Assembly (NCBI RefSeq): GCF_037914945.1
Contig: NZ_CP149790.1
Coordinates: 1-64,000, forward strand
DNA from: Haloterrigena sp. KLK7
Lineage (GTDB): Archaea; Halobacteriota; Halobacteria; Halobacteriales; Natrialbaceae
Length of the DNA stretch: 64,000 nt
Direction: 5' to 3'
A program made the position numbers and the translations under genes. Below, piece by piece: positions 1 to 64,000 of this stretch (positions within the stretch are counted from its first letter, which is position 1; the number at the start of each line of letters is the position of its first letter). The notes beneath the pieces were generated by a model, which was given only the letters and a program-made list of their open reading frames with translations, did not search any database and was not told the origin of the DNA.

Positions 1-35
1 TTTCGGACGCGAATTACCAGAGACCTTCTAAACTT

Positions 36-500
36 CTCACACTGTGTCTATTATCGTCCACTGTGAACGGTGTGGACTGTGTAGAACGTGTAGACGGTTT
101 CCGCTACTGTTAAGTCACGGTGGCCGGATGATAGACGTGTCACTCGCCGCGACCGATCGCGCCGACTCACGACCGAACGATGTCTCCACTGTGTACACGG
201 TGTCCACTGCCCGCACCTCGAGGACCGTCCGCGCACCCGAACGTTCGGATCTGGATCCAGCGTTCGACACGGTTCGAACCACCCACACAGTTTACACATT
301 CCACACAGCTAACACTGTTCACAATGTGTAGACTGTCTGAACGCCGTCTGGACTATCCACAACGGACCGTCGGCGTGGATTCCAGCACGAGCCGACGGAG
401 ACATCGATTGGTTTCACATTCGAGACGGTCTCCACTGTTCGAACAGTGTGGACAGTGGGCTCCGTCTCCAATGTCAGAACAGTCCGCGATGTCCGGACCG
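36..500. repeat. Array of short palindromic motifs upstream of parA
   Basis: About 450 bp before parA is packed with degenerate copies of a motif close to CACTGT-N2-4-ACAGTG and its half-sites. The clearest are a perfect 16-bp palindrome (CACTGTTCGAACAGTG, 433-448), a near-perfect one (CACTGTGTACACGGTG, 187-202) and CACTGTGAACGGTG at 59-72. Further half-sites (GTGTAGAC, GTGTGGAC, TTTACACA, TTCACAAT) lie at about 76-94 and 285-340. No convincing gene is seen here. Its place directly before a parA gene suggests a centromere-like site or an autoregulatory operator. That role is inference from position. Confidence 0.6.
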
Positions 501-544
501 GTCCCCGCTCGAGATCGGACGCGGCGATGGAGGCGAACCCACGC

Positions 545-1381
545 ATGACGACTGAAACCCCACGCGCCGTCAGCGTCGCCCTGCAGAAGGGCGGCGTCGG
601 CAAGACGACCCTCGCGATCAACCTCGCCGAACGACTCGCCAACCGGGACAACGACGTCCTGCTCGTCGACTTAGACCAGCAGGGCAACGCCACCGAAGGC
701 GTCGGCCTGAGCGAGGCCTACACGAGCGACGTCCACATCGGAGACGTCTTGGAGGACGGTACCGGGACGACGCTCGGCGACGTGATCCGCTCGGCGGACG
801 CGTTCGACGTGTTACCCGCACACGAGGACCTCGATAGCGTCGAGAACAGCATCCGCAGCGCGACCTTCGGCGAGCTCTGGATCCGCAACGAGATCGTCGA
901 TCCGGTGCTCGGCGAGACGTACGACTACGTCGTCGTCGACTCGCCGCCGAACCTCGGACCGCTGGCCGACGCCTCGCTCATCTCGACGCAGAACGTCATC
1001 GTCCCGCTGCGGATGAGCGAGCCCAGCGTCAGCGGCTTCGAACGGATGTACACCCAGCAGATCGGGCCGATCCGCAAGGAGATCGACCTCGACATCCTCG
1101 CCATCGTCCCCAACTCGCTGGCCGGCGACAACGAGGAAAAGCGCATCATCAACGACCTCGAGGAATCTCAGTTCAGCGAGTTCCTGCCGCAGTTCGCCCG
1201 ATCCGAGCACTTCGACGATCCGGACTCGCCCGGCCCCGGCCTGCGCGAACGGATCGCCTTCCGCCGCGCCTGGCGCGAGGGCGTCCCGCTCGCCGAGTAC
1301 GACCCCGACAACGACATGCTCGATCGCCTGGACGAACTCGCCGCCATCGTCGAGCGCGGAGGTGTCGCCGATGCCCGATGA
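545..1381 (+). CDS. parA: ParA/Soj family chromosome-partitioning ATPase
   Basis: A deviant Walker ATPase of the ParA/MinD superfamily, expected to act on the nucleoid in DNA segregation. The deviant Walker A motif KGGVGKTT sits at about residues 15-22, a Walker A' LVDLDQQGNAT follows near 40-50, and a Walker B-like VVVDSPPNLGPLAD is near 125. The length of 278 aa is normal for the family. The frame stays open upstream to 446, but that stretch is basic and lies in the repeat array, so the ATG at 545 is preferred; the ATG at 527 is the alternative. The stop overlaps the next gene by 11 bp, so the two form an operon. The palindrome array upstream may be its operator or the partition site. Family assignment is secure; the cargo is unknown. 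Confidence 0.93.
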   Translation: MTTETPRAVSVALQKGGVGKTTLAINLAERLANRDNDVLLVDLDQQGNATEGVGLSEAYTSDVHIGDVLEDGTGTTLGDVIRSADAFDVLPAHEDLDSVENSIRSATFGELWIRNEIVDPVLGETYDYVVVDSPPNLGPLADASLISTQNVIVPLRMSEPSVSGFERMYTQQIGPIRKEIDLDILAIVPNSLAGDNEEKRIINDLEESQFSEFLPQFARSEHFDDPDSPGPGLRERIAFRRAWREGVPLAEYDPDNDMLDRLDELAAIVERGGVADAR

Positions 1382-1841
1382 CAACCGCTTCGCCGGACTG
1401 AGCGACGCCGTCGAGGACGACCCCGACGAGCAATCGGACGCCGAATCGGTGGCTACCGAGTCCTCGAGCGAGGAGACCGATTCGCCGACGGCCGAAGACG
1501 ATGCGCCCGCACCCGAATCCGAGAGCGGCGGCGGCTCGAGCGGATCCGAATCGGACTCGAGCACCGAGACGGGAGATACCGATGCCGATGTCGATGACGA
1601 TGCCGGTGATGACGACCCGACGGCGTTCCCGTTCGACGCGACCGAGAAGAAGACGGTGTACGTCCGTCCGGAGACGCTCGCCGATCTGGACGACGCGCGC
1701 GCGTTAGTAGATGCACAGCTGCGGACGGACCACGACGTTCGCGATCTGACCGGTCGCGAGTTCTACGACGCCGTCTTCCGGCTCGCGGCGGCGGACACCG
1801 AGGGCGTGATCGACGAGATTCTCGAGGCTCGCGAGGAGTAG
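1371..1841 (+). CDS. Small acidic ParA partner, probable DNA-binding protein
   Basis: A 156-residue protein translationally coupled to parA. The first 85 residues are a very acidic, Ser/Asp/Glu-rich and probably disordered tail. The last 70 residues form a compact segment starting near TEKKTVYVRPETL, with a beta-strand then helices, resembling a ribbon-helix-helix or small helical DNA-binding fold. There is no ParB N-terminal nuclease-like domain or KorB HTH visible. Its position makes it the likely ParB-equivalent (centromere binder) for the palindromes upstream, but no family was recognised with certainty. An ATG at 1362 in frame is a possible longer start; 1371 is preferred because the sequence after it resembles normal haloarchaeal N-termini. 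Confidence 0.75.
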   Translation: MPDDNRFAGLSDAVEDDPDEQSDAESVATESSSEETDSPTAEDDAPAPESESGGGSSGSESDSSTETGDTDADVDDDAGDDDPTAFPFDATEKKTVYVRPETLADLDDARALVDAQLRTDHDVRDLTGREFYDAVFRLAAADTEGVIDEILEAREE

Positions 1842-3866
1842 CTACTTGTCGGCGACGCTCTCGTCGCTTGCGTCCTCATCGATTTCGTCATCGTCGATTT
1901 CGTCATCGTCGATTTCATCATCGCCGGTTTCATCGCTTTCGTCGGTGACACCGTTTTCGGAGCCGTCGTCGCGTTCGACGGTCTGCTCGCGAATCGTCAT
2001 CCCCTTTCGGCCGAGATGCTGGAGCTGTTTGCGGGCGAAGTCCTCCTCGCGGGTCCCCCGCGTCGCGAGCACGTAGACGAGCGCGCCGCCGGCCGGGCGC
2101 ATCGTTCGGCCGGCCCGTTGGGTGCCCTGCCGTCTCGAGCCGCCCAGTCCCGAGGCGACGATCGCCAGATCGGCCGTCGGGAGGTCGATTCCCTCGTCAC
2201 CGACCCGGGAAACGATCAGCAGATCGCGTTCGTTCCGGCGGAACTCGTCGAGCAGCCGTCGGCGCTCGTGGTGGGGCGTCTCGCCGCTGAGGAAGGGGAC
2301 GTCCAGCGCGGCCGAAAGGTCTCGTCCCTGCTCGAGATAGTCGACGAAGACCAGCGCCTTCGAGTCGGGGTGGGCCGACAGCAGGTATCGCACCTCGTCG
2401 ACTTTCCCGCGATTCTTCGCGGCGATCCGGTACTTCTCTTGACCGTCGGCAGAGGCGTAGGCGTTCCCTTGCTCGTCGTCGCCCCACGGGACGTAGCGGA
2501 TCTCGAGTTCCGGTTCGGCGACGAAGCCGGCCTCGAACAGCGCCTCCCAGTCGGTGCCGATCGGTGGACCCACGAGGGTGAAAATCTCCTTCTGGCGGTC
2601 GTCCTCTCGGATGGGGCTGGCCGAGAGGCCGAGTCGGTGTTTGGACTGGAGGTGCGTGCTCCGGCGGTAGACGTCCGAGGGGACGTGCTGGCACTCGTCG
2701 AAGATCACCAGTCCCCACTCGCGGTCGTCGAACAGCGAGCGGTGCCGATCCATCCCCGCGATCTGGTAGGTCGCGATCGTCACCGGCCGGACCTCCTTGC
2801 GCCCGCCGTGGTACTGGCCGATCTGCTCCGGTTCGAGCGAGGTGTACTCGAGGATCGTGTCGGCCCACTGCCGGGCCAGATCGCGGCTCGGCACCAACAC
2901 CAGCGTCTCGCCGTCGACGTGGGCCATCGCCCCCATCGCGGCGACCGTCTTCCCGCTGCCCGGCGGTCCGACGAAGACGCCCTCGCCGGCCTCCGCGAAG
3001 CGGTCGACCCACGTCCGCTGGTAGTCTCGGAGTCGAACCTCGAGATCGATGGGAAGGTCCTCGCCGGACTCGAGTTCGCGGTGGTCCTGTACCGGGTAGC
3101 CCGCCTCGTAGAGGATCCGTTTGATCGCTGCCTCCGAGCCCTCCCGGACCCAGTCCTCGGTGTCCGAGATCGGCGCGTGGACGTGTTCCTCGTCGAGTTT
3201 CTGCCGGGCGACGTTACCCATCACTTCGGGACTCTTCGCCTCGAGGACGGTGTAGCCCTCCTCGTGGGTCGTCAGCCGGAACTGGTGGGCTCGATCCCAC
3301 TGGCTGCGGACCCACTCCTCGAGTCCCTCTGAGCGCTGGCCGAGCGCCTGGCGCATCGTCCGGGCCAGCGCCTCCCAGGAGTCGTGGGGCGCCTGCCAGA
3401 TGTCCTCGGGCCTGACGACGTAGCGATACCCCTGTTCGCCGTTGCCGTCCGCGAGGTGGGCGAACTGGGCGAGCTGTGCACGGGTGAACTGGTCCGGCCG
3501 ATCGACGACGATCTCGCGGCGCTTCGGGAAGACGACGACCCGCTCCCGGTCGGTCAGGTCCTCGAGTTCGCTGGGATACCAGACGACGGGATCCGTTTCG
3601 ACGGAGAGGCGCTGGATATCGTTTCGATCTGCAAGGGACTCGAGTTCTTCGCGGGCGCGTTCCTGCGTGATATCCAGGGCTCGGGAGAGGGCCGCGGCGG
3701 TGAGCACCGGTCGGCCCGCCTCCTGCGATGCGTCGTGGAAGTCCGCGAGCGTGAACTGCTCGTCGTCCTGCTCGTCTCCGGTGGGATCGCTGTCCTCGCC
3801 GGCCGCTGAATCCTCGGGTCGCTGGCTCTCGCCACCGGTCGCTTCCGAAGCACGTTCGTCGGTCAC
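1842..3866 (-). CDS. XPB/Rad25-type superfamily 2 DNA helicase
   Basis: A DEAD/DEAH-type SF2 helicase of the archaeal XPB group, with a probable DNA repair or transcription-linked role. Walker A GPPGSGKT lies near residue 300, the DECQH box near 387, and motif VI (QRAGRTMRP) near 584. About 290 residues precede the helicase core, as in XPB proteins with an N-terminal damage-recognition-like region. The C-terminus is a run of DDEID repeats, a low-complexity acidic tail. I chose the GTG at 3866 (protein about 674 aa) because the sequence after it is acidic, whereas the 38 codons upstream to 3980 are basic and run into the 24-bp repeats. It is convergent with the parA partner gene, the stop codons touching at 1841/1842, and co-directional with orc1. 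Confidence 0.88.
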   Translation of the reverse strand: MTDERASEATGGESQRPEDSAAGEDSDPTGDEQDDEQFTLADFHDASQEAGRPVLTAAALSRALDITQERAREELESLADRNDIQRLSVETDPVVWYPSELEDLTDRERVVVFPKRREIVVDRPDQFTRAQLAQFAHLADGNGEQGYRYVVRPEDIWQAPHDSWEALARTMRQALGQRSEGLEEWVRSQWDRAHQFRLTTHEEGYTVLEAKSPEVMGNVARQKLDEEHVHAPISDTEDWVREGSEAAIKRILYEAGYPVQDHRELESGEDLPIDLEVRLRDYQRTWVDRFAEAGEGVFVGPPGSGKTVAAMGAMAHVDGETLVLVPSRDLARQWADTILEYTSLEPEQIGQYHGGRKEVRPVTIATYQIAGMDRHRSLFDDREWGLVIFDECQHVPSDVYRRSTHLQSKHRLGLSASPIREDDRQKEIFTLVGPPIGTDWEALFEAGFVAEPELEIRYVPWGDDEQGNAYASADGQEKYRIAAKNRGKVDEVRYLLSAHPDSKALVFVDYLEQGRDLSAALDVPFLSGETPHHERRRLLDEFRRNERDLLIVSRVGDEGIDLPTADLAIVASGLGGSRRQGTQRAGRTMRPAGGALVYVLATRGTREEDFARKQLQHLGRKGMTIREQTVERDDGSENGVTDESDETGDDEIDDDEIDDDEIDEDASDESVADK

Positions 3867-3941
3867 TGGCCGGTCGTAACGGCGGTGCGGGTAAACCGAT
3901 TTCGTTCGACTCGATTGGAGTGTAGTGAGAGGCCCTTTTGA

Positions 3942-4067
3942 GAACAGATTAAGCGATGGTGTGTCCGTTTGCCAGAACACATGAAACGGTGGTGTGTCTG
4001 ATGTGCTTCATAGGAACACATGAAGCAGTGGTGTGTCCTCGGAGAACACATGAAGTGCTGGGGTGTC
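3942..4067. repeat. Four 24-bp repeats between helicase and orc1
   Basis: Four copies of a 24-bp unit, consensus GAACACATGAANCNGTGGTG plus TGTC, lie at 3942-3965, 3975-3998, 4014-4037 and 4044-4067. The first copy is the most diverged and the last has GGGG in place of GTGG. They end just upstream of the helicase start and follow the 3' end of orc1. The GAANCNGTGG core resembles the origin boxes elsewhere in this window, so they may be binding sites for an Orc protein or operators for the helicase gene. Function is inferred. Confidence 0.7.
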
Positions 4068-4139
4068 TATGTTAGACTCGAGCGTCCGTCTCGAGAATGC
4101 TATTGTCATCAGCGTCTTGTGACCGATTTCGTCTTTTAG

Positions 4140-5378
4140 CTAAATCGTCGTGAATTCTTCACCGGAGTCAGGAAGGTACTCGATGAGACTCCGATGTGCA
4201 CCGAATTCGCTGATAATCGTCTGTAGCGCGTCGACGACAGTCGCGATGTCGCGATTGAGTTCATGCTCACGGTACGTTCCACCCTTCTGACCGCGGTGTT
4301 CCATGTGCGAAAGCGTTAGATTGAGGATCTCGAAATCGGACAGGAAACTGCGCATTCGGCGGGCAGTACGGGGATCACGACCCTGGAACTCACAGAGTTC
4401 TTTGTAGCGCTGGTAGACAATCCGTGACCGGGCTGGTGTAGTATCCTCTGCTGCCAGTGTGGTCAACGCGTAAAGTGTGAGTTGCTCGTGTTCAGTGAGG
4501 TCACGCATGATGTTCATGCTCTGCTGTGCCTCGAGTTTCTCCTGAGCGCGTTCGACGTGGTCAGTCGTCACTGAATCCGCGTTCTCGGTGCGTGCAAGAT
4601 CGCCAGCCTTCCGAAGGAGTGTAATCGCTCGTCGGGCGTCGCCACCGTCCTGACGACCAAGGGCTGCACACAACGCAATCACTCCTTCTTCGAGTGCGTT
4701 CTGGTGAAATGCGATATCGGCCCGCTGTTCGAGGACCTTCTGGAGCTCTTCCGTGCCGTATGGCGGGAACGAAATCTCGGTTTCACACAGAGACGATTGA
4801 ACCTTCGCATCGAGCTGCTCCCGGAACGTCGAGTCGTTACTGATCCCGATGAGGCCGAGCTGAATGTTGTCGATATATCCGTTGTTGTCGGCACGAGAAA
4901 TCTGGTAGAGGAACGTGTCGTCCGTGATGTGATCGATCTCGTCGAGAATAATGATCACGGTCCCAGAGAGCTTATTGAGTTCATCCCAGAGAAGACGATA
5001 GACTTTGGATTGAGGATGGCCGGTTTCGGCAATGTGGTGTTCAGGGTCTCGGAGATTGTTCACCAGACTAATCGCGGCCTGGTAGCTCGTGCTGAGGCCG
5101 TCGCAGTTGAGTGAGATGACAGAGAGATCAACTTCAAAATGTTTCGCTGATTCCCGAAGCTCGTTCAGTAAGAAGTTCGTCACCGCAGTCTTGCCGACAC
5201 CGGTCTTACCGTAGATGAAGATGTTGTCGGGGTACTCACCGTTGATGATCGGCTGTAGGGCCGCTTCGTACTCCTCAATCTCGTTATCCCGACCGACGAT
5301 GTCGTCTGGAACGTACTCGACTTTGAGTGTATTCCGACGTTTGTACAACGTATCGTCCGGCTGGAATCGAGGAGCCAT
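4140..5378 (-). CDS. Orc1/Cdc6 replication initiator (origin 1)
   Basis: Origin recognition AAA+ ATPase, 412 aa, the usual length for archaeal Orc1/Cdc6. Walker A GKTGVGKT is at about residues 57-64, Walker B ILDEID near 143, and a sensor-1 region LIGISND near 180. The initiator-specific region and a C-terminal winged helix fill residues 290-412. The gene points away from a large origin (5434-6387), the standard arrangement for a cognate initiator-origin pair. Codon use is noticeably less GC-rich than in the flanking helicase and pilus genes (for example runs such as AAT, ATT, TTC near 4700-5000), which hints at a separate history for the orc-origin module. No orc paralogue number can be assigned from the sequence alone. 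Confidence 0.95.
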   Translation of the reverse strand: MAPRFQPDDTLYKRRNTLKVEYVPDDIVGRDNEIEEYEAALQPIINGEYPDNIFIYGKTGVGKTAVTNFLLNELRESAKHFEVDLSVISLNCDGLSTSYQAAISLVNNLRDPEHHIAETGHPQSKVYRLLWDELNKLSGTVIIILDEIDHITDDTFLYQISRADNNGYIDNIQLGLIGISNDSTFREQLDAKVQSSLCETEISFPPYGTEELQKVLEQRADIAFHQNALEEGVIALCAALGRQDGGDARRAITLLRKAGDLARTENADSVTTDHVERAQEKLEAQQSMNIMRDLTEHEQLTLYALTTLAAEDTTPARSRIVYQRYKELCEFQGRDPRTARRMRSFLSDFEILNLTLSHMEHRGQKGGTYREHELNRDIATVVDALQTIISEFGAHRSLIEYLPDSGEEFTTI

Positions 5379-5433
5379 ATTGTGTTCAACTGATTCAAGC
5401 TAGAATCATAATTGTTTCGACCACTGTTTCCGC

Positions 5434-5831
5434 TATTTCCAGTATAACCACCTGGGGGTCTGATTTCCACTATTTGATATCGACCCCGTCGTTTCCAGTT
5501 TATTGGGAAAATGTCGTGTTGGCTGTCACGTGGCAGGCTCCCAGACGAACCGACTCTTGATGAGGAACCTCCCCACTATTTCCAGTAAAGACATCAGATC
5601 ACGAGTGACTGACCCACCCCGTCGTTTCCAGTAATTCGCGGTAACTCCAGCTGGCAGGTCACAAGAGAGGGAAGAACCACCGGGTTCCGGTATTTCCAGT
5701 AAATAGTTCTTTATATACAGGACAGACCCCTCCATTTCCAGTATACTCGACAAAAATTTGAACCAGTATACTGCGGGGGATTCTGCCGTCGGACATGACG
5801 GGGCGCCCCTACCCCACTGTTTCCAGTAAAG
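5434..5831 (-). repeat. Left origin-box array (origin 1)
   Basis: Boxes on the orc1 side carry the core TTTCCAGT preceded by a C-run: near 5434-5446 (no C-run), 5484-5500, 5571-5590, 5617-5636, 5687-5706 (weak C-run), 5727-5746 and 5812-5831. The best copies read CCCCACTATTTCCAGTAAAG and CCCCACTGTTTCCAGTAAAG. Spacing is irregular, about 30-90 bp. An extra palindrome CCAGTATACTG at about 5763 is followed by a G-run in the opposite orientation. Confidence 0.85.
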
Positions 5832-5990
5832 CGCCATGAAAGAGAACCATTTAGCAGACTCTGATATGGCAAAACATTTATCACAATAGCGCTTGAGTTA
5901 GTCCATAGGAGAGCTAGAGGGGATTTATTTTAGATCCTCCCAGACAAAATAAAATAGCGGTAGAGTTCGAGAGACCTTCGTCGTTAGTTT
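5832..5990. other. AT-rich duplex-unwinding candidate (origin 1)
   Basis: This 160-bp stretch is much richer in A and T than its surroundings (for example AAAACATTTATCACAATAG near 5872 and a TTTATTTTAGATCC run near 5924). It is bounded by outward-facing boxes at 5812-5831 and 5992-6008, the usual position of a DNA unwinding element. It contains no gene. Confidence 0.7.
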
Positions 5991-5991
5991 A

Positions 5992-6387
5992 ACTGGAAAT
6001 CGTGGGGGGAGAGTAGGTGGGTACAACCGTCAACTCTCATCTTGTACGTTAACTAGTGGAAATAGTGGGGTGTAACACTCATCAGGCGACTCGTCGGGTA
6101 AATTAACCTACGTGTCTCGAAAGGAGTACTGATTCTCATTGATCATGGACTCCGTTAGGCGATACGCATCTCTCTTTGTGTACGATCAGTCAGTGATCAT
6201 AGCCTATCTCTCGGTCCGCTTGGAGTCCGTCAGTCCAGATTTCTCCCAAAGGCTGGGAGGGGATACACGAAACAGTGGTAGGTGGGGCCTCCGTTGAATT
6301 GCTAACAGCGGAACTGGTGGGGTGGGGCTAATTCGAATGCGCTGCGTATATGATTCAACGAGTGGAGTTACAGCGGAAGTAGTGGTG
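5992..6387 (+). repeat. Right origin-box array (origin 1)
   Basis: Boxes in the opposite orientation to the left array: ACTGGAAATCGTGGGGG (5992-6008), AACTAGTGGAAATAGTGGGG (6051-6070), a weaker GAAACAGTGGTAGGTGGGG near 6268-6287, TAACAGCGGAACTGGTGGGG (6303-6322) and TTACAGCGGAAGTAGTGGTG (6368-6387). The outer copies drift toward a sub-type beginning TAACAGCGGAA, which reappears as a lone copy at 11313. Confidence 0.8.
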
Positions 6388-6435
6388 TGATTTATATACC
6401 TACTTCTGTACCAGACGCCCTGTCCATCGTAGGAG

Positions 6436-8253
6436 TCAGAAGAAGAAGTCAATAACCCCTACAGTCACGGCGTACAGCACCATCGAGGTCGTCAGCGCGC
6501 GACCGACGTGGTAGCCGATGAGCGCTCGGTCGACGCCGTGACGAAGCGCGATCGAAAGCGGGAGCAGGATGAAACACAGCATGACGAGATAGATCCCGAT
6601 CACGATCGCGAGGGGTTCGGCGGGGAACGCGGCCGCGTCGACCTCGCTCGAGGTGAACACGTCCTGACTCGCCATCATCGCGGCCATGCCGACGGTGACG
6701 CCGGCGACCATCGGTGCGAAGTACGCCGCCGTGGCGTCGAGCGTCCCCGTCACCTTGGCGAGGTTCCGTTTGGTCTCGGCTTCGACCTCCGACAGCTCCT
6801 CGAGGTGGTCGGCCATCGAGACGATCGCGCGCCCGGCGGGCTTGCCCTCGCTCGAGGCGATCGCCAGCAGCGCCGCCGTGCCTCGAGCGCGGGGGCTCGG
6901 AACGTCCTCGAGCGCGCCGTGGCTGCCGAGGAAGGCCGATTCGACGCCGATCTGGAGGCGCCGCTGCAGGCCGGCGGCGTGTTCGAAGACGGCGCCGGTC
7001 GCTCCCGGGACGCGGGTCGCCGCGAGCTCGACGGCCGACTCGACGGACTCGCCGTCGGAGACCTGCCGGCCGACGATGTAGAGAGCGTCGGTGAGGTGGT
7101 CCTCGACGTCGCGAACGTAGTGGCGGACCGCGAGAATCGGGCTGTAGACGGCCAGCAGCGCGACGCCGAGACCGAAACCGCCGGCGACGACCGGCGCGAG
7201 GTGCGCGGGGCCGACTGCGACCACGATCGCGTAGACGCCGCTGCCGGCGAGAACGCCCCACAGCGCCCGGAGCCACAGTCGGTCGGGAACGTCGGGATGG
7301 TCGTGGCCGATCGTCGGCGGCGGAAACGCGACCGGCCGGCGAACGAGCAGGTACGCTCCCGCGCCGACGAGACAGGCGGGAAGCGCGACGTCGTAGAGGA
7401 AGACCAGGATCCAGATATTGATCGAGACGCCCACCATCGGGACGGTCGGGACGAGCGCGATCAGCGCCAGCGGGAGCATGATCCCGAACGCGAACAGTCC
7501 GGTCGTCAGCGTCCGAATCGACGCCGTGAACTCCGCCATTTGGCTGCGTGTCCCGTCGAGGACGGCCGCGAGCGATCGATCGAGCGTCCGCTCGCGTTCG
7601 CCCGCCGGTGCGTCCTGTGCCGCCGCGAGCAGGTGCGCCGATCGCCGGAGCGCCGGGAACCGATCGGCCCACGCCTCGGTAAAGGAGAGCAGTCCCGTCT
7701 TCGATGTGCCAATCGATCGGTCGATATGCGCCGCGAGATCGTCCGAGAGCGGCCCGGAACCGGTATCTGCCGCGAACCGGACGGCGCTCTCGAGGGACGG
7801 CTGGATCTGCATCCGGAGGACCGCGCGACCGACGAGATTCGGCGTCTCGCCGAGGGCCTCGGTCCGCCGGAACGCGGCCTGAAGTCGCGGGAGCGAGCGA
7901 ACCGTGTAGGTCGTCGCGATCGGCGTCACGAGGGCGAAAAAGAGGACGAACGTGAGCGGTGCGCCCAGCGGGAGTAACAGGAGCGGCGGCACGACCGCCA
8001 GCATTCCGGCCCCGTATCCCGCCCGAACGATCGTCTCCGCATCGTGGGGCGAATCGACGAACGAGAGCGCCTCCTCGAGGTCGGCGGACGGCTCGACGGC
8101 GGCGGGATAGAGCGCGGCGAGCGAGCGAACGAGCGTCACGCGCTGGCCGGCCGAGCGCGTAGTTTCGGATATCTCGTCCGTGATTTCGGTGGTATCAGTG
8201 ATCTCGGTCGCACCGGTGTCGGAGACGCCGGCGGAGTCGGATGGGCGGGCCAT
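6436..8253 (-). CDS. pilC: Type IV pilus assembly membrane protein PilC/TadC family
   Basis: Polytopic inner-membrane platform protein of the archaeal type IV pilus machine (GspF/TadC superfamily), about 605 aa. After an acidic Thr-rich N-terminus there are two GspF-like halves, each with a cytoplasmic helical bundle and pairs of hydrophobic segments; strong membrane segments include the region around MLPLALIALVPTVPMVGV and the C-terminal stretch that ends GVIDFFF. The start at 8253 lies 8 bp after the pilB stop, so the two are co-transcribed. The frame is open upstream but that part overlaps pilB and is shadow. It would organise pilin assembly with PilB. Family confidence is high; which of several haloarchaeal PilC paralogues this is cannot be told. 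Confidence 0.9.
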   Translation of the reverse strand: MARPSDSAGVSDTGATEITDTTEITDEISETTRSAGQRVTLVRSLAALYPAAVEPSADLEEALSFVDSPHDAETIVRAGYGAGMLAVVPPLLLLPLGAPLTFVLFFALVTPIATTYTVRSLPRLQAAFRRTEALGETPNLVGRAVLRMQIQPSLESAVRFAADTGSGPLSDDLAAHIDRSIGTSKTGLLSFTEAWADRFPALRRSAHLLAAAQDAPAGERERTLDRSLAAVLDGTRSQMAEFTASIRTLTTGLFAFGIMLPLALIALVPTVPMVGVSINIWILVFLYDVALPACLVGAGAYLLVRRPVAFPPPTIGHDHPDVPDRLWLRALWGVLAGSGVYAIVVAVGPAHLAPVVAGGFGLGVALLAVYSPILAVRHYVRDVEDHLTDALYIVGRQVSDGESVESAVELAATRVPGATGAVFEHAAGLQRRLQIGVESAFLGSHGALEDVPSPRARGTAALLAIASSEGKPAGRAIVSMADHLEELSEVEAETKRNLAKVTGTLDATAAYFAPMVAGVTVGMAAMMASQDVFTSSEVDAAAFPAEPLAIVIGIYLVMLCFILLPLSIALRHGVDRALIGYHVGRALTTSMVLYAVTVGVIDFFF

Positions 8254-8260
8254 CGATCGA

Positions 8261-10207
8261 TCACCCGTCGTACTGCCGCTCGGCACAGGCCGTAGCGACC
8301 TCGCGCGGACTCGTACGGCCGTCGGCCGCGAGCGCCGCCAACTGGTTCGTTCGCGCCTCGAGTGCGCGCCGAACGTCGGCGTACGTCTCGTCCGGTCCGG
8401 CGAGTCGATCGACGAGTCGGCTCTCACCGCGATCGATTCGGCCGGTCGGTGCGGCCGCTCCGTCCTCGAGTTCGTACAGCGGTTCGAACCAGTGGTCGTC
8501 GCCGTCGCTGATGACCTCCTCGATGCGGGCGAGCCGTCGGCGGCGACCCTCCGGCGTGCGTCGGGACTGAACGGTGGCAATCAGATCCGTTGCGCCGAAC
8601 GAAGAGGACGCGACACCGAGGTCGGAGACGACGCGTTCGTAGACCTCGCCGGCCCCGTCGCCGTGGATCGTTCCCAGGACGGCGTTGGCGTTGGCACCGA
8701 CTCGCATCGCCTCGTAGAGCACGCGGGCCTCCTCTCCTCTGATCTCGCCGACCACGAGCGCGCCGTCGCCGAGCCGAAGCGCCGTTCTGAGCGCCTCCGT
8801 GGGGGTGATCTCCGGGCCGTCCTCGCTGCCGGTCCGTAACGCCTGCACGTTTCGCCCGACCGACTGGAGCGCGGCGACCGGGAGTTCGGGCGTGTCCTCG
8901 AGTAGGACAGTTCGCGTCTCGGGGGGCAGTTCGTACAACAGCGTCCCGAGCAGCGTCGTCTTCCCCGCACCGCGAGTGCCAGCGATCAGTCCGGCGGCGT
9001 TCCGTTCGACGGCGACCGAGAGGAACGCTGCCGCCTCCGCCGGAACTGTTCCGTTCGCGACGAGTTCGGGGAGCGTGAACCGATCGTCCGCTCGCTCTCG
9101 GAACGCGAAGGCGACGCCGTCGGCGACCGGATCGGTGACGCCGGCGACGCGAACGCCGGTGCCGTTCTCGAGGATTGCCGTCGCGTCGACCGTCGGGTTC
9201 GCTCGCGAGAACGCTCGGCCGCTCGTCCGCCGAACCCGGGACGCGAGCGCGCGTGCGCCTTCGGGCGTCAGATAGACGTTCGTCGCCATGGACTCGCCGT
9301 CGACGATGACGCGGAGCGGGTTTCGCGGGACCGGCGACGTCACGTAGACGTCCGAGAGCCGCGGATCGGCGAACAAATCCTCGAGAATCCCGTAGCCGCT
9401 CGTATGCTTCGTCAGAACGTCTATCTCCAGTGAATCGGCCGGTCCGTCGGTGACGCGTTCGATCGCCTGCGGGGCCGCGCGCTCGCCGTCGACCACGCCC
9501 TCGGCGACGGCCTCGTAGCCCTCGAGGAGCCGCGACCGTTCGGCCGCAGAGAGCGTCAGATCGACGACGTCGAGCGCGTACTCCGTGACACCGCCGGGTC
9601 GATCGTAGATCCGCACCTCGCTGCCCGTCTCGAGCGACCGAACGTCTCGCAACCGCGTGTCGTCGGGGATCGTTCGGTCGAGCCGGTAGTGGCCGATCGT
9701 GAGTCCGACCGTTGGGGACAGCACCGAGCCGTAGTCCTCGATCCCTCGTGCCAGGTCGACGAGGGCAGACTCGCGGACGATGTCGGCCTCGACGCCGGTA
9801 CGCGATCCGAGCGCGTCGTCGATCGCGAGCGGATCCCGCCGTGCGGTCGCGAGCAACGCTTCGTCCCTGTCTCCCAGTCGGTCGACGAACCGCCCGGCCG
9901 CGGCGAGCAGTTCGACGCCGCGGCCGCGATACTGGTACTCGAGACCGTCCGTCCGAACCACGATCCGGTGTGCGTTGCGGTCGGTCAGCGCGTCGATGGC
10001 CGTCCGGCGACACGCGGGCGCGGTCGCGAGATCGCCGTCGCAGTCGCCGGCGTCGAGGACGAGCGTCTCGCCCTCGGCGGCGACGCGACACGAACACGCG
10101 TCCGGTGGCTCGGAGTCGCCGAAGCGCTCGAGGCCGTCGAACACGCGATCGACGCCGAACCCGCCGATAACCGATCGAAGGCCGCCCGCAGATCCGTCTC
10201 CCGTCAT
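8261..10207 (-). CDS. pilB: Type II/IV secretion system ATPase PilB family
   Basis: Hexameric pilus assembly ATPase of the VirB11/PilB/FlaI superfamily, 648 aa. Walker A GTRGAGKT is near residue 413, an Asp-box LLEDTPELP near 440, and Walker B VVGEIRGEEA near 486, followed by the His-box region GTIHGDGAGEVYERV. The first 250 residues are a haloarchaeal-specific N-terminal domain with a short Cys-containing segment near residues 37-55 (DACSC, GDCDGD). The gene is followed at once by pilC, forming the core motor-platform pair. A small membrane protein (10239-10703) precedes it in the same direction, 31 bp away, and is probably in the same operon. Confidence 0.92.
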   Translation of the reverse strand: MTGDGSAGGLRSVIGGFGVDRVFDGLERFGDSEPPDACSCRVAAEGETLVLDAGDCDGDLATAPACRRTAIDALTDRNAHRIVVRTDGLEYQYRGRGVELLAAAGRFVDRLGDRDEALLATARRDPLAIDDALGSRTGVEADIVRESALVDLARGIEDYGSVLSPTVGLTIGHYRLDRTIPDDTRLRDVRSLETGSEVRIYDRPGGVTEYALDVVDLTLSAAERSRLLEGYEAVAEGVVDGERAAPQAIERVTDGPADSLEIDVLTKHTSGYGILEDLFADPRLSDVYVTSPVPRNPLRVIVDGESMATNVYLTPEGARALASRVRRTSGRAFSRANPTVDATAILENGTGVRVAGVTDPVADGVAFAFRERADDRFTLPELVANGTVPAEAAAFLSVAVERNAAGLIAGTRGAGKTTLLGTLLYELPPETRTVLLEDTPELPVAALQSVGRNVQALRTGSEDGPEITPTEALRTALRLGDGALVVGEIRGEEARVLYEAMRVGANANAVLGTIHGDGAGEVYERVVSDLGVASSSFGATDLIATVQSRRTPEGRRRRLARIEEVISDGDDHWFEPLYELEDGAAAPTGRIDRGESRLVDRLAGPDETYADVRRALEARTNQLAALAADGRTSPREVATACAERQYDG

Positions 10208-10238
10208 GGGGCCACTGGCCGCGTGCTCCGGTATAAAC

Positions 10239-10703
10239 TCACGCCCGCTGCGCGACGACGATCGGTTCGTCGTTCGCGTCCGTTTCCAGCGTCAGCACGA
10301 GCTCTCGCTTCCCGGAACCGTCGAGTTCGATCGGCTCGCGCTCCGTCGGTTCGAGCCAGACGATCCGCTCGTCGATGGTCGCCGTCCGGGTCGTGCCGTC
10401 CTTGAGGACGTACCGCGCGGCACTGAAGTCGCCGTCCTCGTGGGGCACGACCTCGAAGTGATCGACGCCCGCCGTCGTCAGCGACCGTTCGGGTAGCGAG
10501 ACGGTGACGACCCGCCGCGGATCCGGGTGCGTGTCGGGCGTGGGATCGTCGTTCGAGACGAGCGACGTCGCCGCTCGGTCGAGCTCCTCGACGCCCGCAT
10601 CGAGCGTTCGCTCGGTATTCATTGCGGCGCCGTACTCGAGTGCGGGAACGGCGGCCGCAAGCAGCGCAAGCGCGAGCACGGCCGCGAGGACGTAGCGGAT
10701 CAC
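10239..10703 (-). CDS. Pilus-locus small secreted/membrane protein
   Basis: A 154-residue protein with one N-terminal hydrophobic helix (residues 2-22, ending AVPALEYG) and a soluble beta-rich remainder. The helix could be a pilin-like stem or a signal anchor. It sits just upstream of pilB in the same direction, so an accessory or minor-pilin role in the pilus is likely. I believe homologues accompany pilBC in other haloarchaea, but I cannot name the family with certainty. No catalytic motif is seen. Confidence 0.75.
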   Translation of the reverse strand: MIRYVLAAVLALALLAAAVPALEYGAAMNTERTLDAGVEELDRAATSLVSNDDPTPDTHPDPRRVVTVSLPERSLTTAGVDHFEVVPHEDGDFSAARYVLKDGTTRTATIDERIVWLEPTEREPIELDGSGKRELVLTLETDANDEPIVVAQRA

Positions 10704-10777
10704 GGCCCATCTGGCCGACCCTTCGTACGTAAACCGTCGGTCTGTAGTTTAAGTTCGAAGCCGGGGCCAGGGAGCGT

Positions 10778-11305
10778 ATGGTTTCGGACCAATCGGCGGC
10801 GGACGCCGCCGACAGGACGCATCGCTCGCGGCTTTCGTTCGGTGGGGACGACCGCGCGATCGAAGGCCTCCCGATTCGGCTGGTCATCGCTCTGGTCGTC
10901 GGCGTCGCCGCGCTGGCGCTCATGCTCAACATGCTCGGCGGTATCGGCGACGTCGGCGATACGGAGGTCTCCGTCGAGATCGAGGACGAACTCGTCGAGG
11001 CCGACGCGGGTGGAACGGACGGCGAGGTCAAAGTCTCGGTCATCGACGAGAACGGTAATAACGTCGAAAACGCGCGGGTAATCGCGACGGCCGGTTCGGC
11101 CCAACTCGACGGCGTCGTCGAAGCCGAGACGGGCGACGGGGCTGGTCTCGAGGACCACGAGGCGCTCCTCGAGTTCGACGGGGATCAGAGCCTCCGCGCC
11201 GATCAGGACATCGGGACGCTCGAGCTCGAGGTGATCCCGCCGTCGGACAGCAACTACATCGACGAGCAGCCGAATCCCGAAATCCGCGTCGCGTCGGATT
11301 TCTAA
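10778..11305 (+). CDS. Pilin-like protein with class III-type signal
   Basis: A 175-residue protein divergent from the pilBC operon. Its N-terminal 30 residues are hydrophilic, then DDRAIEGLPIRLVIAL leads into a 20-residue hydrophobic helix. The R-A-I-E segment before the helix fits the archaeal prepilin peptidase site, although a site this far from the start is less usual. The rest is acidic and probably an extracellular beta domain (about residues 60-175) with a TGDGAGLEDHEALLEF stretch. Location next to pilB and pilC makes it the likely pilin or pseudopilin of this system. Cleavage is inferred, not shown. Confidence 0.75.
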   Translation: MVSDQSAADAADRTHRSRLSFGGDDRAIEGLPIRLVIALVVGVAALALMLNMLGGIGDVGDTEVSVEIEDELVEADAGGTDGEVKVSVIDENGNNVENARVIATAGSAQLDGVVEAETGDGAGLEDHEALLEFDGDQSLRADQDIGTLELEVIPPSDSNYIDEQPNPEIRVASDF

Positions 11306-11312
11306 GGGACAC

Positions 11313-11332
11313 TAACAGCGGAAGCGATGGGG
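11313..11332 (+). repeat. Lone origin-box-like element
   Basis: TAACAGCGGAAGCGATGGGG lies between the pilin-like gene and the 3' end of cdc48. It matches the outer boxes of origin 1 (6303-6322, TAACAGCGGAACTGGTGGGG) at most positions and has the same orientation, but it is about 5 kb away from that array. Confidence 0.6.
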
Positions 11333-11357
11333 TGGCATCCCACACACACACTCACTC

Positions 11358-13577
11358 TCACCGCGTCGGCGCGCCGTTCTCTCGCGCCGCCTCGAGATGT
11401 CGATGCTCGATGACGACTTCGTCGGCGCGTTCGTTGGCGTCCTCGGGATCGTACTTGTCGGCGACTTCCCGGATCGCCTGCATCGAGGCCGTCCGGACGA
11501 GCGCCTCGAGGTCCGCCCCGGTGTAGCCCTCGAGTTCGCCGGCCAGTTCTGCGACGTCGACGTCGTCGGCCAAGGGCTTGCCGCGGGTGTGGACCGCGAG
11601 GATCTTCTCGCGGGCCTCGCGGTCGGGCTCGCCGACGAAGACGTGCGTATCGAGTCGTCCGGGACGGAGCAGGGCGGGGTCGATGTGCTCCTTGCGGTTC
11701 GTCGCGGCCAACACGACGAGATTGGGGTTCTCTCGCATCCCGTCGAGTTCCGTCAGGAGCTGAGAGACGACCCGCTCGGTCACCTCGTGGCCCTCGCCGC
11801 GGGCGCTCGTGATCGCGTCGATCTCGTCGAAGAAGACGATCGACGGGGCCGACTGGCGGGCGCGCTCGAACACCTCGCGGATCGCCTTCTCCGACTCTCC
11901 GACGTAGCGGTCGACGATCTCTGGCCCGTCGACGCGGACGAAGTTGACGTCCGTCTCTCCCGCGAGCGCGCGTGCGAGTAACGTCTTTCCGGTGCCCGGC
12001 GGGCCGTGAAGGAGGACGCCCGACGGCGGCTGGGTGTTGGTCTCCTCGAACAGCCGGTCGTAGGTCAGCGGCCACTCGACTGACTCCCGAAGCAGCTGTT
12101 TGGCCTCCTCGAGGCCGCCGACGTCCGAGAAGTCGGTGTTCGGCGATTCGGCGACGTACTCGCGCATCGCGGAGGGTTCGACCGAGGCCAGCGCCTCGTC
12201 GAAGTGCCGCTTGTGGACCGTCGGATCCCGGTTCCACGCCGCCCGCTCGTCGCTCTCGGTCGGCCGACCGCGGATCGCCGCCATCGCGGCCTCGCTGACG
12301 ACCGAATCGAGGTCCGCGCCGACGAACCCGTGCGTTCGGCGGGCGAGCGCGTCGACGTTGACGTCGTCGTCCAGGGGCATCCCGCGGGTGTGGACCTCGA
12401 GGATCTCCCGGCGGCCCTCTGCGTCGGGGACGCCGATCTGGATCTCGCGGTCGAAGCGGCCGCCCCGACGGAGCGCGGGATCGATGGTGTCGACCCGATT
12501 CGTGGCGCCGATGACGATCACCTCGCCGCGGGCGTCGAGGCCGTCCATCAGCGTCAGCAGTTGGCCGACGATCCGGTTTTCGGCGTCGCCGTCGTCGTCG
12601 CGCTGGCCGGCGATGGAGTCGATCTCGTCGAAGAAGACGATCGTCGGCGCGTTCTCCTCGGCGCGCTCGAACACCTCGCGGAGCCGTTCCTCGCTCTCGC
12701 CCTTGTACTTCGACATGATCTCCGGTCCGGAGACCGTCTCGAAGTTGGCGTCGACCTCGTTGGCGACCGCGCGGGCGATCAGCGTCTTGCCGGTGCCCGG
12801 CGGGCCGTACAGGAGGACGCCGGACGGCGGATCGACGCCGAGGCGGCGGAACAGCTCGGGCTCGGAGAGGGGGAGTTCGATCATCTCCCGGACGAGCTCG
12901 AGCTCCTCGTCCAACCCGCCGATGTCCTCGTAGGTGACGCCGGAGGTTGGTTCGGTGGGCGCGGTCGCGGCCGCGCCGCCCTCCGACGGATCGGCGGACC
13001 CGTCGTCGCGGGTTCGTCCATCGCTCCGGTCGGTTCTCGAGGCCCCGCTGCTCGAGCCCGCGTCGCTGCCCACGATCCGGACCGTAGTCGTGCTCGTAAT
13101 TCGAACGTCGCCGTCGGGGTCGGTGTCGGTGACCCGGAACGCCTCCTGATCGACGCCCTCGATCCGGATCTGTTCGCCGGCTCGCACGGGTCGGTTCCGG
13201 AGCGTCTTGGTCGCCTCGCGCTCGGCGACCGCTAACTGGTCGTCCGTCAGCGTCGGCGGCGGCGTCAGCGTCACGCGTTCGGCCTCGGCGATCGCCGACG
13301 TGTCCTTCGTTCGAACGGTGACCGTATCGCCGACGTGGACGCCGGCGTTCGCGCGCGTGTCCCCGTCGACCTGGATGACGTTTTCCGGGACCGACGGATC
13401 GGCCGGCCACATCTTCGCGACGGTCGCGGTCTCGCCCTCGATGACGACGGTGTCGCCGCTCAATACGCCGAGTTGACGCCGCGCCAGCTCCGGGATCCGT
13501 GCGACACCGCGTCCGGCGTCTCGCTTTTCGGCGGCTCGAACCGTCAGCGAAACGCCGTCCGAATCCGACTCACTCAT
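11358..13577 (-). CDS. Cdc48/VCP-type AAA+ ATPase
   Basis: Double AAA+ ATPase that unfolds or remodels proteins and often feeds the proteasome, 739 aa. An N-terminal double-psi barrel (VRAAEKRDAGRGVARIPE onwards, residues 10-95) and a second N-subdomain to about 180 are followed by a disordered Ser/Asp-rich linker. The D1 domain has Walker A GPPGTGKT near 271 and Walker B VFFDEIDSI near 325. D2 has a second GPPGTGKT near 534 and VFFDEIDAI near 588. Both arginine-finger regions are present. The ATG at 13577 is chosen since the barrel starts just after it; the open frame upstream overlaps the oppositely coded region of the next gene. Haloarchaea typically carry several paralogues, so no number is given. 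Confidence 0.95.
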   Translation of the reverse strand: MSESDSDGVSLTVRAAEKRDAGRGVARIPELARRQLGVLSGDTVVIEGETATVAKMWPADPSVPENVIQVDGDTRANAGVHVGDTVTVRTKDTSAIAEAERVTLTPPPTLTDDQLAVAEREATKTLRNRPVRAGEQIRIEGVDQEAFRVTDTDPDGDVRITSTTTVRIVGSDAGSSSGASRTDRSDGRTRDDGSADPSEGGAAATAPTEPTSGVTYEDIGGLDEELELVREMIELPLSEPELFRRLGVDPPSGVLLYGPPGTGKTLIARAVANEVDANFETVSGPEIMSKYKGESEERLREVFERAEENAPTIVFFDEIDSIAGQRDDDGDAENRIVGQLLTLMDGLDARGEVIVIGATNRVDTIDPALRRGGRFDREIQIGVPDAEGRREILEVHTRGMPLDDDVNVDALARRTHGFVGADLDSVVSEAAMAAIRGRPTESDERAAWNRDPTVHKRHFDEALASVEPSAMREYVAESPNTDFSDVGGLEEAKQLLRESVEWPLTYDRLFEETNTQPPSGVLLHGPPGTGKTLLARALAGETDVNFVRVDGPEIVDRYVGESEKAIREVFERARQSAPSIVFFDEIDAITSARGEGHEVTERVVSQLLTELDGMRENPNLVVLAATNRKEHIDPALLRPGRLDTHVFVGEPDREAREKILAVHTRGKPLADDVDVAELAGELEGYTGADLEALVRTASMQAIREVADKYDPEDANERADEVVIEHRHLEAARENGAPTR

Positions 13578-13663
13578 GGGCGGTCCTTTCGCCCGCGTCG
13601 CCTTGAGAATTGTCCTGTCAATCGGCGTTGAAGTCGGCGGCGTCACGTCGAGGGTCGTCCTCG

Positions 13664-14299
13664 CTAGAGGGCGTTCTCGAGCAGTCGATCGATCCCCCGA
13701 CGAATGCGCTCGGAGGCCGACGGGCCCGAAATACCCAGTCGCTCGCCGACCGCCTCGGTCGACGCCTCTCGCGGCACCGCGAAGTAGCCCGCCTCGCGGG
13801 CCGCGACGAGGGCCTCGTACTGTTCTCGCGTGAGACCGAACGGCGGATCGTCCGCCGTCGATTCCCGGGTGAGCCGCTCGAGTTGGAAGGTCACACCCCG
13901 ATCGACGCAGAACGCGCGATACTCGGCCAGCGCCTCGCGGTCGGGGAACCGTGCCCGCCCCCACCAGCCGTCGACGGTCACGATTCCGCCCAGCGGCGTG
14001 GTACCGAGTTCGACGTACTTTCGGTAGATCGGGACCGGCGGGTCGCGCAGTCTGACTCGGTAGAGCGTGCTCCCGCTCGATTCGTCCAGCGGAACGTGCT
14101 CGGCGACCGTCGGATCGTCGGTCAACGCGGCGCCGAACTCGTCGTCGGGATCGTCGACGACCCGACAGAGGGCGACCGGTCGCTCGGGGTCGACGACGAG
14201 GATTCGTTCGATGGAGACCGTGACCTCGGGGACGGCCGCGACCGCGTCCGTCAGCGGCAATTCGAGCGACGTCAATCGGAACTCCGCGATGAGCCCCAT
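13664..14299 (-). CDS. Bat-type HTH transcriptional regulator
   Basis: A 211-residue member of the bacterio-opsin activator-like family. The C-terminal 55 residues form the family HTH, with the hallmark LTREQYEALVAAREAGYF then REASTEAVGERLGISGPSASERIRRG. The N-terminal 150 residues are the usual sensor-like domain of these proteins. No PAS or GAF domain is present, so it is a short form. It lies 86 bp upstream of cdc48 on the same strand. The ligand and target genes are not visible in the sequence. Confidence 0.9.
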   Translation of the reverse strand: MGLIAEFRLTSLELPLTDAVAAVPEVTVSIERILVVDPERPVALCRVVDDPDDEFGAALTDDPTVAEHVPLDESSGSTLYRVRLRDPPVPIYRKYVELGTTPLGGIVTVDGWWGRARFPDREALAEYRAFCVDRGVTFQLERLTRESTADDPPFGLTREQYEALVAAREAGYFAVPREASTEAVGERLGISGPSASERIRRGIDRLLENAL

Positions 14300-14381
14300 A
14301 CGATCACGTTCGTCCGATATTACTTAAACACCCTACTGTGTGAGATACAGGTTCATCGGGATCTCGAGCGTAGCTATTCGC

Positions 14382-15284
14382 ATGCCGCTCGATGCGCAGC
14401 CCGAGATGCGACTCGATTCGTCGACGCGTTCCCATCGATACTATCGGAACGCCGTCGAGAAGCACTGGGACCCCCACGAGATCGATCTCGAGGCGGACCG
14501 CGAGGGCGCTACCGAACTCCCGGAGCCGGCGTTCGAGGGACTGAAACAGTCGCTTGCGCTGTTCGGCGCCGGCGAGGAGTCGGTGACTGAGGACCTCGCG
14601 CCGCTGGCGGTCGTCCTCGAAGACGTCGACGACCAGCTGTTCATCACGACCCAGCTCTACGAGGAGTCGAAGCACACCGACTTCTTCGACCGCTACTGGC
14701 GGGAAGTGATCCACGCGGAGGAGGAGCGCCGCGGGCAGGAGCTCTCGTCGCCGACCGACGAGCAGTGGTTCAACGACGCCTACGACGAACTGTTCGAGCG
14801 CAACGAGCGGGCGATGGCGCGCCTGCTCGAGGACGACACGCCGGAGAACCGCGCGAAGGCCCACTGTCACTACCACCTGACGATCGAGGGCATTCTCGCG
14901 CAGACGGGCTACTACGGACTGACCCTCGCGTACGGGGAGCGGGAACCCGGCCTCCCCAGCCTGCCGGGGCTGGTCGAGGGGCTCAAACTGGTCCGCAGCG
15001 ACGAGGGTCGCCACGTCGGCTTCGGGATGGCCCAGCTCAAGTCGCTCGTGATGGACGGCGAGGTCGACCCCGACGTGCTCCGGGACACGGTCGACGAGCT
15101 GGTCCCGCTCGTTCAGGACAGTCTGGCCGGCGAGGGCGGGGCCAGCACCGAGGAGGGACCCGGTCCGAGCCCGTCGGAGCTCGCCGAGTACGCCTACACC
15201 AAACACGAACAGCGCATGCAACAGATCACGACCGCGAGCGAGAAGATTCCGGACGTCGAGGAGCTGACCGAGCTCGACGCCTAG
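14382..15284 (+). CDS. R2-like ferritin-superfamily di-metal oxidase
   Basis: A 300-residue protein of the ribonucleotide reductase R2 / R2-like ligand-binding oxidase group. Two ExxH metal motifs are visible: EESKH near residues 94-98 and SDEGRHVGFGM near 206-216, with intervening glutamates in LEDVDDQL (about 80) and TIEGILAQTGYYG (about 170). No R1 (large subunit) gene is nearby and the C-terminal tail is a Glu/Gly/Ser-rich segment rather than the R1-binding peptide I would expect, so the R2-like oxidase reading is favoured over true ribonucleotide reductase. The ATG at 14382 is preferred to the in-frame start at 14340, which would add 14 hydrophobic/basic residues. It probably binds Mn/Fe and a fatty acid-like ligand, by family analogy. 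Confidence 0.82.
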   Translation: MPLDAQPEMRLDSSTRSHRYYRNAVEKHWDPHEIDLEADREGATELPEPAFEGLKQSLALFGAGEESVTEDLAPLAVVLEDVDDQLFITTQLYEESKHTDFFDRYWREVIHAEEERRGQELSSPTDEQWFNDAYDELFERNERAMARLLEDDTPENRAKAHCHYHLTIEGILAQTGYYGLTLAYGEREPGLPSLPGLVEGLKLVRSDEGRHVGFGMAQLKSLVMDGEVDPDVLRDTVDELVPLVQDSLAGEGGASTEEGPGPSPSELAEYAYTKHEQRMQQITTASEKIPDVEELTELDA

Positions 15285-15369
15285 GACTGCCGGAGCGACG
15301 CCTACGCGGTGGGCCGTTCCGCCGGGTCGATCCCGTATCCTTAATTCGTTTCGTGACTGAGTATCGGTC

Positions 15370-15873
15370 ATGGTATCGCGTCACTGGCTGTACTTCGGCG
15401 GCTTCGTCGTCACCGGGGTCCTGCTCGTCGGCGTCGGTCTGGTCGGGCTCCTGGACGCGCTCTCCGTGCTCTCCGGTGGCGCGACCTACGGCGAGGAGTT
15501 CCTGCTGCTGGCGATGCTCGGGGCGGCCGCCGAGTGGGTCGTCGTCGGGATCGTCCTCGGACTGCTCGCGGTCGCGTTTCTGACCGCGACGGTCGTCTCC
15601 GTGCTTCGGGCCAAATCGCTTCCCCGGAGCGACCGGCTGGCGTCGCTCGTCGAACGCCTTGAGCGAGAGTACCCGATCCTGCGCCAGTTCGACGTCTCGG
15701 AGCGAGTCGAGCCGACGACCGAAGATCGCAGACAGCAACTCAAAGAGCAGTACGTCGCGGGCGAGATCAGCGAGGCGGAGTTCGAGCGCGAGATGCAGCG
15801 ACTGTTGGACGACGATTCCACGGAGGCACAGTCGCGGTCGAACACTCACACGAACATCGAGATCGATAAGTGA
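15370..15873 (+). CDS. Two-helix membrane protein with C-terminal SHOCT domain
   Basis: A 167-residue protein with two transmembrane segments (about residues 7-30 and 43-72) and a cytoplasmic tail. The tail contains a SHOCT-type motif (RRQQLKEQYVAGEISEAEF, about 118-136), a short helical oligomerisation module common in small haloarchaeal membrane proteins. No enzymatic residues are seen. It is a separate transcription unit after the oxidase gene. Confidence 0.8.
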   Translation: MVSRHWLYFGGFVVTGVLLVGVGLVGLLDALSVLSGGATYGEEFLLLAMLGAAAEWVVVGIVLGLLAVAFLTATVVSVLRAKSLPRSDRLASLVERLEREYPILRQFDVSERVEPTTEDRRQQLKEQYVAGEISEAEFEREMQRLLDDDSTEAQSRSNTHTNIEIDK

Positions 15874-15932
15874 CGAGTACCGGCTCCGTACTCGGAGAAA
15901 CGCATTTTGCCGTTCGCGGTGACGCCTCCCGT

Positions 15933-16067
15933 ATGGTACTCCAGACGGAGCGCGACGACGCGACCTGGTGGGAGTGCGAGAGCTGCGGGCTGCTGTTCGA
16001 CGAGAAGTCAGACGCGACCGAACACGAGAACCACTGCGACGACTCCGATCCGTCGTACATTCAGTAA
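15933..16067 (+). CDS. Small C2H2-type zinc-finger protein
   Basis: A 44-residue protein with a single zinc finger: WECESCGLLFDEKSDATEH then ENHC, giving a C-x2-C ... H-x3-4-H/C ligand set. Small acidic proteins of this shape that end DPSYIQ are widespread in haloarchaea (the DUF7128 type, as I recall). The start at 15933 is chosen because the finger begins soon after it; the frame is open upstream to 15870 but that part overlaps the previous gene. Function unknown; probably nucleic-acid or protein binding. Confidence 0.8.
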   Translation: MVLQTERDDATWWECESCGLLFDEKSDATEHENHCDDSDPSYIQ

Positions 16068-16670
16068 GCAACCGGTCTCAACCCCGATGGCGGTCACTCG
16101 AGTCGAGCGTGTGATTCGAACCCGAGAATCCGGAATAGGTCGTACAGCGGTACACGTGTTATTGTGGAGAAAACTGCAGCTCGATCTCGATGGCGAGAAC
16201 GGAGAGCGGTGACGAACGAAGAGCGAGAACGGCCGGACGTCGTCGACGAGCGCTCGTCGGGCGGCGTCGATGTGGTCCAGTGCCGTCTCGATGCGAGCGT
16301 CCTCGGTTGCGGACTGGTCCCCGTTATCATCGTCTTCGTCGCTGTCGACCGACCGATCTCGGGCGTCCTGTGTTCCAGCCTCGTACCGCCGACTGCGAAC
16401 GCGGGTTACGCTCTCGAGGGCGTCGATCATGTGCTCGATGGCCTCGTCTAACGGATCGTCGTCTTCCGTCGATTTGCAGACGACGCCCTGTAGTTCCTCG
16501 AGCAGACGCGGATTGTACTCCTGGCGCAGCTCGACGTCTTCGCCGATATTCTCGTGGATCCGTCGGCGAACCCTCGAGACGGCCTGATAGTGGTCGCTGT
16601 CGTCCGCATCACCGGCGCGGGCGAGGTGCCGTCTGTCGCGGTCCGTCGTCAGCGCACGCCCGTTGGTTAT
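16008..16670 (-). pseudogene. Haloarchaeal conserved protein with ATA where ATG is expected
   Basis: Reading leftward from 16670, codons give I-T-N-G-R-A-L-T-T-D-R-D then DDSDHYQAVSRVRRRI and EYNPRLLEELQGVVC. This resembles a common haloarchaeal family that starts M-T-x-G-R-A-L-T and carries the same SRVRRRI core. The first codon is ATA instead of ATG and a stop (TAG) lies four codons upstream. The next ATG in frame is at 16430, after most of the conserved core. From about 16210 leftward the sequence loses its acidic character (SPFSPSRSSCSFLH), and it overlaps the zinc-finger gene, suggesting a frameshifted or decayed 3' end. Either the gene is dead, or it starts at a non-standard codon (ATA, or CTG at 16652). 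Confidence 0.5.
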
Positions 16671-16689
16671 ACTCTCTCCCTATGGGATA

Positions 16690-17387
16690 ACGTTATCAAA
16701 AGTGGAAATGTGTCGCTATGAGGTAACCGGCGATTGGTTACGAATAGTAGCGGTTGAAACGGTAAACGGTTATGCAGAGACCCGATTCTCGGGGTCGGTC
16801 GCTCGGAGGTAGGCACTGGGAACAATCACCGGATAGCACACGTGATAACGCTGACACGAAAACTGAAATCACGGCGATCCAGCACGGGACTCGGTGAACG
16901 TACTTTTACGCGCGTCTGACCCTGACTACTGGTTCTCACGCGATACGTTTCCGTTGACAATCACGTCGCGGAATTCTCAGCGAACCGCCACTCGTCACTG
17001 CGATCGGGGCAAGTACTCGGCATCGGCCGCTGAAACGGTGCTACTGATCGTTTACCTCAGTACCGCGCACGCTGAACGTAGCGTTCCGTCCGAAATCAAC
17101 TCAGCCGTCTCAGTTGCCCTCGAGCGCTATATCGAAACGTCCCGCTAGTAACGAACTGTAACTGAACCAGTATGGGGGAGCCATAAATCGGTCCTTCCCA
17201 TCGATCGAAATTATCGGCCCGGTTACGACGCGGTTTGCCGCCTTCGGTGAACGCTCGTGTCTGGACCCGTGTCTAAGTAACGAGATCAAGTTACTTTCCC
17301 TAGAATGAATAAGAGCCATTAAATTTCATCGAATCTTCCCGGATTTATTCACCCGATCGGGAATAGTTAGTATGTAGAATTGACACC
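16690..17387. other. Intergenic region, no convincing gene
   Basis: About 700 bp of lower GC sequence. An open frame at 16894-17148 (+) begins with GTG and encodes 84 residues rich in Arg/Ser without acidic bias or recognisable motif, so it is not called. No RNA gene was recognised. Confidence 0.55.
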
Positions 17388-17441
17388 CCGAAACGATTGT
17401 AACAGTTGTGACCAACGGTTGTAACGATTGTAGCCGTTAAT
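17388..17441. repeat. Imperfect AACGNTTGTAAC repeats before the lysine-rich gene
   Basis: The segment contains AACGATTGTAAC, AGTTGTGACC, AACGGTTGTAAC and GATTGTAGCC in direct succession, about 10-20 bp apart, some 55-100 bp before the start at 17494. They may be operator half-sites for that gene. A downstream run TAGCCGTTAATAC could serve as the TATA region. Confidence 0.45.
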
Positions 17442-17493
17442 ACAGATCCCCGGAGTGCCCTTCTGACGGGCGGAATCCCGCCCGAGAACGAAA

Positions 17494-17784
17494 ATGACTG
17501 AAGGCAAGAAAACCAGCGACCGCCGAGGTATCCTCCAAGCTGTGGGGACGGCGAGTCTCGCCGCGATCGGATTCACCGGCGCCGCTTCGGCAAGTGGAAA
17601 AGACGACGGTAAAAAGAAGAAAACGCCGCCTGGACACAAATCAAAGGAAAGCGGAGCGCGCGGTAATAAAAAGGCCAGCAAGAGGGGGAGAGGCAAAAAG
17701 AGGGGTCACAAGAAGAAGAAGAAACGCGGTAAAGGCCACAAGAAAGGCAAAGGCAAGGGCCACAAGAAACACGGAGACTACTAA
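17494..17784 (+). CDS. Tat-exported, extremely lysine-rich small protein
   Basis: A 96-residue protein. The first 33 residues are a signal peptide: SDRRGILQ (twin arginine) then a hydrophobic stretch ending GFTGAASA, typical of haloarchaeal Tat substrates. After a likely cleavage after ASA, the 63-residue mature part holds 24 Lys, 5 Arg and 5 His against 4 acidic residues, with runs such as KKKKKRGKGHKKGKGKGH. Such a basic secreted protein is very unusual in an organism with an acidic proteome. It stands alone, with direct repeats upstream and no immunity or processing gene recognisable beside it. It could bind the acidic cell surface, DNA or polyanions, or act as a cationic antimicrobial; none of this is shown. 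The ATG is clear and the coding length is unbroken. Confidence 0.8.
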   Translation: MTEGKKTSDRRGILQAVGTASLAAIGFTGAASASGKDDGKKKKTPPGHKSKESGARGNKKASKRGRGKKRGHKKKKKRGKGHKKGKGKGHKKHGDY

Positions 17785-18063
17785 AAGCAGAAAGAGGTGG
17801 GGGCGATTAGAATCGATGGATGACGCTCTCTAACGGGACTCCTCGCTATTGAGGAAGTCTCGTTTCTCTTTTACGATACTGACGGTCCCCGATCGTTGCG
17901 ATGGGTAGCGACGAGCGTGCTGGCCCGTACTAACAGCTGTTGACCCGACGGAGAGTCGTTCAGATTCCGGAGAGTTCTGCCAATGTGGATCGGTTCCGGA
18001 GAAAAGCCGTCATCGAACGAGAACGAGGAGCATCTCACAGCGCGCCCGATACCGAACGCTCCG

Positions 18064-18309
18064 TTACTCGAGTCGTTCGCGATGGTCGGCGGCGAGTTCG
18101 CGGGCTTGCTCGAGCGTGTGGGTTTCGGTCCACCGCACGCGGTCGGCGTCGCCGTAGGCCAGCGCCGTCTTGAGTTCGTCGCGGAGGACGCCGTGGTCGA
18201 CCGCCCGTACGTTCCCCGAACTGTCGCCGAACTCGTAGACGCCGGGCCGATCGGGGGCACTCGAGACCGCGTCCCGACCGAGGTCGCGCCACGGTTTCTG
18301 CAGCGGCAT
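18064..18309 (-). CDS. GIY-YIG-like small haloarchaeal protein
   Basis: An 81-residue protein with the segment PDRPGVYEFGDSSGNVRAVD followed by LRDELKTALAYGDADRVRW, which recalls the beta-strand layout of GIY-YIG folds (G-V-Y in place of G-I-Y). The catalytic Arg and Glu of true GIY-YIG nucleases are not clearly present. It lies 3 bp downstream of the next gene (18313-18828), so the two form an operon. I recall the family as DUF7508; function unknown. Confidence 0.8.
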   Translation of the reverse strand: MPLQKPWRDLGRDAVSSAPDRPGVYEFGDSSGNVRAVDHGVLRDELKTALAYGDADRVRWTETHTLEQARELAADHRERLE

Positions 18310-18312
18310 CCG

Positions 18313-18828
18313 TTATCCCCACTCGGTGCCGGTCTCGGTCCCGTCGCCGTCCACTGCGTCGGTCGATCCCTCCCCGTCGTCGGTCGCGGTGGCCTCCGTC
18401 TCGACGTGCTCGACGAGTTCGTAGGCGTGCTCGCTCATCTCGTCCTCGGCGAAGACGAACACGCGACCGTCGACGACCTCGAGATCGGCCTCGACGCGAA
18501 TCGAGTAGCCCTCCGTGGAGACGGTGACGCCGGGGAACAGCTCCTCCTCGTCGTCTCGCTCGAGCATCACGCGGCCGACGCCGGTCGACTCGAGGATGTC
18601 GTCGTGGGTGTTGCGGTCGTTGACGTAGGTCATGACGCCCTCGACGCCGTCGGGATCGGTGACGAGGACGTGGACTTCCTTTCCCGGTGGCGTCGTGATC
18701 GCTCCCTCGACGGGTTTCGGCGGGCCGTGATAGAAGACGTCCCGACCGTCGAGATACTCGACGACGACGCCCCCTTCGACGAAGTCGACGCCGATCGTAC
18801 TGGGTGCGACGTTGTTGCGCGCGCTCAT
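18313..18828 (-). CDS. Conserved haloarchaeal protein (DUF5796-like)
   Basis: A 171-residue acidic, beta-rich soluble protein. The segments VEYLDGRDVFYHGPPKPVEG, TTPPGKEVHVLVTDP and DILESTGVGRVML are characteristic of a conserved haloarchaeal family I recall as DUF5796. The last 30 residues are a disordered Asp/Thr-rich tail. It is the first gene of a two-gene operon with the GIY-YIG-like protein and is divergent from the shikimate kinase gene. Function unknown. Confidence 0.85.
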   Translation of the reverse strand: MSARNNVAPSTIGVDFVEGGVVVEYLDGRDVFYHGPPKPVEGAITTPPGKEVHVLVTDPDGVEGVMTYVNDRNTHDDILESTGVGRVMLERDDEEELFPGVTVSTEGYSIRVEADLEVVDGRVFVFAEDEMSEHAYELVEHVETEATATDDGEGSTDAVDGDGTETGTEWG

Positions 18829-19011
18829 TGGTCGCTCGTTCGGTCGGATCCCGGAAAAACGGTCGGTTCCGTCGTCGGTCCGTCGACGCCGACGCGTCCG
18901 AGCCGTCGGCCAGCGAGCGGGATCGACTCGGCCTGCGACGTCGAGACGGTGATCGTTTCGGGAATCCGGCGAACCGTCAGCCGTAAGTACGCGGTCTGAG
19001 AGAGTGTGACT

Positions 19012-19884
19012 ATGGACGGCCGCGCCGTCGCCCCCGCCGCCGGAACGGTTCTCAACGCGCTCGCGACCGGGACCGGCTCGGCGTTCGCGATCGACCTCGA
19101 GACGACAGCCACCGTCGAACTCACCGATACCGGGGAGATCGACGCCGAAATCGCCGGGCAGCCCGACGCCGACACGACGCTCGTCGAGCGCTGCGTCGCG
19201 ATGACGCTCGCCGAGTACGCCGACGACGCGGGCCTCGACGCGTCGGCCGTGGGCGCTCGAGTCCGAACGGACAGCGAGGTACCGATGGCCTCGGGCCTGA
19301 AGAGCTCCAGCGCCGCGGCGAACGCGACCGTGCTCGCGACGCTGGACGCCCTCGAGATCGCCGACACGATCGATCGGGTCGACGCCTGTCGCCTGGGCGT
19401 CCGCGCGGCCCGCGACGCCGGCGTCACCGCGACGGGCGCGTTCGACGACGCCAGCGCGAGCATGCTCGGCGGCGTCACCGTCACCGACAACGCGACCGAC
19501 GAGTTGCTCGCTCGCGAGGCGGTCGACTGGGACGCACTCGTCTACACGCCGCCCGAACAGTCGTTCAGCGCCGACGCCGATATTTCGGCCTGCGAGCGCG
19601 TCGCGCCGATGGCCGAGCTCGTCGCGGAACTCGCCCTCGACGGTCGCTACGGCGAGGCGATGACCGTCAACGGCTTCGCCTTCTCGGCCGCCCTCGAGTT
19701 CCCGACGGGACCGATGATGGACGTCTTGCCCGACGTCGAGGGCGTCTCGCTGTCGGGAACGGGACCGAGCTACGTCGCCGTCGGCGACCGATCGACGCTC
19801 GAGGCGGCCCGAGAGCGGTGGGACGACCGCGACGGAACGACACGATTACTGGCGACGCGAACGGACGGGACACAAACGATATGA
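19012..19884 (+). CDS. aroK: Archaeal shikimate kinase (GHMP family)
   Basis: Catalyses ATP-dependent phosphorylation of shikimate in the aromatic amino acid pathway. It is the archaeal GHMP-kinase type, unrelated to bacterial AroK/AroL. The glycine/serine-rich ATP loop VPMASGLKSSSAAANAT lies near residues 91-107 and the C-terminal GHMP motif SLSGTGPSYVAVG near 246-258. Length (290 aa) is standard. ATG at 19012 is chosen; a GTG two codons upstream (19006) is equally in frame. It overlaps the chorismate mutase start by 4 bp (ATGA), indicating translational coupling of two steps of the same pathway. Confidence 0.93.
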   Translation: MDGRAVAPAAGTVLNALATGTGSAFAIDLETTATVELTDTGEIDAEIAGQPDADTTLVERCVAMTLAEYADDAGLDASAVGARVRTDSEVPMASGLKSSSAAANATVLATLDALEIADTIDRVDACRLGVRAARDAGVTATGAFDDASASMLGGVTVTDNATDELLAREAVDWDALVYTPPEQSFSADADISACERVAPMAELVAELALDGRYGEAMTVNGFAFSAALEFPTGPMMDVLPDVEGVSLSGTGPSYVAVGDRSTLEAARERWDDRDGTTRLLATRTDGTQTI

Positions 19885-20207
19885 CTCGCAACTCCGAGAC
19901 AGCGACGGACGGTGGGACAGAGAACCGACTACCTGACGAGATGACGCTCGACGAACTGCGCGAGGAGATCCAGACGATCGACCGCGAGATCGTCGAACTG
20001 ATCGCCCAGCGCACCTACGTCGCCGATACGATCGCACAGGTCAAGGACGAACAGGGTCTGCCGACGACCGACGAGAAACAGGAACAACAGGTGATGGAGC
20101 GGGCCGGGGAGAACGCCGAGCAGTTCGACGTCGACGCCAACCTCGTGAAGGCGATTTTCCGACTGCTGATCGAGCTGAACAAGGTCGAGCAGCGCGAGAA
20201 TCGGTAG
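19881..20207 (+). CDS. Chorismate mutase (AroQ class)
   Basis: Converts chorismate to prephenate on the way to Phe and Tyr. The 108-residue protein carries an all-helical AroQ domain: LDELREEIQTIDREIVELIAQR (helix 1 with the active-site Arg), then a middle VKDEQGLPTTDEKQEQQVME and helix 3 IFRLLIELNKVEQRE. The acidic N-terminal 20 residues are extra. Start ATG at 19881 overlaps the shikimate kinase stop. Both genes therefore form an aromatic biosynthesis operon. Confidence 0.93.
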   Translation: MTRNSETATDGGTENRLPDEMTLDELREEIQTIDREIVELIAQRTYVADTIAQVKDEQGLPTTDEKQEQQVMERAGENAEQFDVDANLVKAIFRLLIELNKVEQRENR

Positions 20208-20230
20208 CACGCGACGGGAATATTGCTACG

Positions 20231-20614
20231 TCATTCATCAGCCGGTTCTAGCGGGACTCGTTCCACCTCAATGTCCTCGTAGTCTTTCTCCGATGAGAGC
20301 ACGTTCAGCGTACGTGTTTCCGCAGTCGCTGCGTGGAACGCATCGAACGCCGTCATTCCCTCGTCGTAGTAGTTGACGGCCTTCAGAACGATTTGTCGTT
20401 CTTCCTCGTCTCGGACAGGGACGAGTTCGAGCAAGTTTGCCACGAGTGGGACGTAATCGAACTCGTACCGTTCTCGGGCGAGAAGGAGTTCGAGATAGGA
20501 GAAGGACGACGTTTCTACGTCGTACTCGTCGAGTGCCTCTTCTGCTGATTGCTGCAACCAGTCCGAGTCTTTGGCGAGTGCGAGTAGAAAGTCAGTTTCG
20601 ACGTAAACCGTCAT
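20231..20614 (-). CDS. vapC: VapC-type PIN-domain toxin
   Basis: A 127-residue PIN ribonuclease, the toxin half of a type II toxin-antitoxin pair. Conserved acidic residues are in place: VETDFLLALAKD (Asp near residue 8), YLELLLARERYEF (Glu near 41), and AFDAFHAATA (Asp near 91), with a further acidic residue at SSEKDYED. It overlaps the upstream antitoxin by 4 bp. The pair is intact, unlike the neighbouring copy at 20996-21661. Confidence 0.88.
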   Translation of the reverse strand: MTVYVETDFLLALAKDSDWLQQSAEEALDEYDVETSSFSYLELLLARERYEFDYVPLVANLLELVPVRDEEERQIVLKAVNYYDEGMTAFDAFHAATAETRTLNVLSSEKDYEDIEVERVPLEPADE

Positions 20615-20856
20615 CTATCGTCCCCGTTCTCGCGAGCCTCAGCTTTCGCTTCTGCTTCGATGTCCGCACGAATATCATCGACGGAGGCATCACGTAACTC
20701 GCCTGCCGCCTCGCGGACTGCAGCGAGCGGGTCGTCTGCAACCGGAACGAGTTCAATTCTGTCCTCGTACGTGACGATGTGGTACTTTTCGCCGTATTTT
20801 TCTCGTACGTCTTTGGGGATGTACAGCCTCCCCTGCCCGTCCGTTTCTGCTGACAT
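20611..20856 (-). CDS. vapB: AbrB/MazE-type antitoxin
   Basis: An 81-residue protein with an N-terminal swapped-hairpin (SpoVT/AbrB) DNA-binding domain: DGQGRLYIPKDVREKYG then YHIVTYEDRIELVPV, followed by an acidic/Ala helical tail that should cover the toxin. The ATG at 20856 gives the family-typical start MSAETDGQGR; further upstream codons are hydrophobic and not part of the fold. It overlaps vapC with ATGA. An AT-rich promoter-like stretch containing ATTAATATGA lies directly before the start. As in other pairs it probably autoregulates. Confidence 0.85.
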   Translation of the reverse strand: MSAETDGQGRLYIPKDVREKYGEKYHIVTYEDRIELVPVADDPLAAVREAAGELRDASVDDIRADIEAEAKAEARENGDDR

Positions 20857-20995
20857 TAATATGACTATGGTGCCATAGACAAAGAATCTTACCACCAATA
20901 GTGGTTTTGTGGTATTAGACTGCGTTTCAGTAGTTCGCACATTGGATAACGACTACCTGAACAAAGTATAGGTAGCCTCTCACGCAGTCAAATCC

Positions 20996-21388
20996 TCAGT
21001 AAGACCGTACTTCGAGGCCGTCGATACGCTCAAAGTGCTTGGTATTTCTCGTGAGAACCGGTTTGTCGTTGAGAAGCGCAGTCGCAGCGATAATACAGTC
21101 TTCTCGGTCAATCCGTTCGCTGCCGTTGATTAGCTCACCGGAGAGTTTTCCGGCTTTTCGCATCACGGTGTGGTCGGCACTCACGACGTGCTTCGTTTCT
21201 AGTATCTCGAGAATTCACTCTCGCTTCGTGTCCGATATCTGAGACCGAGCAACGCCCTCGTAGAGTTCCAAAACCGTCACGGAGGACACTTTTTGCGGTC
21301 GTGCTTCTTTTTCAACGATATCGAGAAGTCGCTCTGCGTTTTCATCGCCACGTAGTAAGTCGATAATGAACGATGTGTCCTGAATCAT
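20996..21388 (-). pseudogene. vapC toxin inactivated by an in-frame stop
   Basis: From the ATG at 21388 the frame reads MIQDTSFIIDLLRGDENAER then VSSVTVLELYEGVARS and DTKRE, meets TGA at 21217-21215, and continues in the same frame as ILEILETKHV, then VSADHTVMRKAGKLSG and IAATALLNDKPVLTRN up to the real end at 20996. Removing this one stop gives a complete VapC PIN protein with its first Asp, central Glu and later Asp. The stop could derive from CGA by one base change. The remaining 3' part is open from a GTG at 21184, but would lack the first half of the active site. Confidence 0.85.
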
Positions 21389-21661
21389 TTCGATGTCTCG
21401 TCGCCTACGGCTTTCGTCTAACTCCGCTGTGAAGCGGTCACTCCGCTCTCCGAACTTCGTTCGGCCCTCCTCGATAGCGGCCTCGAGGTCTGCCGCCTCG
21501 TCCTCGGAGAGAATTCCTGTGATTTCGTTCCACGGCCGTTCTCCGGCGAGGCGCTTGACGGTTTCACTGAAGCTCTCTCCCTCTCTCTTCCGAGCCTTCA
21601 GCCGCTCTTAGGCTTCCTCGTCGAGTGAAATCGTCTTCGTCTCGATTGTAATACACAGCAC
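21389..21661 (-). pseudogene. Antitoxin gene inactivated by an early stop
   Basis: Reading left from a GTG at 21661, codons give ITIETKTISLDEEA, a TAA at 21610-21608, and then ERLKARKREGESFSETVKRL, a signature of the haloarchaeal VapB antitoxins that normally read ...SLDEEAYERLKARK. The stop replaces the Tyr codon. The rest continues without a stop into the vapC pseudogene in the same frame, so the normal antitoxin stop is also missing. With its partner this is a dead toxin-antitoxin locus. Confidence 0.8.
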
Positions 21662-21796
21662 TACATGCACGCTTAAATTACTGGTACGAAACCGTTCGCT
21701 CGGTAGAACGGTGAGCCGAGCGAAAACCCGGTAACGTACACGAGACAACGCACCGTGAGTTATCGCAGTAGTTCACAGCGTTCTTCCATACGAATT

Positions 21797-21845
21797 CCCT
21801 GAATTCGTCGTCTTCGTAGTCGTTCTCCGACGAGAGCGCGTCCAT
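21797..21845 (-). pseudogene. Scrap of a third vapC 3' end
   Basis: The reverse strand reads D-A-L-S-S-E-N-D-Y-E-D-D, close to the N-V-L-S-S-E-K-D-Y-E-D-I end of the intact VapC at 20231. About 26 bp (GCTCTCNTCGGAGAANGACTACGA) are shared with two mismatches. Nothing else of the gene remains. Confidence 0.45.
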
Positions 21846-21864
21846 CGGAACGCGCGTGTGAGCT

Positions 21865-23061
21865 TCAGTAATCGATAGAGGCGAACACGGTGAGAGCGAC
21901 CACGCCGGCGAGCGCGGCGATACCGAGGAATGCCTCGTCGAAGTATCCTCGGTCGGCGACCGCTCCGAAGAGGACCGGACTCAACGCACCGAGCGCGAGA
22001 TAGACCGACCGGAGCGCGCCCAAGTTCGTTCCCTGCGTCCCGTCCGGAAGGCGACGGGTCAGATCGGAGATGACGATCGTTTCGAATCCCAGAAGACTGC
22101 TCGCAAGCGCCGTCAAGGGAACGAACAGCCACGCCGCACCGACGAACGGAAGCGCGGCGAGCGCCAGACTGGCCGTACTCATGATCACTAACAGCGGGAC
22201 TCGAACGCCGATGCTGTCGTAAGCCCGACCCGCGATCGGCTTCATCAGGATGCCGAGCGCGAAGAAGAAGCCGAACAGAACGGTCGCGATCCGCGCTGAG
22301 AACCCCTTCACGTCGATCAGATACGTCGGGTAGAACCCCATGAATGCCTGAATAATCACCGCCCATACCACGAGCAGTGCGGTACCACGCAACACTGTCG
22401 GCCGAGACAACGTCGAGACGACACCGTCGAGTACGAGGGACTCTCGCAGCGACGTCGCTGTCGACGTCTGTTTCGGCAGCGTCGCCCAGAGCCCGACCGC
22501 AGCGAGCAGGAAGAGCGGAACGGCGAACCCGAAGCCGTACTGCCAGGCCAACGCGGTCGCGATGAACCCGGCGGCGGGCGGCATCACCGCGTTCCCGATA
22601 TCGCCGGCGGCCATCGTCGCGCCCGTTGCAGTGCCGAGTTGCTCGGAATAGATCTTCTCCAGGATCGTGAACCGCGAGACGCCGTACAGCGCCGTTCCCG
22701 CGCCGAACAGCGCCGTCGCCAGAAACAGGATGATCGCCGAGTCCGCGAGGATGACGAGCGCGAGCATCGCCGCGGCGAGGAGCGAACTGGCGATCAACAG
22801 CGGACGCTCCCCGGTCCAGTCGGCGAGGATCCCGCCGGGAAGCTGTCCGCACGCGTACGCGATCCAGAGCACGGTCAACAGGAAACCGGACGACGTCAGC
22901 GTGAGACCGTACGCACCGCGGATGTCCGGTAACACTGCCGGGTAGATCATCCGGACGCTGATCGACAGGAACCAGCCGAAGGCGACGGCGAGCAGTATCT
23001 TCCCGCGGCCACCGCTCCGGAGGTCAGCAATCGCGCGTTTCGCCGCCGAACTGTAGCGCAC
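21865..23061 (-). CDS. MFS transporter
   Basis: A 398-residue major facilitator with 12 predicted membrane segments. The loop between segments 2 and 3 has GGILADWTGERPLLI, a variant of the family motif G-x-L-x-D-x-x-G-R. The second half carries GFFFALGILMKPIAGRAYD. The substrate cannot be told; the overall look is of organic-anion/drug-type MFS carriers. It stands alone on the minus strand, preceded by an AT-containing intergenic region. Confidence 0.88.
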   Translation of the reverse strand: MRYSSAAKRAIADLRSGGRGKILLAVAFGWFLSISVRMIYPAVLPDIRGAYGLTLTSSGFLLTVLWIAYACGQLPGGILADWTGERPLLIASSLLAAAMLALVILADSAIILFLATALFGAGTALYGVSRFTILEKIYSEQLGTATGATMAAGDIGNAVMPPAAGFIATALAWQYGFGFAVPLFLLAAVGLWATLPKQTSTATSLRESLVLDGVVSTLSRPTVLRGTALLVVWAVIIQAFMGFYPTYLIDVKGFSARIATVLFGFFFALGILMKPIAGRAYDSIGVRVPLLVIMSTASLALAALPFVGAAWLFVPLTALASSLLGFETIVISDLTRRLPDGTQGTNLGALRSVYLALGALSPVLFGAVADRGYFDEAFLGIAALAGVVALTVFASIDY

Positions 23062-23334
23062 AGCGGTGAGTTTTCGGTTACGGCCTTCAGCCTTGTCATC
23101 TCCCGGTATAATTGGTCACTGAACGATCAATTGTGTCGGAAAACCGCTACATCGCTCCCGTTTCGCGAAATATATCGATTAATCGGGAAGGAATCGGAAG
23201 GTCCGTTCGTGAACGGAGCCGAGACTATGGACCGGTGACGTACCGCTCGCGTTACCACTGGTCGTGCGACCGAACGTCCGCGTGATACCACTCGAGACTC
23301 GGCGAGCAGTATGGTCTGACGACGGGCGCTCGCG

Positions 23335-23550
23335 CTACTTGCACGAGGCCTGCCGTGCCGTTCGATAGTCCGCTCCGAACTGCAGTCGATCGTTTCTGGA
23401 GAGTTCGATGTCGTGTTCCGCCAGGAGTTCGAGCATCCGCTGGATATCGCACTCGTACCACAGCGCGAGGAGGCGCACGTTCTTCTGCGCGTACTCGTAG
23501 TTGCGTGCGAGGACCCGGGCGTCCAGTGGATCGACGTCGAGCGAGCACAT
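23335..23550 (-). CDS. Hypothetical small protein
   Basis: A 71-residue frame beginning MCSLDVDPLDARVLARNYEY and continuing ALWYECDIQRMLELLAEHDI. It is helical and could be a small HTH-like protein or a fragment of one. Codon third positions are GC-rich over this part but not in the open frame before it, so the internal ATG at 23550 is used. It is not recognised as a known family. It may be a remnant. Confidence 0.45.
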   Translation of the reverse strand: MCSLDVDPLDARVLARNYEYAQKNVRLLALWYECDIQRMLELLAEHDIELSRNDRLQFGADYRTARQASCK

Positions 23551-23782
23551 CGGGAACGAGTACGGTATCCAATACCGTAAAACGGGTGTGTTACTCCGTA
23601 TCGAACTGGTACTCTGGAATAGCGAGGTGATCGAACGACGAGCGAATCGGTCTCGAGGGCGACCGGAGTCCAATCGTCGCTCGGACTCGCTGCCGTCGTC
23701 CTGTCAAACGGGATCAGACAGACGATTACGGCCGTCTGGCCGTCGCACAACCCGACGGCGTCCGAAGAGAACGAGGCTCGGA

Positions 23783-25246
23783 CTACACTTCACCGGAGGG
23801 GAGTTTCTCGTGCGGTCGCTCGGCCGTCGACGAGTCGTGGGACTCGAGAACGGCCGTCGTGTTCTCGAAGCTCGGTGCCCGGTCGAGCGTCTCGTAGTTG
23901 TTGTACCTGGTGGCCGTGTACTCGCCGTACATCCCGTCTTCGAACGCGTCTCGCAGTTCGAGGCAGTGATCACGAATCGTTCGTTCGGGTTCGAAGTCGA
24001 GTACCGATCGGATCCTGTCGAACGCGACGCGATAGCTCCGTTCGTCGGTTCGGTCCTCGTGGAATTCGATCGACGCGTCGGGGAAGCAGTCCTCGACGAT
24101 GGTCGCGAGTTCGTCGATCCGGTAGTTCTGCCGGTTCGATCCGACGTTGAAGACGGTATCGCCGACGTCCTCGATCGGTGCCGTGAGACACTCGACGTAC
24201 GCGCGAGCGGCGTCGGCGACGTGGACGTTCGGCCGATACTGGTCGCCGCCGAAGACGGGGACGACGCCCTCCGAGTACGCTTTCGCGGGGAGGACGTTTC
24301 CGACGAGGTCGAACCGCATCCGCGGCGACCGGCCGTAGACCGTCGCCATCCGGAGAATCGTCGGGGCGAAGTGCTCGTCGGCGAGTTCGCGGAGCACGCG
24401 CTCGGACTGGATCTTCAGCCGGGCGTACAACGAGACGGGGTTGCGAGCGTCGCCCTCGGCGAGTCGCCCGGTGTCGCCGTCGGACCGACCGTAGACGCTA
24501 CACGTCGAGGCGAAGACGAACCGCGTGATGCCGTGGTACTTGCAGACCGACGCCAAGAGCTGCGTCGAGTGGAGGTTGTACTCGAGGGTCTTCTCCGGAT
24601 CGATTTCGGAGGCCGGATCGCCGACGATTCCGCCGAGATGAACGACGGCATCGACGCCGTCGATCGCCTCGAGGACCGCTTCGACCGATCGCGCGTCGCC
24701 CCGGTGAAGCGTAAACCGATCGTCGTCGGCGAGTTCGGCGATTCCCGCGTCGCCGTACAGCAGCGGATCGAGGACGCGGACGTCGAACCCCTCCTCGAGG
24801 AGCTGTCGACAGAGGACCGAGCCGAGGTATCCCGCGCCGCCGACGACGAGTACCCGCTCGACGCCGCCGGTCGTCGGTTCGACGTCGGCCGCGATTCCGT
24901 CGAGTCGTTCGACGGTCGTGACGTCGATGACGGTCTCGTCCTCGTCGATCACGGGCGTGACGACCGTTTCCGGGGTCTCGTTTCCGCGAGACTCCGTCTC
25001 GTTCTCGACCGTTCGCTCGGAGCCGCTCGCGTCGACGACGGTCGGCTCATCGTCGACGGCAGTCGCCACCGGTGCGTCGGGCGCGACGCCGTCACGTAGG
25101 CTCCGTCTGAGTCGATCGGCCGTCGCAGTTCCGACGAGCCGGTCCTCGTCGTCGACGACAACGATACCTCCGTAGTCGGAGCGGTCGATCCGCGTGAGCG
25201 CCTCCCGGATCGACGTCCCTGTATCGGCTGTAACTGACCATCTCAT
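23783..25246 (-). CDS. CBS-domain / NAD-dependent epimerase fusion
   Basis: A 487-residue fusion. Residues 1-125 are a CBS-like pair (IREALTRIDRSDYGGIVVVD and a second half TVVTPVIDEDETVIDVTTVE). Residues 130-460 are an extended short-chain dehydrogenase of the NAD-dependent epimerase type: VLVVGGAGYLGSVLCRQLLE (NAD loop), TCSVYG with the active-site Ser/Thr region, and YARLK (the Y-x3-K pair). The last 25 residues are an acidic/Ser tail. It likely modifies a nucleotide-activated sugar for surface glycans, with the CBS pair sensing nucleotides. It is followed upstream on the same strand by a DegT-type aminotransferase, a common partner in sugar-nucleotide modification. The fusion itself is unusual. 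Confidence 0.85.
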   Translation of the reverse strand: MRWSVTADTGTSIREALTRIDRSDYGGIVVVDDEDRLVGTATADRLRRSLRDGVAPDAPVATAVDDEPTVVDASGSERTVENETESRGNETPETVVTPVIDEDETVIDVTTVERLDGIAADVEPTTGGVERVLVVGGAGYLGSVLCRQLLEEGFDVRVLDPLLYGDAGIAELADDDRFTLHRGDARSVEAVLEAIDGVDAVVHLGGIVGDPASEIDPEKTLEYNLHSTQLLASVCKYHGITRFVFASTCSVYGRSDGDTGRLAEGDARNPVSLYARLKIQSERVLRELADEHFAPTILRMATVYGRSPRMRFDLVGNVLPAKAYSEGVVPVFGGDQYRPNVHVADAARAYVECLTAPIEDVGDTVFNVGSNRQNYRIDELATIVEDCFPDASIEFHEDRTDERSYRVAFDRIRSVLDFEPERTIRDHCLELRDAFEDGMYGEYTATRYNNYETLDRAPSFENTTAVLESHDSSTAERPHEKLPSGEV

Positions 25247-25444
25247 AGGTGACTTGTAACCCCAACTGCCGCAGCATCCGCGGTCTCGTACCGGCGTCAG
25301 CGCGGCCTATTCGTCCGGACCGGATTGTTCCCCTTTGTTATGGGTCGGTTGGCCTGACAGTCAGTCAGTTTTCCAGACGGATTCGCACCTGCTGGGCGAA
25401 TCCGGATCGAGACGATCGTCGCCGCGAAATAGTCGCGAGAGGGT

Positions 25445-26620
25445 TCAGTTCGCCGGATTCGGTCGGTCCGCCGTATCGACTTCCCGTCCGCGTTCGACAC
25501 CGGTTTCGACGGCCGACGTGATACGGTCGATCTGGTCCGCGGGAAGCGCTGGATGCATCGGTAACGAGATGACGCGTCCCGCGATTTCCTCCGTTACGGG
25601 GAGCGAACCTCGCCGATAGCCGTATTCATCGCGGTAGCTCTGCGTCAGATGAACGGCCGGTTCCCAATAGATCTTTGACGCGATATTCAGCGAAGATAAG
25701 GTGTCGATAACGACGTCGCGATCGATCGTTTCGTCGAGGGTGACGGTGTACAGCTGGTAGACGTGACGGCCGCGGCCGGCCGCCGTATGGGGTTCGACAC
25801 CGGCGACGTCGGCGAGCCCCTCGGAGAGGCGCGTCGCGACCCGCCGTCGGTTCGCGATGTGGTCTTCGACCTTCTCGAGTTGCGAACAGCCGATGCTCGC
25901 GACCAGGTCGGACATGCGGACGTTCGTTCCCAAGTCGACGTACTCGCCGCTGTCGCTCGAGCCGAAGTAGTCGTCAGAGGCCCGGCCGTGAGAGCGGAAT
26001 CGGTCGAGTCGACGAGCGATCTCGTCGTCGTCGGTAACGACGGCCCCGCCCTCGCCGGTCGGCAAGATCTTGTTCTGACAGAAGCTCAGAGCGGCCGAGT
26101 CGCCGATCGTTCCCAGCGTTCGACCGCGGTAATCGCCGCCGAACGCCTCGGCGGCGTCCTCGATCAGCGCCACGTCCGCGTCGGCGGCGATGTCCTCGAG
26201 CAGCCCGATCTCGCAGGGGGCACCGTACGGGTGGACGGGCACGATCGCGGCCGTATCGTCGGTCACCAGCGTCGCGACGTGTTCCGGATCGATCCCGTAC
26301 GTCTCGCGTTCGATGTCCGCGAACACCGGTCGTGCACCGACGAGTCGGACGGCGTTCGCCGTCGCGATGAACGTGAACGAGGGGACGATCACCTCGTCGC
26401 CCTCGCCGATACCGTGCGTCGTCAGCGCGGCGACCAGCGCCGTCGTCCCGGAGTTGACCGTTATCGCGTGGTCGACGCCGAGATACGCCTCGAGTCCGCG
26501 CTCGAACTCCTCGATATACGGCCCGTTCGCCCAGTAGGAGCCGCGAGTGAGCGAATCGACGGCGTTCGCGACGTCGTTCTCGTCCCACGGAATTTCGAAT
26601 AGCGGAATCTCCTCGCTCAT
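25445..26620 (-). CDS. DegT/DnrJ/EryC1/StrS-family aminotransferase
   Basis: PLP-dependent sugar aminotransferase, 391 aa. The PLP-binding lysine lies in FCQNKILPTGEGG, and ALIEDAAEAFGGDYRGRTLG contains the Asp that contacts the ring nitrogen. It resembles enzymes that convert 3- or 4-keto sugar nucleotides to amino sugars used on the cell surface. About 200 bp separate it from the CBS-epimerase gene on the same strand; a joint role in glycan building is inferred from this pairing. Confidence 0.9.
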   Translation of the reverse strand: MSEEIPLFEIPWDENDVANAVDSLTRGSYWANGPYIEEFERGLEAYLGVDHAITVNSGTTALVAALTTHGIGEGDEVIVPSFTFIATANAVRLVGARPVFADIERETYGIDPEHVATLVTDDTAAIVPVHPYGAPCEIGLLEDIAADADVALIEDAAEAFGGDYRGRTLGTIGDSAALSFCQNKILPTGEGGAVVTDDDEIARRLDRFRSHGRASDDYFGSSDSGEYVDLGTNVRMSDLVASIGCSQLEKVEDHIANRRRVATRLSEGLADVAGVEPHTAAGRGRHVYQLYTVTLDETIDRDVVIDTLSSLNIASKIYWEPAVHLTQSYRDEYGYRRGSLPVTEEIAGRVISLPMHPALPADQIDRITSAVETGVERGREVDTADRPNPAN

Positions 26621-26780
26621 CGTGGGAACGGTTCACTGACGAGTCGATTAAGTAGCCGTCCGCTACCGTGGAGAAGGCAGTCGTTTCGAACGAATTGAGT
26701 GTACGGGTTCGGAGACTATGTGCGGGCCAAACACGACGCTGGTAGCGCGACCGGCGGCTGCACTCGTCCCTCCGAGAGCG

Positions 26781-27167
26781 TTACAGTTCGGGAGACGGGA
26801 CGACGACGACGGGAATCGAGCTCCGCTCGAGAACGGCGCGGACGGTCTCCCCGACGCCGGACGGGGCGTCGGAAGTCACCTCGCGCGGCGTGAGCAGGAG
26901 TTCGTCGGCCTCGGCGGTCGTCGCTTCGTCGAGCAGGACCGCGGCCGGATCGCCGTCTTCGCGGAGTTCCGTCCGAACCGTTCCGACGGTCGCCAGTCTG
27001 ACGGGGGCGACGTTGAGCGCCTCCTGTGCGTCCCGGCGAGCCGTCGCGTCGTCCGTCGGCGCGACGGCGACGACCGTGACGGTGTCGTCGGCCGTCGCCC
27101 GCTCGTCGAGATAGTCGCAGATCGCTGCCGTCGTGTGGACCGACGTCGTTCCGACGAGATAGTGCAT
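26781..27167 (-). CDS. Universal stress protein UspA family
   Basis: A 128-residue single UspA domain. It begins MHYLVGTTSVHTTAAICDYL and ends in VRAVLERSSIPVVVVPSPEL, the usual last beta strand. The nucleotide loop G-x2-G-x9-G[S/T] is only partly matched (SGVGETVRAVLERSS), so ATP binding is uncertain. Its role in stress signalling is inferred from the family. Confidence 0.82.
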   Translation of the reverse strand: MHYLVGTTSVHTTAAICDYLDERATADDTVTVVAVAPTDDATARRDAQEALNVAPVRLATVGTVRTELREDGDPAAVLLDEATTAEADELLLTPREVTSDAPSGVGETVRAVLERSSIPVVVVPSPEL

Positions 27168-27525
27168 ATCGGATCCTCGAGCGGCGGCCCAAAGAACCTG
27201 TGGAACCGCCGTTCGGACCGTTGGGACGCCACAGTAGCGGCGATCGGCGGCGCGGTCGACGACTATCGAGGATTTTCCGACCCAGAAAACGCGCTCGTGG
27301 CACTATTAGGGAACGGCCGAAAGGAGTGACCGGGGCGGAGTTCCCGACTCCCGACGGCACTCTCCCCATCGAATCCGATCATCCCCCATCGTCTAGCCCC
27401 ACTCCGAGCGTCAGGGCGGCTCTCCCCATTCCAGGTCGTCCTGATTCATCCGTCTCCGCTGTCCCCGCCGTTCGCTTCGGCCCAACGGGGGATACATCGA
27501 AATCGGTTCTCGTCGCTGCAGACCC
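27168..27525. other. Intergenic region, no gene seen
   Basis: About 360 bp with no convincing frame. Two short CTCTCCCCAT copies occur (27360 and 27420) near CCCCATCGTCTAGCCCC, of unknown meaning. No tRNA or other RNA gene recognised. Confidence 0.5.
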
Positions 27526-27837
27526 TCAGTGCTGTCCGTACAGCGAGTACATGATCGCGATCAGTCCGACGAGTCTGCTGACGTTTTCGAGAAAAACCGT
27601 AACGACCTGATCCGTCCGCAGCGCGGTCGTGACCGTCACGTTGATCAGAAACGGACAGAGCGTGAGAAAGAGCAAGCCGACGGCGAGATAGAGCATCGAC
27701 GACGCGTCGTTGCGACGGTAGCCCCGATACGCCTGATACGCGATGATCGTTCCGATCAGTGCGACGAGGAAGAGACTCGCGACGGTCAGCAGTTCGAACA
27801 GCGGCGCTTCGTCGATTCGAACGACGTCCTGGCTCAT
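27526..27837 (-). CDS. Small three-helix membrane protein
   Basis: A 103-residue protein with three hydrophobic segments (about residues 14-36, 46-66, 83-100). It follows an ArsR-type regulator with a 4-bp overlap, a gene pair that recurs in haloarchaea (membrane half recalled as DUF7521). The protein probably works with or senses for the regulator. No catalytic residue is seen. ATG at 27837 fits the overlap. Confidence 0.8.
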   Translation of the reverse strand: MSQDVVRIDEAPLFELLTVASLFLVALIGTIIAYQAYRGYRRNDASSMLYLAVGLLFLTLCPFLINVTVTTALRTDQVVTVFLENVSRLVGLIAIMYSLYGQH

Positions 27838-28181
27838 CGCATCCCCTCCCACATTCGGGTGAACTTGTCGGCGACGTCTTCGTCCTGATACGTGACCTCG
27901 AGTTCGAACTCGCCGTCACCGAGGGAGAGTTCGAGCGACTCGAGGTTCGCGCTGTAGACGCTGTAGTGGTTGCCGTCGGGGGCGAGCTCGGTCTCTTCGG
28001 AGACGAGTCGACACTCCTCGAGACGGTCGAGCCGTCGGTAGATCGTGGGCAGGGACGCATCACACCGTTCGCTCAAGGTACTGGCAGACATGGGTTCGAC
28101 GCTCGTATGGGTGAGGATCTCACGTGCGTACTCGTCGTCGAGTACGGCGAGCACCGTCGACAGATCGGTATCCTCACTCAC
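27834..28181 (-). CDS. ArsR-type winged-helix regulator
   Basis: A 115-residue winged-helix protein: VLAVLDDEYAREILTHTS, then SASTLSERCDASLPTIYRRL (recognition helix) and LEECRLVSEET (wing). No metal-binding cysteine pair of ArsR/SmtB type is present. It is the first gene of a two-gene unit with the small membrane protein. It is probably autoregulated, by family analogy. Confidence 0.87.
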   Translation of the reverse strand: MSEDTDLSTVLAVLDDEYAREILTHTSVEPMSASTLSERCDASLPTIYRRLDRLEECRLVSEETELAPDGNHYSVYSANLESLELSLGDGEFELEVTYQDEDVADKFTRMWEGMR

Positions 28182-28411
28182 TGCTACCTGTTCGTTTCCC
28201 TATCGGTATGAAAAACGGTCCGGTTTTTCTGGCCGAGAAAATTCGCTCTCGGTCGGGCCGATTTGCCGGATCCGAGTTCGGCCGCCACTGTCTCGAGTGA
28301 TATGAAACAGACGCTCAGAACACCTGCAGTACGGGAAGCCTCGGTGTCGTCGAGCTATGTCCGACTGCTTGAGGGATCTTCGCTCCCTCTCCATTTACGC
28401 TAGGGGGGATG

Positions 28412-28813
28412 TCAACGGGAGGCAGCGGTGTTTGCCACCCAACCACCGACACGACCGAATCCGAGACCGAAGAGGGAGGAACCGCAGACTACCAGTCCGC
28501 TGGCGAAGACGAAAAATGCGACTCTGGGTAGCGGCCATGTCGCCGTCGTACCGACTGTCACTACGAATACGAACAGTCCGATAACGCCACCAATGAAACC
28601 AGTGCGGAGTCCAGCGGCACTTGGATCTGACGAGCGGATTGCAGCGATGACTCCTGCGATGAGCGCTCCGATTATCATGATACCGCCACCGATGGTCGCC
28701 TCCGAGTTCGGCAGCCAGTTTAGAATGGCAGTGATAGGTAGCGAGGCTAGCGCACCGATGAGTGCGAATCGCCATGTTGCAGGGAGAGTGTGGACGCGGA
28801 GCGGTGACACCAT
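28412..28813 (-). CDS. DUF5518-type small membrane protein
   Basis: A 133-residue protein with four hydrophobic segments (starting near residues 13, 38, 72 and 100), separated by short loops. The pattern WRFALIGALASLPITAILNW and IGGGIMIIGALIAGVIA fits a haloarchaeal family recalled as DUF5518. The sequence before 28813 holds an AT-rich element (AATATATGATTT, about 28837-28848) that can serve as TATA box. Function unknown. Confidence 0.8.
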   Translation of the reverse strand: MVSPLRVHTLPATWRFALIGALASLPITAILNWLPNSEATIGGGIMIIGALIAGVIAAIRSSDPSAAGLRTGFIGGVIGLFVFVVTVGTTATWPLPRVAFFVFASGLVVCGSSLFGLGFGRVGGWVANTAASR

Positions 28814-28980
28814 ATTTATTTCTAAGAGTTGCTGACAATATATGATTTTCGTCGGGTCGGACGATGAGGGTTTCAAATCCGACCGATCATCCGTGACGTG
28901 TCTGACTTCTGCAGGCCATAATTAGTATATCAGCATATGGTTTATAACGGATCGCGTCACATCGAAGACGGTCGACGAAA

Positions 28981-29691
28981 TCACTGCGTCTCGAGCCAGT
29001 GGAACAGTCGCTCGAGCAGTCGGTCCTCCGCGTCGGTCGAGAACCGATGGCCCTCCGTCGCGAACGTCTCGAGGAGGACGTCCGTCTCCAGGGCGGCCGC
29101 GGCTTCGAAGCTGTCGTCGACGGCGACCGAGTCGTCGTCGCTCCCGTGGAAGATCGCGACGGGAACCGACAGCGACGCCGTGACGTCGTCGAACTCGTAC
29201 GTCTCGAAGTCTTCGAAGAAGCGCTCGTCGATCCGGTCGCCGGTGTCGAACTCGCACTCGCCCTCGCGCTCGACGATTTCGCGATAGTCATCGAACGCGC
29301 GGTTGTACGTCACGGGCGCTCTCGTCGCGACCGCCGCGACCCGCTCGTCGTCGGCGGCCGCGTGGAACGCGACCTTGCCGCCGAAACTCGAGCCGAAGAG
29401 GACGACCGACGGCGGCGCGAAGTGCTCGAGGACCGCGCGCAGATCCGCGAGTTTGTCGCTCAGCGTCTGGTCGACGAACCGGCCGTCGGACTCCCCGCGG
29501 CCGCGGAAGTCGAACCGGACGGCGTTGTAGCCGCGCTCGACCGCGCGCCGACAGCGACGTTCGTAACTCCCGGTCTTGTCGCTCAGAAAGCCGTGACAGT
29601 AGACGATCCAGTCGTCGCCGGGGGCCTCGTGGTGGACGGCGGCGACCGCCTCCCCGTCGGCCACGGCGATCCGGTAGTCCGTTTCGGTCAT
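28981..29691 (-). CDS. Alpha/beta-hydrolase fold protein
   Basis: A 236-residue hydrolase. GSSFGGKVAFHAA holds the nucleophile elbow (G-x-S-x-G) near residue 97, FHGSDDDSV carries the acid near 180, and EGHRFS gives the catalytic His near 215. WIVYCHGFLSDKTG is the oxyanion region. The substrate is unknown, probably an ester or acyl compound. ATG at 29691 is chosen; an in-frame ATG eight codons upstream is possible. Confidence 0.87.
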   Translation of the reverse strand: MTETDYRIAVADGEAVAAVHHEAPGDDWIVYCHGFLSDKTGSYERRCRRAVERGYNAVRFDFRGRGESDGRFVDQTLSDKLADLRAVLEHFAPPSVVLFGSSFGGKVAFHAAADDERVAAVATRAPVTYNRAFDDYREIVEREGECEFDTGDRIDERFFEDFETYEFDDVTASLSVPVAIFHGSDDDSVAVDDSFEAAAALETDVLLETFATEGHRFSTDAEDRLLERLFHWLETQ

Positions 29692-29818
29692 CGGTCGGTT
29701 CGACGGCGGTGGCATCCGTATGCGTTGCCGTTCCGTGTCACCCGTGGTTCTCGAGCGAAGGCCGACGGGTTCGCCGTCGGCCCATTCATTTACTTCCGTT
29801 CGCCGCGACCGATCGGAT

Positions 29819-29983
29819 ATGACCCGCACGACATACCGCTGTACCTGCGGCGCCCTCCTCGAGTTCAAGCAGGACCTCGAAAAGGAGCCGGGGATCGCGT
29901 CGCCCAGCTGGAAGTGCACGGACTGCGGGACGCCCGTTCCGGGACAGATCGCCGAGAAGGTCAGGCACCAGCATCCGTCCTGA
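29819..29983 (+). CDS. Small zinc-ribbon protein
   Basis: A 54-residue protein with two pairs of cysteines: YRCTCGALLEF and WKCTDCGTPVPG, a classic zinc ribbon. The last residues are RHQHPS. The start ATG at 29819 gives MTRTTYRCTCG. Probably a nucleic-acid or protein-binding adaptor. It is divergent from the hydrolase gene. Confidence 0.75.
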   Translation: MTRTTYRCTCGALLEFKQDLEKEPGIASPSWKCTDCGTPVPGQIAEKVRHQHPS

Positions 29984-30086
29984 GAGGGCCGCGTCGGGAT
30001 CGGCTCGAGTCGGCGACGTGACGACGTTCGGACGGCATCGCAAGCACCGCCGATATCCTCCAGTCCCGAATAGCACCCGGACGACG

Positions 30087-30410
30087 ATGGACTGCTCCCG
30101 CAGACGGACGCTCGAACTGGGACTCGGCGCGGTCGGATCGCTGACGCTACTGGCCGGCTGTAGCGATAGCGGTCCGAGCGGCGAGAACGAGACCGACGAG
30201 AGCGACAGCGGCGAGAACGCGAGTGAAAGCGGCGAGAACGCGAACGACAGCGAAGCTAACGCGAGCGAGGACGAACAGGCCGACCACCCGGACGAGGTCG
30301 GCGAGGACATGGAGGAGGAGGGCGATCCGACGGGCTACGCCCCGGACGCCAACGAGAGCGAGGGGAACGACACCGAGAACGAAACCGCGGGCCCGGAGCA
30401 GGACGGCTGA
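30087..30410 (+). CDS. Acidic secreted lipoprotein
   Basis: A 107-residue protein with a Tat-like signal (CSRRRTLELGLGAVGSL) ending in the lipobox LLAGC at about residues 21-25. The mature part is almost wholly Asp/Glu/Ser/Asn low complexity (DSGENASESGENANDSEAN). It is anchored by its N-terminal Cys and extends outside the cell. No folded domain is visible. ATG at 30087 is used; the open frame before it is basic and unlikely to be coding. Confidence 0.75.
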   Translation: MDCSRRRTLELGLGAVGSLTLLAGCSDSGPSGENETDESDSGENASESGENANDSEANASEDEQADHPDEVGEDMEEEGDPTGYAPDANESEGNDTENETAGPEQDG

Positions 30411-30433
30411 GACGTAGTTCCGAACCGTCTCCG

Positions 30434-30766
30434 TTACGTTCGTTCGACTCCGAGGTCGGCGTCGGGCTCCGACTCGGACTCGAGTCGCCGTCGCCGCCGC
30501 TTCACGTGTCGCCACTGCGCGTAGGTGTAGTACAGCAGCGAGAGGACGGCACACGCACCGAGCGCGAGCGTCGATCCCAGCAGGACGATCAGCGGTTCGG
30601 GATTCGTCTCGAGGGCGCGCCTCGAGAGCTGGTCGGCGGCCTGTCGCTGCACGCCGGCGCGTCCGATAACGGCCATATAGCCGACCAGCGAGAGGACGCT
30701 GACGGCCCAGAGCGCGAGCGACGCGGCAGAGATAACCCAACTGCGGCGGAGGGGCGCGTCGGTCAT
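30434..30766 (-). CDS. Two-helix membrane protein with basic tail
   Basis: A 110-residue protein with two membrane segments (residues 10-33 and 58-82) and a cytoplasmic tail carrying HVKRRRRRLES then an acidic end. No family was recognised. It is convergent with the lipoprotein gene. Confidence 0.7.
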   Translation of the reverse strand: MTDAPLRRSWVISAASLALWAVSVLSLVGYMAVIGRAGVQRQAADQLSRRALETNPEPLIVLLGSTLALGACAVLSLLYYTYAQWRHVKRRRRRLESESEPDADLGVERT

Positions 30767-30960
30767 CGGTTCGTTCCGGGAGTCGATTCGAGTACCGTCT
30801 GGCGCGGACGATTCGTCTTCGATCCGGACTCGAGCGATTCGGGCGACCTCGAGGTCTGACTACGCGTCACGATAGTATCGGGGATTGCGAACCGAATCGC
30901 TTCAGTGAGGACCTGAATCTGATCGTCGATTATAGCGGCCTCGCGATATCGGACGGACGC

Positions 30961-32055
30961 TCACTCGTCGTCGAAGACCGCCGTATTGTCTTCGCCCAGT
31001 TCGCTCGCTTCGATGTGAGCGTACATCTCCGAGGTCGTTTTCGGGTCGGCGTGGCGAAGCGTCCGCTGTGCTCGCTGGGCGCCGTGTTCCCTGTACAGCG
31101 CCTCGCCGACGCCGCGTCGCGCGCCGTGTAAGGTTAGATACTCGCCGCCCTCGAGATCCAGCCCCGGCACCTCGGCTTCCTCCGAGAGGCGTTTCAACAG
31201 GGTTCGCGCCCCGGAGGTACTCATCGACGGCGGTTCGATACCGTGCTCGCAGACGTACTCCCACGCGTCGCCGTCGGGTTTCTCGTGGCCCGCGCTATCG
31301 ATCGCATCGTACAGCGACGGTGGGTGCCGAGAGGGAAAGACCGGCCACGACGCGCTCGGCGGGTCGACCAGCGTTCGCAGGCGCCGGAGCGGTTCGATAG
31401 TCTGGCCCGTCAGCCCGACCTCCTCCTCGTCTTGGCTCTTCCCGAAGACCGTGATGACGCCGCGCTCGAGGTTCACGTTCTCCCACCGCAGCCCGTTGCG
31501 GTCGTCGTGGCGCGAATCGGCCAGCACTTCCGACCCGCGGACGCCGGTGTAGGCGAGGGTGTAGATCACCGCCCGATCCCGTACCTCCTCGAAGGCGTCG
31601 GTGCCGTCGGCGGCGATCGCCTCGCGAGCGCGTTCGTCGACGTACTCGGTGATCGCCCGCCGTTGCTCGGGTTGCCAGAACTGTTGTTCGCTGCTGTTGG
31701 TCGTCCCCGACGGGAGCGGTTTCTTCGCGTTCGTTTTCTCTGCCGGATTCTCGACGAGCGTGCCGGTTTCGACGCCCCAGTTCAGAAGCGCCGAGACGTA
31801 GTTGTAGTAGGTGCGGGCGGTCGGAGCGCTGATCGCATCGGCCGTTTCGCGGCGCTTGAGGTGGGCCGCGTAGTTTCTCATCGTGCGTTTCGAGACGTCC
31901 TCGAGCGTCCGGACGTGGTCGGGCGTCCAGTCGATCCAGTTGTCGAGGACGTACTCGAGGTTCGACGCGTAGTTGCCGTCGCGTTCGTCGACGAACTCGT
32001 TTCTGGCCTTCTCGAGGGACTTCCCCGCTGACGACCGGGAATCTGTGGGGTCCAT
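30961..32055 (-). CDS. Tyrosine recombinase/integrase (intact)
   Basis: A 364-residue phage-type tyrosine recombinase. Residues 20-125 form the N-terminal SAM-like DNA-binding domain (YASNLEYVLDNWIDW). Active-site residues are complete: first Arg in TGVRGSEVL, Lys in FGKSQDEEEVG, the H-x-x-R in LHGARRGVG, a following His in LRHADPKTTSE and the nucleophile Tyr in MYAHIEAS. The ATG at 32055 is preferred; the open frame before it is short and of mixed character. The lineage resembles haloarchaeal chromosomal integrases. No flanking att repeat or tRNA was found. Confidence 0.88.
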   Translation of the reverse strand: MDPTDSRSSAGKSLEKARNEFVDERDGNYASNLEYVLDNWIDWTPDHVRTLEDVSKRTMRNYAAHLKRRETADAISAPTARTYYNYVSALLNWGVETGTLVENPAEKTNAKKPLPSGTTNSSEQQFWQPEQRRAITEYVDERAREAIAADGTDAFEEVRDRAVIYTLAYTGVRGSEVLADSRHDDRNGLRWENVNLERGVITVFGKSQDEEEVGLTGQTIEPLRRLRTLVDPPSASWPVFPSRHPPSLYDAIDSAGHEKPDGDAWEYVCEHGIEPPSMSTSGARTLLKRLSEEAEVPGLDLEGGEYLTLHGARRGVGEALYREHGAQRAQRTLRHADPKTTSEMYAHIEASELGEDNTAVFDDE

Positions 32056-32416
32056 CGGCTCGGCTTCACCGACGGCGTCGACCCTCAAAATAGCACCGTA
32101 CATTATTGGGCTAATGTACTGTGCATACCCCTCGTCGGCTACATCGAGCCCTCAGGCCACATATGGGGTGATATCGGGAGATTCAGCCGTTGTATCGAAG
32201 TGGATAAACTGAATATCGATATACGGAATTTTGACGAGGAAATCGAGATCACAGTGGTCCCCGACCCGCTACCTGCTCCGACGGCTGAACTACCGATGGA
32301 CTACCTCGGTGAGAGGAATCAAACGAATCAGTGGAGCGACGACGTGTCAGCCTCGGTCGACGTGACCGATCGAACCAATACAGACTTGTCTCTCCCCTAG
32401 TGACCGTCAGTCACTG
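32056..32416. other. Intergenic region with a weak short open frame
   Basis: Holds the promoter region of the integrase on one side and of the SNF transporter on the other. A GTG-initiated frame at 32200-32400 (+) gives 66 acidic residues, MDKLNIDIRNFDEEIEITVV onwards, without recognised motif. It may be a real small gene but the evidence is weak. Confidence 0.4.
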
Positions 32417-33847
32417 ATGGCTACTCGCGACTCGTGGGTTTCGAATCTCGGCTTCGTTCTCGCCGCGGTCGGCAGCGCGGCCGGCCTCGGGAATATCTGG
32501 CGGTTCCCGTGGCTGACCGCCGAGAACGGCGGGAGCGCGTTCCTCGTGGTGTATCTACTGCTCATCATCGGCGTCGGTGTCCCGGGCCTGCTCGCCGAGT
32601 TCGTTCTCGGGCGACGCGGGAAACAGACGCCGACCGGGGCGCTTCGCTCGCTCATCGGTTCGCCCGAGGGAGCGGTGGTAGGTTGGTTCACCGTGGTCAC
32701 GACGACCGTGTTGCTGTCGTTCTACTCGGTCGTCGGCGGCTGGATTCTCCGCTATACGCTGGTCTCACCGAACGGGGCGTACTTCGGCCAGCCCCAGCAG
32801 TACTTCGGAGCGATGAGTTACGGCCTCGAAGCCGTGGGGTTCCATCTGGCGTTTCTCGCTCTCGTCGCCGGAATCGTCTTCTTCGGCGTGCGCCGCGGCA
32901 TCGAACGGGTCTCGAAGGTCATGCTTCCGGCCGTCGTGGTGCTCCTCGTCGGCCTCAGCGCGTGGACGGCGACGCAGCCGAACACCGCCGCCGGCTACGC
33001 GTTCTATCTCGGCTTCGACGGCGAGTATCTCGCCGCGAACTTCGCGAGCGTTCTCGGTCCGGCGGCCGGACAGGCGTTGTTCACGCTCTCGCTCGGTGCC
33101 GGGACGATGCTCACCTACGCGTCCTACCTCGAGGACGACGCGTCGCTTCCGCGCGACACGCTCGTCATCGCGGTTTCGAACACGTTCATCGGCGTGCTCG
33201 CCGGACTGATCGTGATCCCGCTGCTGTTCTCACAGGGTATCGATCCGGGACAGGGCGGTCCGGGGGCGCTCTTCGTCGCGCTCGCGTCGGTGTTCGGATC
33301 GCTCCCGGGCGGCGCCGTCGTCGCGACGGCCTTCTTCGCGACCGTCCTGTTGGCCGCCGTGACCAGCGGCATCAGCATGCTCGAGGTACCCGTCGGGACG
33401 CTCGTCGACGAGTACGGCGTCTCGCGCCGACAGGCGACGCTGTCGGTATCGGGTCTGATCGCGGTCACCGGAAGCGGGCTGGCGCTCGCCAGTTCGGTCT
33501 TCCAGTTCGTCTCCGGGCCGCTCGTCGACGTCATGCTGTCGCTCGGGCTCTTCGCGTTCCTCGCGATCGCCGGGTGGATCCTGCGGCCGGAGGCGGTCGA
33601 GGAGTTCCGCACCGGCGCCGGCCGCTTCGACGCGCTGGCCGAGCCGTGGATACTGATCGTCGGCTGGGTGCTCCCCGCCGTCGTGCTGTTCTCGATGACG
33701 AGTACGGTCACGTCTCTCGTGGGCGCCTCGGTGGGGCTGGGCGGTCGCGCCGCCGTCGCCATCGTCGGTGCGTTCGTCTGTCGGGTCGTCGTCACGAACG
33801 TCGAACTGTCCGGCGCGACGCGATCGCCCGGGCTTCGTCGCGAGTAG
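32417..33847 (+). CDS. Sodium-dependent transporter, SNF (NSS/LeuT) family
   Basis: A 476-residue member of the neurotransmitter:sodium symporter family with 11-12 membrane segments. The N-terminal sodium and substrate-site motif AAGLGNIWRFPWLTAENGG (residues 22-40) is very well conserved. TLSLGAGTMLTYASYL corresponds to the unwound segment 6. The substrate is probably an amino acid or similar small solute, but it cannot be fixed from sequence. It sits between the two recombinase-like genes. Confidence 0.92.
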   Translation: MATRDSWVSNLGFVLAAVGSAAGLGNIWRFPWLTAENGGSAFLVVYLLLIIGVGVPGLLAEFVLGRRGKQTPTGALRSLIGSPEGAVVGWFTVVTTTVLLSFYSVVGGWILRYTLVSPNGAYFGQPQQYFGAMSYGLEAVGFHLAFLALVAGIVFFGVRRGIERVSKVMLPAVVVLLVGLSAWTATQPNTAAGYAFYLGFDGEYLAANFASVLGPAAGQALFTLSLGAGTMLTYASYLEDDASLPRDTLVIAVSNTFIGVLAGLIVIPLLFSQGIDPGQGGPGALFVALASVFGSLPGGAVVATAFFATVLLAAVTSGISMLEVPVGTLVDEYGVSRRQATLSVSGLIAVTGSGLALASSVFQFVSGPLVDVMLSLGLFAFLAIAGWILRPEAVEEFRTGAGRFDALAEPWILIVGWVLPAVVLFSMTSTVTSLVGASVGLGGRAAVAIVGAFVCRVVVTNVELSGATRSPGLRRE

Positions 33848-33874
33848 CGCGTCGATTGCGGCTCAGTCGGTCGG

Positions 33875-34705
33875 TCACTCTCGTCCGGTCACCGTCACGT
33901 CGCCCGTCTCCGTCCGCACCTCGAGTCGGTGCGTTCCCTGCCCGACGACGGCCTCGATCAGCGAGTCCCCGGCCATCTCGGGCAGATCCCCCACGTCGGA
34001 GACGGTGATCTCGCCCGATTCGGTCGTGATGTCCAGCGTCAGATCGAGTCGGTCGGGCAGACGCAGTTCGACGGCGCCGGACGACGTCTCGATCGTCGCG
34101 TCGCCGTCGATCCCCGGAAGCGTCGCCGTGATATCGCCGGAGTCGGCCTCGAGACGATCGATCGAGGTCGGATCGACGATCTCGACGCTTCCCGCGTCGG
34201 TCGCTGCCGAGACGGTTCCATCGACGTCGGCAACGCGGATGTCGCCGGTTTCCGTCGCGGCGGTGAGATCGCCCCGGACGTCGTTGACGGCGACGTCGCC
34301 CGCTCTCGTGTCGACGTCCCGAACTGCGAGGCGGTCCGGTACGGCGACGGCCAGGTCGAGGACCGGATCTGGACGGAGACCGAAGAGCGTCCGCGACTCG
34401 TCGCGTTCGACCGCCAGCTCGAGGCAATCGCCGTCGGTGGCCGTCTCGAGCCCGATCGTCTCGAGGTCGTCCGGGCTGACGGCGGCCTTTCGCCCGTCGA
34501 CCACGATCTGGTCTCGAGGCGTCGATCGAACGGCGACGTCGCCGATCGCCGTCGAGACGGCCACCGCGGAGAGGTCGGCCGCGGAACGCCGTTCGCTGAC
34601 CGATTCCTCGGCGTCGCGGCCGTCAGAGAGACAGCCGGCCGTCCCTGCGACGCTCCCGACGGCGATCCCGGCCAGGATCGACCGTCGTGACGCCGTGGGT
34701 GTCAT
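33875..34705 (-). CDS. DUF4097-type beta-helix lipoprotein
   Basis: A 276-residue secreted protein. The signal SRRSILAGIAVGSVAG ends at the lipobox TAGC, so it is Tat exported and lipid anchored. The rest is a repeated beta pattern (TRAGDVAVNDV, TETGDIRVADV, TDAGSVEIVDP, ADSGDITATLP, TSSGAVELRLP, TESGEITVSDV, TETGDVTVTGR), typical of DUF4097 right-handed beta-helix-like adhesin domains. Each repeat is about 20-24 residues. Function is unknown; a cell-envelope role is likely. Confidence 0.85.
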   Translation of the reverse strand: MTPTASRRSILAGIAVGSVAGTAGCLSDGRDAEESVSERRSAADLSAVAVSTAIGDVAVRSTPRDQIVVDGRKAAVSPDDLETIGLETATDGDCLELAVERDESRTLFGLRPDPVLDLAVAVPDRLAVRDVDTRAGDVAVNDVRGDLTAATETGDIRVADVDGTVSAATDAGSVEIVDPTSIDRLEADSGDITATLPGIDGDATIETSSGAVELRLPDRLDLTLDITTESGEITVSDVGDLPEMAGDSLIEAVVGQGTHRLEVRTETGDVTVTGRE

Positions 34706-34894
34706 ACGTTGGCGTACGTTACCGAACGGTATAATGCCGACAGTCGCTGGGAGCGAGCGTCCGTCCGAACGGATAGTCCGCCTCTCCGATCGGTCGTTGG
34801 ATTCCCGCCCGGCAGGTGACGCGCCGCGGAACCGGTCATAGTCGTCCCCAGCCGCTCATTGGGAGAAATTGACACTGATACCGCCACTATTTAC

Positions 34895-34915
34895 TACTGA
34901 CTGTAAATATAAGAA
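34895..34915 (+). promoter_or_regulatory. Probable promoter of the glycerophosphodiesterase gene
   Basis: The segment around TGTAAATATAAG is a TATA-like element about 40 bp before the ATG at 34950, in an otherwise AT-rich interval between divergent genes. A transcript start about 25 bp downstream would leave a short leader. Confidence 0.4.
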
Positions 34916-34949
34916 TTATTATTTGTGTCGCGGGTCCGCTCTCGTACAG

Positions 34950-36026
34950 ATGTCGGAGACGAACGGCGACGAGAGACGGACCGACCATCCAGATACCTCG
35001 GGTTCCGCGCTCCGCCGGCGATCGTTCATCGCCGCGGCGGGCGCGTCGGCGACCGGGATGATCGGCGTCGCGAGCGCCGATCGCGGTCGCGGAGCCAATC
35101 GCGATCGATCCGGCGGTCCGAAAAATCGACGTCACGACCGATCGCGCGAACGCGGCTTCGTCGATCGCCCCGACGAACCGGCGCTGATCGCCCACCGCGG
35201 GTTCGCCGGGCTGTACCCCGAGAACACCGTCGGCGCCGTCGAGGCGTCGGCCCGCGGCGTCCAGTCGCCGTACGCGCCGTCCCGCGGGGCGGACGTGATC
35301 GAGATCGACGTCGTCCCCACCGCAGACGGCGACGTCGTCGTCTTCCACGACGATCGACTCGCCGAACGCGACGGCGGCGAGCGCGGTCTCACCGACGCCG
35401 AGGGCGTCGTCTGGGAGACCGACACCGAGACCGTCACGAGCGCCGAGGTCCTCGAGAGCGGCGAGACCGTCCCCCGACTGCGCGAGACCCTCGAGGCGAT
35501 TCCGCCCCACGTCGGCGTCAACGTCGAACTGAAGAATCCGGGCTCGTTCGACGTCCGGTTCGCCGAATCGCTGCCGTCCGACGAACTCAGCGCCCAGACG
35601 GAGATCTGGCGGCCGTTCGTCGCCGACGTGCTCGACGTCGTCGACGACTTCGACCACGAGTACCTCTTCTCGTCGTTCTACGAGGCGGCGCTGGCGACGA
35701 CCCGCGAGGCCTCGGACTACCCGGTCGCGCCGCTGCTCTGGGACTCCGTCGAGGCCGGCGTCGAAGTCGCCCGCCGCTACGAGGCCGAGGCGGTCCACCC
35801 GCCGTACGACATGATCCGCGGGACGCCGTTCTACGCCGACCAGCACTACCAGGAGGGCGCCGGCTGGGACGAGATCGATCTCCTCGCGGTCGCCCACGAG
35901 GAGGGTCGAGACGTGAACGTCTTCACCCTCGAGACCTGGTATCAGGCCGACCGGCTGGCGGCGGCCGGAGTCGACGGGCTCATCAGCGACCACCCGGACG
36001 TGCGTCGGTTCGGCGCGACGAACTGA
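34950..36026 (+). CDS. Secreted glycerophosphodiester phosphodiesterase family protein
   Basis: A 358-residue protein. The start carries a Tat signal (LRRRSFIAAAGASATGMIGV then ASA). The catalytic domain begins with ALIAHRGFAGLYPENTV (His-Arg and Glu-Asn motif), continues with VIEIDVVPTADGDVVVFHDD (Glu, Asp and His of the active site) and ends near DGLISDHPDV. This is the GDPD TIM barrel that hydrolyses glycerophosphodiesters, probably outside the membrane to recover lipid headgroups. A 55-residue basic/Arg-rich linker (RGRGANRDRSGGPKNRRHDR) follows the signal, an odd feature in an acidic proteome. Confidence 0.9.
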   Translation: MSETNGDERRTDHPDTSGSALRRRSFIAAAGASATGMIGVASADRGRGANRDRSGGPKNRRHDRSRERGFVDRPDEPALIAHRGFAGLYPENTVGAVEASARGVQSPYAPSRGADVIEIDVVPTADGDVVVFHDDRLAERDGGERGLTDAEGVVWETDTETVTSAEVLESGETVPRLRETLEAIPPHVGVNVELKNPGSFDVRFAESLPSDELSAQTEIWRPFVADVLDVVDDFDHEYLFSSFYEAALATTREASDYPVAPLLWDSVEAGVEVARRYEAEAVHPPYDMIRGTPFYADQHYQEGAGWDEIDLLAVAHEEGRDVNVFTLETWYQADRLAAAGVDGLISDHPDVRRFGATN

Positions 36027-36150
36027 CGACGAGACGATTTTTTCGACTCCGTGGGACCGAAACACAGATTTAGGACGGTGGCGCAGTACCGTACGAGTAG
36101 ATGATCAGCGGCGCCGATCTCACGTGGCGTTCTCGGCGGGTGATCGAGCC

Positions 36151-37296
36151 GTGACTGACTCCGACGCCGGCGTCACCGTCGTCGACGCGGTCGACGCCTA
36201 CCTCCAGCGGAAGGCGGTCGGCGATCCGGACGGCCCGGGCGCCGGCACCTACGCCTCGAACGCCGAGTCGATCCTGCGTCGGTGGGCCGACTGGCTCGAG
36301 GTCGAACACGACGTCCGGTCGCTGTTCGCCCTCGAGGTCGAGCACATGCGATCGTACGCCGACGAGTTGCGGGCCCGAGCCGACCGGGGCGAGTACGCCG
36401 CCTCCACCGCCGGCACCTACTACGCGGTCGTCCGGGCCTTTCTCTCGTGGTGCGTCCGCGGCGGGATCTTGGAGACGAACCCGGCCGCGACCGACGCGGC
36501 CGAATCCGCGCTTCCGACCGCCGAGGAACGACCCGACAGCGAGTTCTGGACGGCCGGTCAGCGCCGCCGCCTCGAGACCCACGTCCGCGAGCGCGCCCTC
36601 GAGGCCACGGCGGAGCCGGGCGACCGCGACGAACGCTGTAACCGGCTCCGGGAGTACGCGATGGTCGCCGTCCTCGCCCACTCGGGGGTCCGGGGCTCCG
36701 AGCTGTTTCGGGTCCCGGACGACGAGCGGCGCACGGGGGCGACGTGGGACGACGTCGACTTCTACACCGGAACGATCCGCGTGCTGGGCAAGTCCCAGCG
36801 AATGGAGGACGTGCCGCTGCCGGCGCCGGCCCGGACGCCGCTGCGCCGGTATCGGGTCGTCCTCGACCCGCCGTCGAACGACTGGCCGCTGTTCCCGACC
36901 CGCCACGCGCCCTCGATCGCTCGCCGGGTCAGGGAGGTCCTGGCCGAGCGCGGCCACGACGAGGCGCGAATCGAGTCGCTCCTCGAGGAGCGGACGGCGA
37001 GCCGACTCGCCCGCGATCGGTCGATCGCCCCGCCGGCGATCACGACGGAGGGCGCCCGCTCGGTGCTCAAACGGCTCTGTGCGGCGGCCGACGTCGACGT
37101 CGACGGCGACTACCTGACGCCCCGCGGCGTCGGCGGTGACGGCGAGGACGGCGACGACTATCGACGCGAGGCGACCGACGCCAGCCCCGCGTTGCGCGCG
37201 TCGGTCCTCGAACGGACGCTCGCCGTCCCGGAAGACCGACCGGTCGTGATCGACGTCGACTCGAGCACGCGAGACGACCGGGCGGACGACGGCTGA
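36151..37296 (+). CDS. Recombinase-like protein lacking half of the active site
   Basis: A 381-residue relative of the integrase at 30961, alignable along its whole length: the N-terminal SAM-like domain (YASNAESILRRWADWLE), the first active Arg in HSGVRGSEL, the Lys in VLGKSQRMEDVPLP and the segment LDPPSNDWPLFPTRHAPS. Where the intact enzyme has EYLTLHGARRG it has DYLTPRGVGGDGEDGDDYRR, so the H-x-x-R pair is gone. The later His is also absent (LRASVLE in place of LRHADP), and there is no C-terminal Tyr. It cannot carry out strand transfer by the known mechanism. Reading is unbroken and codon use is strong, so it may have a DNA-binding role. GTG at 36151 is used; GTG at 36124 is possible. 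Confidence 0.75.
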   Translation: MTDSDAGVTVVDAVDAYLQRKAVGDPDGPGAGTYASNAESILRRWADWLEVEHDVRSLFALEVEHMRSYADELRARADRGEYAASTAGTYYAVVRAFLSWCVRGGILETNPAATDAAESALPTAEERPDSEFWTAGQRRRLETHVRERALEATAEPGDRDERCNRLREYAMVAVLAHSGVRGSELFRVPDDERRTGATWDDVDFYTGTIRVLGKSQRMEDVPLPAPARTPLRRYRVVLDPPSNDWPLFPTRHAPSIARRVREVLAERGHDEARIESLLEERTASRLARDRSIAPPAITTEGARSVLKRLCAAADVDVDGDYLTPRGVGGDGEDGDDYRREATDASPALRASVLERTLAVPEDRPVVIDVDSSTRDDRADDG

Positions 37297-37347
37297 AAAG
37301 AGGCTATTTCTCCGATACTGATCGATCCGAACCCCGCCCCGCGCCCG

Positions 37348-39207
37348 TCAGCTGACCAGGAGCCACAGGATCACCGTCAGCACGATGGTCAACAGGAGAA
37401 CGGTGGTTCCGATACCCATTCGGAGGTGAATCGTCGACGGCCGACCGCCGTCGGTCGGCTGTCGCTCCTCGACGTCGACCATGGGAAGCCGACGGGCGGC
37501 CGCGTCGACGGCCAGAACGGGGTTGTTGCCGACCCAGTAGCAGCGTTTGACGAGGCCGACGGCCGCGGCGTCGACGACCCGGTAGAGCTCGGTCGTCGCG
37601 AGCATCGACCACCGGCCGACGTAGTAGCCCGCGGGGAAGACGACTCGCGCCGGATCGCCCAGATCGAGCTTCGAGAGGGGCTTGCGGACGACGACGAAGG
37701 TGACGAGCGCGACCGCCGTCAGGATCCCCGCCGTCTCGAGGTGGCTCGAGCTGTAGGGATGGAGGTGGCCCTCGCCGCCGTTCGGATAGGCGAACGTGAA
37801 CTCGCCGCCGCCGTGGGCGTGCAGCGTCGGCGCGAGGTCGGCCAGCCCCTGCCACCAGACGCCGAAGAGCAGACAGGCCCCGCCCATCCCGAGCATCGCG
37901 ACCGTCTGGCCGGGCTTGGCGTCGGACACCGAGATGTCGCTCTCGCCGTGGAGGAAGACGTAGTAGCCGAGTTTGATGAACGACAGCAGGGTGCCGATCG
38001 CCCCGAGCCAGAGCAGCCAGTACAGCGCTTCGAACTCGTGGACCCCGTAGTAGTGGGGGTCGGCCGCGTCGAAGAGCATCCCCTTGCTGATGTAGCCATT
38101 GAAGCCGGGGATCGCGGTGATCGAGAGCGCCCCGAGCGCGAACCCGATCGCCGTCAGGGGCATCTCGCGCCAGAGTCCGCCCAGCTCGTAGAGGTCCTCC
38201 TCGCCGGTGCGGAAGATGACGACGCCGACGGCCATGAACAGCAGGCTCTTGAACAGGATGTTGTTGAACAGGTGGCTCATCGCCCCGGCGGTCGCGATTT
38301 CGGTCTCCACCATCCAGGCGCCCATCCCGATCCCGGCGACGATGTAGCCGAGCTGGGCCTGGATGTGGTAGGACAGCAGCGCCCGCATGTCGTGTTGTAA
38401 CAGGGCGAACGTCGCCCCGTAGACGGACATCAGGCCGCCCATGTACGCGATGTAAATGCCCAGATCGCTCTCGGCCCCGACGGGGAACGCTCGGTAGAGG
38501 ACGAACGCGCTCGTCTTCGTGGTGTAGACCGAGAGGAAGACCGACGCCGCGAAGTGCGGTCGCGGGTAGGTGTCGGGCAGCCACGTGTGGAGCCCGACGA
38601 AGCCGACGTTGACGCCCATCCCGAGCACCGCGAGCATCGCCGGCAGTCCGGCGGCGATCCCGCTCCCGTCGTAGACGAACGTGCCGGCCTCGACGTAGTG
38701 GGCGGCGACGGCCAGCAACACGATCACGCCGCCGGTGCCGTGGAAGAGCGCGTAGCGGAAGCCGGCCCGGACGGCGTCGCCGCCGTAGTGCCAGACGACC
38801 AGCGTGCTCGTCACCGCCATCAGCTCCCACATGAAGACGAGGACGAGCCAGTCGCCCGCGAAGGCCGCCCCCAGCGAGGAGGCGACGTAGGTCAGCGCGA
38901 TCGCGACCAGCTCCCGGCTCGCCCCGCTCGAGTAGGCGTAGATAACGGTACAGATCCCGAGGAAGCCCAGCCCGACGCCGATCATCTGCGAGAAGCCGTC
39001 GACGTAGAAGGCGACGACGTCGAAGCCGAGGAAGGTACCGGTGAGGTACTCTCCACCGGGAGCGTACACCGAGACCGCCAGCACCCCCGCGAGGCTGAGC
39101 GCCCCGGCGGCGAAGCCGACGATCCGCGGGAGCACGAGCACGAGCAGCGCCGCTGCGAAGACGAGCAGCGGCGGGTAGGCCATCGTCAGCAGGTCGCTCT
39201 CGATCAT
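37348..39207 (-). CDS. Mrp-type antiporter, third proton-translocating subunit
   Basis: A 619-residue polytopic protein of the NuoL/M/N-MrpA/D family, last gene of the Mrp operon. The proton-channel half includes FMWELMAVTSTLVVWHYGG (conserved Glu), FVGLHTWLPDTYPRPHFAAS and a Lys-bearing stretch FNNILFKSLLFMAVG. Near the C-terminus is a cytoplasmic stretch about 490-560 and a final membrane segment TTVLLLTIVLTVILWLLVS. ATG at 39207 overlaps the previous gene by 4 bp; the open frame before it is shadow. It completes a set of three such subunits here, an arrangement that fits an Mrp system related to respiratory complexes. Confidence 0.87.
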   Translation of the reverse strand: MIESDLLTMAYPPLLVFAAALLVLVLPRIVGFAAGALSLAGVLAVSVYAPGGEYLTGTFLGFDVVAFYVDGFSQMIGVGLGFLGICTVIYAYSSGASRELVAIALTYVASSLGAAFAGDWLVLVFMWELMAVTSTLVVWHYGGDAVRAGFRYALFHGTGGVIVLLAVAAHYVEAGTFVYDGSGIAAGLPAMLAVLGMGVNVGFVGLHTWLPDTYPRPHFAASVFLSVYTTKTSAFVLYRAFPVGAESDLGIYIAYMGGLMSVYGATFALLQHDMRALLSYHIQAQLGYIVAGIGMGAWMVETEIATAGAMSHLFNNILFKSLLFMAVGVVIFRTGEEDLYELGGLWREMPLTAIGFALGALSITAIPGFNGYISKGMLFDAADPHYYGVHEFEALYWLLWLGAIGTLLSFIKLGYYVFLHGESDISVSDAKPGQTVAMLGMGGACLLFGVWWQGLADLAPTLHAHGGGEFTFAYPNGGEGHLHPYSSSHLETAGILTAVALVTFVVVRKPLSKLDLGDPARVVFPAGYYVGRWSMLATTELYRVVDAAAVGLVKRCYWVGNNPVLAVDAAARRLPMVDVEERQPTDGGRPSTIHLRMGIGTTVLLLTIVLTVILWLLVS

Positions 39208-41171
39208 TCGGACATCACCTCCAGGGCCTCCTCGAGGGACAGGCCCTGCAGTTGGTCGAAGGAGTCGACGCCGAAGACGCCCTCGACGATGCGCGTCGCC
39301 AGCTCGAGGAAGACGGCGTAGTCGGGGCCGATCCCGAGGACGACCGCGCCGGTCGCGATGATCGCGATCGGCGCCAGCATGAGCCACGTGCTCTCGCCGA
39401 ACGGCGAGTGTCGCTGCCAGCCGCCGGCCGGGGGTCCGCCGGTGAGGTGGTCGTCGTGGTCGCCGTGGTGATCGACGGAGCTGACGTGTTCGCCCTGCGT
39501 GTTCTCGGAGACGGTGTGATCGCTCGGATACCGGTCGACGGCGTACTCGTAGTCCTCGTCGGTGTCGTCGACGGCGTCACCGGTGGACGCGTCGTCCGTC
39601 GTCGACGCGTCTACCCCGTCGTCCGCGTCCGCCGGGGCTTCCCGCTCGGACCGATCGGGACCCCCGTCGGTGGCGACGTGTTCCTTCTGGCCCTGTGCGG
39701 TATCGCCGTAGGACTCGAAGATCCCGCCGCGCGGGAACTCGAGGACCGGTTTCGCGTCGTGGCGGTCCTCGCTCTCGAAGAAGGCGGTGTAGACGACCGG
39801 CCAGAAGTAGGCGATGTTGAGCACGCCCGAGAGGAGCAGCGTGCCGGCGAAGATCCAGTACTCGCCGCCCATGTAGCCGGAGCCGATCAGCATGTAGAAC
39901 TTGCTGACGAAGCCGGCGATCGGCGGGAGGCCGGCCATCCCGGCCGCGCCGATCGTGAACGCGCTCATCGTCAGGGGCATCCGTTTCCCGATGCCGGCCA
40001 TGTCGCTGATGTAGTCGGTGTGAGTCTCGACGTGGATCGCCCCCGCACAGAAGAACAGCGTGAGCTTCGCGAACGCGTGAGCGGGGATGTGGAACAGGGC
40101 GCCGACCATCGCGTAGGGATGCAGCATCGAGAGTCCGAGTACGATGTAGGACAGCTGTGCGGTCGTCGAGTAGGCCAGCCGGCGCTTGAGGTGGTCCTTG
40201 CGCATCGCGATGATGCTCGCCGCGGTCAGCGTGAACGCGGCGACGATCGCGACGGGGATGTTGAGACCGACCTCGCCGATCCCCGGGACGTCGAGGGGCA
40301 GATCGCGGATCAGGCCGGGGCCGTAGACGTCGAGGATGACCCGCGCGACGCCGAAGGCGCCGGACTTGACGACCGCGACCGCGTGGAGCAGCCCGGAGAC
40401 CGGCGTCGGCGCGACCATCGCGTCCGCGAGCCACGAGTGTAAGGGCATCAGCGCCGCCTTGACGCCGAAGCCGGCGATCAGCAGGAAGAAGGCGGCCTGC
40501 GCGAAGCCGGGTTCGGCCTGTGCAGCCGTCGCGAGCGCCTCCATCCCGCCGGATTCGAAGGCCAGCGTCGGATCGCCGTTGACGGACGCGGTCAGCCAGT
40601 AGACCATGACGGTCCCCGCCAGCAGGAAGACCCCGCCGCCGAAGAACGTGTAGGTGAGGTACTTCCGGCCGGCGATCCGGGCCTCGCTGTCCTCGTTGTG
40701 TGCGACCAGCGGATAGGTCACCAGCGAGAGCAGCTCGTAGAAGACGAAGATCGTCACGAGGTTCGCGGCGAAGGCGATCCCGACGGCGGCCGAGAGGCTC
40801 GCCGCGAACGAGGCGAAGAATCGCGTCTGGGCGTGCTCGTCGAGCCCGCGCATGTAGCCCGCCGCGTAGAAGGACGTGAAGATCCAGAGGAAACTCGCCA
40901 GCAAGGCGAAGAAGATCCCCAGCGGATCCGCCCGCAGCGCGAAGTCGACGCCCGGGAGGAACCGGATCCCCGTGCTCTCGTAGAGGCTCCATCTGTAGAC
41001 GGTGCCGGACATGACAGCGGGGAGCATGCTGGCGACGATTCCGAACTTCCCGAGGGCGGCCAGCACGGACCAGCCTTCGCGGAGATTCGGACGGCGATGC
41101 GACGCGATAATCAGGACGATCGCGACCGCCGACACCAACACGGCGGCGAGCGGTCGTAGGTCTGCAACCAT
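39204..41171 (-). CDS. Mrp-type antiporter, second proton-translocating subunit
   Basis: A 655-residue proton-translocating subunit of the NuoL/M/N-MrpA/D family. Core features: VFYELLSLVTYPLVAHN (conserved Glu), GVKAALMPLHSWLADAMVAP (Lys, quinone-like channel) and FAKLTLFFCAGAIHVETH. Between about residues 480 and 590 is a long acidic, His-containing cytoplasmic loop (for example DDGVDASTTDDASTGDAVDD and VSSVDHHGDHDDHLTG) not found in the other subunits. Final membrane helix is near 605-625. It overlaps the next gene by 4 bp and abuts the previous one with 1 bp shared. Confidence 0.88.
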   Translation of the reverse strand: MVADLRPLAAVLVSAVAIVLIIASHRRPNLREGWSVLAALGKFGIVASMLPAVMSGTVYRWSLYESTGIRFLPGVDFALRADPLGIFFALLASFLWIFTSFYAAGYMRGLDEHAQTRFFASFAASLSAAVGIAFAANLVTIFVFYELLSLVTYPLVAHNEDSEARIAGRKYLTYTFFGGGVFLLAGTVMVYWLTASVNGDPTLAFESGGMEALATAAQAEPGFAQAAFFLLIAGFGVKAALMPLHSWLADAMVAPTPVSGLLHAVAVVKSGAFGVARVILDVYGPGLIRDLPLDVPGIGEVGLNIPVAIVAAFTLTAASIIAMRKDHLKRRLAYSTTAQLSYIVLGLSMLHPYAMVGALFHIPAHAFAKLTLFFCAGAIHVETHTDYISDMAGIGKRMPLTMSAFTIGAAGMAGLPPIAGFVSKFYMLIGSGYMGGEYWIFAGTLLLSGVLNIAYFWPVVYTAFFESEDRHDAKPVLEFPRGGIFESYGDTAQGQKEHVATDGGPDRSEREAPADADDGVDASTTDDASTGDAVDDTDEDYEYAVDRYPSDHTVSENTQGEHVSSVDHHGDHDDHLTGGPPAGGWQRHSPFGESTWLMLAPIAIIATGAVVLGIGPDYAVFLELATRIVEGVFGVDSFDQLQGLSLEEALEVMSE

Positions 41172-42796
41172 TAGTTAAACACCTCCGTGAGGAACGGCTC
41201 GAGGAAGTCGGCGAACGCGCCACCGGCGAAGCCGAGCGCGACCGCGACGACCGCCGCGACGACGACCACCGCGACCATGCCGGTCGAGACGGGATCGGCC
41301 GATCGGCCGGGGCCGTCGCGACCGGGACCGCCGGACGGATCGTACGAGACGCCCGCGGCGAGCGGAGTCTCGATCGCGCCGTCGTCCGTTCCGGCCGGGT
41401 CAGTGGAATCGTCGCCGCCGTCGGTCGCGACCCCCGACGGACTGGGCGAGTCGACGACCGAAGTCGGCGTGAAGTACATCTTCTCGAGCAGGCGGGCGAC
41501 GTATGCCAGGGTGAGCATGGTGCTGAGGAAGATGACGGCGGCGACGGGCCACAGCTCGGCCTCGACGGCGCCCAGCGCGATGTACCACTTGCCGACGAAG
41601 CCGACGGCCGGCGGGACGCCGACCAGCGAGAGCAGGAGGACGGCCATCGCGCCGGCGACGACCGGCCGTCGCTTGGCGAGGCCGGCGTACTCGTCGACGG
41701 TGCGAGCGCCGTGGCTCGTCGCGACGATCGCGACCGCGAGGAAGAGGCCGGCCTTCAGGATTCCGTGGCCGACGAGGTGGATCGCCGCGCCGATAAACGC
41801 CGTCTCGGAGCCGCCGGCGACGACGACCCCGTAGGCGGCCATCACCAGTCCGAACTGCGAGACCGACGAGTACGCGAGCATCCGCTTGACCTCGGTCTGA
41901 ATCACGGCCAGGACGGTCCCCGCGAGGACGCTCACGCAGCCGACGGTGAGGACGATCGCGGCCGCGTTCGACATCCCGGCGAGGTAGTCGACCTCGAAGA
42001 CGGTGACGATCAGCCGGCCGAACGCGTACGCGGAGGCCGTCGAGACGAGCGACGCGATCAGCGGCGTCGCGCCGTCGGGGGCCTGCTGGTAGGCGCTCGG
42101 TTGCCAGCTGTGCAGCGGCCACTGGGCCACCTTGGTGGCGAACCCGACCACGATGAACGCGAACCCGGCGCGGATCAGGAGTGGACGGTCCGCGTTCGGG
42201 ATCGCCTCGGCCAGCTCGACCATGTTGAGCGTCCCCGTCTCCATGAAGACGAAGGCGACGCCGATCAGGTACATCGACGCGGCGACGGTCCCCAGGATCA
42301 GGTACTTCAGGGCGGCGACCGCCGACTCCGGACCGTCGCCGGCGGCGACGAGCGCGTAGGTCGCGAGGCTCGTGATCTCGAGGAAGACGAACAGGTTGAA
42401 GACGTCGCCGGTCAGCGAGATGCCGAGCAGGCCGCCGACCAGCAGCAGGTAGGCGGTGTAAAAGGTGTTCCCGCGCGGGCCCCCGCGTCGCGTGTACGCG
42501 AGGACACCGGTGGCGACCCCCGTCACGAGCAGGGCGATCAGCATCGAGAACTGGTCGGCGACGAGTTCGATCCCGTACTCGCGGGGATACCCGCCGAGGG
42601 CGTGGGTCACCTGGCCGTCGGCGTGGACGACGCTCGCGAGGGAGGCGGCGGCGGCGAACAGCCCGGTCGTCGTGACCGCGGCGACGGCCCACCCGGTCCG
42701 GTCGAACCACAGGCCGAGCGCGATCGGGAGCGTCGCCGCGAGGATCGGGACGACGATCAGCAGCGGCGGGAGCAGTTCGACGAGACTGCTATTCAT
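41171..42796 (-). CDS. mrpD: Mrp Na+/H+ antiporter subunit D
   Basis: A 541-residue antiporter-like subunit. VFNLFVFLEITSLATYALVA holds the conserved channel Glu; VGFATKVAQWPLHSWQPSAY and GHGILKAGLFLAVAI carry the channel lysines. It has 13-14 membrane segments and an acidic Ser/Gly-rich loop near the C-terminus (residues 445-500). It overlaps mrpC by 8 bp. The ATG at 42796 is used; GTG at 42802 is possible. Confidence 0.9.
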   Translation of the reverse strand: MNSSLVELLPPLLIVVPILAATLPIALGLWFDRTGWAVAAVTTTGLFAAAASLASVVHADGQVTHALGGYPREYGIELVADQFSMLIALLVTGVATGVLAYTRRGGPRGNTFYTAYLLLVGGLLGISLTGDVFNLFVFLEITSLATYALVAAGDGPESAVAALKYLILGTVAASMYLIGVAFVFMETGTLNMVELAEAIPNADRPLLIRAGFAFIVVGFATKVAQWPLHSWQPSAYQQAPDGATPLIASLVSTASAYAFGRLIVTVFEVDYLAGMSNAAAIVLTVGCVSVLAGTVLAVIQTEVKRMLAYSSVSQFGLVMAAYGVVVAGGSETAFIGAAIHLVGHGILKAGLFLAVAIVATSHGARTVDEYAGLAKRRPVVAGAMAVLLLSLVGVPPAVGFVGKWYIALGAVEAELWPVAAVIFLSTMLTLAYVARLLEKMYFTPTSVVDSPSPSGVATDGGDDSTDPAGTDDGAIETPLAAGVSYDPSGGPGRDGPGRSADPVSTGMVAVVVVAAVVAVALGFAGGAFADFLEPFLTEVFN

Positions 42797-43166
42797 CGGC
42801 ACGCACCTCCCGAAGGGTGTCCTCGCGGAGCGTCCCGTACTCCGAGTAGATGCGGATGATCAGCGCCAGCCCGACCGCCGTCAGCGCGATGCCGACGACG
42901 ATGGCGGTCAGCACGATGACCTGGGGCAGCGGACTCGCGACCATGACCTCCCCGGGCTCGCCGTGGTGGGGGACGATCGGCGCCGACGCGCCGTCGGCGT
43001 CGATGTACGCCATCGAGACGAAAAACAGGAAGATCGCCGTCTGGAAGAGGTTCACCCCGATCAGCTTCTTCACGAGGTTCTCGCTGGCGATCACCATGTA
43101 GATCCCGATACCCAGCAGGACGAACAGCAGCACGTAGGTGTAGCGGCTCGCGAGGAGTTCAATCAT
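42789..43166 (-). CDS. mrpC: Mrp Na+/H+ antiporter subunit C
   Basis: A 125-residue NuoK/MnhC-type subunit with three membrane segments (YVLLFVLLGIGIYMVIA, ANLFQTAIFLFFVSMAYI region and VIVLTAIVVGIALTAVGLAL). ASENLVKKLIGVNLFQTA resembles the conserved loop of MrpC with its Lys and Asn. It overlaps neighbours on both sides in the Mrp operon. Confidence 0.92.
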   Translation of the reverse strand: MIELLASRYTYVLLFVLLGIGIYMVIASENLVKKLIGVNLFQTAIFLFFVSMAYIDADGASAPIVPHHGEPGEVMVASPLPQVIVLTAIVVGIALTAVGLALIIRIYSEYGTLREDTLREVRADE

Positions 43167-43677
43167 CGTCGCTCACCTCCCTGTCGGCCGATCCGCGGCG
43201 CTCCTCGAGACCCCCGGTCCCGCTCGGGCGTTCGGGTTCGAATCCCGCCGCCATCGCGAAGAAGAGGGTGATGATGGTCCCCGAGACGATCAGCGAGATG
43301 CCGGCGATCTCGACGGCCTCGAGCCCCCACTTCGGCTTGATGTGGAAGACCTCCTTGAGCTGATAGAACTCGAGGAAGTCCCCGCCCAGCGCGATCATCG
43401 CGAGGCCGATCGCACCGAAGATGACGACGCCGCCGGTGACGAGGCCGACGAGCAGGGAGTTTCGAAGCCACTGTCGGGTGGGTTCGATCCCGAAGGCGAA
43501 CGCGAGCATGAGGATCGTGACGCCGACGATGGTTCCACCCTGGAAGCCGCCGCCGGGGGCGTCGCCCCCGTGGAAGGTCATGAACAGCCCGTAGGTGAGC
43601 GTAAACGGTGCGATGATCTTGACGGCGGTCATGATCACCTGACTCTCGGTGTAGGTATCGTCGAAGGATTCGGGCAT
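43159..43677 (-). CDS. mrpB: Mrp Na+/H+ antiporter subunit B
   Basis: A 172-residue protein with four membrane segments. The sequence TYGLFMTFHGGDAPGGGFQGGTI is the highly conserved MnhB signature (H-G-x-x-x-P-G-G-G-F-Q-x-G). It shares one base with the preceding gene (TAATG) and overlaps mrpC by 8 bp. The C-terminal 30 residues are an acidic/basic mixed tail. Confidence 0.93.
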   Translation of the reverse strand: MPESFDDTYTESQVIMTAVKIIAPFTLTYGLFMTFHGGDAPGGGFQGGTIVGVTILMLAFAFGIEPTRQWLRNSLLVGLVTGGVVIFGAIGLAMIALGGDFLEFYQLKEVFHIKPKWGLEAVEIAGISLIVSGTIITLFFAMAAGFEPERPSGTGGLEERRGSADREVSDDD

Positions 43678-44216
43678 TAGGCGAACACCTCGCGTTTCAG
43701 CACGACGAGCGTCGAGACGCCGGCGGCGAAGACGACGACCGCCTCCCCGAAGGTGTCGAACCCACGGTAGGCGGCCAGCACGGACGTGACCGCGTTCTCG
43801 ACGCCGGTCTGTTCGTAGGTCTCCGTGATGTAGTGTTGGGTCACCTCGGGGTTCGACCAGACCGGCGTCTCCGTTCCGCCGACCGCGTACATCTCGGGCA
43901 GGACCGCGGTACACAGCACGAGCACGAGCGCGCCGACGGCGACGACCGCCGGCACGTGGATCCGCTCCGCGAGCCGATCGGTCGTGGGTCGGGTCGTGCG
44001 CGCGATCGTCAACAATAGCAGGAGCGTGGTCACGCCGGCGCCGATCGCGGCCTCGGTCATCGCCACGTCGGGTGCCAGCAGGAACGTGTAGAGGATCGCC
44101 ATGCCGAGGCTGTAGGCGCCGAAGACGATGATCACCGACAGCACGTCGCGGAACAGCGCCGTCGCGACGGCCGTCGCGAGGATGAAGACCGCGAGGGAGT
44201 AGGCGAACAGGCTCAT
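43677..44216 (-). CDS. DUF4040-type subunit (MrpA/B-like domain)
   Basis: A 179-residue membrane protein. FGAYSLGMAILYTFLLAPDV and AMTEAAIGAGVTTLLLLLTI are the signature of the DUF4040/MbhD domain that in many bacteria is the C-terminal part of MrpA. The last third has a segment NPEVTQHYITETYEQTGVEN and FDTFGEAVVVFAAGVSTLVV, similar to the N-terminal MrpB-like (MbhE) domain. So the C-terminal half of a classical MrpA appears here as a separate gene, while the channel part is encoded at the end of the operon. Confidence 0.85.
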   Translation of the reverse strand: MSLFAYSLAVFILATAVATALFRDVLSVIIVFGAYSLGMAILYTFLLAPDVAMTEAAIGAGVTTLLLLLTIARTTRPTTDRLAERIHVPAVVAVGALVLVLCTAVLPEMYAVGGTETPVWSNPEVTQHYITETYEQTGVENAVTSVLAAYRGFDTFGEAVVVFAAGVSTLVVLKREVFA

Positions 44217-44599
44217 CGCGTCTCACCCTCGGGTTCGGCGTGGGCCTCGGTCTCGTCGGCGCCCTCCTCCTCGAGAACGGGGTCGACGCCCGTCTCCGCT
44301 GCAGAGCGGGCGATGGCGTGGGCCGCCGTCGGATTCGTGATGAACACGAAGAACAGCAGGAGGACGGTGTAGACCGCCGCGTGCTGCCAGCCGAAGGCGA
44401 TCGCGACGCCGGCCAGTGCGAAGCCCGCGCCGAGCGTGTCCGTCTGGGACGCCGTGTGGGCCCGCGCGTAGATGTCCGGGAGGCGGATAACGCCGACCGT
44501 CGAGACGAGCGTGAAGAACACGCCCAGCCCCAGGCAAACGACGATCGCCCAGAACCGGAGCGTCTCGGCGGTCGCCTGCAGCGGGATCGGCTCCGTCAC
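44213..44599 (-). CDS. mrpG: Mrp Na+/H+ antiporter subunit G
   Basis: A 128-residue subunit with three membrane helices. GVFFTLVSTVGVIRLPDIYA and RAHTASQTDTLGAGFALAG form the MnhG signature (R-x-P-D-x-[Y/F]-x-R-x-H-x-x-x-[K/Q]-x-x-T-L-G). It begins at GTG 44599, overlapping mrpF by 4 bp (GTGA). The C-terminus is a Glu-rich tail. Confidence 0.92.
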   Translation of the reverse strand: MTEPIPLQATAETLRFWAIVVCLGLGVFFTLVSTVGVIRLPDIYARAHTASQTDTLGAGFALAGVAIAFGWQHAAVYTVLLLFFVFITNPTAAHAIARSAAETGVDPVLEEEGADETEAHAEPEGETR

Positions 44600-44877
44600 A
44601 GCACACCACCCCGCTCGACGGTGAACTTCGAGATGGCGATCGACATCAGGAAGTTCAGCAGCGCGTAGATCAGCGCCACGTCGAGGAACCACGACTGATC
44701 GAGCCCCGCGGCCAGCAGGGCGAGGATGACGACCGTGTTCGTCCCGAGGACGTTGACCGCCAGCAGCCGGTCCTGCGTGGTCGGGCCGACGACCGCGCGG
44801 TAGAAGAGCACGATCGCGAGAACGACGAACAGCGCCGCCGCCACGAGGAAAATGTCCTCGAGCGGAACGGGCGTCAC
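44596..44877 (-). CDS. mrpF: Mrp Na+/H+ antiporter subunit F
   Basis: A 93-residue protein with three membrane segments. FYRAVVGPTTQDRLLAVNVL is the MnhF signature (R-x-x-x-G-P-[ST]-x-x-D-R). It overlaps mrpE and mrpG by 4 bp each. Confidence 0.92.
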   Translation of the reverse strand: MTPVPLEDIFLVAAALFVVLAIVLFYRAVVGPTTQDRLLAVNVLGTNTVVILALLAAGLDQSWFLDVALIYALLNFLMSIAISKFTVERGGVL

Positions 44878-45908
44878 AGTTCGTCACCTCCGACGATCTC
44901 GGCGTCGTCGCGTTCTTTCGGCGACGGGATCGCCGCCGACTCGCGCCCGTAGAAGACGAAGCGGATCGCCTTCTCGAGGCCGCCGTCGAAGAGGTCCTCG
45001 CGAGCCGACGGGATCAGCGTGTGAACGAGCAGCTGCTGATCGTTAGCCCGGACCGTCAGCGTGCCCGGCGTCAGCGTGATGCTGTTGGCCAGCGCGAGCA
45101 GCGGGAGACCGCTGCGGACCCGTGCGTTGACGCGAGTCAGCGTCGGCTCGATGGGCATCGACGGCCGGAGGATCACGGCCGAGACGGCGATGTTCGCCTT
45201 GACGATCTCCCAGAGCAGATACGGGATGTAGAAGACGAACCGGACGGCCCGCAGCGGCGACTGCACCCTGTCCAGGGGCACCGAGAAGGTGACGTGGGCC
45301 AGCGAGACCGAGACGATGCCGGCGACCGCCGCGCCGGTGAGGAGATCGAACCAGTAGAACGGATCACCCAGGACGAGATAGAAACCGAAGGAGATCCAGA
45401 ACGTCGCGAACAGGCGATCGAACCCCTCGTGAGACCCGACGAGGCGGCCGTGGCGGGCCGGCCGCTCGACCGGCGCCTCGTCGTAGGTCAGGCCGACGCG
45501 GTCGAGTTCCCGCTCGAGCGGTTGGAGCATCGAGGCGGTGACGCCCGGGCTGTACTCCGGATCGAGCACGAGACGATCGATTCCGTGGTCGTCGGCGTAC
45601 GTCCGGAAGATTTCGGCGTAATCTCGGGGTCCGAAGAGATACTCGTCGGTCCCGAGAACGGCCGTCTCGATCGTCACGTCGGTCCCGCCGGCGTCCTCCT
45701 CGACCCAGTTTTCCGCCCGCTCGAGCAGGTCCTCGGCCTCCTCGTTCGACCGCTTCCCTTCGGGCAGGTCGACGTCGTAGGGCAGGGCGATGACCAGATG
45801 GCACTCGAGGGAGTCGGCCGACTCGAGGCCCGACTGGACCGCGTAGCCGACCGTCTGTCGGACGGTCACCGTGTCCGACAGCGGTACGAGTACGCGTTCA
45901 GCCGCCAC
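44874..45908 (-). CDS. mrpE: UspA-MrpE fusion subunit
   Basis: A 344-residue protein and first gene of the operon. Residues 1-155 form a UspA-like domain (VLVPLSDTVTVRQTVGYAVQ, and a central HLVIALPYDVDL). Residues 165-320 are MrpE: RLFATFWISFGFYLVLGDPF, FYIPYLLWEIVKANIAVSAV (conserved), SGLPLLALANSITLTPGTLT and the MrpE C-terminal domain. The fusion gives the complex a cytoplasmic module that may bind nucleotide and regulate activity; this is inference. No distinct promoter was assigned; the 245 bp upstream hold only non-coding sequence, shared with the divergent cbt genes. Confidence 0.9.
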   Translation of the reverse strand: MAAERVLVPLSDTVTVRQTVGYAVQSGLESADSLECHLVIALPYDVDLPEGKRSNEEAEDLLERAENWVEEDAGGTDVTIETAVLGTDEYLFGPRDYAEIFRTYADDHGIDRLVLDPEYSPGVTASMLQPLERELDRVGLTYDEAPVERPARHGRLVGSHEGFDRLFATFWISFGFYLVLGDPFYWFDLLTGAAVAGIVSVSLAHVTFSVPLDRVQSPLRAVRFVFYIPYLLWEIVKANIAVSAVILRPSMPIEPTLTRVNARVRSGLPLLALANSITLTPGTLTVRANDQQLLVHTLIPSAREDLFDGGLEKAIRFVFYGRESAAIPSPKERDDAEIVGGDEL

Positions 45909-46107
45909 GGCACATCCCTCCTGGTGACCGTCGATGGATATTCATGAGACTCGTCGTTAGTCGAGTCAAGCGCCACCTGTAGGAAAACGATTTCGTTATC
46001 TGCCAGACTGCCGGTCGATTTGCTGGATTTTCACGGCTTGGTCACGACGAACGGCCGCGTTTTCCGTCGCGGCGATAACACGGGTCAACTCGTGGATCAG
46101 CCGGCCG

Positions 46108-46125
46108 ACCGGTACTTTTACAACC
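46108..46125 (+). promoter_or_regulatory. Probable promoter of cbtBA
   Basis: CTTTTACA at about 46112-46119 is a TATA-like element about 35 bp before the cbtB ATG at 46154, preceded by a purine-poor block. No cobalamin riboswitch-like leader was seen. Weak evidence. Confidence 0.3.
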
Positions 46126-46153
46126 ACACTTGTTCTATCGCAAATCGAATTTC

Positions 46154-46342
46154 ATGACGGCAACGAACGAGACCGTTCACGGTCGAATCGAGACCGCACG
46201 CACCGAACTGACGCCGATGCAGGTCGCGGCAGGTCTGCTGTTCGCGGCGGCGATCGCGTTCACGTTGCTCTTCCTGCAGGAGCCACTCGCCCACGACGCG
46301 ATGCACAACTTCCGGCACGGCGCCGGCATCGTCTGTCACTGA
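46154..46342 (+). CDS. cbtB: Cobalt transporter subunit CbtB
   Basis: A 62-residue single-helix membrane protein. The hydrophobic segment QVAAGLLFAAAIAFTLLFLQ is followed by EPLAHDAMHNFRHGAGIVCH, the His-rich C-terminus typical of CbtB, where the histidines bind metal. It pairs with CbtA, encoded 3 bp downstream. ATG at 46154 is chosen; upstream residues in the frame are basic and aromatic and look non-coding. Confidence 0.88.
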   Translation: MTATNETVHGRIETARTELTPMQVAAGLLFAAAIAFTLLFLQEPLAHDAMHNFRHGAGIVCH

Positions 46343-46345
46343 GCG

Positions 46346-47119
46346 ATGCTCGCCGACTACCTGCAGCGCGGCGTCCTCGCGGGGGTCGTCGCCGGCCTCG
46401 CGTACGGGCTGTACGTCGCGTTCGTCGCGAACCCGCTCACCGAGTACGTCCACGACGCCGGCCACGACCACGCCGGCCACAGCCACGATCACGCCGCTGG
46501 CGGTCACGGCCACGGCCACGCACAGGAGGGCGCCGAACACGTCGTCTCCGAGACGACGACGGCGCTGGTCAGCGTCGGCAGCGGCGTCCTCTGGGCGATC
46601 CTCCTCGGCGGGCTCTTCGCCGTCGCGCTGTACCTCTTCGAGCCGGCGCTTCCCGGCCGCGACGGACTCGAGTCGTACGTTCTCGCCGGCGCCGGATTCC
46701 TGACCGTCTCGGCGACGCCGTGGCTGGTGGTTCCGCCCGCAGCGCCGGGCGCCGACCACCTCTACGGCGTCGACGCCAGGATCGGCATCTACGTCGGTCT
46801 CGTCGTCCTCGGTGCGATCGTCTCGGCGGCGGCGATCCTCGCGTACGGGCGAACGGCGCCCCGGCACCCGGCGCTCGGCGTGCTCGCCGCCGCAGTGCCG
46901 ATCGCCGCGGTCGCGATCGTCCTGCCGCTGGTCACGCCGACGGTAGTCACACAGCCCGACGTCGCCGGCGAACTCGTCACGACGTATCAGGCGCTGGCCG
47001 CGCTGAGCCAGGCCGCGATCTGGGTGCTGATCGCGGGCACGTTCAATCGGCTCCGGCGGCGGGCCGAACCCGCGGGGGACACAGCCGAATCGGGCGATCG
47101 GCTCACGGCGAGTCCCTGA
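46346..47119 (+). CDS. cbtA: Cobalt transporter subunit CbtA
   Basis: A 257-residue integral membrane protein of the CbtA family with about six membrane segments. The N-terminus is MLADYLQRGVLAGVVAGLAY, the usual CbtA start. Residues 38-62 hold a His-rich cluster (GHDHAGHSHDHAAGGHGHGH) in an external or cytoplasmic loop for metal binding. With CbtB it would bring in cobalt for cobalamin synthesis. A small ferredoxin-like gene follows by 1 bp. Confidence 0.9.
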   Translation: MLADYLQRGVLAGVVAGLAYGLYVAFVANPLTEYVHDAGHDHAGHSHDHAAGGHGHGHAQEGAEHVVSETTTALVSVGSGVLWAILLGGLFAVALYLFEPALPGRDGLESYVLAGAGFLTVSATPWLVVPPAAPGADHLYGVDARIGIYVGLVVLGAIVSAAAILAYGRTAPRHPALGVLAAAVPIAAVAIVLPLVTPTVVTQPDVAGELVTTYQALAALSQAAIWVLIAGTFNRLRRRAEPAGDTAESGDRLTASP

Positions 47120-47120
47120 G

Positions 47121-47489
47121 ATGCAACGGCAAACCGACCGACAGCGCGACCGACTCGACGCACAGGTGTTCGTCTGTACGAACGACCGCGACTCCGACCA
47201 CGCCTGCTGTGCCGACGTCGGCGGGCAGGCGACCCTCGAGGCGGTCACCGACTGGCTGCGCGAGCGCGGCGCGTTCTGGAATCCGATTTCGGTGGTCGAA
47301 ACCGGCTGTCTGGGACTGTGCAGCGAGGACGGCACGGCGATCGCGATCCAACCCCGCGACGAGTGGTACTCGAACGTCCGGCCCGCGGACGTGCCCGAAC
47401 TGCTCGAGGACGAGTTCGGCCCCGACGCCGAACGGGTCGGCGAGGCGTATCGCCGGCGGCAGGACGCGAGCGGTTCCGACGCTGAGTGA
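47121..47489 (+). CDS. Thioredoxin-fold 2Fe-2S ferredoxin-like protein
   Basis: A 122-residue protein. VFVCTNDRDSDHACCADVGG and VVETGCLGLCSEDGTAIAI hold four spaced cysteines (C near 20, C-C near 30, C near 64 and 68), the layout of thioredoxin-like 2Fe-2S ferredoxins. It starts 1 bp after cbtA and is thus in the cbt operon. Proteins of this type accompany cobalamin synthesis or metal-chelatase genes in haloarchaea, so a redox role there is likely. This role is inferred. Confidence 0.85.
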   Translation: MQRQTDRQRDRLDAQVFVCTNDRDSDHACCADVGGQATLEAVTDWLRERGAFWNPISVVETGCLGLCSEDGTAIAIQPRDEWYSNVRPADVPELLEDEFGPDAERVGEAYRRRQDASGSDAE

Positions 47490-47605
47490 CCCGCCTTCTC
47501 GAATCTCGTTCTCTCCCGAGCTCGCCTCGAGCGTGCCGCGGTCCCGCGAGACGACGGGTTTGCTGGCGGTTGGGACTACGTACGTACGACTGGTAGACGG
47601 GAGAG

Positions 47606-48196
47606 ATGACCGACTCACCGGACGATACCGCCACCGCACGGAGCGCCGACGAATCAGCCGAGAAGCGACTCGTTTCGGGCTGGCACGGCCGCTACTACGA
47701 GGATTTCGCGGTCGGCGATATCTACAAGCATCCGTTCGGCCGAACCGTCACCGAGACGGACAACGTCTGGATGACCAACGTCACGATGAACCTCAACCCG
47801 ATGCACTTCAACGAGGCCTACGCGTCCGAGACGGAGTTCGGCGAGCGCCTCGTCGACGGCACGTTCGTCATCGCGCTGGCGGTCGGGATGAGCGTCATCG
47901 ACGTCTCCGTAAACGCGACGGCCAATCTCGGCTACGATGACGTCCGACACCACGAGCCCGTCTTCCACGGCGATACCATCTTCGCCGAAAGCGAGGTGTT
48001 GAGCAAGCGGGAACTCGAGTCCCGCGACCACGTCGGCATCGTCGAGACCGAACTCCGGGCGTACAACCAGCACGGCGATCTGGTGTTGAGCCTGGAGCGG
48101 ACGCCGATGGTGCTGAAACGCGAATACGCCGAGCCGTCCGCGGCGGCACCGCCGGGCTGGCCCGAAGGAATCGGGACCCAGCCCGAGGATCTGTAG
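47606..48196 (+). CDS. MaoC-like dehydratase/hydratase
   Basis: A 196-residue hot-dog fold protein of the MaoC/R-specific enoyl-CoA hydratase superfamily. GRYYEDFAVGDIYKHPFGRT is the usual start, and MNLNPMHFNEAYA carries the Asn-Pro-x-His catalytic motif of the family (variant of D-x-x-P-x-H). The protein probably acts on mesaconyl- or enoyl-CoA esters. A degenerate copy of its last 90 bp exists at 49937-50028. It shares the locus with a thiolase, consistent with acyl-CoA metabolism. Confidence 0.87.
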   Translation: MTDSPDDTATARSADESAEKRLVSGWHGRYYEDFAVGDIYKHPFGRTVTETDNVWMTNVTMNLNPMHFNEAYASETEFGERLVDGTFVIALAVGMSVIDVSVNATANLGYDDVRHHEPVFHGDTIFAESEVLSKRELESRDHVGIVETELRAYNQHGDLVLSLERTPMVLKREYAEPSAAAPPGWPEGIGTQPEDL

Positions 48197-48290
48197 CGGC
48201 GGAGCGAACCGTCGAGAGCGGGACCTTTGGGCGGCCGACTCCGTGGTGTCAGGCCTCGCGATGCGGGCCCCCGCGACGCCTGGGATCCGG

Positions 48291-48455
48291 TCAGAGAGGG
48301 ATGGCCGCGATCTCGTCGGAGCCACAGGACGGACACCCGATGGCGTCCTTCGAGAGCGTGAGCCCGCAGCGGCGGCATTCGTAGTGGACGGTCGTTCGCT
48401 CGCCGACCTCGCGAAGGCCGCCGATGCGGTCGAATAGTTCGTCTAGTACAGTCAT
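48291..48455 (-). CDS. Short zinc-ribbon protein
   Basis: A 54-residue frame: MTVLDELFDRIGGLREVG, then HYECRRCGLTLS and IGCPSCGSDEIAAIPL. The two C-x2-C pairs are a zinc ribbon. It has a clear ATG (48455) and TGA stop and high third-position GC. It lies between maoC and the thiolase gene on the opposite strand. The function is unknown; a zinc ribbon/OB-type partner of haloarchaeal thiolases is known, but this one is too short to hold an OB fold, so this link is speculative. Confidence 0.72.
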   Translation of the reverse strand: MTVLDELFDRIGGLREVGERTTVHYECRRCGLTLSKDAIGCPSCGSDEIAAIPL

Positions 48456-48715
48456 TCGTTACTGTCGTCGCATCCTGACGGTCGGTTCGGCATATACTTT
48501 GTGTGAAATGTATTTGTGATAGATCTATAACTAGACATATGACCAGTTTTCTAGCCGTAATAATACCGTTTGATTCAGGTAGTGAATCGGAACGAATTCG
48601 GGAGACGGTGACCGAGTGACTGCGCCAACGTGGCACCAGCTCCGAGCGAGGGGTCGGGTCTCGCGGCGCGCGTTCACGGCCAACCTCAATTCGCGTTCGC
48701 GTCGACCGGGCGTCC

Positions 48716-49903
48716 ATGACCGGCGCTGACAGCGAACCCGACGTCGTCCTCGTCGACGGCGCGCGGACGCCCCACGGAACGCTGCTCGGATCGCTCGCGG
48801 ACGTCGAGGCGGTCGAACTCGGCCGGACGGCGATCGACGGTCTCCTCGAGCGTGTCGACGTCGACACGGGCGATATCGACTGGGTGGGTCTCGGGAACGC
48901 CATTCAGGCCGGCATCGGTCAGGTGCCGGGACGGCAGGTCGTCGTCGAATCCGACCTCCCGAACGAGACGCGCGCGACGACGATCAACGAGGCCTCCGGA
49001 TCCGGGATGAGCGCGATCGGGCTCGCAGCGGATCGGATCGCCGCCGGCCGCGCCGAACTGGCGATCGCGGGCGGGTTCGAGTCGATGACCAACGCGCCGT
49101 GGATCCTCCCCGACTACCGGAAGGGACGTCGCCACGGTGACGTCGAGATCAAGGACTCGATGCTGCTGGACTCGCTGTGGGACGTCAACCTCGACGTTCA
49201 CATGGGCGAGATCACTGAGGGGATGGTCGACCGCGAGGGGGTCTCCCGCGAGGAACAGGACGAGTACGCCCTCGAGAGCCACCGGTGGGCCGCCGAAGCG
49301 ATCGAAGAGGGGCGGTTCGACGCCGAGATCGTCCCCGTCGAGACCGGCGGCGGAACGGTCGCCGAAGATCAGGGACCGCGCCCCGACTCGACGCTGTCCG
49401 ATCTGGCCGAGCTTCCCACGTCGTTTCGCGAGGACGGAACCATCACGCCGGGCAACGCCTCGAAACTCAGCGACGGCGCGGGGGCGGTGCTGCTGGCCGA
49501 CGAGGAAACGGCCAGCGATCGGGACCTCGAGCCGATGGCGAGGCTCGTCGACTACGCGACCGCCTACCGCGATCCCGACCGGTTCAACGAGGCCGTCGGC
49601 GACGTCGTCGAGAAGCTCCTCGAGCGCAACGAGCTCGCGGTCGAGGACGTCGACGCCTACTGGATCAACGAGGCCTTCGCCGCGCAGGCGGTCTACGTCA
49701 TGGATCGCGTCGGCATCCCGCGCGAGAAGATGAACCCGCAGGGCGGCGCGATCGCGTTCGGCCACCCCATCGGTGCCTCCGGCGGGATGCTCGCGGCCAG
49801 CCTCGCCTACCAGATCCGCGACGATCCCGACGTCGAACGCGGCTTCGTCGGAATGAGTATCGGCGGCGGCGGCGCGATCATGGGACTGCTCGAGAGCTAC
49901 TGA
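48716..49903 (+). CDS. Thiolase with Ser at the usual Cys positions (haloarchaeal beta-ketothiolase type)
   Basis: A 395-residue thiolase-fold protein. VLVDGARTPHGTLLGSLADV is the standard N-terminus. At the nucleophile site the sequence is TINEASGSGMSAI, with Ser where bacterial and eukaryotic thiolases have Cys (N-x-V-C-G-S-G). NEAFAAQAV and GGAIAFGHPIGASG keep the catalytic histidine region. The second active-site Cys (normally C-x-G-G-G-x-G) is Ser in MSIGGGGA. Haloarchaeal thiolases with a Ser-His-His active site are known from PHBV synthesis work, so the gene is probably functional. A truncated copy exists at 52615-52771. Confidence 0.87.
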   Translation: MTGADSEPDVVLVDGARTPHGTLLGSLADVEAVELGRTAIDGLLERVDVDTGDIDWVGLGNAIQAGIGQVPGRQVVVESDLPNETRATTINEASGSGMSAIGLAADRIAAGRAELAIAGGFESMTNAPWILPDYRKGRRHGDVEIKDSMLLDSLWDVNLDVHMGEITEGMVDREGVSREEQDEYALESHRWAAEAIEEGRFDAEIVPVETGGGTVAEDQGPRPDSTLSDLAELPTSFREDGTITPGNASKLSDGAGAVLLADEETASDRDLEPMARLVDYATAYRDPDRFNEAVGDVVEKLLERNELAVEDVDAYWINEAFAAQAVYVMDRVGIPREKMNPQGGAIAFGHPIGASGGMLAASLAYQIRDDPDVERGFVGMSIGGGGAIMGLLESY

Positions 49904-49936
49904 CCGGACCGATCGTCACTCAGGTCTCGAGCAACG

Positions 49937-50028
49937 TCGATGGTGCTGAAACGCGAGTGCGCCGCGTCGTCGACCGCGCAGCCGGTCGGGGTAGTCCGAG
50001 AGGTCGGGACGCAGCCGGAGGACTATAG
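49937..50028 (+). pseudogene. Scrap of a second maoC 3' end
   Basis: The sequence from CGATGGTGCTGAAACGCGA (49938-49956) to the TAG at 50026-50028 aligns with the last 95 bp of the maoC gene (from 48105), with the 19-bp block CGATGGTGCTGAAACGCGA identical and the remainder diverged by point changes and small gaps, including matching GGGAC-CAGCC-GAGGA near the end. It lies directly after the thiolase stop (49903) and before the orc gene. Confidence 0.72.
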
Positions 50029-50150
50029 ACTTCGATAGAGGTGAAATAGAAGGAATCCCGTTTTTCGAGGATAAAGGCCTACGCTCAGAATATCATCTGT
50101 ATACACATCGAATAGGGAAATATTTTCAATATAGAGCATACAGTAATCAT

Positions 50151-51602
50151 ATGGATAAGAGCGAACAAGATGAAGCCGGTCAAATAACGTCGAGCAATGA
50201 ATCACAGCAGAGGACAGATGATTCTGAGCTGTACTCGGCGCCGGAAGACCACAACTCGGAAGCGGGAACACCTCAAACCGCAACGAGTAACACGCAGCGT
50301 ACGATTCGAGAAATGCTCGATGGAGAGGAAAACACCTCCGTGTTCGTTAATCGCGATCTCGTCGAACCGGAAACGATCATCGACGAGGAACGAATCGTCG
50401 GTCGGGACGATCAACTCGAGTCAGTCGTGTCGTTCTTGCGACCGGCGCTTCAGGGAAATCGACCGCCGAATATGCTCCTCTATGGTCCGGCAGGGACGGG
50501 AAAATCGCTGATAATTAACGCTGTTACGCAACAAATAATCGACTTGTGCAAATCCAACGGAGTTATCTTCGGTGTTATCGACATTAACTGCCAAGCGATT
50601 AATACGCTCGATCAAGCGGTATACGAACTCGTAAAGACTGTCGCGACTGATGTCGGTACCGAGATCGGCGTTCCCGAAACGGGTGTCTCAACCCAGCGGA
50701 AGTATCGTCGCCTCTACGAACTGATCAACGATCACTACGATTCGGTCATTTTCATTCTCGACGAAATCGATCTCCTTGTCGGACGTCCGGACCACGTTGA
50801 ACCAGCCTATTCGAGGCTACTCTACCAATTGTCTCAAGCGAGTAGCACGAACGATATCGAAGGTCGAGTATCAGTCGCAGCGCTGACGAATGATCCGCGC
50901 TTCATGGAGAATATCGACGGTCGAGCGGAGAGTTCGTTCAATCCTCGAGACGTCTACTTTCCCGATTACGATGCGAATCAACTGCGTCAGATACTTACGA
51001 ATCGCCGCGACGCGTTTCGACCTAATGCACTCTCCGACGACGTAATCCCGCTCGTCGCAGCGTTTGCGGCACAGAGCCACGGCGATGCTCGCAAGGCCAT
51101 CGATCTGTTTCGCGGAGCCGGCGATCTCGCAGATGAGCGCGGCGACGAGGTGGTCACTGAAGTTCACGTTCGTGATTCCCAAGAGGAGATCGACAAAGAT
51201 CGGTCGATGAAACTCATCGATGGCCTCACTACTCAGAAAAAGGTCTCGCTGTACGCAACAGGAGCGGTCGCTCAGTACTCGAATCGGTCGAGTAGCTCCG
51301 TACCGAGTCCAGTCGGGTTCAAGGTCTACCAGTGGCTGACTGACGAACTCGATACTGATCAAATGACTCGAGAGACGTACGTCAAATACGTCAAGGAACT
51401 CTCGACGTATGGCCTCGTTGCGACGACCCGTAAGAGTAGGGGTCGGGGCCGCGGTATGTATATGGAATTCACGTTCACCGGAGACCCGGCGGGAGTACTA
51501 GACCGACTCAGTGAGGATTCGCGAATTGCGAACGTCGCGGATTATGATGAGCCGATCCAGACGATCGTTATCACGCAACTTAGAGAGTTCCACGAGAACT
51601 GA
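50151..51602 (+). CDS. Orc1/Cdc6 replication initiator (origin 2)
   Basis: A 483-residue archaeal Orc1/Cdc6. A disordered N-terminus of about 60 residues precedes the AAA+ domain: Walker A GPAGTGKS near residue 112, Walker B FILDEIDLL near 202, and sensor motif ALTNDPRF near 242. The C-terminal part (from 355) is the winged helix with an RGRGRGMYM wing. The codon use is AT-richer than neighbours, like the first orc. A TATA-like run (TATTTTCAATATAG, 50121-50134) lies about 20-30 bp before the ATG, so the transcript may be leaderless. The protein is clearly different from the first initiator (longer N-terminus and different sequence), consistent with its own box type. Confidence 0.93.
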   Translation: MDKSEQDEAGQITSSNESQQRTDDSELYSAPEDHNSEAGTPQTATSNTQRTIREMLDGEENTSVFVNRDLVEPETIIDEERIVGRDDQLESVVSFLRPALQGNRPPNMLLYGPAGTGKSLIINAVTQQIIDLCKSNGVIFGVIDINCQAINTLDQAVYELVKTVATDVGTEIGVPETGVSTQRKYRRLYELINDHYDSVIFILDEIDLLVGRPDHVEPAYSRLLYQLSQASSTNDIEGRVSVAALTNDPRFMENIDGRAESSFNPRDVYFPDYDANQLRQILTNRRDAFRPNALSDDVIPLVAAFAAQSHGDARKAIDLFRGAGDLADERGDEVVTEVHVRDSQEEIDKDRSMKLIDGLTTQKKVSLYATGAVAQYSNRSSSSVPSPVGFKVYQWLTDELDTDQMTRETYVKYVKELSTYGLVATTRKSRGRGRGMYMEFTFTGDPAGVLDRLSEDSRIANVADYDEPIQTIVITQLREFHEN

Positions 51603-51621
51603 TTTCCACTCAACCAGTCAT

Positions 51622-52545
51622 CCCCCGTTATCGGAGTGTAACTGCTCTCGAAGTCAGACCGAAGGTAGAGTCACTTCGATGAACGGGATTTGATCCTTTC
51701 GGCGCTCGCTCTCCTTCAGCCCCTCCCCCCGTTATCGAAGTGTAAATCCGGCACAGGTCGGATCGTTAGGCGTCATGTGGGGAGTTGCTTCAGGTCGCAG
51801 TGAGTTCAGTTGGAAGAATCTCGAGCTAAAGAAGAGCAGTAAAGAGGACATAGGGAATCTTACACGAGACGAAAACTACATCACTAACCTACATTACTTG
51901 TAACTATATTACGGATACAGTTTCTATCCTACTATAATAAATTCTTCTGTATTCAAGCCACACTGAACAGTTGAGGTTCCTCGCTGATTCGCCTCCTTGA
52001 GGCGGTATCTCTCTGTATTAGTCCATTGATCGATCGTCGGTTTACACTTCGATAACGGGGGGAGGGAGTAGTGAATTGCTGAAACGGTGGTGGGGGTGCA
52101 TCAGGTGCCGACCTAATCACAGTTCCCCAGAGTCGCGATCGAATTGCTGAAACAGAGGTGGGTGTTGACTTGGTCCATCAACGGTCACCCGTTACGGCTC
52201 GGTCGGAATTGCTGAAACGGCGGTAGGCCCCTTTCCTCACAGTACGAGAGTGACCAACGGATCAGCAAGGGACAGAGAACAGCGGACATAGTGGTGTGGG
52301 TGTGTCCGTCTATGATATATAAATAACAGAGCTTCGGACACTCCGGACACGGTGGTTATATAAATATCGCGTGACGCACCGCCTTGCACGCCACCCTCTC
52401 CGTACGGAACTTCTGCGGAAACAGTGATGGACTGATCGACCCCACACCACCGTGTCCGCTGTTCTGATTTCGTTCTCGGCTACGGAACTGCGGACAGAGC
52501 GGTGTGCCTGTCTACGGGACACCACCGCGTCCGCAGTTCTCTTGG
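51622..52545. other. Replication origin 2 (origin boxes flanking an AT-rich element)
   Basis: About 900 bp downstream of the second orc lacks genes and carries two kinds of repeats. Long boxes read CCCCCGTTATCGGAGTGTAAC (51622-51642), the same with CGAAGTGTAAAT (51725-51747) and, inverted, TTTACACTTCGATAACGGGG (52041-52060) continuing into GG. Shorter boxes of the form GAATTGCTGAAACGGTGG lie at 52073-52098, 52141-52165 and 52206-52227, with relatives CAGCGGACATAGTGGTGTGG (about 52280) and CACACCACCGTGTCCGCTGT (52443-52462, inverted). The inverted long boxes flank an AT-rich stretch at about 51840-51960. The layout is that of an initiation site for the adjacent orc. The box sequence differs from origin 1. 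Confidence 0.85.
51840..51960. other. AT-rich duplex-unwinding candidate (origin 2)
   Basis: Lower GC sequence (for example ATTACTTGTAACTATATTAC and TATCCTACTATAATAAATTC) between the direct long boxes and the inverted long box. No gene is seen. Confidence 0.6.
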
Positions 52546-52614
52546 GAGGAATCGAAACCACACTCGGTCCGGAGTCGTGCTACTAGTGAACGAACTCGAG
52601 TGGACGAACCCACG

Positions 52615-52771
52615 ATGCTCACTACTGGCCCCGAGAGCGACATCGTCCTCGTCGACGGCGCGCGAAGTTCCACGGAGACGTCGACGGCTACTGGACCCCG
52701 ACGTCAAGAGCGGCTTCGTTGGGACGAGTATCGGCAGCGGCATAATCATAGGACTGCTCGAGAGTCACTGA
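52615..52771 (+). pseudogene. Scrap of a second thiolase gene with large internal deletions
   Basis: The start reads MLTTGPESDIVLVDGARS, matching the thiolase N-terminus (DSEPDVVLVDGART). A middle piece GACGTCGACGGCTACTGGA matches the stretch around 49645 that encodes DVDAYW. The last part in another frame is DPDVKSGFVGTSIGSG, then GLLESH and a stop, matching the thiolase C-terminus (DPDVERGFVGMSIGGGG, GLLESY). About 1 kb of the middle of the gene is missing in at least two pieces, and the frame is shifted. Confidence 0.85.
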
Positions 52772-52897
52772 TCCGTCCGAACTCCCGCCACGACCCCAGA
52801 CAGGAACCGCCCCCTCCGGACCGATCGTCGCTCGAGGCCGCAGTCGACGATCCCGTCTTCGAGACGTTTACTTATCGGCCGTTCCGACTACCAGCAA

Positions 52898-53968
52898 ATG
52901 ACGCTGTACTCGCGGGTTCGCCCCCTCGCGTTCAAACTGCCGGCCGAGACCGCTCACGATCTCGGCAAGCGGACGCTCCGGGCGGCCCAGTCGACGTGGC
53001 CGACGCGGCGGGCCCTCGCCGCGGCCTACCGATACGACCATCCGGCCCTCGAGGTCGATCTCTTCGGCACCACGTTTCCGAACCCGGTCGGGATCGCGGC
53101 CGGCTTCGACAAGAACGCCGAAGTGACCCACGCCCTCGAGGCGCTGGGCTTCGGCTTCGTCGAGATCGGCACCGTCACGCCCTACCCGCAGACGGGCAAC
53201 GACCGCCCCCGGCTCTTCCGCCTCCGGGAGGACGAGGGGATGATCAACCGGATGGGTTTCAACGGGCAGGGAATGGAGGCCGTCAAGGAGCGACTCGAGG
53301 CCGACGGCGCGCCCGGCTTCCCGCTGGGCGTCAACATCGGGAAGATGAACTCCTCGACGGAGGCGGAGGCGATCGAGGACTACCGGCGCGTCTTCGATCG
53401 GCTCTCGCCCTTTGCCGACTACGTCGTCGTCAACGTCTCCTGTCCGAACACGCCCGACGAGTTCGACGAGGCCTCGCCCGACCATCTCCGGGAGATCTTC
53501 GAGACTCTCGAGGCAGAAAACGACGCGGACGTCCCGCTGCTGGTGAAGATCGGCCCCGACGAACCCGAGGAGTCGGTGCTCGACCTCGTCGACATCGTTC
53601 GGGAGTTCGAGCTGGACGGCATCGTCGCGACCAACACCTCGACGACGCGCGAGGGCCTCGAGTCGCCCGCCCGCGAGGAGTGGGGCGGGCTCAGCGGCGC
53701 CCCCATCGAAGACAGATCGACGGCCGTCGTGCGGACGGTCGCCGAGTACACGGACGGCGAACTGCCGATTATCGGCGTCGGCGGCGTCGATTCGGCCGCG
53801 AGCGCCTACGAGAAGATTCGCGCGGGCGCGTCACTGGTACAACTGTACACCGGCTTCGTCTACGAGGGACCGTCGACGGCCAAGCGGATCAACCGGGGAC
53901 TGGTCGCGTTGCTCGAGCGCGACGGGTTCTCGTCGGTCGAGGACGCGGTCGGAGCCGACCTCGAGTAG
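52898..53968 (+). CDS. pyrD: Dihydroorotate dehydrogenase (quinone type, class 2)
   Basis: FMN flavoprotein of pyrimidine synthesis, oxidising dihydroorotate to orotate at the membrane with quinone. The 356 residues include NPVGIAAGFDKNAEVTHALE, EIGTVTPYPQTGNDRPRLFR, GVNIGKMNSSTE and the active-site region YVVVNVSCPNTPDEFDE with the class 2 catalytic Ser. VGGVDSAASAYEKIRAGAS and LVQLYTGFVYEGP are the FMN phosphate site. The N-terminal helices LYSRVRPLAFKLPAETAHDL resemble the membrane-binding region of class 2 enzymes. The pyrC gene lies nearby on the opposite strand. Confidence 0.95.
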   Translation: MTLYSRVRPLAFKLPAETAHDLGKRTLRAAQSTWPTRRALAAAYRYDHPALEVDLFGTTFPNPVGIAAGFDKNAEVTHALEALGFGFVEIGTVTPYPQTGNDRPRLFRLREDEGMINRMGFNGQGMEAVKERLEADGAPGFPLGVNIGKMNSSTEAEAIEDYRRVFDRLSPFADYVVVNVSCPNTPDEFDEASPDHLREIFETLEAENDADVPLLVKIGPDEPEESVLDLVDIVREFELDGIVATNTSTTREGLESPAREEWGGLSGAPIEDRSTAVVRTVAEYTDGELPIIGVGGVDSAASAYEKIRAGASLVQLYTGFVYEGPSTAKRINRGLVALLERDGFSSVEDAVGADLE

Positions 53969-54092
53969 CGACAAGCGTGACTCGCGGCTGTGGCTCTCGA
54001 GTAACGGAATTTGGCCCGCAGATAGCGGGCACGGCGGGGACGGTCCTCCGTAGCGAAGGGCGGCCCGCGACGAACGCGAACGACGCCGACTG

Positions 54093-54332
54093 TTAGTCGG
54101 CGGGTTCGGCGTCGTCGATCGCGTCGTCGAGCCCGTGCAGTTCCGCCGGCCCGACGGCCTCGTCGGCGCGTTCTTCGCGGATCTCCCGGCTCGTCGAGTC
54201 CTCCTGTTGGGACTCGACGACGGGATCGGTGTCACCGTCGGTCACGGAGAGGTACACCGACCGAAGCTCCGCCGTCTTGTCTGCCTCGTCCGTCTCTCGG
54301 TCCTCGTCTGCCTCGGATTCGGGTTCCGTCAT
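54093..54332 (-). CDS. Small acidic conserved protein
   Basis: A 79-residue, strongly acidic protein (MTEPESEADEDRETDEADKT at the start, ending DAIDDAEPAD). The central part LRSVYLSVTDGDTDPVVESQ may form a strand. No family was recognised. It lies between pyrD and pyrC. It may be a real small haloarchaeal protein given codon use and composition. Confidence 0.6.
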   Translation of the reverse strand: MTEPESEADEDRETDEADKTAELRSVYLSVTDGDTDPVVESQQEDSTSREIREERADEAVGPAELHGLDDAIDDAEPAD

Positions 54333-54549
54333 AGGTGGTGACCCTCATCGAATCCGATGGATCGGACGGTGAATATAAACCCACCGCCGCTTTCAGGAGA
54401 TGAGAATCGTCGTGACTAACGACATCCGTTCCCGGTCGGACGGATATCGAACCTCGGTCGGACGGATATCGGACTACCGGTCGAAAACGAACGGCGCTGT
54501 CGGCGGTCGATCGCGGTCGCTGACGGGCAACCGCGATCGGCGACCACCG

Positions 54550-55941
54550 TTACGCGTCGCCGACGTCGCTCGCCTCGTCGACCGCGACTCGAGTCCCGTA
54601 GCCGGAGTCGCCGACGACCGAGCCGTCCTCGTAGACGACCTCGCCGCGGACGACGGTCGCCACCGCTCTGCCGGTAAAGGACTCGCCGATAAAGGGCGTC
54701 ACGCAGTTCTTGGAGTGCAACTCGTCGGCGTCCTCGAGGGTCCACTCCAAGTCGGGGTCGACGATCGTGAAGTCGGCGTCGGTGCCGACCTGCAGCGAAC
54801 CCTTCTGCGGATACATCCCCCAGACCTGCGCCGGTCGCGTCGAGTGGCGTCGCACCCACTCCTCGAGGGAGAGCCGCCCGCGATCGACGAAGGTGAGCAT
54901 GACCGGAATCTCGGTCTCGAGGCCGACGAATCCCGAAATGGCGTCCCAGGTGTTCCCGAACGGATCGTCGACTTTCTTCTCCTCGGGGGTGTGCGGCGCG
55001 TGGTCGGTCGCGATCGCGTCGATCGCGCCCTCGTCGATGCCGACCTCCCACAACCGCTCGCGCTCCGCGGCGTCCCGAATCGGGGGCTGAATGCGGGCCG
55101 GGTTGCCCTTCTCGCGCATGACCTCCTCGGTGAACCAGAGGTAGTGGGGCGTCGTCTCGGCGGTGACGTCGACGCCGCGCTCTTTCCCGCGGGCGACGGC
55201 CTCGGCGGCCGACCCCGAGGAGACGTGGAACATGTGAACCTTCGCGCCGGTCTCCTCGGCGAAGGTGATCATCCGCTCGACGGCCTCCCGCTCGGCGATC
55301 ACGGGCCGGGAGTGGGAGTGGTCGATCGGGTCGTTCCTGCCTTCGGCCTTGAACTTCTCCGTGTAGTGGTCGATGATCTCGCCGTTCTCCTCGTGGAATC
55401 CCAGCCGCTTGCCGGTCTCCCGGATCTTCTCCATCGCCTCGAGGATCTCGCCGTCGTTCGGCGGCGGGACGTCGCCCACCGTCGACCCGAGGAAGATCTT
55501 GAACCCGAGCGGACCGACCGCGTCGATGTCGGAAATGCGATCGAGGTTCTCGCTCGTGACGACCGCGTAGCTCTGGAAGTCGACGTGGGCCGAGGCCTCG
55601 CCGCGCTCGAACTTCAACTCGAGGTGGTCCGGTCGGTCGATGACCGGATCCGTGTTGGGCATCCCGACGACGGTCGTCACGCCGCCGGCGGCCGCGGCCC
55701 GCGTGGCCGACTCCCAGTCCTCCTTGTACTCCAGGCCGGGCTCGCGGTTGTGGATGTGACAGTCGACGATGCCCGGCACCAACACGTTCCCCTCGGCGTC
55801 GACGACGCGGTCCGCGTCGGGAAGCCGGTCGCTGCGGCCGACGGCGACGATCTCACCGTCCTCGACGGCGACGCCCGAGTCGGGCGAGCGGCCCGCCGGC
55901 GTGACGACGGTACAGTTGCGTACGACGAGATCAACGGTCAT
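54550..55941 (-). CDS. pyrC: Dihydroorotase (amidohydrolase family)
   Basis: A 463-residue amidohydrolase. It has the metal motifs: DCHIHNREPG (H-x-H near residue 61), GFKIFLGSTVG (carboxylated Lys near 146), FHEENGEII (His), VHMFHVSSGSA (His) and AIATDHAPHTPEEK (catalytic Asp near 312). The R in REPGLEYKEDW fits dihydroorotase over hydantoinase. ATG at 55941 is chosen because the fold starts MTVDLVVRNCTVVTP; the open frame before it is basic shadow. With pyrD nearby this supplies two steps of pyrimidine synthesis. Dihydropyrimidinase is the main alternative assignment. Confidence 0.9.
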   Translation of the reverse strand: MTVDLVVRNCTVVTPAGRSPDSGVAVEDGEIVAVGRSDRLPDADRVVDAEGNVLVPGIVDCHIHNREPGLEYKEDWESATRAAAAGGVTTVVGMPNTDPVIDRPDHLELKFERGEASAHVDFQSYAVVTSENLDRISDIDAVGPLGFKIFLGSTVGDVPPPNDGEILEAMEKIRETGKRLGFHEENGEIIDHYTEKFKAEGRNDPIDHSHSRPVIAEREAVERMITFAEETGAKVHMFHVSSGSAAEAVARGKERGVDVTAETTPHYLWFTEEVMREKGNPARIQPPIRDAAERERLWEVGIDEGAIDAIATDHAPHTPEEKKVDDPFGNTWDAISGFVGLETEIPVMLTFVDRGRLSLEEWVRRHSTRPAQVWGMYPQKGSLQVGTDADFTIVDPDLEWTLEDADELHSKNCVTPFIGESFTGRAVATVVRGEVVYEDGSVVGDSGYGTRVAVDEASDVGDA

Positions 55942-56188
55942 TGCCGAGAGGTTGCTGAGGGTCGCGCATATAGCTTCCCCAAACGAGTCACGGCCCCCGC
56001 CGGGACGTCGGCGCCGTGCCGACCGGTCCCGGCCGGCGAACGCGTCGATTCGGCGGGCGACGAGCGCGGCGGTCCAGCGGTCCAACGGCCGACGCGCCGC
56101 CGTAAGTGGTGCTTACGAGGGAGGGGGTCGCGGAATCCCAGGGGTACGAATCGGATACTAAACACCGGGTCGCTGGTGGTAGGATCCA

Positions 56189-57166
56189 ATGGATTCGACA
56201 GCGATTCGCGACAAGACGGTGCTCGTCACCGGCGGCGCGGGCTTTATCGGGAGTCACCTCGTCGAGGCGCTGGCGCCGGACAACGAGGTTCGCGTCCTCG
56301 ACGACTTCTCGTCGGGCGACCGCGCGTATCTCCCGGAGAGCGTAACGACCGTCGAGGGCGACGTCGCCGATCCGATCGCCCTCCAGCAGGCGGCCCGCGG
56401 CGTCGATATCATCTTCCACCACGCCGCGCTCGTCAGCGTCACGCAGAGCGTCGACGCGCCCCGGCGGAGCAACGAGACGAACCTCGACGCGAGCCTGCTG
56501 GTCTTGGAACAGGCCCGCCAAGAGGACGCCCGCGTCGTCGTCGCCTCGAGCGCCGCGGTCTACGGCCACCCCGACGAACTGCCCGTGTCGGAGACCGCCT
56601 CGACCGAACCGACCTCTCCCTACGGCATCCAGAAGCTCGCCGTCGACCAGTACGCCCGCCGCTACGCGGATCTCTACGATCTGGAGACGGTCGCGCTGCG
56701 GTACTTCAACGCCTACGGACCGCGCCAGCAGGGCCCCTACAGCGGCGTCATCTCGACGTTCCTCGAGCAGGCGCGCGCGGGCGAGCCGATCACGATCGAG
56801 GGCGACGGCGAACAGACCCGGGACTTCGTCCACGTCAGCGATATCGTCCGGGCGAACCTCCGGGCGGCGACGACCGACGCGGTCGGCGAGGCGTACAACA
56901 TCGGTACGGGAAGCCGGACGTCGATCGAGGAGTTGGCGGAGACGATCAGGGACGCGACCGACTCCGACTCGCCGATCGTCCACCGCGATCCCCGTCCCGG
57001 CGACATCAGACACAGCGGTGCGGACATCTCCAAGGCCAGGCGAACGCTCGGGTTCGAGCCGCGGGTGACCCTCGAGAGCGGCATTCAATCGCTCGTTGAC
57101 GGGACGCGACTCGCGCCGGTGGACACCGACGCCGAGCCGATCCAGGAGGAAAGCACAATCAGCTGA
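56189..57166 (+). CDS. NAD-dependent epimerase (UDP-glucose 4-epimerase type)
   Basis: A 325-residue extended SDR. VLVTGGAGFIGSHLVEAL is the NAD loop, HHAALVSVTQSV the second conserved site, ASSAAVYG and YGIQKLAVDQYA give the Ser/Tyr/Lys triad, and RYFNAYGPRQQ and GDGEQTRDFVHVSD are the usual C-terminal motifs. It acts on UDP-hexoses or similar nucleotide sugars, probably for cell-surface glycans. It is clearly separate in sequence from the CBS fusion protein at 23783. Confidence 0.9.
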   Translation: MDSTAIRDKTVLVTGGAGFIGSHLVEALAPDNEVRVLDDFSSGDRAYLPESVTTVEGDVADPIALQQAARGVDIIFHHAALVSVTQSVDAPRRSNETNLDASLLVLEQARQEDARVVVASSAAVYGHPDELPVSETASTEPTSPYGIQKLAVDQYARRYADLYDLETVALRYFNAYGPRQQGPYSGVISTFLEQARAGEPITIEGDGEQTRDFVHVSDIVRANLRAATTDAVGEAYNIGTGSRTSIEELAETIRDATDSDSPIVHRDPRPGDIRHSGADISKARRTLGFEPRVTLESGIQSLVDGTRLAPVDTDAEPIQEESTIS

Positions 57167-57342
57167 CCGGCGGACGGGCTTTCAAACGGCCGCAGACGCC
57201 GCTATATCCCGCTGTTTGATATCTGTGAGGGTATCGTCCGCTACGAGATCCGCTCGGAGACCGAGTTAGTAGCGGATAGAACGGCGTTTCCGTGAGTGTA
57301 GGTGAAAGATAACTAACGGAATACGCCGCCTCACGGACGGAT

Positions 57343-57750
57343 ATGATCCAGACCCTCGCCGGGCTCGCCGCGATTCCCGGCCAGAGCGGCGCGACACCGG
57401 GACAGAGCCTCGTCGTGTTCGCCGTCAGCCTGCTGATCGGCGCCGTCGGCATCTACGTCGGCGCGAAGGTCATCGTCGACGCCGAGGACTACACGTACGC
57501 ACTCGTCACGGCCTTGATCGGGGCGGTCGTCTGGGGCGTCGTCGGGTTCTTCCTCGGCTGGATCCCGCTGCTCGGTCCGCTACTGGTCTTCGTCGCCTAT
57601 CTCGCAGTGGTCAACGCTCGGTATCCGGGCGGCTGGATCGACGCCGCCGCGATTACGATCGTCGCCTGGCTATCGGTCCTGATCGTCCTCTACGTCCTCG
57701 CGCTCATCGGCGTGACCGGGTTCGAGGCCGCCGGCGTGCCGGGCGTCTAG
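57343..57750 (+). CDS. Small multi-spanning membrane protein
   Basis: A 135-residue protein with four membrane segments (about residues 23-43, 52-72, 74-92 and 104-127). The N-terminus is MIQTLAGLAAIPGQSGATPG. No charged catalytic motif is seen and no family was recognised. It lies alone after the epimerase gene. Confidence 0.72.
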   Translation: MIQTLAGLAAIPGQSGATPGQSLVVFAVSLLIGAVGIYVGAKVIVDAEDYTYALVTALIGAVVWGVVGFFLGWIPLLGPLLVFVAYLAVVNARYPGGWIDAAAITIVAWLSVLIVLYVLALIGVTGFEAAGVPGV

Positions 57751-58695
57751 GGCGGGCGATCGCGTCCGCGACAGCGTCGTCCACCGCGATTGCTCGGTCT
57801 CGGTTCCGTACTCACACGGCTACCGTCCGACAATGCTCCGTCTCGGCCTCGAAAGCGCGTCGGTCAGGTCCGGCGGCCGGAACCGGCGCCAGCGACATCG
57901 CGGCAGAGCCGTTGTGCCCACTAGTTCGATCACGCCGGGAGTTACGCCACCGCGGCGTTCGCGGTCGCTCACAGCGCCGGTATTCGCCTCGAGCGTTCGG
58001 CCGCATCGGGAGTCGAGGCAGCCTCGAGCGCAGCGACACCGCTAATTCGGCGGCTTCCGGAGAGACGGCCCAGGCCCGATCGACGTCGACGACTGAGCCG
58101 GCGCGACGGAAGCCGCGAGACCGGCCCACCGGACCCGGCACTGCTCGACGGTACCGGTCGGGCCGTCATCGACGGTCCGCCTCGATAGCGTCCCGGTTCA
58201 CGTCATTCGAGTGATGATGACGTCTCGCGGAGGATCGGCGCGGAACCGGCTCGAGAAGGAGACTGACCGGCGCTGAGCCCGTTTCGATTATCGAGACAGT
58301 CATCGAATTGATTGCTTACCATCTGAATCGGAACGAATCCCGGCTAGTCGTTTCAAACGTCCGACCGAGTTTATTCGAATCCTCGGTCTACGGCTCTCCG
58401 AAGCACCATCGCGCCTGCCATCATCGTCAGTTCCGTCGACAGGTCCGGCAGTCGAGATTCGGTCGACTGTACAGCCACCGCGGGCGGAGCCGCGTGGACC
58501 GAGATGCCGGTACGGCGCGCACCGGGCGGGGAGGGATCGCGCGGCGGGAATCCCTCGACGAGCGACTGAACGACCGACACCATCACCGATCGTGAAATAC
58601 TGCACAGGAACGATAAATGACTGATAAAAAACATTTTGAAGAGCGGTATCGACGGTACAGGGAAACGTGAGCGAATCAACCCCCATCCAATCCAC
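57751..58695. other. Long intergenic region, no convincing gene
   Basis: About 950 bp. Several frames remain open on both strands, for example 57812-58141 (-) and 58371-58703 (-), but they are Arg/Ser/Pro-rich without acidic bias or known motif. The last 100 bp before 58696 are AT-rich and probably hold the promoter of the next gene. No RNA gene was recognised. Confidence 0.5.
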
Positions 58696-59202
58696 ATGAG
58701 CATTCACTTCCGAGTTAGTCTCGCGACGATCGCCGCCTTCGGTCCGGGCAGCATCGGCATCGAGTCAGTCGTTCCGACACACCACCTCGAGTCACTGAGC
58801 GGTGTCGTCTCGTTGACTCGGCCGCTACAGATCGAGTGGAGCCCGCATTTCGCGGCGCTTGCCGGCATCGTCGCGCTCGCTCTCCTGAGCGGCGTCCTCG
58901 TCGCCCGCAACCGGTTCGATCAACAGAACGCCTTCGTGGCCGATCCGGAACCGCGACACGAGGAGTTCCTCACCGATCGCGAGCACGTCCAGCGACTCAT
59001 CCGCGAGAACGGGGGGCGGATGAAACAGTCGGAGATCGTCAACGACGTCGACTGGTCGAAAGCGAAGGTCAGTCGACTGCTCGCCGAACTCGAGGAGGAG
59101 GATCGCATCACGAAACTCCGACTCGGTCGCGAGAACCTGGTCTGTCTACCGGGCCACGAACCGACCGCTTCTCAGTCGCCCGAACAGCCGAGAAACGAAT
59201 GA
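58696..59202 (+). CDS. Membrane-anchored winged-helix regulator
   Basis: A 168-residue protein. Hydrophobic segments are near residues 5-25 and 50-70 (FAALAGIVALALLSGVLVA), followed by a cytoplasmic wHTH: EHVQRLIRENGGRMKQSEIV, DVDWSKAKVSRLLAELEEE and ITKLRLGRENLVCLPGHEP. This HTH is the haloarchaeal type recalled as DUF7343, which ends with the same LVCLPGHEP. It would bind DNA while tethered to the membrane. ATG at 58696 matches the first hydrophobic helix. Confidence 0.82.
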   Translation: MSIHFRVSLATIAAFGPGSIGIESVVPTHHLESLSGVVSLTRPLQIEWSPHFAALAGIVALALLSGVLVARNRFDQQNAFVADPEPRHEEFLTDREHVQRLIRENGGRMKQSEIVNDVDWSKAKVSRLLAELEEEDRITKLRLGRENLVCLPGHEPTASQSPEQPRNE

Positions 59203-59355
59203 GGATTGTGAACCTATCACCAACCATTGCTTTCCGGGATCGACCTGCAATCCTGATCCGGCGCTCGTGGCCGTAGTTTCCTGTTACGTGACGAAATGGT
59301 TGTGGCGGTTTATGCGGCGAACGCACGGAGTAATCAGTGCCATCACGGCACAGAC

Positions 59356-61356
59356 ATGAACGCACGCAATCAGCTACTCGTGGTACTCACCGCGTTGATG
59401 ATGGTGTGCTCGAGCGGGGCGATGGTCGTCGGTGCGGCACCGGCAACCGTCGACGAGCACAACCAAGTCGACGACGATGAGCCCGAGGGACTCGAGGAGG
59501 GGAACGACACATCGACAGCCGAGGACGCGTCGAACGATAGTGTCGCAGAGGAATCGGACGACAGTGACGGCGAAGAGATGGCCGGACCGATCGATGAAGA
59601 AACGGAGGGCGAGCAGAACGCCTACGTGAACTTCAGCGATCAGGCGACCGAGGGCGAGACGGTCGTCATCGATAACGTGACGATGGCCAGCGGCGGATTC
59701 GTCGTGATTCACGACAGCAGCCTGCTGGCCGACGGTCAAAACGTCTTCTCGAGTGTCATCGGGACGTCCGCGTATCTCGAGGCGGGAACGCACGAGAACG
59801 TCGAAGTGACGCTCGACGAACCGCTCGCGGAAGACGAGACGCTGATCGCGATGCCGCATCGCGACACGAACGCGAACGAGACGTACGACTTCGTCGAAAC
59901 CGAGGGTGCAGCAGACATTCCGTACCTGACGGCGACGGATGATCCGGTAACCGACCAAGCCGTCGTCACCGTCGGCGAAACGGCAGCCGAGGAGCCTACC
60001 GAGACTGAAGAACCGGTCGTCGAGGAACCGAACGAAACTGAAGAGCCGGTCGTCGAGCAGCCTACCGAGACCGAAGAACCGGTCGTTGAGGAGCCTACCG
60101 AGACCGAAGAACCAGTCGTCGAGGAGCCCAACGAGACCGATGACGGCAGAATAAGCGTCCACATCGAAAACGTGACCGTCTTCGTGTTCCTCGGAGACCC
60201 CCCGGACATGTCCGACCACCCGGACATGCCCGCAGCCAATGAGAGCGACTCCGGGTACAACGCAGACGGAATCTCCGTCGAGAACGGTACCGATACTGCT
60301 AACGACACCGATACGAGTAGCGACACCGATACGAGTAGCGACACCGATGCTGCGACCGAGAGCACGCTCGAGATGGGCGAGCAGCAGATAGACGTCACGA
60401 TCGGTCAGGTCACGGTCGTTCCGGCCAGCCAACATCAGTCCGGAATGAGCGACCACCACGACGGAATGGGCGATTCGGTCCACGAGCAGTCCAACGAGAC
60501 CGAATCACCGACCGAGGCCCAGTCCGGAGCGACCGATAACGGCAACGCCGATATCGTCATCGAACAAGCGACCGTCTTCGTGTTCATCGGGGACATCGGC
60601 GAGCTCCCTCAGCAGCCGACCGAAGAGCAGCCCGAGCAGCCGGTCGAGGAACCGAACGAGACCGAAGAACCGGTTGTTGAGGAACCGAACGAGACCGAAG
60701 AACCGGTTGTTGAGGAACCGAACGAGACCGAAGAACCGGTTGTTGAAGAGCCGAACGAAACTGAAGAACCGGTCGTTGAAGGGCCGAACGAGACCGAAGA
60801 ACCGGTCGTTGAGGAACCGAACGAAACCGAAGAACCGGCCGTTGAAGAGCCGAACGAAACTGAAGAACCAGTCGTCGAAGAGCCGAACGAGACTGAAGAA
60901 CCCGTCACCGAGGAACCGAGCGAGACCGAAGAGCCAGCTGAGGAAGAAGAAACCGCTGACTCGTTCACGGTCGAGAACCTCCAGGCACCGGACACTGCCG
61001 CGGTCGGTGAGCCGCTGACCGTCACGGCAACGATCACGAACCCGACGGACGAAGAGCGGACCGAAGCGGCGCAGTTCCGTCTGGACGGTGACCTGGTCGA
61101 AGCGCAGGAGGTAACGCTGGGAGCCGGCGAAACCAGTGACGTCGAGTTCGAGGTCGACACGAGCGACCTCGAGCCCGGCCAGTACGTCCACATGGTCCTC
61201 ACCGAGTTCTCCGGCGAGGTCAGCCCGATCGAGATCACCGCGGCGACGAGCGGCGACGGCGACCTCGAGAACGATACCGTCTCTGTCGACGGTGAAGCCA
61301 ACACCACCGTCAACGAGAGCGCCAACGCGACGGGCAACACCACTGCCGCGAACTGA
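59356..61356 (+). CDS. Large secreted protein with DUF7282-like domain and Glu/Pro/Thr repeats
   Basis: A 666-residue secreted protein. A Sec-type signal (QLLVVLTALMMVCSSGAMVV) is followed by an acidic stretch, then a beta domain (residues about 90-200, AYVNFSDQATEGETVVIDNV to DIPYLTATDD), recalled as DUF7282. Short EEPNETEEPV-type repeats occur near residues 210-260 and again, in a much longer block, near 430-535. A C-terminal CARDB-like domain (FTVENLQAPDTAAVGEPLTV, about 536-630) closes the protein. It ends in N-x-T/S-rich sequons suited to glycosylation. It probably coats or extends from the cell surface. The start at 59356 is the signal-peptide Met. Confidence 0.85.
   Translation: MNARNQLLVVLTALMMVCSSGAMVVGAAPATVDEHNQVDDDEPEGLEEGNDTSTAEDASNDSVAEESDDSDGEEMAGPIDEETEGEQNAYVNFSDQATEGETVVIDNVTMASGGFVVIHDSSLLADGQNVFSSVIGTSAYLEAGTHENVEVTLDEPLAEDETLIAMPHRDTNANETYDFVETEGAADIPYLTATDDPVTDQAVVTVGETAAEEPTETEEPVVEEPNETEEPVVEQPTETEEPVVEEPTETEEPVVEEPNETDDGRISVHIENVTVFVFLGDPPDMSDHPDMPAANESDSGYNADGISVENGTDTANDTDTSSDTDTSSDTDAATESTLEMGEQQIDVTIGQVTVVPASQHQSGMSDHHDGMGDSVHEQSNETESPTEAQSGATDNGNADIVIEQATVFVFIGDIGELPQQPTEEQPEQPVEEPNETEEPVVEEPNETEEPVVEEPNETEEPVVEEPNETEEPVVEGPNETEEPVVEEPNETEEPAVEEPNETEEPVVEEPNETEEPVTEEPSETEEPAEEEETADSFTVENLQAPDTAAVGEPLTVTATITNPTDEERTEAAQFRLDGDLVEAQEVTLGAGETSDVEFEVDTSDLEPGQYVHMVLTEFSGEVSPIEITAATSGDGDLENDTVSVDGEANTTVNESANATGNTTAAN
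59986..60945 (+). repeat. 30-bp coding repeats in the surface protein gene
   Basis: Two blocks of tandem 30-bp units encode E-E-P-N-E-T-E-E-P-V and variants (T for N, G, A or Q at single places). The first block spans about 59990-60135 and the second about 60640-60945 with around ten copies. Neighbouring copies are often identical at the DNA level (for example 60650-60740), a sign of recent slippage or recombination. Confidence 0.85.
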
Positions 61357-61447
61357 TCCGAGTCGCGCGACGCAGGCAGCCGATCTTTTTTGGAGCGCGC
61401 TACGGGGAGAAGCGACGGCGGTTCCGCCTGACTAGACGCGAAGACGG

Positions 61448-61951
61448 TCAGCTGAGCAGCCGATACAGACTGCTCGCGGCGACGATCAGGAGCACGAGGA
61501 CGCTCGAGAGTACCGGATCGATACTCGAGACGAGCGGGAGTCCGAGCCCGGCGAGCGCGATGATCCCGAGGCCGACGATACAGAGGGCGAGGTGGAGTTG
61601 CAGGACCGACGGCTGAAGCTCGCCGTGGCCGTCGATGTACTGTAAGACGTCATCGAAGTTCGGCCCGGGCGTGATCGTCTTCGAATCGGAGTCGTACTCG
61701 ATGACGGCGTCTTCCTGGAGCTGCGGGAGATGCGTCTGCTGCAGGGAGACGTAGACGCTCTTGTAGAGGTTGTTCGGAACGGGCGTCGTGTCCGTCTCGC
61801 TGGCGGCGATCTCCGAGGCGATATCCGAGACGTCGACCTGTCCGGCCTCTTCGGCGAGCAACTGTACGATCGCTCTCCGTCTGTCGTTCCCGAGGATGTG
61901 AAACACTTCACTTTCCTCGAGCGACTCAGTTCGGTTCGTCTGGACAGACAT
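61448..61951 (-). CDS. Winged-helix protein with C-terminal membrane helices
   Basis: A 167-residue protein. EVFHILGNDRRRAIVQLLAE begins the wHTH recalled as DUF7344; VDVSDIASEIAASET and YVSLQQTHLPQLQEDAVIEY complete the fold. Two membrane segments lie at about 115-137 and 143-165. Together with the gene at 58696 it makes two membrane-linked regulators around the large surface protein gene. They might control it, which is an inference from position. Confidence 0.83.
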   Translation of the reverse strand: MSVQTNRTESLEESEVFHILGNDRRRAIVQLLAEEAGQVDVSDIASEIAASETDTTPVPNNLYKSVYVSLQQTHLPQLQEDAVIEYDSDSKTITPGPNFDDVLQYIDGHGELQPSVLQLHLALCIVGLGIIALAGLGLPLVSSIDPVLSSVLVLLIVAASSLYRLLS

Positions 61952-62347
61952 CGATCAGGAAGAGAACGCGTGCTCCACGAATAGTCCACCACCAGCTACC
62001 ATGCACGCTTCCCTTTCGCAGACCACTGACTTTAACTTTTGCAGGCTAGGAGGTCGCCGTCCGACGCTGAACGCGCGCGGCGCCGCGGGCACTCGAGTAA
62101 GGCCAGGGTACACTGCGACCGCGATGGCGTCCGATCGAGGCGGGCGACTCTCGTCGCATCGCGAGCCGACGGTCGTCTCCGAGAGCGCGTCGGTTCGATG
62201 GACTGCGCGTCGCGGCGGAAGTGATCGATAGCGATCGGAACGGAGTCGGCGGTGGTCGGCAATCGGTCGCTCGAGAACTCGAGTCAGACGTCGGCTCCGA
62301 AAACAGTCGACCGCGAACGGAACGTCGCAGCCGAACCGCCCAGCGAG
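61952..62347. other. Intergenic region, no gene seen
   Basis: About 400 bp with no acidic frame or known motif on either strand. The first 60 bp hold the promoter region of the gene to the left. Confidence 0.5.
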
Positions 62348-62539
62348 TCACTCACCGGGCAGATGGCCGCCGGACTGCATCTCGCGGTACGTCGTACAGG
62401 CCGGACACCCGTGGACGATATCACCGTTGTCACCGAAAACGCGCGCGAACTGCTGTGTGACGTGTGTGCCGCAGTTTCGACAGCGAGCGCCTGCCGTCGA
62501 CGATTCCATGGGCTTCCAGTCTTGTTGGGTGGATTTCAT
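62348..62539 (-). CDS. Small zinc-finger protein
   Basis: A 63-residue protein with CRNCGTHVTQQFARVFGDNG then HGCPACTTYREMQSGGH, giving two C-x2-C pairs. This is a haloarchaeal small zinc-finger family (DUF7563, as I recall), which characteristically contains the FARVFGDN stretch. Start at 62539 or the ATG at 62509 (MESSTAG) are both possible. Confidence 0.75.
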   Translation of the reverse strand: MKSTQQDWKPMESSTAGARCRNCGTHVTQQFARVFGDNGDIVHGCPACTTYREMQSGGHLPGE

Positions 62540-63080
62540 GGTTGGGGGGTGGTGCGCGGACGAGCAGTGGTGAGTCGCGGCGGGCCAACAGCGGCGGGTC
62601 CGGCCGCGAGACCATCGCACTCGTCCGAACGACATCCTATCGAGGGGAGCAGATACGAATAAAGGACCGAGACCGTTCACCTCGCGAGTGGTTCCGAGAA
62701 CCGCGAAATAAGCAGTTTCCGGTCCGTAGCGCGCCGTACGGCTGTCGAGGCAGCACCTGTCGGGATTCCGTCTCATAACATGGGACAGTGAATTCAGATG
62801 GCTTTGCCCGCATTCGGCGTCCAAAGGGCGTGTTGAACGTCTCGCAAGGGATCGAAACGGGCTATTTCGATCGAGAAACGTCGGGTTTCGCCGACGAATA
62901 CTGATGTTTCCACGGCATAAGGTACATCGTTATAAAATACCACTGTCGCTTACCGATCGTCGTGCTGGAATGTAACGGTGGCGCCCGCGACCGGGACGGA
63001 CCACTCCCAGTCGATCCGCATCGAATCCTCTCCCGCGAGAGCGAACGAAGTCGATCTCCCCGAACTCGGTGAACACGACG
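62540..63080. other. Intergenic region, no gene seen
   Basis: About 540 bp without a convincing gene. The AT-richer part near 62895-62945 (for example AAGGTACATCGTTATAAAAT) lies about 130 bp before the next gene and could include a promoter. Confidence 0.45.
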
Positions 63081-63413
63081 ATGTCAATGCAAGCAAGCGA
63101 TACACGAACGGAATCCACGCCCGACCCGTCCGCCCAACTCGACGTCCTCGGCGACGAATGTGCGCGAATGATTCTCGTCGCCACGAGCGACGGCCCGAAG
63201 ACGGCGAAGGAGCTGACGAAACGAACGGACAGTTCGTCGGCGACGGTCTATCGGCGAATCAATAACCTTCTCGAGAGCGGACTGCTGTCCGAGTGCGTTC
63301 GCTTCGACGACGACGGTTCGCATACGACGGCCTACGAGGCGACGATCGAGACGCTCGAGGTGCAGATTCAGGCGGACGGAATCGACGTCTCGATGCCGAC
63401 CACCGACGAGTGA
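63081..63413 (+). CDS. ArsR-type winged-helix regulator
   Basis: A 110-residue wHTH: LDVLGDECARMILVATSDGP, TAKELTKRTDSSSATVYRRI and NNLLESGLLSECVRF, with a final beta segment AYEATIETLEVQI. It is similar in plan to the regulator at 27834. ATG at 63081 is used, with another ATG at 63087; a GTG at 63069 is also in frame. No metal-binding cysteines of the ArsR type are seen. Confidence 0.83.
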   Translation: MSMQASDTRTESTPDPSAQLDVLGDECARMILVATSDGPKTAKELTKRTDSSSATVYRRINNLLESGLLSECVRFDDDGSHTTAYEATIETLEVQIQADGIDVSMPTTDE

Positions 63414-63490
63414 GCGCGGACGAACCGATCGGTCTCAGTGTGGGGGTCTGCCTGCCTGCGTAGACTAACGGGGGACGCCGAGAGGCGTGT

Positions 63491-63546
63491 GAGTAGCGAT
63501 CGTCGCCTGACGTCGTGCGAGTAGCGATCGTCGCCTGACGTCGTGC
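63491..63546. repeat. Perfect 28-bp tandem duplication
   Basis: Two identical 28-bp units (starting GAGTAGCGATCGTCGCCTGA) follow each other at 63491-63518 and 63519-63546. Each holds the small palindrome AGCGATCGTCGCC. It lies between two regulator genes. Confidence 0.9.
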
Positions 63547-63686
63547 GCACGGACCGTCTCTCTGGAGTGAGAATCGCCGGAACGTGCACTTTAGTTCCGA
63601 GAATATGTGTTGAAAGGAGCTCTAACACCGCTGTATGATACGGATAACAAATATCTACTCAGGGGAATGGTCACTGTGATTGAGCA

Positions 63687-63962
63687 ATGCACGATCTGAC
63701 CGGCTTCCAGCGGGACCTCCTGTACGTGATCGCAGGCGCAGATCAGCCGTCGGGACAGACCGTCAAGGACGAAGTCGAGAAGTATTATAGCTCCGAGATC
63801 AATCACGGTCGACTGTATCCGAACCTCGACACGCTCGTCAACAAAGAGCTCGTCGAGAAAGGGGAACTCGACAGACGAACGAACTACTACGCGATCACGG
63901 AGACCGGACGAGAGCGCATCCAGGAACGTCGGGAGTGGGAAGAACAGTACGTCGATTTCTGA
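63687..63962 (+). CDS. PadR-type transcriptional regulator
   Basis: A 91-residue winged-helix protein of the PadR family: LTGFQRDLLYVIAGADQPSG, TVKDEVEKYYSSEINHGRLY (recognition helix) and TNYYAITETGRERIQERREW. It fits the haloarchaeal single-domain PadR type. The target is unknown. The start codon at 63687 follows an AT-rich promoter-like stretch (AACAAATATCTACTC). Confidence 0.88.
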   Translation: MHDLTGFQRDLLYVIAGADQPSGQTVKDEVEKYYSSEINHGRLYPNLDTLVNKELVEKGELDRRTNYYAITETGRERIQERREWEEQYVDF

Positions 63963-64000
63963 CATGGGATTCCGAGAGTCCCGATGAGGAGGCAGCGACC

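Follow-up and report, generated by a model that had tools for sequence, protein, structure and literature searches.

The window analysed here covers the initial 64 kb of a contig of 211,846 bp from Haloterrigena sp. KLK7 (G000). Within it, an intact maoC gene (maoC1) and an intact thiolase gene (thiolase 1) are followed by a remnant of a maoC 3' end, a complete orc gene (orcP), two sets of predicted Orc binding sites (ORB-A and ORB-B), scraps of a second thiolase copy (thiolase 2) and pyrD (Table 1). We refer to the interval between the two thiolase copies as the slot.

The 212-kb replicon is related to pHTUR04 of Haloterrigena turkmenica. The replicons related to it are pHTUR04, pHTS171 of H. 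salifodinae BOL5-1, an H. alkaliphila plasmid and Natronorubrum plasmids; these are circular, complete and 160-215 kb in size, except that the N. aibiense record is linear. Halopiger xanaduensis (G029) carries the same genes within a 3.67-Mb contig. The genomes compared include H. salina (G001), G002 (about 98-99% identical to H. salifodinae BOL5-1 at the slot), G003, G004 (corresponding to pHTUR04) and H. alkaliphila (G005). Five orc genes are found on the 212-kb contig (G000 C4), at 4182, 50151, 76371, 88251 and 113095. About two of those outside the slot seem to be shared genus-wide, recurring in 6/6 genomes, so that the slot module is probably accessory.

Table 1. Features of the maoC-thiolase-orc locus (positions in the window)
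Feature	Position	Strand	Basis
maoC1, intact MaoC-family dehydratase	47606-48196	+	ORF; Pfam MaoC_dehydratas and MC_hydratase
Thiolase copy 1, intact	48716-49903	+	ORF; Pfam Thiolase_N and Thiolase_C; orthologues at the same place in relatives
Thiolase 1 3' flank, putative duplication junction	49904-49936	+	resembles native flank upstream of pyrD (52816-52833)
maoC 3'-end remnant (copy 2)	49934-50028	+	blastn; shuffles; homologous remnant in G003
orcP, intact Orc1/Cdc6 initiator of plasmid-borne type	50151-51602	+	ORF; domains; homologues
Two direct ORB-A sites, putative orcP-type binding sites	51623-51642, 51727-51746	+	
AT-richer stretch between ORB-A sites, putative unwinding region	51747-52040	.	
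Inverted ORB-A site	52041-52066	-	exact 26-bp inverted copy of 51721-51746
Three GAATTGCTGAAACGG-like repeats, seam of origins A and B	52073-52220 (from 52073, 52141, 52206)	+	
Orphan ORB-B sites, orcX type without orcX gene	52282-52296, 52343-52357, 52445-52459, 52520-52534	-, -, +, +	
Remains of thiolase copy 2 (5' part, 19 bp from the middle, 3' part with stop)	52615-52771	+	
pyrD, right-hand conserved flank	52898-53968	+	

The maoC and thiolase scraps reported in the initial annotation are real, and their coordinates were right within a few bases. In a blastn comparison of the region with itself, 49934-50022 matched maoC 48101-48189 (77% over 91 columns, E 2e-11). The 5' piece of thiolase 2 (52638-52676) matched thiolase 48739-48778 (87.5%), the middle piece (52677-52695) matched 49646-49664 (18/19), and the 3' piece (52694-52780) matched 49823-49912 (78%, E 1e-14). 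The scores of these four scraps were 78, 53, 33 and 80, respectively, compared to 35, 38, 30 and 33 for the best of 1000 dinucleotide-preserving shuffles of each; with 0/1000 shuffles matching the observed score in every case, a chance origin is ruled out. Taken alone, the 19-bp middle piece is the weakest scrap; other parts of the same gene are kept in place by other species. The upstream sequence of thiolase 2 type may start near 52591.

Downstream of thiolase 1, the flanking sequence is similar to the native flanks preceding pyrD in G000 (behind thiolase 2) and in G004 (local alignment, p ~0.0005), and the likeness holds for thiolase 1 of both G000 and G002 (p ~0.0005-0.001, base-shuffle test). 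This fits the prediction of a tandem duplication: the copies are adjacent on the same strand, and the native 3' flank of copy 1 is joined to copy 2, with moderate statistical support. Whether the maoC scrap derives from maoC1, as had been proposed, is less clear. It does not group with maoC1 and is nearest to the maoC of G009, which precedes a thiolase in the same locus, but in this short alignment a grouping with maoC1 is not rejected (AU p 0.36). The maoC1 gene itself is intact in G003, reduced to its first 70 codons in G002 and absent from G001, G004 and G005. A possible extension of the maoC remnant further upstream in G003 gave a weak signal (p 0.01, in comparison with G009 alone) and was set aside.

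Two initiator types and their predicted binding sites

Judged by gene content and motifs, the segment 50029-52066 is a complete putative origin of plasmid type (origin A), consisting of orc with two direct and one inverted predicted binding sites. The orc gene had already been described as complete; its reading frame is open and encodes AAA+, Cdc6 lid and Cdc6_C winged-helix domains, and the product is 75-77% identical at the amino acid level to Orc proteins on many haloarchaeal plasmids. No match to orcP was found in IMG/VR, and viral contigs were dropped as its source. ORB-A (CCCCGTTATCGAAGTGTAAA) occurs at three sites within the window compared to 0.01 expected by chance. It also flanks orcP homologues in G052, Halopiger xanaduensis, Natrinema caseinilyticum and pNRC200, and among the loci examined it was found only beside orcP homologues, not beside those of a second initiator type, orcX. 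Origin A exhibits the sequence features by which haloarchaeal origins are recognised, i.e. an adjoining Orc1/Cdc6 gene with AAA+ and winged-helix domains and inverted ORB repeats around an AT-richer stretch, although the latter has only 55% AT (36% in the whole window, 31-36% in the flanking genes). G-strings at the ORB ends are visible on inspection, too, with CCCCCC before GTTATCG at 51721 and GGGGGG at the mirror site.

The corresponding locus on pNRC200 (VNG_RS11490), whose Orc has 76% amino acid identity to OrcP, contains one direct and one inverted ORB-A downstream of orc, whereas other homologues have two direct sites and one inverted. pNRC200 and similar plasmid Orcs also have ORB-A upstream of orc, unlike the window, where upstream sites are absent and the orc tract ends 122 bp before the orcP start codon. 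The GAATTGCTGAAACGG-like repeats at the seam are spaced 65-68 bp apart; G003 has one copy and G002 a diverged one.

The origin had been thought to extend to 52545. A putative origin is indeed present, but this stretch combines two different ones side by side. In the window, ORB-B has exact and near-exact sites, with five matches of at most 2 mismatches compared to 0.43 expected. Its exact sequence ACACCACCGTGTCCGCTGTTCT is found as such at orcX homologues on Natrinema, Natronorubrum and Haloarcula plasmids as well as in G002, and among the loci examined ORB-B flanks orcX homologues (74-88% identical) and not orcP homologues. OrcX is 28% identical to OrcP and is encoded on the opposite strand in G002 and H. 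salifodinae BOL5-1. Over about 395 bp, which include the seam to thiolase 2, the ORB-B regions of G000 and G002 are homologous, and in both G002 and BOL5-1 the homologous region adjoins orcX.

No cognate orcX gene lies beside the ORB-B sites in the slot of the window. The nearest orcX paralogue in this genome shows 62% identity and is located on another contig (C3); its site differs recognisably (best match with 6/22 mismatches). At further orcX paralogues on Haloterrigena replicons, the sites are similar but distinct (TGTCCAGTGTCTT, TTTCCGGAGCTTT), which indicates that the motif tracks the initiator type. Since ORB-B sites are present without an orcX-type gene of more than 62% identity, they are best read as the probable remains of another origin. 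The single inserted module of the initial annotation is thereby replaced by a complete origin next to orphan sites of a different initiator, which is present in the slot of G002.

The slot in related species

In G000 and G003 the order is thiolase 1, maoC remnant, orcP, ORB-A, ORB-B, thiolase 2 scraps and pyrD, the orcP homologue of G003 (98% identity) being frameshifted. In G002 and BOL5-1, thiolase 1 is followed by an orcX gene of opposite orientation, then by ORB-B, the scraps of thiolase 2 and pyrD. The tandem thiolase copies with the origin module between maoC remnant and thiolase 2, as initially described, are thus seen in G000, G003 and G002. In G001 and G004 a single thiolase is followed by pyrD and the slot is missing.

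Scraps of maoC and thiolase in this position of a relative lacking any orc would have spoken against insertion into a duplicated locus. G005 comes halfway to this: the 3' end of a thiolase precedes pyrD as a scrap and orc is lacking, but thiolase 1 and maoC are missing as well, a pattern that reads as loss of its only thiolase copy. The G005 locus (L072 / L188) keeps a CoA ligase like that preceding maoC-thiolase in G009, for which reason the ancestral locus was probably a longer acyl-CoA operon.

The pieces of thiolase 2 retained are nt 24-63, ~931-949 and 1108-1188 in G000, nt 26-137 and ~882-938 in G003, and nt 965-1063 and 1138-1188 in G002. The 5' piece of G003 is 82% identical to G000 and 80% to Halopiger, the fragment being short. 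As different pieces persist in each species, a longer copy 2 existed in the ancestor and decayed after the species had parted, in agreement with the earlier proposal that decay followed the arrival of the module. Thiolase 2 was probably whole in the common ancestor.

A species tree from a 4.8-kb rpo region has the topology (G005,(G000,(G004,(G003,G001,G002)))), and gene trees from both sides of the locus place G000 outside the other four, too. The presence of the slot in G000, G003 and G002 and its absence in G004 and G001 requires two losses or exchanges. If the slot arose once, G004 and G001 would have lost it; recombination between the two thiolases would excise it cleanly. With a frameshifted orc in G003 and no slot at all in two species, the origin looks dispensable and is probably not essential. 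GC skew along the replicon shows no turn at the module; it is a weak indicator of firing either way and was dropped as evidence.

Age of the orc tract

Between G000 and G003, divergence at fourfold sites is 13/239 (5.4%) in orc, compared to 64/215 (29.8%) in thiolase 1, 44/199 (22.1%) in pyrD, 34/249 (13.7%) in pyrC and 36/206 (17.5%) in the upstream mrp gene (Fisher p 2e-12 to 0.002). The tests covered all genes compared but maoC1, in which divergence is likewise low (0.098, i.e. 9.8%). Identity of non-coding DNA is 93.7% in A and 90.9% in B compared to 77% in nearby intergenic DNA. Along the locus, identity jumps at about 50004, inside the maoC scrap, and remains high through 52513, where G003 has a deletion; the high-identity tract, from about 50004 to at least 52513, does not coincide with the module boundaries of about 50029 and 52614 assumed initially.

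The low fourfold divergence together with the high identity of A and B indicates that the orc tract is far more recent than the parting of G000 and G003, and hence younger than the duplication they share. To judge from these values, the present module is one that was swapped in or exchanged after the split, next to what is left of another origin. Non-coding divergence shows no significant difference between A and B (p 0.16), and identity in both lies above the intergenic baseline; an exchange of A alone, with vertical inheritance of B, was rejected on these grounds. Having moved together after the split, A and B would have landed in flanks already duplicated and already different. The earlier view that the origin arrived later than the duplication consequently holds for the present orc tract; it does not date the first origin in the slot. 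B also departs from the species tree: G003 and G002 are the closer relatives, yet identity is 71.9% for G003-G002 and 70.9% for G000-G002. B may therefore be imported in G000 or G003, which leaves orcX in their own ancestor unproven.

In maoC1, positions 47700-47899 are 99% identical between G000 and G003, well above the surroundings. This suggests that maoC itself may have recombined separately.

Order of events and alternative explanations

The initial order, i.e. duplication, a module between maoC2 and thiolase 2 and then decay, is largely supported, and may be extended as follows. A segment of maoC 3' end and thiolase would have been duplicated in tandem on a pHTUR04-like replicon, yielding a redundant copy upstream of pyrD. 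Between maoC2 and thiolase 2, an origin of orcX type, comprising the Orc and its ORB-B sites, may then have settled, and copy 2 would have decayed differently in each species. In the lineage or lineages of G000 and G003 the initiator half would have given way to a plasmid-type orcP origin, or have been lost where it lay next to one, so that ORB-B was orphaned; later, recombination in the slot would have carried the A+B tract between the two species. In the window genome, the ORB-A sites are most likely bound by OrcP, which would open the AT-richer stretch, so that the module could fire as an accessory origin of the replicon, ORB-B being inert; binding and opening would be analogous to other haloarchaeal origins (PMC3528665, PMC4441112). 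We give this course of events as a whole an even chance. That one initiator-origin pair was replaced in place by another specificity, with the old sites left behind and the slot repeatedly refilled via recombination between the duplicated flanks, is a tentative conclusion to which we give slightly less than even weight.

Differential loss is the main competitor of replacement: a module with an orcP-like gene and orcX tail to tail came first, G002 then losing orcP, and G000 and G003 losing orcX. On a Natrinema zhouii plasmid an orc (48% identical to orcP) on the plus strand is followed by orcX on the minus strand, in the order as reconstructed, and in Natrinema SYSU A 869 an orc lies near orcX with an IS200/IS605-type element in between. 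With at least two Natrinema plasmids having orc beside orcX, such loss is a real alternative. However, the Natrinema neighbour is not an orcP orthologue (48%, no ORB-A nearby), no ORB-A or orcP remnant was found in G002 or BOL5-1 and no orcX remnant in the slot of G000 or G003, and the young age of the tract would still require an exchange. We regard this course as rather unlikely. We consider it unlikely that the flanking copies arose when an orc plasmid with its own thiolase and maoC integrated by a single crossover in thiolase and was mostly lost later. The position of the origin exactly between two copies, the mostly plasmid-borne orcP and orcX homologues, the frequency of maoC relatives on haloarchaeal plasmids and the maoC scrap being nearer to G009 maoC than to maoC1 would fit such an event. 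It predicts, however, a plasmid maoC just upstream of thiolase 2 and not just downstream of thiolase 1, and the native-like 3' flank of thiolase 1 argues against it. Furthermore, no integrase or transposase ORF was recognised in 49904-52897, and blastn of the region against itself gave no boundary repeat. Finally, the orcP tract might merely evolve slowly under constraint. Origin sequences can be conserved, and the similar divergence of non-coding A and B would agree with this; but the fourfold sites are low, too, and orc of G003 is frameshifted, i.e. constraint is not acting there now, which makes this explanation very improbable.

Haloarchaeal origins come and go, but the way in which one is exchanged for another at a given position is known mainly by inference from their presence or absence. 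Closely related species show one and the same slot with initiator 1, with initiator 2 next to orphan sites that match initiator 1, with initiator 2 disrupted by a frameshift, or empty. A slot that has held two different initiators and still has sites fitting the missing one points to replication origins being replaceable in situ, its duplicated flanks supply a clock for the turnover, and both turnover and Orc/ORB pairing are directly testable within one small region.

Wu et al. (2014) describe variable regions of Haloarcula chromosomes as hotspots of origin gain, loss and disruption; H. marismortui has a distinct cdc6i origin where others have cdc6D, for which coupled insertion and deletion was proposed (PMC4441112). 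As in the slot, different or disrupted orc/cdc6 origins occupy the same position in related species. The Haloarcula region is chromosomal and transposase-rich (PMC4441112), whereas the slot lies on a conserved replicon, is framed by duplicated metabolic genes and still has the other initiator's sites beside the new origin. Wu et al. (2012) report an "origin pool" from which origins are recruited to extrachromosomal replicons, and three orc origins on pHTUR04 (PMC3528665), which is without the slot origin of the window. Both papers describe movement of orc origins between haloarchaea (PMC3528665, PMC4441112), and the slot resembles the pool in its plasmid-type, orc-adjacent origins, movable between species and replicons (PMC3528665). 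The base-level seam of A beside orphan B is a feature of the window not met in the available portions of Wu et al. (2012) (PMC3528665). Orphan sites beside another initiator's origin, framed by a gene duplication, would add to these portions of both papers, which may hold an equivalent case elsewhere.

In Natronorubrum bangense CP031307 (L189:3326-4600), a third Orc/Cdc6, 30-32% identical to OrcP and OrcX and annotated only as AAA family ATPase, is encoded between a CaiB-type CoA-transferase and thiolase of the same metabolic locus, which may be a recurrent landing place for origins. At G021:C1:2917459-2919685, an insertion of about 1.1 kb interrupts the thiolase of another family member.
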